Shown here one piece after another: positions 1-22,155 of a stretch of DNA of 22,155 nucleotides. The notes under the pieces are model-generated. The model ran no database searches. It worked only from the letters and a program-made list of their open reading frames with translations, and was not told the DNA's origin. The DNA is taken from positions 1 through 22,155 of IMG/VR virus record IMGVR_UViG_3300027763_000257. One strand, given 5' to 3'. A program made the translations under genes and the position numbers. The DNA is from a virus. Each line of letters starts with the position of its first letter. Positions within the stretch are counted from its first letter, which is position 1.

Positions 1-612
1 AAGGACATCAAGGAACCCGCGAGTGACGCAATGATGTATGGCACTGCGGTTCACACTGCCGCAGAGGAGTACGTGCGTGATGGCAAGCCAATTCCGAAGC
101 AGTACAAGTACATGGAGCCACTGCTTGAGAAGCTGATGAAGATTGACGGTGAAAAGATTTGCGAACAGAAGATGGGGTTGAAGAAGGAAGACGGGCGGCT
201 GGTGGCATGTGGGTTCGATGACCCACAAGTTTGGTACAGGGGCATAGCCGACCTGTTGATCATTGACCGTAAGAAGAAGGAAGCCCGAGTCGTTGACTAC
301 AAGACCGGGAAGAGCAGTCGCTATGCAGACCCCAAGCAGTTAGCACTGATGGCAGCTTGTGTTTTTGTGCACTACCCCGAGATAGAGTTCGTGCGTTCGG
401 GGTTGCTGTTCGTGGTTTGCAGGGACTTCATACCTGTGGACTTCTCTGTACACAACAAGTTTGATATCTTTGCAAAGTTGGATGATGTGATCGTTTCACG
501 TGAAACAGCCTACGAGACCGGGGTGTTCAACGCCAAGAAAAATTTCACTTGCAAAGCGTGGTGTCCTGTATCAGAATGTAGCCACAACGGAAGGAATTTA
601 CATGCCTTATAA
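1..612 (+). CDS. RecB/Cas4-like PD-(D/E)XK nuclease, 5' partial
   Basis: The frame is open to the left edge, so the true start is outside the window; the first in-frame Met is at 31. Numbering from that Met, the visible motifs are GTAVH with His8, a GIADLLIID strand with Asp74, VVDYK with Asp89 and Lys91, and a following helix with Gln103 (QLALMAA). This is the order of catalytic motifs in the RecB/Cas4 (PDDEXK_1) nuclease family, which cuts or resects DNA ends with a divalent metal. Three cysteines near the C-terminus (Cys174, Cys178, Cys183) match the C-terminal part of the Fe-S cluster in Cas4/AddB-type nucleases; the fourth Cys would be upstream of the window. It overlaps the next gene by 11 nt and precedes an SNF2 helicase, which suggests a role in recombination or replication. 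Fold call is firm; the Fe-S cluster is inferred. Confidence 0.85.
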   Translation, partial: KDIKEPASDAMMYGTAVHTAAEEYVRDGKPIPKQYKYMEPLLEKLMKIDGEKICEQKMGLKKEDGRLVACGFDDPQVWYRGIADLLIIDRKKKEARVVDYKTGKSSRYADPKQLALMAACVFVHYPEIEFVRSGLLFVVCRDFIPVDFSVHNKFDIFAKLDDVIVSRETAYETGVFNAKKNFTCKAWCPVSECSHNGRNLHAL

Positions 613-922
613 GAACCCCGCTGACCGTAACGTCAAGCGCGAATACGAGTTAGAGAAGCAACGTGCGGGTGCACACGAGGCACGGATGGAACGTCAACGT
701 GCACGGCGCAAGCTAGACAAAGAAGGTAAAGATGCCAACGGCAATGGCAAGGCTGACATGCGTGAAGGTAAAGATGTTGCCCACGTGAAAGCCTTGTCCA
801 AGGGCGGTGGTAACGCAAACGGTGTGCGTGTTGAGAGCGCATCAACCAACAGATCATTTAAGCGCGGGGCTAACCACAAGGTGGTGTCCGAAGTAAGCGC
901 GAAGGAACGTAAAAGATTATGA
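602..922 (+). CDS. Small basic HNH-like phage protein
   Basis: This 106-aa protein starts at the ATG at 602, which has GGAAGGA at 589-595 upstream; the open frame continues further left but without such a site. The N-terminal half is a charged helix rich in Arg, Lys and Glu (about residues 8-40). Residues 57-88 read GKDVAHVKALSKGGGNANG followed by an NRSFKR-type end. This resembles the first half of phage HNH proteins (DxDH..PLSKGG..N..N), but the acidic residue before His is Ala (VAH) and no second His/Asn half is obvious. It may therefore bind DNA without cutting. Residues 44-55 (DANGNGKADMRE) also fit an EF-hand loop, perhaps by chance. Function is inferred. Confidence 0.7.
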   Translation: MPYKNPADRNVKREYELEKQRAGAHEARMERQRARRKLDKEGKDANGNGKADMREGKDVAHVKALSKGGGNANGVRVESASTNRSFKRGANHKVVSEVSAKERKRL

Positions 923-934
923 GTGTGTCATGAT

Positions 935-967
935 GTCTGCAAGGTAAGGTACGAGTAGTAGCAGACA
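935..967 (+). repeat. 7-bp inverted repeat with 20-nt spacer in the leader
   Basis: TGTCTGC at 934-940 is the exact reverse complement of GCAGACA at 961-967. It lies just after the HNH-like gene in the 192-nt gap before the helicase gene. It could be an operator dyad or a loose RNA stem; nothing in the sequence decides which. The gap itself contains no credible ORF with a ribosome binding site. Confidence 0.35.
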
Positions 968-1039
968 GGGTTTGATTAGCCTAGCATAACCGTATCAGTC
1001 AACACCGTTTAAAACTTTCAAGCGGGGAGTTGACCGGAA

Positions 1040-1092
1040 CCCCCACGTCACGGGGGACTTATAAAAAGAACCTGACACACACCGTGTTCAGG
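1040..1092 (+). promoter_or_regulatory. Two adjacent hairpins upstream of the SNF2 helicase gene
   Basis: The first hairpin pairs CCCCC (1040-1044) with GGGGG (1052-1056) across ACGTCAC and is followed by ACTTATAAAAAG, not a U-run. The second pairs CCTGA (1071-1075) with TCAGG (1088-1092), plus CAC (1076-1078) with GTG (1084-1086) around one bulged T. They end 13 nt before the GGAGA ribosome binding site at 1105-1109. They may act as a leader, an RNA-processing site or a weak terminator. No convincing -35/-10 pair was found in this gap. Confidence 0.4.
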
Positions 1093-1114
1093 ATGTTTCG
1101 CATCGGAGATTAGA

Positions 1115-2665
1115 GTGCAGATCATTGAGAACAGAGCGTTACTGTTGAAGGTACGCAACCCCGACAGGATCACTACGGTGATTCCAAAGAGCAAAGTTTT
1201 GTCAGAGGATGATGGAGTTTCGGAGGTATTGGTAAATTGGGATTTGGAGGAGGCCATTGTCCTGAAGAACCTCAAGTTCAAAGACATACCCTCGCCCATC
1301 AATGCTTCATACAAATGGCCGGGGCTGTATAAACCTTTCGCCCATCAAAAAGTTACATCGTCTTTCCTAACGATGCACCGGCGGTCGTTCTGTTTTAACG
1401 AACAGGGCACTGGCAAGACTGGCTCAGTCATCTGGGCATCGGACTACCTGCTATCAAGGGGCATCATCAAGCGGGTGCTGGTCATCTGTCCGCTGTCCAT
1501 CATGGACACAGCATGGCGCAATGAGTTGTTCAGGCTGGCTATGCACCGCAAGGTAGATGTTGCCTACGGCAAGCCAGAGAAGCGCAAAGAGATCATCGCG
1601 GGGGATGCTGAGTACGTCATCATCAACTACGATGGGGTGGAGATTGTTGCCAGCGACATCCTCAAGGGCAAGTTTGACCTCATCGTGATTGATGAAGCCA
1701 ACGCATACAAGAACCCCTCTACAAGACGTTGGAAGGTGCTCAGTAATCTGATCAAGCCGAACACGTGGCTATGGATGCTAACGGGCACACCTGCATCGCA
1801 GTCCCCCTTGGATGCCTATGGCATCGCCAAGCTGGTGAACCCCGAAGGGATTCCGCGTTTCTTTGGCGGGTTCCGCGATCAGGTCATGCACAAGATCACG
1901 CAGTTCAAATGGGTTCCCAAGTTAGATTCAGAACAAGTTGTCCACAGGGCGTTACAGCCTGCCATAAGATTTACTAAAGAACAATGTTTAGACCTCCCTG
2001 AAATGACTTATGTAACACGTGACGTACCACTTACTGCACAGCAAGAGAAGTACTATGAGCTACTACGTAGGCGTCTTATCGTACAAGCAGCAGGTGAAGA
2101 GATAACGACAGTAAATGCTGCTGCTAACTTAAATAAGTTGTTGCAATTATCAGGTGGTGCGGTATACTCTGATACAGGTGAGGTGGTTCAGTTCGATGCA
2201 AGCAACCGACTGGCGGTGTTGCGCGAAGTGATTGAGGAGTCTAGCCACAAGGTGCTGGTGTTTGTGCCGTACAGACACGCCATTGAGGTGGTTGCAGAGG
2301 ATTTGCGCAAGCATGGATGCCCGACAGCAGTCATTCATGGCGGTGTGTCGGTGGGAAAGCGGTCGGAAATCTTTGAGCGTTTCCAAACAAAGGATGACCT
2401 ACGGGTACTTGTCATCCAGCCACAAGCGGCATCGCATGGGGTAACCCTGCATGCCGCCAATACGATTGTCTATTGGAGTCCAGTGATGTCCGTCGAGACC
2501 TACCTACAAGCCAACGCACGTGTACACCGAGCAGGGCAAAAAAACCCCTCAGTGGTGGTGCACTTGCAAGGCAGCGGGGTAGAGCGCCGTATGTACAAGA
2601 TGTTGGAGAACAAGATGGACATCCACAACCGGATCATCGACTTATACGGAGAAATGCTTAAATGA
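1115..2665 (+). CDS. SNF2-family (SF2) DNA helicase/translocase
   Basis: This 516-aa protein starts at a GTG, chosen because GGAGA at 1105-1109 sits at the right distance. The two RecA-like lobes of an SF2/SNF2 ATPase are complete. Motif I is QGTGKT (residues 97-102), motif II is DEAN at 193-196 (where DEAH is usual), and motif III is LTGTP at 222-226. The C-terminal lobe carries VLVFVPYRHA near 380-389, QPQAASHGVTL near 435-445, and motif VI QANARVHRAGQ at 465-475. Such proteins move along duplex DNA using ATP; phage versions are usually found in replication or recombination modules. There is no extra nuclease or reader domain, so it is a minimal core. Codon usage and G+C fall sharply around 1940-2185, between the two lobes, hinting at mosaic exchange. 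Confidence 0.93.
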   Translation: MQIIENRALLLKVRNPDRITTVIPKSKVLSEDDGVSEVLVNWDLEEAIVLKNLKFKDIPSPINASYKWPGLYKPFAHQKVTSSFLTMHRRSFCFNEQGTGKTGSVIWASDYLLSRGIIKRVLVICPLSIMDTAWRNELFRLAMHRKVDVAYGKPEKRKEIIAGDAEYVIINYDGVEIVASDILKGKFDLIVIDEANAYKNPSTRRWKVLSNLIKPNTWLWMLTGTPASQSPLDAYGIAKLVNPEGIPRFFGGFRDQVMHKITQFKWVPKLDSEQVVHRALQPAIRFTKEQCLDLPEMTYVTRDVPLTAQQEKYYELLRRRLIVQAAGEEITTVNAAANLNKLLQLSGGAVYSDTGEVVQFDASNRLAVLREVIEESSHKVLVFVPYRHAIEVVAEDLRKHGCPTAVIHGGVSVGKRSEIFERFQTKDDLRVLVIQPQAASHGVTLHAANTIVYWSPVMSVETYLQANARVHRAGQKNPSVVVHLQGSGVERRMYKMLENKMDIHNRIIDLYGEMLK

Positions 2666-2672
2666 AAAACTC

Positions 2673-2700
2673 TTGACACTGTAAAGTTTTAGGTTATTAT
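2673..2700 (+). promoter_or_regulatory. Sigma70-type promoter for the second early gene block
   Basis: TTGACA at 2673-2678 is a perfect -35 box. TATTAT at 2695-2700 matches the -10 consensus at five of six positions, with a 16-bp spacer. It sits right after the helicase stop codon, and transcription would begin near 2707. An A-rich leader and a strong AAGGAGAG ribosome binding site (2718-2724) follow before the ATG at 2730. This is the best promoter match noticed in the window. Confidence 0.75.
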
Positions 2701-2729
2701 CCATACACAAACAAAAAAAGGAGAGCGTT

Positions 2730-3137
2730 ATGACCGAGACAATATCGGTTGATAAACTCGTCGCCGTCTACATCAAGATGCGTGACAAACGTGCCGAACT
2801 TCTGCGTGACTACGAAGAAGCTGACAGCACGGTGAAGACACAGATGGAACTTGTGGAGACCAAGCTATTGGACACCTGCAAGGAAATCGGTGTTGACCGT
2901 CTTGGTAGCAAGCATGGTACGGTAATGCGTACGGTGAAGACCCGCTACTGGACAAGTGACTGGGAGTCCATGCACAAGTTCATCTTGGAACACAAGATGC
3001 CCCAACTGCTGGAGCGCCGTATCGCCCAGCTTAATATGAAACAACTGCTGGAGGAGAACCCGGATCTTACGCCTATGGGTTTGAACACTGACAGCAAATA
3101 CAGCGTAACTATAAGGAGAACCGCGAGTGGAACTTGA
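2730..3137 (+). CDS. Conserved phage protein of unknown function with N-terminal coiled coil
   Basis: This 135-aa protein has a strong ribosome binding site (AAGGAGAG) and is the first gene after the 2673-2700 promoter, so it should be well expressed. Residues 5-50 form a long charged helix (KMRDKRAELLRDYEEAD) likely to be a coiled coil. A central block (GTVMRTVKTRYWTSDWESM) and a helix ending MKQLLEENPDL follow, and the end (YSVTIRR) looks like a beta strand. I recall similar proteins in uncultured phage replication modules beside ssDNA-binding proteins, but know no assigned function. Its end overlaps the start of the next gene by 11 nt, which suggests translational coupling. Confidence 0.85.
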   Translation: MTETISVDKLVAVYIKMRDKRAELLRDYEEADSTVKTQMELVETKLLDTCKEIGVDRLGSKHGTVMRTVKTRYWTSDWESMHKFILEHKMPQLLERRIAQLNMKQLLEENPDLTPMGLNTDSKYSVTIRRTASGT

Positions 3138-3318
3138 AGCATCTATGACTGTGCCAGAAGTGGCAAAGCTGTTGAGGATGTCACGTCAGACAATCTACAA
3201 CATGATCCGCGAGGGAAAAATCCCTCATTTCCGTGTAGGCACCAAAGTGCGTTTCAATCGCGCCGATCTTGATGCCCTAATGCAAACCAAACCTGTAACA
3301 ACTGGAGAACCTAAATGA
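3127..3318 (+). CDS. Excisionase/MerR-type helix-turn-helix DNA-binding protein
   Basis: This is a 63-aa protein. The GTG at 3127 is chosen over the ATG at 3145 because AAGGAG at 3112-3117 precedes it. The core (TVPEVAKLLRMSRQTIYNMI, then REGKIPHFRVGTKVRF) is a classic HTH_17/excisionase-family winged helix: a first helix, a recognition helix at SRQTIYNMI, and a basic wing at RVGTKVRF. The family includes phage Xis and small transcription regulators. No integrase is in view, so a regulatory or DNA-architectural role is as likely as excision. Its TGA overlaps the ATG of the next gene (ATGA). Confidence 0.88.
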   Translation: MELEASMTVPEVAKLLRMSRQTIYNMIREGKIPHFRVGTKVRFNRADLDALMQTKPVTTGEPK

Positions 3319-4247
3319 GTGAAATGACCCTGTTTTCTAAAGGCGGCAACACACTACCTGCCCACCTGAAGAACTTGCAACTTGATGCTACAACTAAAGC
3401 CCTGATGGGCGGCAGTGGTGTTAGCGGCAAGCGTATCTCTATTCGCGGCAACGTCTTCCGCATGATGGTCGATGGCAAAGAGGTTGCCCAAAACGAAGAC
3501 CGCGCTATGAACATCATCATTGCGGCGGCGAATGCCAATGTATCGAGAACATACTATGCGGGATCCTACCAAGAAGGCCAAGCCACAGCCCCCACATGTT
3601 GGTCAAACGATGGTGTTGCACCCGACATCAAGTCTGAGTCACCACAAGCAAGCAAGTGCGCTGCGTGTTCACAGAACATCAAAGGCTCCGGTCAAGGTGA
3701 TTCCCGTGCATGCCGATTCAGTCAGCGCCTTGCCGTCCTCTTGGAGAACGATATTCGTGGAGACGTTTATCAGTTGACGCTACCCGCGCAGTCAATCTTT
3801 GGTGCAACCGAGAACGGCAAGATGCCCTTGCAGTCATATGCAAAGTTCTTGGGTAGTCATGGTTTGCCCGTCACGGCAGTCGTCACTGAGATGCGTTTTG
3901 ACACCGCAAGCGCAACACCACGGTTGACCTTCAAGGCAGTGCGCCCGTTGGACGAAGCCGAGTTGACGATGACCCAAGAGAAGGGTCAGTCTGCTGAAGC
4001 CAAGGTTGCTATTGCATCTACTGCGGCCCAAGCTGATGGGGCTACCAAGGTTTCTGCACCTACTGTTGTAGATACTGTTACGGGTGTTACTGTGACTCCT
4101 GAAATGACCCATGCAGTTGCCTCTGGCCGCAAAGAGCAGCCCAAGGTACAGGCTGAAGAAGTTGAGGCAGAGCCAACCAAGCGCAGCACCAAGAAAGCCG
4201 CACCAAAAGATGTGGCCGAGATCTTGGACGATTGGGCTGACGAGTAA
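3315..4247 (+). CDS. Probable single-stranded DNA-binding protein
   Basis: This 310-aa protein is coupled by ATGA to the HTH gene and has its own GGAGA at 3304-3308. Residues 38-60 (KRISIRGNVFRMMVDGKEV) look like paired strands of a beta barrel. Four cysteines, Cys95, Cys115, Cys118 and Cys133, form a plausible zinc-binding insert. Residues about 215-295 are a low-complexity, Ala/Glu/Lys-rich linker, and the last residues (DVAEILDDWADE) form an acidic, aromatic-containing tail. Phage and bacterial SSBs (T7 gp2.5, T4 gp32, bacterial SSB) carry such tails for contacts with polymerase and helicase. Its place between nuclease, helicase and primase genes fits. The SSB role is an inference from architecture; another DNA-binding role is possible. 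Confidence 0.7.
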   Translation: MSEMTLFSKGGNTLPAHLKNLQLDATTKALMGGSGVSGKRISIRGNVFRMMVDGKEVAQNEDRAMNIIIAAANANVSRTYYAGSYQEGQATAPTCWSNDGVAPDIKSESPQASKCAACSQNIKGSGQGDSRACRFSQRLAVLLENDIRGDVYQLTLPAQSIFGATENGKMPLQSYAKFLGSHGLPVTAVVTEMRFDTASATPRLTFKAVRPLDEAELTMTQEKGQSAEAKVAIASTAAQADGATKVSAPTVVDTVTGVTVTPEMTHAVASGRKEQPKVQAEEVEAEPTKRSTKKAAPKDVAEILDDWADE

Positions 4248-4251
4248 AAGC

Positions 4252-4273
4252 AGATGGGGGGAAACCCCCATCT
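4252..4273 (+). promoter_or_regulatory. Perfect 9-bp hairpin with GAAA tetraloop
   Basis: AGATGGGGG (4252-4260) pairs perfectly with CCCCCATCT (4265-4273) around a GAAA loop, a GNRA-type tetraloop. It lies between the SSB-like stop codon and the ribosome binding site (AAAGGAG, 4276-4282) of the next gene. No U-run follows, so it is not a standard terminator. It may protect the 3' end of the upstream message or tune translation of the downstream gene, whose Shine-Dalgarno begins three bases after the stem. Confidence 0.7.
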
Positions 4274-4287
4274 CAAAGGAGAACAAC

Positions 4288-4620
4288 ATGAATACATTTG
4301 GTACAGACCCAAAATATCTTGTACGAGCAGATTCGCCCGACACAAGTCATGAAGCCGCCGAGAGTGTAGACACAACAAGCCTAGAGCGTATTGTGTATGA
4401 GACCATTAAACAATTTCCTTATGGTTGCATAAGCGATGAAGTCCGTGCAATGTTTCCACACTACCCGTACTCTTCAATAACTGCCCGTTATCGGGCGTTG
4501 ATAGACAAGGGTTTTATAGAGGACACAGGACTGCGAAAACCCGGAAAGTCAGGCCGTAATCAGCGTGTAATGAAGGTAATCAAAAAAGAAGAGTATGAAC
4601 AACAGAGGCTATTCGCGTAA
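4288..4620 (+). CDS. Winged-helix phage protein
   Basis: This 110-aa protein starts at the ATG at 4288, with AAAGGAG at 4276-4282. The open frame continues upstream but overlaps the SSB-like gene and the hairpin there, so this start is preferred. Residues about 13-35 (DSPDTSHEAAESVDTTSLER) lead into a helix. Next come a turn and a recognition-like helix (HYPYSSITARYRALIDKGFI), then a basic wing (RKPGKSGRNQRVMKV). This is a winged helix-turn-helix of the kind seen in phage replication or regulatory modules. The specific function is not known. It overlaps the next gene by 26 nt. Confidence 0.8.
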   Translation: MNTFGTDPKYLVRADSPDTSHEAAESVDTTSLERIVYETIKQFPYGCISDEVRAMFPHYPYSSITARYRALIDKGFIEDTGLRKPGKSGRNQRVMKVIKKEEYEQQRLFA

Positions 4621-4843
4621 GTTTGTAGATGCGAACAATAAGGCAGATTCATTCCATGTGGGTGTGCAACTTGGTCGCATTTGCATTCGACGTGACATCC
4701 CAGTACAGGATGTAGCGGAGCACATAGGCGTATCACGGCAAGCCATTTACATGTGGTTCTTAGGGAAAGCACTGCCCCACCCGCCGAAGCGCAAAGTATT
4801 ATGGGAACTGCTTGATCGCCTAGCGGCAAACACCGCAATTTGA
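4595..4843 (+). CDS. Small Cro/CI-type helix-turn-helix protein
   Basis: This is an 82-aa protein. Residues about 24-60 include IPVQDVAEHIGVSRQAIYMWFLGKA, a typical five-helix XRE/Cro-like HTH with SRQAIYMWF as the recognition helix. The start overlaps the previous gene by 26 nt and has only a weak purine-rich stretch (AAAAAAGAAGAG) before it, so translation may depend on coupling. It could regulate the early arm or assist replication initiation at the primase. A dyad at 4856-4874, just downstream, is a possible target. Confidence 0.75.
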   Translation: MNNRGYSRKFVDANNKADSFHVGVQLGRICIRRDIPVQDVAEHIGVSRQAIYMWFLGKALPHPPKRKVLWELLDRLAANTAI

Positions 4844-4855
4844 TTCCCCGCCCAT

Positions 4856-4874
4856 GGTCTATCGCCAGTAGACC
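4856..4874 (+). promoter_or_regulatory. Inverted repeat in the 63-nt gap before the primase gene
   Basis: GGTCTA (4856-4861) is the exact complement of TAGACC (4869-4874), separated by TCGCCAG. It lies between the small HTH gene and the primase-helicase gene, 20 nt before the AAGAGAGA ribosome binding site. It may be an RNA hairpin or an operator dyad. No U-run follows, so it is not a terminator. Confidence 0.5.
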
Positions 4875-4906
4875 GGAAGGCATACCTGTCTGTAAAAGAG
4901 AGAATA

Positions 4907-7750
4907 ATGACAACACGGAACTCCTTTCTTACGTCTGTGCTTGCTCCCGAAGGCTTGTGCTGCGTGGTTGGTTTGAAGAAGGGTGCGCCGAGGCAGACTT
5001 TTGTAGAAACGATTGCTGAGATTGATGGAGTCGTAGAGGGGCTTATCTCGCAGGGGTATGACGCATACTTTGGATGCGCCAAATATCTTCTGGAGACTGA
5101 AGGCCGCACAGCAAAGAACGCAAAATGGTTCAGGTCTTTTTGGCTTGATCTAGATTGCGGGGAAAACAAACCATACGACACACAAGCATCTGCACTAGAT
5201 GCGCTCAGACTATTTGTTAAAGCAACAGGGTTACCTCGACCCACTATCGTTAACTCAGGACGTGGCATACACGTTTACTGGACGCTGAAGGAGACCATCG
5301 GTTACAACGATTGGAAGCCAACAGCCGAGACACTGAAGAAATTCTGTGCCTCATACAATCTGCTTGCTGACCCTTCCGTCACAGCAGATGCCGCTCGGAT
5401 ACTACGTGTACCCGAGACGCTGAACTTCAAGGACAACCCACCCAAGCAAGTCTCCATACTTATTGAGTCGCAGCCCGTAGAGTTCATACGCTTCAAGACG
5501 TTGATAGGTGCGGAAGAGGAAGACGACGAACCGCAAGGTGTGTTTGGTTCTGACTCCCCACCACGCCGCCCAATAGATGCAACGACCCGCGCTTTGATGG
5601 GTAACAGCATCTCGCGGTTTTCAACGGTCATGCGCAAGAGTGTTGAAGGGGAAGGGTGTGCACAGCTACTGCGTATATACAAAGAGCAAGAGACTGTTGA
5701 GGAGCCGCTATGGAGAGCGGGGCTATCAATCGCAATCAACTGCGAAGACGGCGAGAAAGCAATTCACAAGATTAGCAATCAGCATTCAGAATACGATCCA
5801 CGAGAGACGTTCAACAAAGCCCATGCCCTGCTGGGGAAGCCATACAAGTGCACTACGTTTGCAAGTATCAATTCAGCGCCGTGCCAAGACTGCGCACACA
5901 AGAACAAGATTACTTCCCCGATTCAGATTGGCTCACGCATTGCTGAAGCCAAGGCAGAAGACAACATCGTTGTCATGCATAACGCTGTGTTGGAAGAAGA
6001 AGTCACAGTCGAAATTCCTGACTATCCGTTCCCCTATTTCCGTGGCAAGAACGGCGGTGTGTACAAGCGGGGTTGGGGCAAAGACGAGAAGGGTGAGGAC
6101 AAGAAGGATGAGTTGATCTACGAGTACGACTTCTATGTCGTCAAGAGGCTGAATGATCCTGACACGGGAGAATCTTTGTGGATGCGTCTGCACATGCCCA
6201 AGGACGGGATCCGTGAATTCTCTGCGCCACTATCGAGCATTTTATCTAAGGACAAACTGCGGGAAATTCTTGCCTACCAAGGCGTTACCGCATACAACAA
6301 AAGATTGGATTTACTTATGGGATACATCACCAAGTGGGTGCAAGAACTTCAGCACCTGTCAGAGGCAGAAAAGGCACGGCAACAATTTGGTTGGCATGAA
6401 AACGATACCAAGTTCATCTTGGGTAACCGCGAGATCACGGCAGAGGGGGTGAACTACAGCCCGTCATCAAACGCCACTGCGGAGATTGCAAACTACTACA
6501 CCAAGAAGGGCACGATTGCTGAGTGGAAGAAAGTTGCCAACATCTATGGAGCACCGGGGAATGAGGTACGTGCGTTCACTTTGTTTGCGGGGTTTGGTTC
6601 AGCGTTGTTCAAGTTCACAAAACTCAACGGCGCAATCATTCACCTGACAAACAACGGCTCCGGTGTAGGCAAGACAACCATCCAGTACATGGTCAATAGC
6701 ATCTGGGGTAGGCCCGTTGAACCATTGATGAATCAAGATGACAAGTACTTGGCACGTATACACCGTATATCCGTGCTCGGCAATCTGCCGGGGACTATTG
6801 ATGAACTGACTAACATGGTTGACGAGGAAGTCAGTGCAGTGGCTTACGCCATCACGCATGGCCGGGGCCGCAACCGCATGCAGTCGCAGACCAATGCTGA
6901 ACGTAGCAACATGTTGCGCTGGTATCTAATCGCAATCACGTCAGGCAACAAGAGCCTGTACGATCAGTTGTACAACCTCAAAGACTTTCCAGAGGGCGAA
7001 CTGATGCGGATACTGGAGTTCTCGGTATCCAAGAACGACAGCTTCAGCAAGGCTGAGTCAGATGCGATGTTCAACCCCATGTACGAGAACTACGGCATAG
7101 CCGGGGAAATCTTCATACGGTATGTGATTGCCAATCTGCCTGAAGTTCAGCGGCTACTAGAGAAGGTTCAGCGCAAGTTCGATAAGGCCGCAGGGTTCAC
7201 ACAACGTGAGCGTTTCTGGTCAGCAACAGCAGCATGCGCCCTGACATCGGGCATCATTGCCAAGCAATTGGGCTTGCACGACATCGACGTTTCCGCAATC
7301 TACAAGTGGGCAGTGGAGACCTTGAGCAGTATGCGCCTTGAAGTGCGCTCTGACGGCATGACACCTTTGAGCCGCATTGGCCAGTTCTTGAATGAAAAGA
7401 ACAACAACATGTTGATCGTAAAAAGCACGTCTGATAAACGGTCAGGGCTGCTTGAAGTTCCGGTCAGAGAACCCCGTGGGGAGTTGATGACCCGCTACGA
7501 ACCCGACACAAAGATGTTGTACATCTCTGCAAAGGCGCTGCGTGAGTGGTGTAGTAACAACCAGATCTCTTATAAGATGTTGTGTGCTGATTTACAGAAG
7601 AATAACATCACCAAAGGTGTTGTTAAAAAGAGCATGTCCAAGGGGTCTGACATGAATACGCCATCTGTGTTTGCGCTAATGATCGACTGCGCTGTTGCTA
7701 CTGACCTTGACCCGGAAGTAGAAACTACTAAACATGACGATAACAACTGA
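4907..7750 (+). CDS. Bifunctional primase-helicase (AEP primase plus DUF927-like ATPase)
   Basis: This 947-aa protein starts at an ATG preceded by AAGAGAGA. The N-terminus is an archaeo-eukaryotic primase (AEP/PrimPol) domain. It has the metal-binding pair in FWLDLDCGE (Asp81, Asp83), the SGRGIHVYW motif with His122, and DAARILRVPETLNFKD with Arg164, Arg167 and Lys175 for nucleotide contact. A Cys/His cluster follows (Cys315, Cys326, Cys329, His331), probably zinc-binding. The C-terminal part is a DUF927-like ATPase/helicase: Walker A GSGVGKTT at 584-591, Walker B-like TIDE with Asp632 and Glu633, and a SGNKS sensor near 680. The protein would prime and unwind DNA at the phage origin. No separate DNA polymerase is visible in the window. 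G+C and codon choice drift toward A/T over the last 60 or so codons. Confidence 0.92.
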   Translation: MTTRNSFLTSVLAPEGLCCVVGLKKGAPRQTFVETIAEIDGVVEGLISQGYDAYFGCAKYLLETEGRTAKNAKWFRSFWLDLDCGENKPYDTQASALDALRLFVKATGLPRPTIVNSGRGIHVYWTLKETIGYNDWKPTAETLKKFCASYNLLADPSVTADAARILRVPETLNFKDNPPKQVSILIESQPVEFIRFKTLIGAEEEDDEPQGVFGSDSPPRRPIDATTRALMGNSISRFSTVMRKSVEGEGCAQLLRIYKEQETVEEPLWRAGLSIAINCEDGEKAIHKISNQHSEYDPRETFNKAHALLGKPYKCTTFASINSAPCQDCAHKNKITSPIQIGSRIAEAKAEDNIVVMHNAVLEEEVTVEIPDYPFPYFRGKNGGVYKRGWGKDEKGEDKKDELIYEYDFYVVKRLNDPDTGESLWMRLHMPKDGIREFSAPLSSILSKDKLREILAYQGVTAYNKRLDLLMGYITKWVQELQHLSEAEKARQQFGWHENDTKFILGNREITAEGVNYSPSSNATAEIANYYTKKGTIAEWKKVANIYGAPGNEVRAFTLFAGFGSALFKFTKLNGAIIHLTNNGSGVGKTTIQYMVNSIWGRPVEPLMNQDDKYLARIHRISVLGNLPGTIDELTNMVDEEVSAVAYAITHGRGRNRMQSQTNAERSNMLRWYLIAITSGNKSLYDQLYNLKDFPEGELMRILEFSVSKNDSFSKAESDAMFNPMYENYGIAGEIFIRYVIANLPEVQRLLEKVQRKFDKAAGFTQRERFWSATAACALTSGIIAKQLGLHDIDVSAIYKWAVETLSSMRLEVRSDGMTPLSRIGQFLNEKNNNMLIVKSTSDKRSGLLEVPVREPRGELMTRYEPDTKMLYISAKALREWCSNNQISYKMLCADLQKNNITKGVVKKSMSKGSDMNTPSVFALMIDCAVATDLDPEVETTKHDDNN

Positions 7751-7937
7751 TACTGTACAGGTTGCTGTAGAATGGCATAAGTTTGTAGTGGGTAGTTCCT
7801 TCTACATACCGTGCTTAGATCGTCAAGGTATTGCGGATCAAATTACCGCCTCTGCTGACGAGCGCGGTATGAAAGTTAAGTCCCGATTTGTTTTGGAAAG
7901 AGGCACACAGGGAGTGAGGTTTTGGCGAATCACATGA
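7734..7937 (+). CDS. Small uncharacterised protein
   Basis: This 67-aa protein overlaps the primase-helicase end by 17 nt. It has no clear Shine-Dalgarno (the nearest purine stretch, GGAAGTAG, is rather far), so coupled translation is likely. It shows two beta-strand-like stretches and a short helix (QGIADQITASADERGMKVK), and ends GVRFWRIT. I do not recognise a family. It is the last gene of the left arm, just before the terminator. It is short and could be spurious, but position and same-strand packing favour a real gene. Confidence 0.6.
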   Translation: MTITTDTVQVAVEWHKFVVGSSFYIPCLDRQGIADQITASADERGMKVKSRFVLERGTQGVRFWRIT

Positions 7938-7999
7938 CACTGTGCTAGAGTTCACCCTAGCAACGGTGTTATTCTCTCCTTGAGTTGCTATCTCCTTGA

Positions 8000-8027
8000 A
8001 CCCCGACTTCGGTCGGGGTCTTTTTTT
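8000..8027 (+). terminator. Intrinsic terminator with UUCG tetraloop
   Basis: ACCCCGAC (8000-8007) pairs with GTCGGGGT (8012-8019) around TTCG, followed by C and seven T residues (8021-8027). This is a textbook rho-independent terminator for the left-arm transcript. The T-run overlaps the stop codon of the converging giant gene (8026-8028). On the minus strand the hairpin is not followed by a U-run, so it should stop mainly rightward transcription. A second, weaker 6-bp dyad (TGCTAG at 7943-7948 with CTAGCA at 7957-7962) lies upstream. Confidence 0.9.
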
Positions 8028-11000
8028 AATCGCCGTATGCTTCTGCGGCGGCTTGCTTCAAGTAGGGAGCCAGCTTACGGTCAAGCTGTACACCGTGGTG
8101 CATCTCATTTGTAATACGATCCCGCGCTTTTACTGACTGTGTGATTGTCTTTTCACTGATACCCAGTTCAGGGTACTTAGCACCAAGCTCAAACAACTTC
8201 TCACGTGCCTCCATCATGCCGTCGGCGTCCCCTTCACGCATCGCCCCATAGTACTTCTTCAGCGCGTTCTTCTCTATAGCCTTGATGGCCTTACCCTTCT
8301 CGGTCATGTACGCATTCTCTTCGTACTGCTTCATCAAGTCAGCAGGAGCAAAGCCAAGCACTTGCATAGCAGCGTTGTATCCGTTCACATCCCCAACCGC
8401 ATCACCGCGCAACGTGTTAGCCCCTTCGATTGCGTAGCGACCACCTTTAAAGACGTTGCGCAGACCCACAGGGAGCATAGCCTCAATACCACGCTCATAC
8501 TGACCTTCAGCAATCAAGTCTTTTGCACGGAACAAACTGTCAGCAATTGAGTAGGGTGCACCCAATGCGGTTTCAAGGATTTGGGACAACGCACTAGCAT
8601 CTGCCTTGCTACCCTTTTGCTCACGCCACAACAAGTCAGTCCAGCCCACACGGTCGGCAACGCTCAGGTTAGTGAAGTAATTGACTGGGCCTTTGAACGC
8701 AAAGTCACCAAGGAACTCACGCATGACGGTATCAAAATCATCGTCGTCATCGCCTTGGAACATGTTGTAAGCGGCCTCCGCAATCCAATACAAGGGTATA
8801 CCCTTAACACCCGCAAAGAGCGCGGACATGCCGTAGATGCCAAGAAGTTGCCTACGAGCCGCCTTGATTGCTTCAAGCTGTTCACCTGTCGCACCCTTGG
8901 TAGGGAGCGAACGGATCATGGTGTCGAACAACATGTAGTACATGCTGAACGCAAACCGCTTGAACACCATCAAAACTTTTCCTATGTCACTCTGACCGAG
9001 GCTGGGGCCGGATAACGTGCTACCTGCGCCATGCGCGTATTCCACAAGTGAGAGGGCTTTATCAATTGCCTTGGTTTGCTTCTCAGCATTGCTCAACTTG
9101 GAGTTCTTGAGTTTTCCCATCTCCAAGTCATAGGCGGCAACGGCTGTGATCTCACGGTTCATGCGCTCGGCATGGTGGAACATGAAAGAACTTACCAACG
9201 CAGTTTGGCGCATAAGTTTGTTTGCGCTGCCGTAGCCCGATGAGTTGTTGTTCTCTGAACTTAGTGCACTCCGTGCGGTAGACGTGGCCAGTAGACCACG
9301 GGCTTTCATGGCTTCAATGAGGTCTTTGTATTGGGGAGCCTTCCCGTTGTTAACTAAGTTCTCAATGGAAGTCATGGCTTTTTGATCACTGACTTCGCCC
9401 GTCAACTCAGTAACCTTTCGTGACAACCCACTGCTTGTGTAGAGTTTCAGGGCATTTTTCAAGGCCACATAGGACTCTTTGAACCCATACTCACCACCCA
9501 GTTGCGGGAAGACAACCAACGGAGTTTGCAAAGTGTTAACAGCCGCAGAGGATACGTTACCAGCGAGGTTGTAGTAGAACGCACCGGAACTTGCGAACTG
9601 CGACCAACCGGACAGGGTGGGTTTCATAGCGAACGCACGGCGACCTTCAAACTCTTTAATGAGTTCTGTCCCATAGGTATTGACATCACCCCGTGCGGTA
9701 TTAGCCGTTGCAACCATTTCTGTCACAAGACGCTGTAGTTCAGGGCCGTACTGCATACGCCCTAACTGACGTGCAGTATTACTGCTCACACGGTCAAACA
9801 CATAGGCGGCATTGTCAATGTAGCCACCGATACCAGTACGTTTTTGGCGGCCCTTTAAGATGCTGGCTTCAGGCATGGCCTTAACAACAAGTTGTATCAA
9901 GTCGTCAATAGCATCTGTACCGGCACCGTTGTCTTTCATGATCTTCATGATTTCAGCCAACATAGTGCCAGACGGTACGGTCTTGGTTGTCAGTTGATCT
10001 GCACGGGAGTAAGCGTCAAAGTTTGTAGCACCACTGGCTTCTAGTTTCTTACGCGCAAAGTCACGTTCAGCCTCGGACTCAAAGGCTTCTTTCTTAGTGT
10101 CAGTACCCACGTCATACTGCAACCAGAACGGCCCTTCGCGGAACAGCGGCGCATAGTGGTCAACACGTACAGTACTTAACTCAAACAGAATCTTCTGGTA
10201 AGCAGACGCAGCCTGTGCTTTGTCACCCACCGTAGCCCCGATGTTGCGCTCAAGCGAGATTAAAAACTCTGCATCAAGTTTTTTGTAGGTGGCAAACAGA
10301 TCGCGGTATAACTTCTGGCCCGTTGGTGTAAGTTTGTTAAATCTTGCACTGAGTTGCTTCCACTCGGCTACTTTTGTGGGGCTGCCTATGTACTTGCTCA
10401 CGTCTGCGTATGGGTTTACGTCCACACGAGTAGCGTCATGTACCAAGGTAGACCACGCCTGATACTCAGGAGCCTGTCGAAATGCAGCTAAACGGTCATG
10501 CAACGGGTGCATGGCTTCAAGCATCTTCTCTTGATAACCCGCCATCTCTTCAAGGGTCTTGGCAAATCGAGGCGCAGAATCACCTAAATATTTGCTACCA
10601 GCTTCACCCAAGGCAGACAAGTTCAATGACCTGTACATCATGTACCGGCCTGTACGCCCAACCTTTTCTGCGGCCTTCCAAAACCCAACAGCCTTCTCAC
10701 TGTTCATGACGGGTTGCTTGCGTATGGCCTCCCCCGCCTTTGCAAATATTTCTTGCACAACGTTGGGGTTGTGCAGGGACTGCGCGTACAAAGTTTCACC
10801 CGTGCGTGTCTCAGGTGGTGGGCTGATGATGTCGTTGAGCATGCGGTCAACCGCATCCAACGCAGTCTTATATTTAGGGGGCAAGCGTAACAACTGACGC
10901 ACGGCGTTAACCAAACGCTCCCAACCAGTAAGTTTCTCACCAGTAGGCTTGAACTCTTTCAGGCGGTTGCGGAACGCATCATTGCTCCACGCCTCGCCTG

Positions 11001-14000
11001 CAAACTCTTGTATATCTTGCGCACCATAAGTTCCTTCAGTGCCTTTCTTCATTTGATTGAAGAGGGTCATGACCTGACGGGTTACTGGATGCGATGGGTT
11101 GTCCAGCGTGTGGGACATGGTTGCATGTGAAGACTCATGCAAGATCTCATACTCAGTAGCGCCATCACGCAGGTAGACGGTGTTGGTCTTTGGATCGAAC
11201 ATGGACTTCTCAGCGCCATATACGAGGTTCACATTGCCAACAAGTTTGGATAAGTTCTGCGCAAAGAGTTCTGCTGTCTTAGACGACCCACTGTCCGCCA
11301 GCCCTTGCAACGCACCCGCCAAGTTGTTGTTGGCAAGCTGTTGGAGCACCGCCGGGTGAGCCTGTGTATGTAATGCGGCTAGGTCTGCATCAGCTTCATA
11401 GCCTGTGGTGTCAGTGTCAGCGTTATTGTATAAATCGCCGTAGGGATCTTCCGCTGCCAACTCCCGTGCAAGACGTTGCATTTGGGCTTTACGTTTGCCC
11501 GCTTCAGTTTTTGTACCTTTAGCGTCTGCAATTTCTTCTTCTGTGGGGGCGTACTCGCCCTCTGCTTTGGCAGCAGCGGATTCTTCTTCCACTTGCGTCT
11601 TTGTACCCTTGCGGATGTCCTGCTGCTTCTGCTGCTTTGCCCGTGCTGTGCTAGAACGTCTGGCTTCTTTTGTGTACAGAGCAATCTTCTGGTCTAAGAA
11701 TGCAACAGATTCAGGGGACAAGTTAGCACGTGACCATGCCTCGGCATTCTTGGCGTGGATACCACCCTGACCTTGGAAGAACGCAGCTTCGGCTTGATTG
11801 CCAAACAATGGCTCCGGGCCTTGCGGATTGTCCGCAAAGGATTTCATCTTTGAGTTGCGGTAGGGCTGTGGTTGGTACACCAAGTCGTTTGCAATTGCGT
11901 CAAGTGCAAATTCAGGGGCTACCTTGCCAAAGTAGGCTTTGGCATCTGTTGCTTGTGTGTCGAGCTTGACTCCGCGCCGACCAAGTTTCTCGTTGATTAC
12001 GGGCAGTTCTGCGGACAGATCAGGGCGGTCTAAGACACCCCGTGGGGCGGCGGGGGCTTCTTGTCTTTGCGTTTCTGCTTGCTGGGTTTGAGGGGGCGCA
12101 GTGCCAAGGTCTACTCCTGTTGGTTCAGTTAGTGCAGGGGGCTGTTGTTCTTCTCGTGCAGCAGCACCTCCAACATCCTGCTGAGTAGGAACATCTCCAC
12201 CTCGTTCAGGTGCCGCAGGGGTTGGGGTAACTCCAGCGGCAACGGGTTCGCTAACCACGCTAGGGCTTCCTCCACTTGGGGCGGCGTCAGGTCTTGTAAC
12301 ATCAGGTGCTCCAAATGCAAAAGTTCGGGTTTGCTCTTGCTGTTTTTGCTTGGTAGGGGAAAGCGTCTCAGCCTTCATCTCGGCACGATGTGCTTTGACT
12401 TCTTGGGGATCAAAGGTGCTGATCAGATCATCGTATGCGCCTTCATCAATCTTCCCCGCAAAACTTGGGTTCTCTAATGTCTGAATGAGATTGCGGCGAC
12501 CATCAACGGTCTCAAGGTCTGTGCCCAACAACCCCATGCCAACTTTAGACCGATCAGATATCTTGAGATTTTTCAGTGTGTCCACAGTGACAGGATCACC
12601 GGGCGTGTTCGTAGCTACAGGGCCAAACGCAAAGTCACGTGTAGCTTGCTGCTGCTCGGCACGGCGCTGTTCCAGTGCGGGTTTGAACATACCCCCAGTG
12701 TTGGGGGTAGGTGGCACTTTGGCAAATGCACTACCTTTAGCTTTCTTAGCATCTTCTACCGCTTGCTCTTCTAGCAACTTAGCGCGTTGCGCTTCCATCT
12801 TAGCAATCTCGGCTTGAACGCCAGCTTCCGGGGTGTACCCTTCCTTGGGCCGCATTTCTTCCATACGAGCTTGCAATGCTTGCAACTCAACTTGGCGCTG
12901 ATTGAAGTCGGGCAGTCCTTCAAAAGTAGCCGCTAAACCAGCTTCGCGTTGAGCGCGGTCATTTGCAATTTGAGCATCGTACTCAGCAGACTTTTCTGGA
13001 GTAAGCGTACCCGCAGCGGCTTCTTGAGCGCGTAGTTGATTGACGTATGCTTCGGCTTCCTTGGTATCTCGGAATTCTTTACGGGCAGTCAGACCTTGGC
13101 TTGTGCCCGTTGCAGTACCAAACACACCGCCACCGATTGCACCCTTAACGAACGACTCTTTGTAACGCTGGATGTTCTCGGGGTCAAGCATGCCCTTGGT
13201 GCTACCGGCAACTTGTTCTGCTGCGGCATTGATAGACTCCTGCGCAGCCTCAGTGAGACCTTCAGTCCCTGCGGTTTTGGCGGCTTCCTTGGCAATGTAC
13301 TTCCACACCTTTGGCGCAGCACCGGACTCTTTGGCCAACTGCTCAACGACCTTCAGCCTGCCGTAGCCACCAAGCTCACCCAGCAATTTGCCGGGGACGA
13401 TGGTGTCCAAGACGGAAGAGATGCCCCCCGCAAGCGCGGCGATCCCCGGCTCCATCTCGCCAGTTTCTCGGTAGATGTTCTCAAACACTTCGGGTGCGTT
13501 TTGTGCCAACGAGCCAAGGTACACGCCACCATACATTGCGCGTTTACCAGCAACCTGACCAGCTTGTTTAGCAGCGGTCTCTGCCACTGCCATACCAGCG
13601 CGAGACAAAGGGCCAACCGCTTGCGCAGCCCTCATAGCACCAGCACTAGCCATCCGTGCGGCTACAGCTTCAGCACCCACACCGGGGATCAGCGCAGTCA
13701 AGGCTGTTGGGCCAAGTTCACCAATAGTTTCAGCACCGTATTGCAGGGCTTCGTATGGGTTATCAATCTCAGTGTAAGACTTGAACTGTGTGGGGTACTT
13801 GGCTTCTAACGCTTGGCGTGAGACATCAGCTTCCTCCATCTGACGTTTGGCGTAGTCATCAAAGCCAAGTTTAGACGCGCCCATGGCGGGGAGGATATCT
13901 CCCAGAGCGATACCTGTTTCCCCCATACCACGCATGAAACCCTCTTTCAAGAGGGTGCCGATTCCTACATCTCGCTTGGGGATTTTAAAATCATACTTTT

Positions 14001-14091
14001 GCGCAAGAAGCCCCACCTGTTTGTTTAATTCCTCGGCAGAGATATTGTCGGCAAAACGAACCGAGCCAATCTTAGGTAGGGTAAGGATCAT
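8026..14091 (-). CDS. Giant polyvalent-type internal virion protein with zincin-like domain
   Basis: This 2021-aa protein starts with ATG, with GAGGAG inside the end of the upstream gene. Residues 5-27 (LPKIGSVRFADNISAEEL) match a short N-terminal motif of phage ejection proteins. Residues 120-335 are Gly/Ala-rich amphipathic segments including GTEGLTEAAQESINAAAEQ. Residues about 340-900 are coiled-coil and Pro/Gln-rich linker. HESSH at 985-989 is a zinc HExxH motif, and EFAGEAWSN (Glu1029 or Glu1033) supplies a likely third ligand. The rest is mostly helical, with hydrophobic stretches near 1750-1777 and LPVGLRNVFKGGRYAIEG near 1871-1890, resembling the LPD38-type domain of large polyvalent proteins. 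Such proteins are packaged and delivered with the DNA. Protease activity is inferred. It is the last gene of the right arm. Confidence 0.85.
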   Translation of the reverse strand: MILTLPKIGSVRFADNISAEELNKQVGLLAQKYDFKIPKRDVGIGTLLKEGFMRGMGETGIALGDILPAMGASKLGFDDYAKRQMEEADVSRQALEAKYPTQFKSYTEIDNPYEALQYGAETIGELGPTALTALIPGVGAEAVAARMASAGAMRAAQAVGPLSRAGMAVAETAAKQAGQVAGKRAMYGGVYLGSLAQNAPEVFENIYRETGEMEPGIAALAGGISSVLDTIVPGKLLGELGGYGRLKVVEQLAKESGAAPKVWKYIAKEAAKTAGTEGLTEAAQESINAAAEQVAGSTKGMLDPENIQRYKESFVKGAIGGGVFGTATGTSQGLTARKEFRDTKEAEAYVNQLRAQEAAAGTLTPEKSAEYDAQIANDRAQREAGLAATFEGLPDFNQRQVELQALQARMEEMRPKEGYTPEAGVQAEIAKMEAQRAKLLEEQAVEDAKKAKGSAFAKVPPTPNTGGMFKPALEQRRAEQQQATRDFAFGPVATNTPGDPVTVDTLKNLKISDRSKVGMGLLGTDLETVDGRRNLIQTLENPSFAGKIDEGAYDDLISTFDPQEVKAHRAEMKAETLSPTKQKQQEQTRTFAFGAPDVTRPDAAPSGGSPSVVSEPVAAGVTPTPAAPERGGDVPTQQDVGGAAAREEQQPPALTEPTGVDLGTAPPQTQQAETQRQEAPAAPRGVLDRPDLSAELPVINEKLGRRGVKLDTQATDAKAYFGKVAPEFALDAIANDLVYQPQPYRNSKMKSFADNPQGPEPLFGNQAEAAFFQGQGGIHAKNAEAWSRANLSPESVAFLDQKIALYTKEARRSSTARAKQQKQQDIRKGTKTQVEEESAAAKAEGEYAPTEEEIADAKGTKTEAGKRKAQMQRLARELAAEDPYGDLYNNADTDTTGYEADADLAALHTQAHPAVLQQLANNNLAGALQGLADSGSSKTAELFAQNLSKLVGNVNLVYGAEKSMFDPKTNTVYLRDGATEYEILHESSHATMSHTLDNPSHPVTRQVMTLFNQMKKGTEGTYGAQDIQEFAGEAWSNDAFRNRLKEFKPTGEKLTGWERLVNAVRQLLRLPPKYKTALDAVDRMLNDIISPPPETRTGETLYAQSLHNPNVVQEIFAKAGEAIRKQPVMNSEKAVGFWKAAEKVGRTGRYMMYRSLNLSALGEAGSKYLGDSAPRFAKTLEEMAGYQEKMLEAMHPLHDRLAAFRQAPEYQAWSTLVHDATRVDVNPYADVSKYIGSPTKVAEWKQLSARFNKLTPTGQKLYRDLFATYKKLDAEFLISLERNIGATVGDKAQAASAYQKILFELSTVRVDHYAPLFREGPFWLQYDVGTDTKKEAFESEAERDFARKKLEASGATNFDAYSRADQLTTKTVPSGTMLAEIMKIMKDNGAGTDAIDDLIQLVVKAMPEASILKGRQKRTGIGGYIDNAAYVFDRVSSNTARQLGRMQYGPELQRLVTEMVATANTARGDVNTYGTELIKEFEGRRAFAMKPTLSGWSQFASSGAFYYNLAGNVSSAAVNTLQTPLVVFPQLGGEYGFKESYVALKNALKLYTSSGLSRKVTELTGEVSDQKAMTSIENLVNNGKAPQYKDLIEAMKARGLLATSTARSALSSENNNSSGYGSANKLMRQTALVSSFMFHHAERMNREITAVAAYDLEMGKLKNSKLSNAEKQTKAIDKALSLVEYAHGAGSTLSGPSLGQSDIGKVLMVFKRFAFSMYYMLFDTMIRSLPTKGATGEQLEAIKAARRQLLGIYGMSALFAGVKGIPLYWIAEAAYNMFQGDDDDDFDTVMREFLGDFAFKGPVNYFTNLSVADRVGWTDLLWREQKGSKADASALSQILETALGAPYSIADSLFRAKDLIAEGQYERGIEAMLPVGLRNVFKGGRYAIEGANTLRGDAVGDVNGYNAAMQVLGFAPADLMKQYEENAYMTEKGKAIKAIEKNALKKYYGAMREGDADGMMEAREKLFELGAKYPELGISEKTITQSVKARDRITNEMHHGVQLDRKLAPYLKQAAAEAYGD

Positions 14092-14097
14092 TACGGA

Positions 14098-15903
14098 TTA
14101 CTCCTCAGCCTTCATTAAATCCGCAAACGAAGGAACACTAACCCCGCCGCCACCTTCAGCAGCAAGCAACGAAGGCATTGCATTTGCGCTGTACTTTGTC
14201 CATTCTTGTTGCATATACCGTTGGGCTTCAATTGGGGGCATTTTTTTGGCTTTCTCTTGGGCAATGCGGTAATCAGAACTGGCTTGGAAAGCGGCATACG
14301 CTTTTTGTTCCACATTTGCCAAAGCCGCCGTTGCACGTTTATCCCCCGCCGCAATTTGACCTTTAATAATATTAAGTTTTTCTCGGCCTAATTGAAGCTG
14401 TGCGGCAGAAGCTGCTGCGCTTTGATTAAGCTGCCGCTTTTTAAGATCCAACTCACTCAACCCAAGTACGCCTTGATTATTTAAAGCTGCTTGTTGGTAA
14501 TTACCCTGTTGTTGGGTTTGATAGAGGTTTAACTTTGCGGTGTCGGTGTAATGGTTACCAGTCATTCCAAGCTGTGTGGCAGTTTGCAAGTCTCGACTTG
14601 CCTCTCTACCCGCCGTTTGAGCAGCTTGGTAATTGCCTTTTTTGGCTTGAACCTTTTGTTGCTCAAAGTTATCACGTGCATCATCCAGCTTATCCTTAGC
14701 AGCGCGGTTTGCAGCTTCGCCTTGGATTAAAGCGGTAATACCTTCGCGGCCTTCTTTATTCAGAGCACCTGCAAGTGTGCCCTCTCTACTGCCAGCAATA
14801 CCAAACCCAGCACGCATTAAGTTCAAGGCACGCCCAATTGCCGAATCTTTCTCTTGGGCAGCTTCACGTTTGTTGTACTTTTCTTCTCGGGCCGCATTAC
14901 CGGGTTCGTCAAAACTTTCCAATTCTTTTTGACTGGCCTCAACAGCCTTATCAAACGCCGCTTTTGTTTTTGCAGGCATGTCTCCAATTAACTTGCTGTA
15001 GTCCGTCAATCCGGGCACAGGGGCCATTGTCATACCGGCAAGTGTAGGCATCTGGAAATTACCCGCGCCGGGGATTGCACCACCGGGAGCAGCACTAGGG
15101 GCAGCGGCGGGAGCGGCGGCACCGGGGGTGTTGGGGATGGGGGCGTCTGTATAAGCAGAACGGCGAGTATCTGGGTATGCGGCAGAGGGAGGTGGGGGCG
15201 CAGTGGAATCCCCAGCAGCATATCTATTCAGCATGTCTGAGTATGGCGTATTCCCGCCAGCCCCAATACGGGGGATGCCTACAGAATTTACATCAGAATC
15301 ATAAATACCCAATGCCCGACCAATGCGCGGTACTCCTATAGCGTTGGCAGCAGCTTCACCTGTTTGTGCAAGATAGTTATATGGGCCAGCAAGAATATCC
15401 CCCGCCGCTGCTGGGAGCGTTAACAGTGCCGCACGATCACGCCGTGCTTGAGCTTCCCGTTCTTTGTTCCGTTTTGTTTGCTCGTCATCAGACACCAGTC
15501 CTTTGTTTTGATACCGCTCAACCTCCCCACCACCTTCAAACGCAATGATGCCACCGCCAGCATAGGACTGCGGTAGGTTAGATGGCAGGGCTTCAACACC
15601 TTGGCTTTCTTGGGCGGCTTGCTGCATCACCTGCTGGGCAATCGGGGGGCCATCTGCTGGGGGCTGTGGCATGCCAGCACCAGCAACGTTTTGCGCCATC
15701 TTGGCCGTGGCCTCTGCCAACTTTTTGGTCAGGTCTTGGATCAGGGGGATGCCAACATATGGTTGTATCGAACCGTTCTGAACACCTGCAACAAGACTTT
15801 TCTGTATGGCTTGTATCTCTTGCGGGTTGTTTGCGCGTCTAGCCATCGCTGCCATTGAAGCAGCGCGGCGTGACATATCATCTTGAAGGCTATTGAGGCT
15901 CAT
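14098..15903 (-). CDS. Helical internal virion/ejection-type protein
   Basis: This 601-aa protein has AAGGA overlapping the stop of the preceding gene as its ribosome binding site. Residues 1-110 are helical. Residues 114-135 (YAGGGIIAFEGGGEVERYQN) carry a Gly-rich motif common in structural proteins of uncultured phages. Residues 188-214 contain two copies of a VPRIG-type motif. Residues 235-300 are a Pro/Ala-rich linker, and 312-580 are long charged helices with Gln-rich coiled coil. Position right before the giant protein gene recalls the T7 gp15-gp16 pair, which forms the DNA-ejection conduit, but sequence similarity to gp15 was not seen. The role is inferred from context and composition. 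Confidence 0.75.
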   Translation of the reverse strand: MSLNSLQDDMSRRAASMAAMARRANNPQEIQAIQKSLVAGVQNGSIQPYVGIPLIQDLTKKLAEATAKMAQNVAGAGMPQPPADGPPIAQQVMQQAAQESQGVEALPSNLPQSYAGGGIIAFEGGGEVERYQNKGLVSDDEQTKRNKEREAQARRDRAALLTLPAAAGDILAGPYNYLAQTGEAAANAIGVPRIGRALGIYDSDVNSVGIPRIGAGGNTPYSDMLNRYAAGDSTAPPPPSAAYPDTRRSAYTDAPIPNTPGAAAPAAAPSAAPGGAIPGAGNFQMPTLAGMTMAPVPGLTDYSKLIGDMPAKTKAAFDKAVEASQKELESFDEPGNAAREEKYNKREAAQEKDSAIGRALNLMRAGFGIAGSREGTLAGALNKEGREGITALIQGEAANRAAKDKLDDARDNFEQQKVQAKKGNYQAAQTAGREASRDLQTATQLGMTGNHYTDTAKLNLYQTQQQGNYQQAALNNQGVLGLSELDLKKRQLNQSAAASAAQLQLGREKLNIIKGQIAAGDKRATAALANVEQKAYAAFQASSDYRIAQEKAKKMPPIEAQRYMQQEWTKYSANAMPSLLAAEGGGGVSVPSFADLMKAEE

Positions 15904-15912
15904 AATTTTTCC

Positions 15913-17751
15913 TTAGTGCATCGCGTTGTACAAGCCCAAGTTTGCAATACCTGATCGCACAGTACCGCCCTTCTTTTTACCCATCGCATTTGATAGCGCC
16001 GTAGCGCCGACCGCAGCCGTGCCAAAGCCTGCCAACTGGTTGCCTAGTGTAGGTTGCGCTTGATACTGGTTTGTAGTCGTACCGGGAAGAGCATAACCGC
16101 GCAACAGAGCGTTGAACTGGTTAAGGGACTGCATTGGCGCTTCTCTTCCTTGCGCGTAGTTCTGAATCGCTTGGTTGATGATCTGCTGCTCCTGCGCCTG
16201 CTGCTGCCCGCCAAGTTGATTCTGTAGGCTAAGGATGCCTTGTTGCGCAGCAAGCTGCTGGGTGCCCAACTGACCCAACTGACCCGCCGATTGATTAGCT
16301 AGGCCGTAACCAGCTTGTTGTCCTGAGACACCTTGAAGACCAGTCTGCGCACCCTGCATGCCTTGAGCCGTACCCGCCAGTTGACGATCCACCCCTTGCA
16401 TACCGGCTTGGGCACCTTGAATACCCAGACCAGCCCCCTGCATACCTTGGGCTGTACCTGCAAGTTGTTGTTGTAGACCTTGAAGCCCCACGCCAGCCCC
16501 CTGCATACCAAGGCCGTACAAGCTACCCGCTTGGCCCAAGCCAGAAAGGCCCGCTTGTTGACCCGCCATAGCTTGGCCAATACCTGACAAACCAAGTTGA
16601 CCGCCCTGCAAGGCAGTACCCAGACCAGATTGCGCCCCGCCCAAACCTTGAAGACCAAGATTGGAGCCGTACTGCATAGCCTGAATGGCTTTGTCGTAAG
16701 CGGCTTGTTGGCCCTGAGCACGAATGTTTTCTTGCTGTGTAGCCAAGGCACGGTTAGCTTCAGCATTCTCGATAGCCTGACGAGCACCACCAAACGCCCC
16801 CGCACGTGCAGCTTGAGATCCACGTTGGGTACGGGCAATATCAGCTTGACGTTGGGCGGCGGCTACTTGGATATCAGTAACATTTTGCTGATACGGCGAC
16901 ATGTAAGCACTGATTGCATTGCTTGCGTCATATTGCTTAGTTACAGGGTTGTATACATTTCTTGCTGCATTGGCGTAATCCCCCCCTGCGGCGGCTTGTT
17001 GAGCCGCATAGTTACGTGCTTGCTTTGTAACATCCTGTCCTAACGACTCAGCGCGAAGACCCATACGCCCAATGTCAGCGGCAGACTGTCCATACTCCTG
17101 CGCTTGGGGGGCTAACCCAGCGGCATAGGCACCGTATCCCGAACCCATGTTGCCGTAGTATTGGCCACCCTGCATACCCGCTTGCTGCCCTAACCGCCCG
17201 GACTGTTGGCCTTGCATACCGGCTTGAGCGCCCATGTTGCCGTAATATTGGCCCCCTTGAGTACCAAATTGTTGACCCTGTTGGCCAGACTGGAACCCTG
17301 CATTGCCGTAACCTGCGGCTTGAATGGCGCTATTTAAACCGCCTTGGCCAGCAGTGTTGGCGTAACCCGTTGCTTGGTTGAACTGACCCGGCATTTGCAA
17401 GTTTGCAGCGTTGTACTGAACCTGCTGCTGCAAGGGGCTAAACCCTGCTACATACCTTGAAGGATCGGCGCTGTAAGGTACAAAAGGTTTGGTGCCTTCG
17501 ATTTCAAACGTGCTTGGTTTGCCATCTACGCCGGGTATTTCCTTGGTTCTAAACAACTCTTTCATTGCCCCGCCAAGCACTGTTTCAACTTGGGGACGAA
17601 GGTATTCGGGTATGTTGGATTGGTTAACCGTAGTAGTAGTTGGCTGGTTACCGCCCCCACCACCATAAATACGCCCACCGGGTTTTAAACGGGTTACGCT
17701 TTCACCAAGAGGTTCTCCCATTGCTTCAAGTTGCCTGCGGGAATAGTTCAT
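15913..17751 (-). CDS. Gly/Gln-rich virion protein with heptad repeats
   Basis: This 612-aa protein starts in an ATGA overlap with the upstream GNAT-like gene. Residues 1-115 include a Gly run and a globular part (NIPEYLRPQVETVLGGAM). Residues 150-215 are a Gly/Gln/Tyr-rich stretch with GGQYYGNMG twice. Residues 281-335 (SAYMSPYQQNVTDIQ, then ARAGAFGGARQAIENAE) match a motif I associate with structural proteins of marine and freshwater phages. Residues 367-478 form heptads of type L-Q-G-x-x-x-G, and the C-terminus reads KKKGGTVRSGIANLGLYNAMH. It is probably a virion component of the tail or internal complex. No enzymatic motif was seen. Confidence 0.8.
   Translation of the reverse strand: MNYSRRQLEAMGEPLGESVTRLKPGGRIYGGGGGNQPTTTTVNQSNIPEYLRPQVETVLGGAMKELFRTKEIPGVDGKPSTFEIEGTKPFVPYSADPSRYVAGFSPLQQQVQYNAANLQMPGQFNQATGYANTAGQGGLNSAIQAAGYGNAGFQSGQQGQQFGTQGGQYYGNMGAQAGMQGQQSGRLGQQAGMQGGQYYGNMGSGYGAYAAGLAPQAQEYGQSAADIGRMGLRAESLGQDVTKQARNYAAQQAAAGGDYANAARNVYNPVTKQYDASNAISAYMSPYQQNVTDIQVAAAQRQADIARTQRGSQAARAGAFGGARQAIENAEANRALATQQENIRAQGQQAAYDKAIQAMQYGSNLGLQGLGGAQSGLGTALQGGQLGLSGIGQAMAGQQAGLSGLGQAGSLYGLGMQGAGVGLQGLQQQLAGTAQGMQGAGLGIQGAQAGMQGVDRQLAGTAQGMQGAQTGLQGVSGQQAGYGLANQSAGQLGQLGTQQLAAQQGILSLQNQLGGQQQAQEQQIINQAIQNYAQGREAPMQSLNQFNALLRGYALPGTTTNQYQAQPTLGNQLAGFGTAAVGATALSNAMGKKKGGTVRSGIANLGLYNAMH
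16318..16653 (-). repeat. Seven-residue (21-nt) tandem repeat within the Gly/Gln-rich virion gene
   Basis: Residues 367-478 divide into 16 consecutive heptads with Leu, Met or Ile at position 1 in 14 of them and Gly at position 3 in most (for example MQGAGLG, IQGAQAG, LAGTAQG). A longer 28-residue unit, LAGTAQGMQGA to LAGTAQGMQGA, occurs once. The DNA copies differ at many silent sites, so the repeat is kept at protein level and is not a recent slippage product. Confidence 0.85.
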
Positions 17752-18179
17752 ATTAGTACCTCAACAAGGGTATTTCTGGGTTCAAAACCGGCTCGTGACA
17801 AAAGGCGCACCATAGACTCCCGGCAGAATGCTTGGATCTTAGTCGCACCACGAAGTTTTACCAAGGCTTTTAGTTGCTCCAGAAGCTCTGGGTTTGCAAT
17901 AAATTTACCACCAGTTGTGGTTACAAACGCTACACGATGCAGTGGGTAGCTAATAAATGAAATAGTCATTGCCCCGTGTATTTTGTTCTCTTCATCCACT
18001 GCCACTAGCAAAAGCCACTGCCCCGAGGTTAAAAATGCTTGGACATGTGAGGCGTCATACCCCGCAGCCCACTCAGGGAAATCCCCGCTCTTATCAAGAG
18101 CTTCTTCAACAAATGGTTGCACCAGAGGCCAAACTTGTTGGACATAGTTGGCTTCAACCGAACGAATGGTAAGGGTCAT
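17748..18179 (-). CDS. GNAT-like acetyltransferase-fold protein
   Basis: This 143-aa protein has ATGA overlaps at both ends, with the upstream Y/Q/P-rich gene and the downstream Gly/Gln-rich gene. The fold order is GNAT-like: an N-terminal strand (MTLTIRSVEANYV), a helix, strands LLLVAVDEENKIHGAM and ISFISYPLHRVAFV, then a helix and ESMVRLLSRAGFEP, the typical end of motif B. The usual acetyl-CoA loop (Q/R-x-x-G-x-G/A) is not clear; GGKFIANPELLEQL replaces it. Similar small GNAT proteins are common among phage structural genes. It might acetylate a virion or host protein or be catalytically dead. The fold is fairly clear; the function is inferred. Confidence 0.72.
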   Translation of the reverse strand: MTLTIRSVEANYVQQVWPLVQPFVEEALDKSGDFPEWAAGYDASHVQAFLTSGQWLLLVAVDEENKIHGAMTISFISYPLHRVAFVTTTGGKFIANPELLEQLKALVKLRGATKIQAFCRESMVRLLSRAGFEPRNTLVEVLI

Positions 18180-19672
18180 TTTTTGAGTATCCCCGCAATC
18201 CCACCCTCTGCACGGCGCATCACGTTGGGGGTGCCACGGGAACCCGAAGACCGACCCACAATAGCTTTTGAAGGCCCAGAAGAAGTCGGCACTACAGGCT
18301 GCGGCTGCGGCTGTTGATACGAATCGTCATATCGCGGCTGTTGGTAACTAAATGGGGACTGCATTTGGTATGGGTTGTACTCCTGCGACGAGTACGGGTT
18401 GTACTGCTCCTGCGACGAGTACGGGTTGTATGACCCAAGCGATTTTTCATACTGTTGGTACGGGTTAAGCTCCCGCCGTTGGCTCTGTGGCTGTTGATAG
18501 CTAAACGGACTGTACTGGGGTTGCTGGGGCTGCTGATAGCTAAACGAGCTGTACTGCTGCTGTGGCGGCGGTTGTTGATAGTTGTACTGGGGTTGCTGGG
18601 GCTGCTGGGGCTGCTGATAGCTGTACTGTTGTTGTCGGGGTTGCTGGTACGGATACTCTACAGACATCGGCTGTGCGCGAGATTGCTGATAGGGTTGGTC
18701 ATAATAGCTAAACGGGTTGTATTGCTGCTGCGGGGCGTTGGTGTACGGATTAAATGACTGTTGTGTCTGCATCGAAGGCGCAGACATCTGCGGGCCGTAG
18801 TTATTTAAACCACCGTAAGCCTGAAAATCCTCTCTATTTATACCGCTATTCCGCATAAATTCTAAAGTAGTACTAGCATCCGTATTAGGGTTAGCTTTAC
18901 CAAAACTACCAATAGCATCGTTAATATCTCTACGCGACATGCCAGAGTTAAATGCTGGTGACCGCATGGGCTGTGTGCCATATAAACTAGTACTAAACTG
19001 TGTAGAGGGCCGTGCGTAATTTTGATACTGCGCATTGTAAACAGGCTGAGTAAACTGACCAGAACCTGCCATAGGTCTGCCAGTAGGGGAAGTCATACCC
19101 GCGTTTTGAATTAAGGCTTCGTAGTTGGGATCTGATACTGGCCCGCCTTGGGTTGTTAAAGCATTTCTAATGGCACTATCAGAGTAACCTTGTTGTAGCA
19201 ACGAGTTGTAGTACTGCCCCGATTGGTTATATGGCGACCCACCAATAGCTTTAAGAGCGGGGTTGTTGGAATCTATGACTGAAGCCCCCGCAGTAGTACC
19301 AGTAGCTTGGGTTTTGTTAGTTACAGTGTTATTGGTATTATCGCCACCATAACCCCCACCATCAAAACCACCTATCATGCCCGCATTAGTGCCAGCACGA
19401 GCATTACCTTGGGAATCTGTACCCATTAGATTTGCTATAGTAGATGACGCATAGTTGCCCAGTCCATACCCTGTTTGGCCACCACCTACACCAGCTTGAG
19501 CCGCACCTGCGCCAGTACCAGCTAACCCACTACCAGTACCGGCAAATCCCATACCCCCACGGGCTTCTCCACCAGTAGAGGGATCGCCCCCACCTCCGGG
19601 GCCATCCCCACCACCACCGGGATAAAGACGGATGCCAGCCTGATAGCCGCTATGTTTGCTTGGGATAATCAT
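18176..19672 (-). CDS. Virion protein with Gly-rich head and Tyr/Gln/Pro-rich prion-like tail
   Basis: This is a 498-aa protein with AAGGA before the ATG. Residues 14-115 are Gly-rich and low in charge. Residues 140-300 hold two small helical modules (GYSDSAIRNALTTQGG and MSRRDINDAIGSFGK to INREDFQAYGG). Residues 305-458 are almost wholly Tyr, Gln, Pro, Asn, Ser and Phe, with seven YQQP motifs and several NPY motifs. The last 14 residues (VMRRAEGGIAGILKK) carry a GGIA motif also seen in neighbouring virion proteins. No family is recognised. Position in the tail/internal gene block makes it a likely virion component. The first half of the gene is more A/T-rich than the repeat half. Confidence 0.75.
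   Translation of the reverse strand: MIIPSKHSGYQAGIRLYPGGGGDGPGGGGDPSTGGEARGGMGFAGTGSGLAGTGAGAAQAGVGGGQTGYGLGNYASSTIANLMGTDSQGNARAGTNAGMIGGFDGGGYGGDNTNNTVTNKTQATGTTAGASVIDSNNPALKAIGGSPYNQSGQYYNSLLQQGYSDSAIRNALTTQGGPVSDPNYEALIQNAGMTSPTGRPMAGSGQFTQPVYNAQYQNYARPSTQFSTSLYGTQPMRSPAFNSGMSRRDINDAIGSFGKANPNTDASTTLEFMRNSGINREDFQAYGGLNNYGPQMSAPSMQTQQSFNPYTNAPQQQYNPFSYYDQPYQQSRAQPMSVEYPYQQPRQQQYSYQQPQQPQQPQYNYQQPPPQQQYSSFSYQQPQQPQYSPFSYQQPQSQRRELNPYQQYEKSLGSYNPYSSQEQYNPYSSQEYNPYQMQSPFSYQQPRYDDSYQQPQPQPVVPTSSGPSKAIVGRSSGSRGTPNVMRRAEGGIAGILKK
18299..18760 (-). repeat. Imperfect tandem repeats encoding the Tyr/Gln/Pro domain
   Basis: Exact repeats occur at two scales. A 24-nt unit at 18380-18403 recurs at 18407-18430, a 27-bp period encoding NPYSSQEQY units. 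A 25-nt unit at 18511-18535 recurs at 18583-18607, encoding QQPQQPQY. The rest is degenerate GCTGCTG/GTTGTTG-type sequence. Unlike the heptad repeat gene downstream, these copies are identical at DNA level, so slippage or unequal recombination may change the copy number between related phages. Confidence 0.85.
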
Positions 19673-19681
19673 GATTGTTCC

Positions 19682-20716
19682 TTACGCGAACATGTATTTG
19701 CGAGGGTTGATTTCACGGCCTTGGGACTTACGGCCAGTACGCGCTTGGCGCACTCTGTCCATCATGGCATAAAGTTGTTTGGCACCGGCATCGGAAGAGC
19801 CATTACCAAGATGAGAGACCACATCAGCGGGGACTACAAACTCTTCATTGGCCAAACGGGCAGGGCGTTTACCGGCAATGCTTGCGGGGATGCTATCAGA
19901 CATGCCGTCACCCGGGCCACGTAGCATACGGCCACCATCAGAGTAGCCGCCTAGATCAGAGATGCCGCCACGGGCCATACCCGCTGGACTCATTGGTTCA
20001 TCGCCAACCACATGGTCATAGCCACCCGAAGCTAGACTAGCAATACCGCCTCCAGCCAAGATGGCAGGGCGGTAAGTACTGGGATTAAATACAAACCGCC
20101 TCAGTGGGCCGTTGTATTCGTCTGGCTCCTTGGGGTCTTCCCTTCCACCAATAGCACCAGCCAAAGCCGCAGCACCTAGTTTGTACTTGTTGTCCTTTAT
20201 GTACTCTGTTGGGTCTTTGGCTATTTTGTTCAGACCTTCCATAAATGAAGGTGGTGAACCTGTACCGGGGATAGCGGGGGCAGCGGCGGGGGCAGCTTGC
20301 GCAACGGCAGGGGCAGCTTGTGCAGCGTTAGGAAGAAGACTAGTAATGCCGGGGGACGCGGGGGCAGCGGAAGCAAAACTTGGAAGCCCGGGGACATCTA
20401 AAAAATTAGTACCGGGGGCACCGGAAAACCCTGAGAGCGCGGTCGGGGCAGCAGTTGCGTTCATTGCAGCCGCATTAGCTACAGTTGGGGCCATGCTAGT
20501 CATAGCAGCGGCAGGAGCAGCTTCAGCAGCGGCCAACCCAGCAGCCTCTGCACCACCAAACATGCCACCTAAAGCAGGGGCAAACGCTGCGCCTGCGCCG
20601 CCAGTTAGACCACCAAGGAGAGCACCTTTAAGAGGATCACCGCCAGTTATGGCGGCAGAGCCACCGCCTATTGCCGCACTAATCAGCGCCGCTTCACCAA
20701 TTCCGCCCATTGCCAT
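19682..20716 (-). CDS. Gly/Ala-rich virion protein with conserved phage C-terminal domain
   Basis: This 344-aa protein has AAGGAG seven bases before the ATG. Residues 3-60 are hydrophobic Gly/Ala repeats (GGSAAITGGDPLKGALLGG) able to form membrane-active helices. Residues 60-155 are a low-complexity Ala/Pro linker. GGGIASLASGG at 222-232 and ARGGISDLGGYSDGG at 248-262 carry the Gly motif shared with neighbours. Residues 265-340 (LRGPGDGMSDSIPASIAG, then EEFVVPADVVSHLGNG, then YAMMDRVRQARTG) match a C-terminal module I recognise from many uncultured phage virion proteins. The function of the module is not known to me. The membrane activity is inferred. Confidence 0.82.
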   Translation of the reverse strand: MAMGGIGEAALISAAIGGGSAAITGGDPLKGALLGGLTGGAGAAFAPALGGMFGGAEAAGLAAAEAAPAAAMTSMAPTVANAAAMNATAAPTALSGFSGAPGTNFLDVPGLPSFASAAPASPGITSLLPNAAQAAPAVAQAAPAAAPAIPGTGSPPSFMEGLNKIAKDPTEYIKDNKYKLGAAALAGAIGGREDPKEPDEYNGPLRRFVFNPSTYRPAILAGGGIASLASGGYDHVVGDEPMSPAGMARGGISDLGGYSDGGRMLRGPGDGMSDSIPASIAGKRPARLANEEFVVPADVVSHLGNGSSDAGAKQLYAMMDRVRQARTGRKSQGREINPRKYMFA

Positions 20717-20750
20717 GATAGGCTCCTTTACGTTTTGTGATATTTTAGTG

Positions 20751-21146
20751 CTAAGGCGTCACTGTGCCAACTGCCCCAGCCCCAGAAACACCAGTTAAAT
20801 TCCGAGTCATTGTGCCCCCAACAGGCCTAACATTGCCAACTGCCCCGGTTCCAGAAACACCAGTCAATTCAACTGGAACCTTAATACGCAACACATTTGT
20901 GCCAGATTGCAGTGTACCGCCTTGCGTGTCTCTATATACATCACCTAACCTCAAATTGTTGTAATCTGCATCGGTTGGGAGAGTCTTTAAATCTAAATTT
21001 AAACTAGCTAAATTAAGCTGTTGAACCGTGTTAATGGTGTTAAAGAACAACCTAATTACGTTGCTCAACGAATTCATATACGCCACATCGTACTGTGACG
21101 GAGCTTGTGGGATATTCGGAGAAGCCCGATTCTGAAGCATTGCCAC
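20751..21146 (-). CDS. Small virion-associated protein with C-terminal repeat
   Basis: This 131-aa protein starts at a GTG at 21146, preferred to the ATG at 21140 because GGAGG lies nine bases before the GTG. The N-terminal two-thirds (SQYDVAYMNSLSNVIRLFFN, then NLRLGDVYRD and NVLRIKVP) recalls a conserved phage structural protein family. The last 40 residues contain two copies of LTGVSG-T/A-GAVG-N/T-V separated by RPVGGTMTRN. It follows the tail/stabilisation gene with a 3-nt gap, so the two are likely co-expressed. The function is unknown; a role as a small tail or neck protein is inferred. Confidence 0.78.
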   Translation of the reverse strand: MAMLQNRASPNIPQAPSQYDVAYMNSLSNVIRLFFNTINTVQQLNLASLNLDLKTLPTDADYNNLRLGDVYRDTQGGTLQSGTNVLRIKVPVELTGVSGTGAVGNVRPVGGTMTRNLTGVSGAGAVGTVTP

Positions 21147-21149
21147 GGG

Positions 21150-22155
21150 TCAGCGCCTCCCGTCAGGTCTGATATCGAGTCTAGGAGCGCCTAGCTGCCA
21201 AGTTGTGCCTACATCTGTGGAAGCCATCTTAAATATCATCTGCCGACCACGAGCGCGGGTAAAAATAGTCCCTGTGTATTCTTCGGTAATTACATATGCA
21301 GACCCTTTGGTAACAGTGCCATTAACCGCATTACCAGTACCAGACCCCGAGTTCTGCATGGGGTAGATCGTCATGGTGGTGTTGGGGGTTGGTATTCCTG
21401 ACCCCGGTTGCCCCGCTATAGCAGAAGAACCTGTAAATGTTAAGTCGGGTAGCACGCGCCACACAAACCCAAAGTTGTGCCCGTCCCCGATATCAAACTC
21501 AGAGGAAGATATATACGCAGGTAGGGCATTTAGATTCCCAAGCACGTAGGAATCTACCCCGTCCTCATGTTGTACGAGTTCGTTATCGTATGTGGCAGCA
21601 ATAGGTAGTGGCAGCAGACCGGAGTCTAGCCATGCGGAACGCCCTATATCTCCGTAGTACCAAATGTTTTCCGAGTAGTTGTACACCACGTAGCGGTCAC
21701 TAAAATTAGAATCTGCGGAGCAGTAGAACCACCAGACTTCATTAAAGCCTTCGTTGGTGCTGCAATAAACTTGTTGCGCTTGCAGTGTGTTGAAATCATC
21801 AACTATGTAACGGCGCAGATCACAGTTCAATGTCTGCACCCGCCCGTCGTATTTATAGAATTTATCAACCGCCATCCAATACACCACACCAGAGGCAATA
21901 GTAACGGCGTTAGGGCCAATAATAGACACATTGTCCGCAATTAATTGCGCTGTCCATACATAGGGTGGCCCTACATATTGCAGTGAGTATATCGAGGAAT
22001 CCGTGAACACCACAATCTCTTGGCGCGACTGTACGGCGGTAATGATTGATGAGCCATGAGACAAACGCAAGCTACCCGCTTGGTTAGTTGCCTCGGGTGA
22101 CCACGTGTATGGGTCTTCTTGATCTGACCAGCGGATCAACATGGGGTCAAGGTAG
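21150..22155 (-). CDS. Tail/DNA-stabilisation-type beta-rich virion protein, 5' partial
   Basis: The frame is open through the right edge (residues Y-L-D-P precede the first Met at 22142), so the true start lies outside. At least 330 aa are visible, almost all beta-strand. The sequence includes LIRWSDQEDPYTWSPEATN, then QSRQEIVVFTDSSIYSLQYV, NEVWWFYCSAD-type strands and a run of aromatic residues (ENIWYYGDIGRSAWL). This pattern matches a family I know as P22 gp10-like or tail-tubular-protein-B-like: stabilisation or tail-tube proteins of podoviruses that close the neck after packaging. It begins the transcribed order of the right arm within the window. The family call is recognition by eye. 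Confidence 0.75.
   Translation of the reverse strand, partial: YLDPMLIRWSDQEDPYTWSPEATNQAGSLRLSHGSSIITAVQSRQEIVVFTDSSIYSLQYVGPPYVWTAQLIADNVSIIGPNAVTIASGVVYWMAVDKFYKYDGRVQTLNCDLRRYIVDDFNTLQAQQVYCSTNEGFNEVWWFYCSADSNFSDRYVVYNYSENIWYYGDIGRSAWLDSGLLPLPIAATYDNELVQHEDGVDSYVLGNLNALPAYISSSEFDIGDGHNFGFVWRVLPDLTFTGSSAIAGQPGSGIPTPNTTMTIYPMQNSGSGTGNAVNGTVTKGSAYVITEEYTGTIFTRARGRQMIFKMASTDVGTTWQLGAPRLDIRPDGRR

Follow-up and report, generated by a model that had tools for sequence, protein, structure and literature searches.

A Tyr/Gln/Pro-rich tail in a hypervariable, mostly disordered protein (predicted) placed by gene order in a podovirus DNA-ejection cluster

The low-complexity tail under study is part of a hypervariable protein of 498 aa, predicted to be mostly disordered, whose gene, judged by synteny, is a member of a podovirus DNA-ejection cluster. 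The window, meaning the whole stretch of 22,155 nt that was analysed (IMG/VR record IMGVR_UViG_3300027763_000257), encodes it on the minus strand. We propose that the protein is an ejection-cluster accessory and that its Y/Q/P tail acts as a flexible tether between end tags, packaged or ejected, a reading we consider plausible if somewhat short of probable. The original prediction had described a phage virion protein, which stands in the sense, given by synteny, of a virion-cluster gene.

Composition of the tail and layout of the protein

18176..19672, minus strand: target gene encoding 498 aa, hypervariable and predicted to be disordered for the most part (ORF list, 34 distinct homologues, AF2)
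19607..19672, minus strand: N-terminal leader MIIPSKHSGYQAGIRLYPGGGG, residues 1-22, a shared module (leader comparisons and searches)
19283..19606, minus strand: Gly/Thr/Asn-rich disordered linker, residues 23-130 (sequence; AF2 pLDDT 33-49)
19055..19282, minus strand: small helical domain 1, residues 131-206 (AF2 helices 138-194, block pLDDT mostly 71-89)
18965..19057, minus strand: core motif QFTQPVYNAQYQNYARPSTQFSTSLYGTQP, about residues 206-236 (in 34/34 members; alignment)
18803..18961, minus strand: small helical domain 2, residues 238-290 (AF2 pLDDT about 91; in 14/34 members)
18299..18760, minus strand: Tyr/Gln/Pro/Ser-rich low-complexity tail, the feature under study, residues 305-458 (composition, repeats, AF2)
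18179..18283, minus strand: conserved C-terminal block GPSKAIVGRSSGSRGTPNVMRRAEGGIAGILKK, about residues 464-498 (homologue alignment, GGI motif)

The predicted coordinates of the tail, 18299-18760, were exact and correspond on the minus strand to residues 305-458 of the 498-aa ORF. The 154 residues contain 30.5% Q, 16.9% Y and 16.2% P, and Y, Q, P and N together make up 68.8%, as the claimed dominance of Tyr, Gln, Pro and Asn implied, but Asn (5.2%) was ranked too high, with Ser at 13.0%. The best 100-aa window of the protein held 74 Y/Q/P/N residues, compared to 42 or fewer in every other gene in the window, and the count of seven YQQP motifs was confirmed exactly. The tail had also been called almost free of charge. 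It is low in charge (9.1%, net -2), at about 40% of the level in typical window proteins (20-25%), but with 14 charged residues of 154 "almost free" goes too far. In the AF2 model 324 of the 498 residues had pLDDT below 50, tail included, and no fibre or beta fold was seen. Helical domain 1 has a homologous stretch in 17 of the 34 target members, as well as in a long version of the 344-aa protein (p344) encoded nearby, and islands weakly similar to the target helical domains occurred within long p344 versions. A Leu-rich ORF on the plus strand (18455-18757), antisense to the tail, is best read as a mechanical shadow of the CAG/CAA codons and not as a gene.

The prion-like composition that had been predicted was borne out by a PLAAC-like 60-residue score, re-implemented here with approximate emission values, in which the target ranked second of 720 ORFs (top 0.3%). 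The target thus passed a PLAAC-type check, but the check was not specific. Several members of the 612-aa DNA-ejection family (p612), the window's own included, scored as high, and because this neighbouring protein equals the target, the score is no special mark of the latter. The composition of the tail is real, yet alone it is no evidence of condensation. A PLAAC survey of 370,617 phage proteins found 5040 prion-like domains (1.35%), with proteins for attachment and penetration as the largest functional group (PMC5694896). The target resembles these domains in having a Q/N-rich low-complexity region, but differs from them in being Y/Q/P/S-rich and not N-rich, and in belonging to an ejection-cluster gene of hypervariable length. 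Taken without its cluster context, the Y/Q/P tail would be one more phage prion-like region.

The suggested FUS-like or mussel-like chemistry was not supported. The target is alike in its Tyr-rich, repetitive low-complexity sequence, but it departs from FUS-type domains in lacking the SYGQ/RGG grammar (no RGG repeats were found) and consistently even sticker spacing: only 6 of 33 relatives had aromatic residues spaced more evenly than in shuffles (p < 0.05), with p = 0.09 for the window. Mussel adhesive protein differs in its Lys/Tyr-rich repeats; the tail has almost no Lys (0.6%).

The ejection-cluster neighbourhood and shared end motifs

21150..22142, minus strand: P22 gp10-like stabilisation protein, incomplete at the window edge (phrog_3287)
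19682..20716, minus strand: 344-aa protein (p344) with tape-measure-type C-terminal motif GPGDGMSDSIPA.. and three GGI motifs (relative L114, motif scan)
17748..18179, minus strand: GNAT-fold-like 143-aa protein, overlapping the target by 4 nt (AF2 pLDDT 88)
15913..17751, minus strand: 612-aa protein (p612), DNA-ejection protein family (phrog_4287 matches of relatives)
17653-17751, minus strand: leader MNYSRRQLEAMGEPLGESVTRLKPGGRIYGGGG of the 612-aa protein (sequence)
14098..15903, minus strand: 601-aa ejection-cluster protein with YAGGGI motif (motif scan)
8026..14091, minus strand: 2021-aa polyvalent/DarB-like protein (LPD39 and DarB-like similarity)

The genes follow one another on the same strand in the order P22 gp10-like, 131 aa, 344 aa, target, 143 aa, 612 aa, 601 aa and 2021 aa, and across family members synteny places the target between the gp10-like tail gene and the genes for ejection and large internal proteins. 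The profile phrog_4287 ("DNA ejection protein") was matched by 8 of 11 relatives of p612 (best 2e-19); the window's own copy fell below threshold. Searches with the target gave no match in Pfam or PHROG, neither to known ejection proteins nor to other families, and none by tblastn in INPHARED. As in P22/T7-type ejection clusters (including PHROG 4287), the target gene comes after a gp10-like gene and before ejection and large polyvalent genes; unlike in those clusters, it stands as an additional gene between the gp10-like gene and the ejection genes, without detectable family homology. A scan of bacterial genomes for the gp10-like protein gave matches on MAG contigs of mixed phyla alone, so no host was assigned.

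The GNAT-like gene stood next to the target wherever the next gene was present, at the same spacing, with one exception that lacked the overlap. The AF2 model of the 143-aa protein shows the order b-a-a-b-b-b-a-b-a-b-b, which we take to be that of the GNAT fold, and this order, together with the canonical GNATs found in syntenic position, suggests a GNAT-fold-like protein. No significant match was obtained for it in Pfam, or by hhalign for its family with the GNAT of Roseobacter phage CRP-901. In that phage the gene order is similar, a GNAT takes the place of the 143-aa protein, and the protein ahead of it is a different one, of 120 aa. Judged by eye, the usual acetyl-CoA loop is missing, and the 143-aa protein may therefore be inactive.

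The motif [x]AxGGI was present in 95% of target proteins, 85% of 601-aa proteins and 57% of 344-aa proteins, compared to 2-5% in shuffles, and was found in no gp10-like or GNAT-like protein. In 35 of the 36 proteins bearing it, the C-terminal copy lay 12-14 residues from the end. Shared sequences also mark the opposite end. Of the 34 target members, 22 carry leader MIIPSKHSGYQAGIRLYPGGGG, and some proteins of the 612-aa and 344-aa families start with it as well. A second leader, SYSRRxLxAxGE..., unites the 612-aa family, the window's copy included, with two target members. A third module, GRxGDTMLAHINPxEA, is widespread in the 344-aa family and heads two target members. When viral DNA was searched with a pattern for the first leader, 44 stretches were returned, in which the tagged genes belonged mostly to the 612-aa and 344-aa families and the target, with at least two further families; one of these was a PHROG 8003 virion structural protein, with a PHROG 4470 acyltransferase encoded ahead of it. 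No match to the leader peptide was obtained by tblastn in INPHARED, a search for which so short a query is insensitive, and a literature search found no printed occurrence of the string.

Other proteins of the cluster region also varied in length and content. In loci without the target gene the 344-aa protein had a median of about 832 aa, compared to about 346 aa in loci with it, which may point to a split or to a transfer of domains, and the 612-aa family ranged from 254 to 1723 aa (L094:8429-13600). DUF4214 domains were seen in ejection-cluster proteins at or beside the target slot (L105:7243-7995 and L113:3125-5566).

Length change, repeats and competing explanations

18583..18607, minus strand: exact 25-nt DNA repeat, copy 1 (repeat analysis)
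18511..18535, minus strand: exact 25-nt DNA repeat, copy 2, spacing 72 (repeat analysis)
18407..18430, minus strand: exact 24-nt DNA repeat (YNPYSSQE), copy 1 (repeat analysis)
18380..18403, minus strand: exact 24-nt DNA repeat (YNPYSSQE), copy 2, spacing 27 (repeat analysis)

The 34 distinct homologues in viral contigs (190-498 aa) were all gathered via the C-terminal block ...GRSSxMRGTPNVMRRAEGGIASL, and all 34 contain the central motif FxQPxYxxQYxNY...VSxYGTxP; a syntenic relative without the C-terminal block reached 599 aa. Mean column identity was 25% in the target family versus 59% in the GNAT-like protein, and the coefficient of variation of length was 0.26 versus 0.01 for the next gene. 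Between the central and C-terminal blocks the variable region measured 50-243 aa in 33 members, with 14 ± 3% aromatic, 25 ± 6% Q/N and 7.7 ± 2.5% charged residues, so that tail sequence and length vary while composition is held. Some relatives bear Gly-rich, (DPYV)n or (SPTPV)n repeats instead of the Y/Q/P stretch; the latter two, low-complexity repeats of other chemistry in the same cluster region, were found in L047 and L085, respectively. The syntenic target-like protein of L047 (12695-14494) has a HINT/intein-like domain within its (DPYV)n repeats (Pfam PT-HINT 3.5e-4, below the curated cut-off), and in L085 (4973-8089) a long p344 relative carries about 20 or more tandem SPTPV repeats.

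A third exact repeat pair of 20 nt (spacing 81) was found in the tail. Repeated 15-mers numbered 27, against a mean of 1.9 in codon-shuffled controls, and there were 10 codon-identical 5-residue pairs against 0.6 expected from synonymous shuffles, in which 46% of codons were shared among identical 5-residue pairs as compared to 67% in the tail. The seven YQQP copies, on the other hand, are spelled by six different codon sets, so most are not fresh DNA duplicates and are either ancient or preserved as protein sequence. The DNA-level identity of copies noted earlier thus applies to the three exact 20-25-nt pairs, which exceed shuffles, but not to most YQQP copies. Codon usage in the tail deviates from that of other genes (CCG 54% vs 14% of Pro codons, TCG 35% vs 12% of Ser codons), a pattern that amplification of a small seed would produce.

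Repeat copy number was compared across related contigs, as had been proposed, and differed between L093 and L095, which are 98.5% identical over 6.4 kb and show a 60-nt repeat-number difference in the target gene. This difference sits in an N-terminal repeat outside the Q-rich tail. Between L119 and L126 the central part is kept and the tails are re-sized, with flanks about 90% identical; the 99.8% identity of this pair is confined to the GNAT gene, and tail change at that level was rejected. Turnover of the target gene is fast, and for the Y/Q/P tail itself the evidence lies at about 10% divergence and none closer. The claim of ongoing, repeat-driven length change is in this way upheld by both pairs for the gene, but the closer pair does not extend it to the tail. 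An assembly error is an unlikely origin of the tail because independent contigs bear Y/Q/P-rich tails at the same place.

Under the tether reading, the Y/Q/P-rich tail would be a flexible, low-charge spacer, a role suggested by its composition, which is conserved while length runs from 50 to 243 aa. It would tie the leader, the two small helical domains and the central motif to the conserved C-terminal GGI block, whose probable docking partner is another virion or ejection protein. Selection would hold the bulk composition (aromatic, Q/N, few charges, disorder) and not sequence or length, with repeat slippage or recombination continuing to change the size of the tail, and the disordered chain could be packed in the head and then threaded through the narrow tail channel. 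This reading draws on the syntenic cluster position, the predicted disorder with two helical islands, the near-constant place of the C-terminal GGI motif, the steady length of the next gene, the leaders in common with the DNA-ejection and 344-aa proteins, and the repeats of other chemistry in the equivalent region of L047 and L085. Two points count against a packaged spacer: the window's ejection protein is below the PHROG threshold, with its relatives alone matching, and host-facing proteins are also typically hypervariable. A host-facing adhesin or host-range protein, variable through receptor or defence arms races, would fit a target far more variable than its neighbours and the modular swapping in its family. 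We consider it unlikely, given its position among ejection genes, the leaders it has in common with the DNA-ejection protein, an AF2 model without fibre or beta fold and a C-terminal end that is the conserved part. Equally improbable, in our judgement, is a functionless tail that arose neutrally as repeats slipped in a disordered region tolerant of such change; DNA repeats above codon expectation and length differences between near relatives speak for it, but the open frame and similar composition are kept in 33 diverged members and conserved blocks always lie on both sides of the tail.

Condensation of the FUS type, in which Tyr stickers and Gln/Ser/Pro spacers would concentrate ejection proteins in an internal compartment as the head assembles, draws on the high PLAAC-like rank and the 17% Tyr. 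It is nevertheless quite unlikely: the adjacent DNA-ejection protein scores as high, aromatic spacing beyond shuffles was confined to the 6 of 33 relatives, the target has no RGG or nucleic-acid-binding partner domain, and relatives swap the stretch for repeats of other chemistry. Decidedly unlikely, too, is an injected effector resembling T4 internal proteins, with the helical domains as payload, the shared leader for targeting and the tail as linker. An interchangeable shared leader with a variable payload would suit it, and T4 internal proteins are likewise diverse with only the targeting sequence conserved (PMC3012670), but the payload is small, is present in about half of members alone and matched no known effector family.

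Leaders and the slot gene

To our knowledge, ejection proteins are poorly resolved and incorporation signals have been established for few phages. The N-terminal parts of P22 gp7 and gp20 direct their entry into procapsids (PMC8402733), and the diverse T4 internal proteins have a targeting sequence as their only common feature (PMC3012670). The leaders described here are short N-terminal sequences found on otherwise unrelated predicted proteins; the P22 and T4 likenesses may be parallels in mode of action and do not imply membership.

When the 344-aa gene directly preceded the 612-aa gene, a leader or N-terminal GGG was found in 0 of 36 612-aa proteins. With at least one gene between them, GGG was present in 62 of 69 and a recognisable leader in 46 of 69. 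The state changed about 12 times on the gp10-like protein tree (94 loci). Among nine independent pairs, leader and slot gene were concordant in eight, opposed in none and without difference in one (p = 0.008), a comparison to be read with the caveats that the elements are adjacent and one recombination cassette would move both, that the leader or GNAT search itself brought in some of the slot-plus loci, which are thus enriched, and that the leader patterns were written after the sequences were seen. The slot gene is usually GNAT-like, but in seven leader-tagged loci it encodes an unrelated helical protein, and with that protein between p344 and p612 the next gene still has a leader. These seven slots count against simple acetylation of a leader lysine by the GNAT, a candidate mechanism that is weakened accordingly.

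A broader and doubtful possibility is that a large group of environmental podoviruses uses a sorting code for its ejection proteins. Interchangeable N-terminal leaders of about 20 residues (MLIPNKFNGYSRDGIRLY-Gly4, SYSRRxLxAxGExLGxS-Gly4 and others) and AxGGI would mark unrelated proteins for one ejection complex, the slot gene, whether GNAT-like or unrelated helical, would encode a leader-reading assembly factor, and the Y/Q/P tail would be a hypervariable tether between tags. If true, an end-tagged disordered protein and a shared leader tied to the slot gene would constitute a testable targeting system in diverse, mostly uncultured phages.

The unrelated slot protein, apparently all-helical and about 150 aa long (GKLEWFGGNQDALNMYHAF...), was seen in L148, L040, L150, L153, L188, L155 and L185. 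In the set L147-L189, a 20-residue leader, M[LI]IPNKFNGYSRDGIRLY, occurred at the N-terminus of several unrelated ejection-cluster proteins, and in L160, L161, L164, L169 and L170 it was present on two genes per genome.
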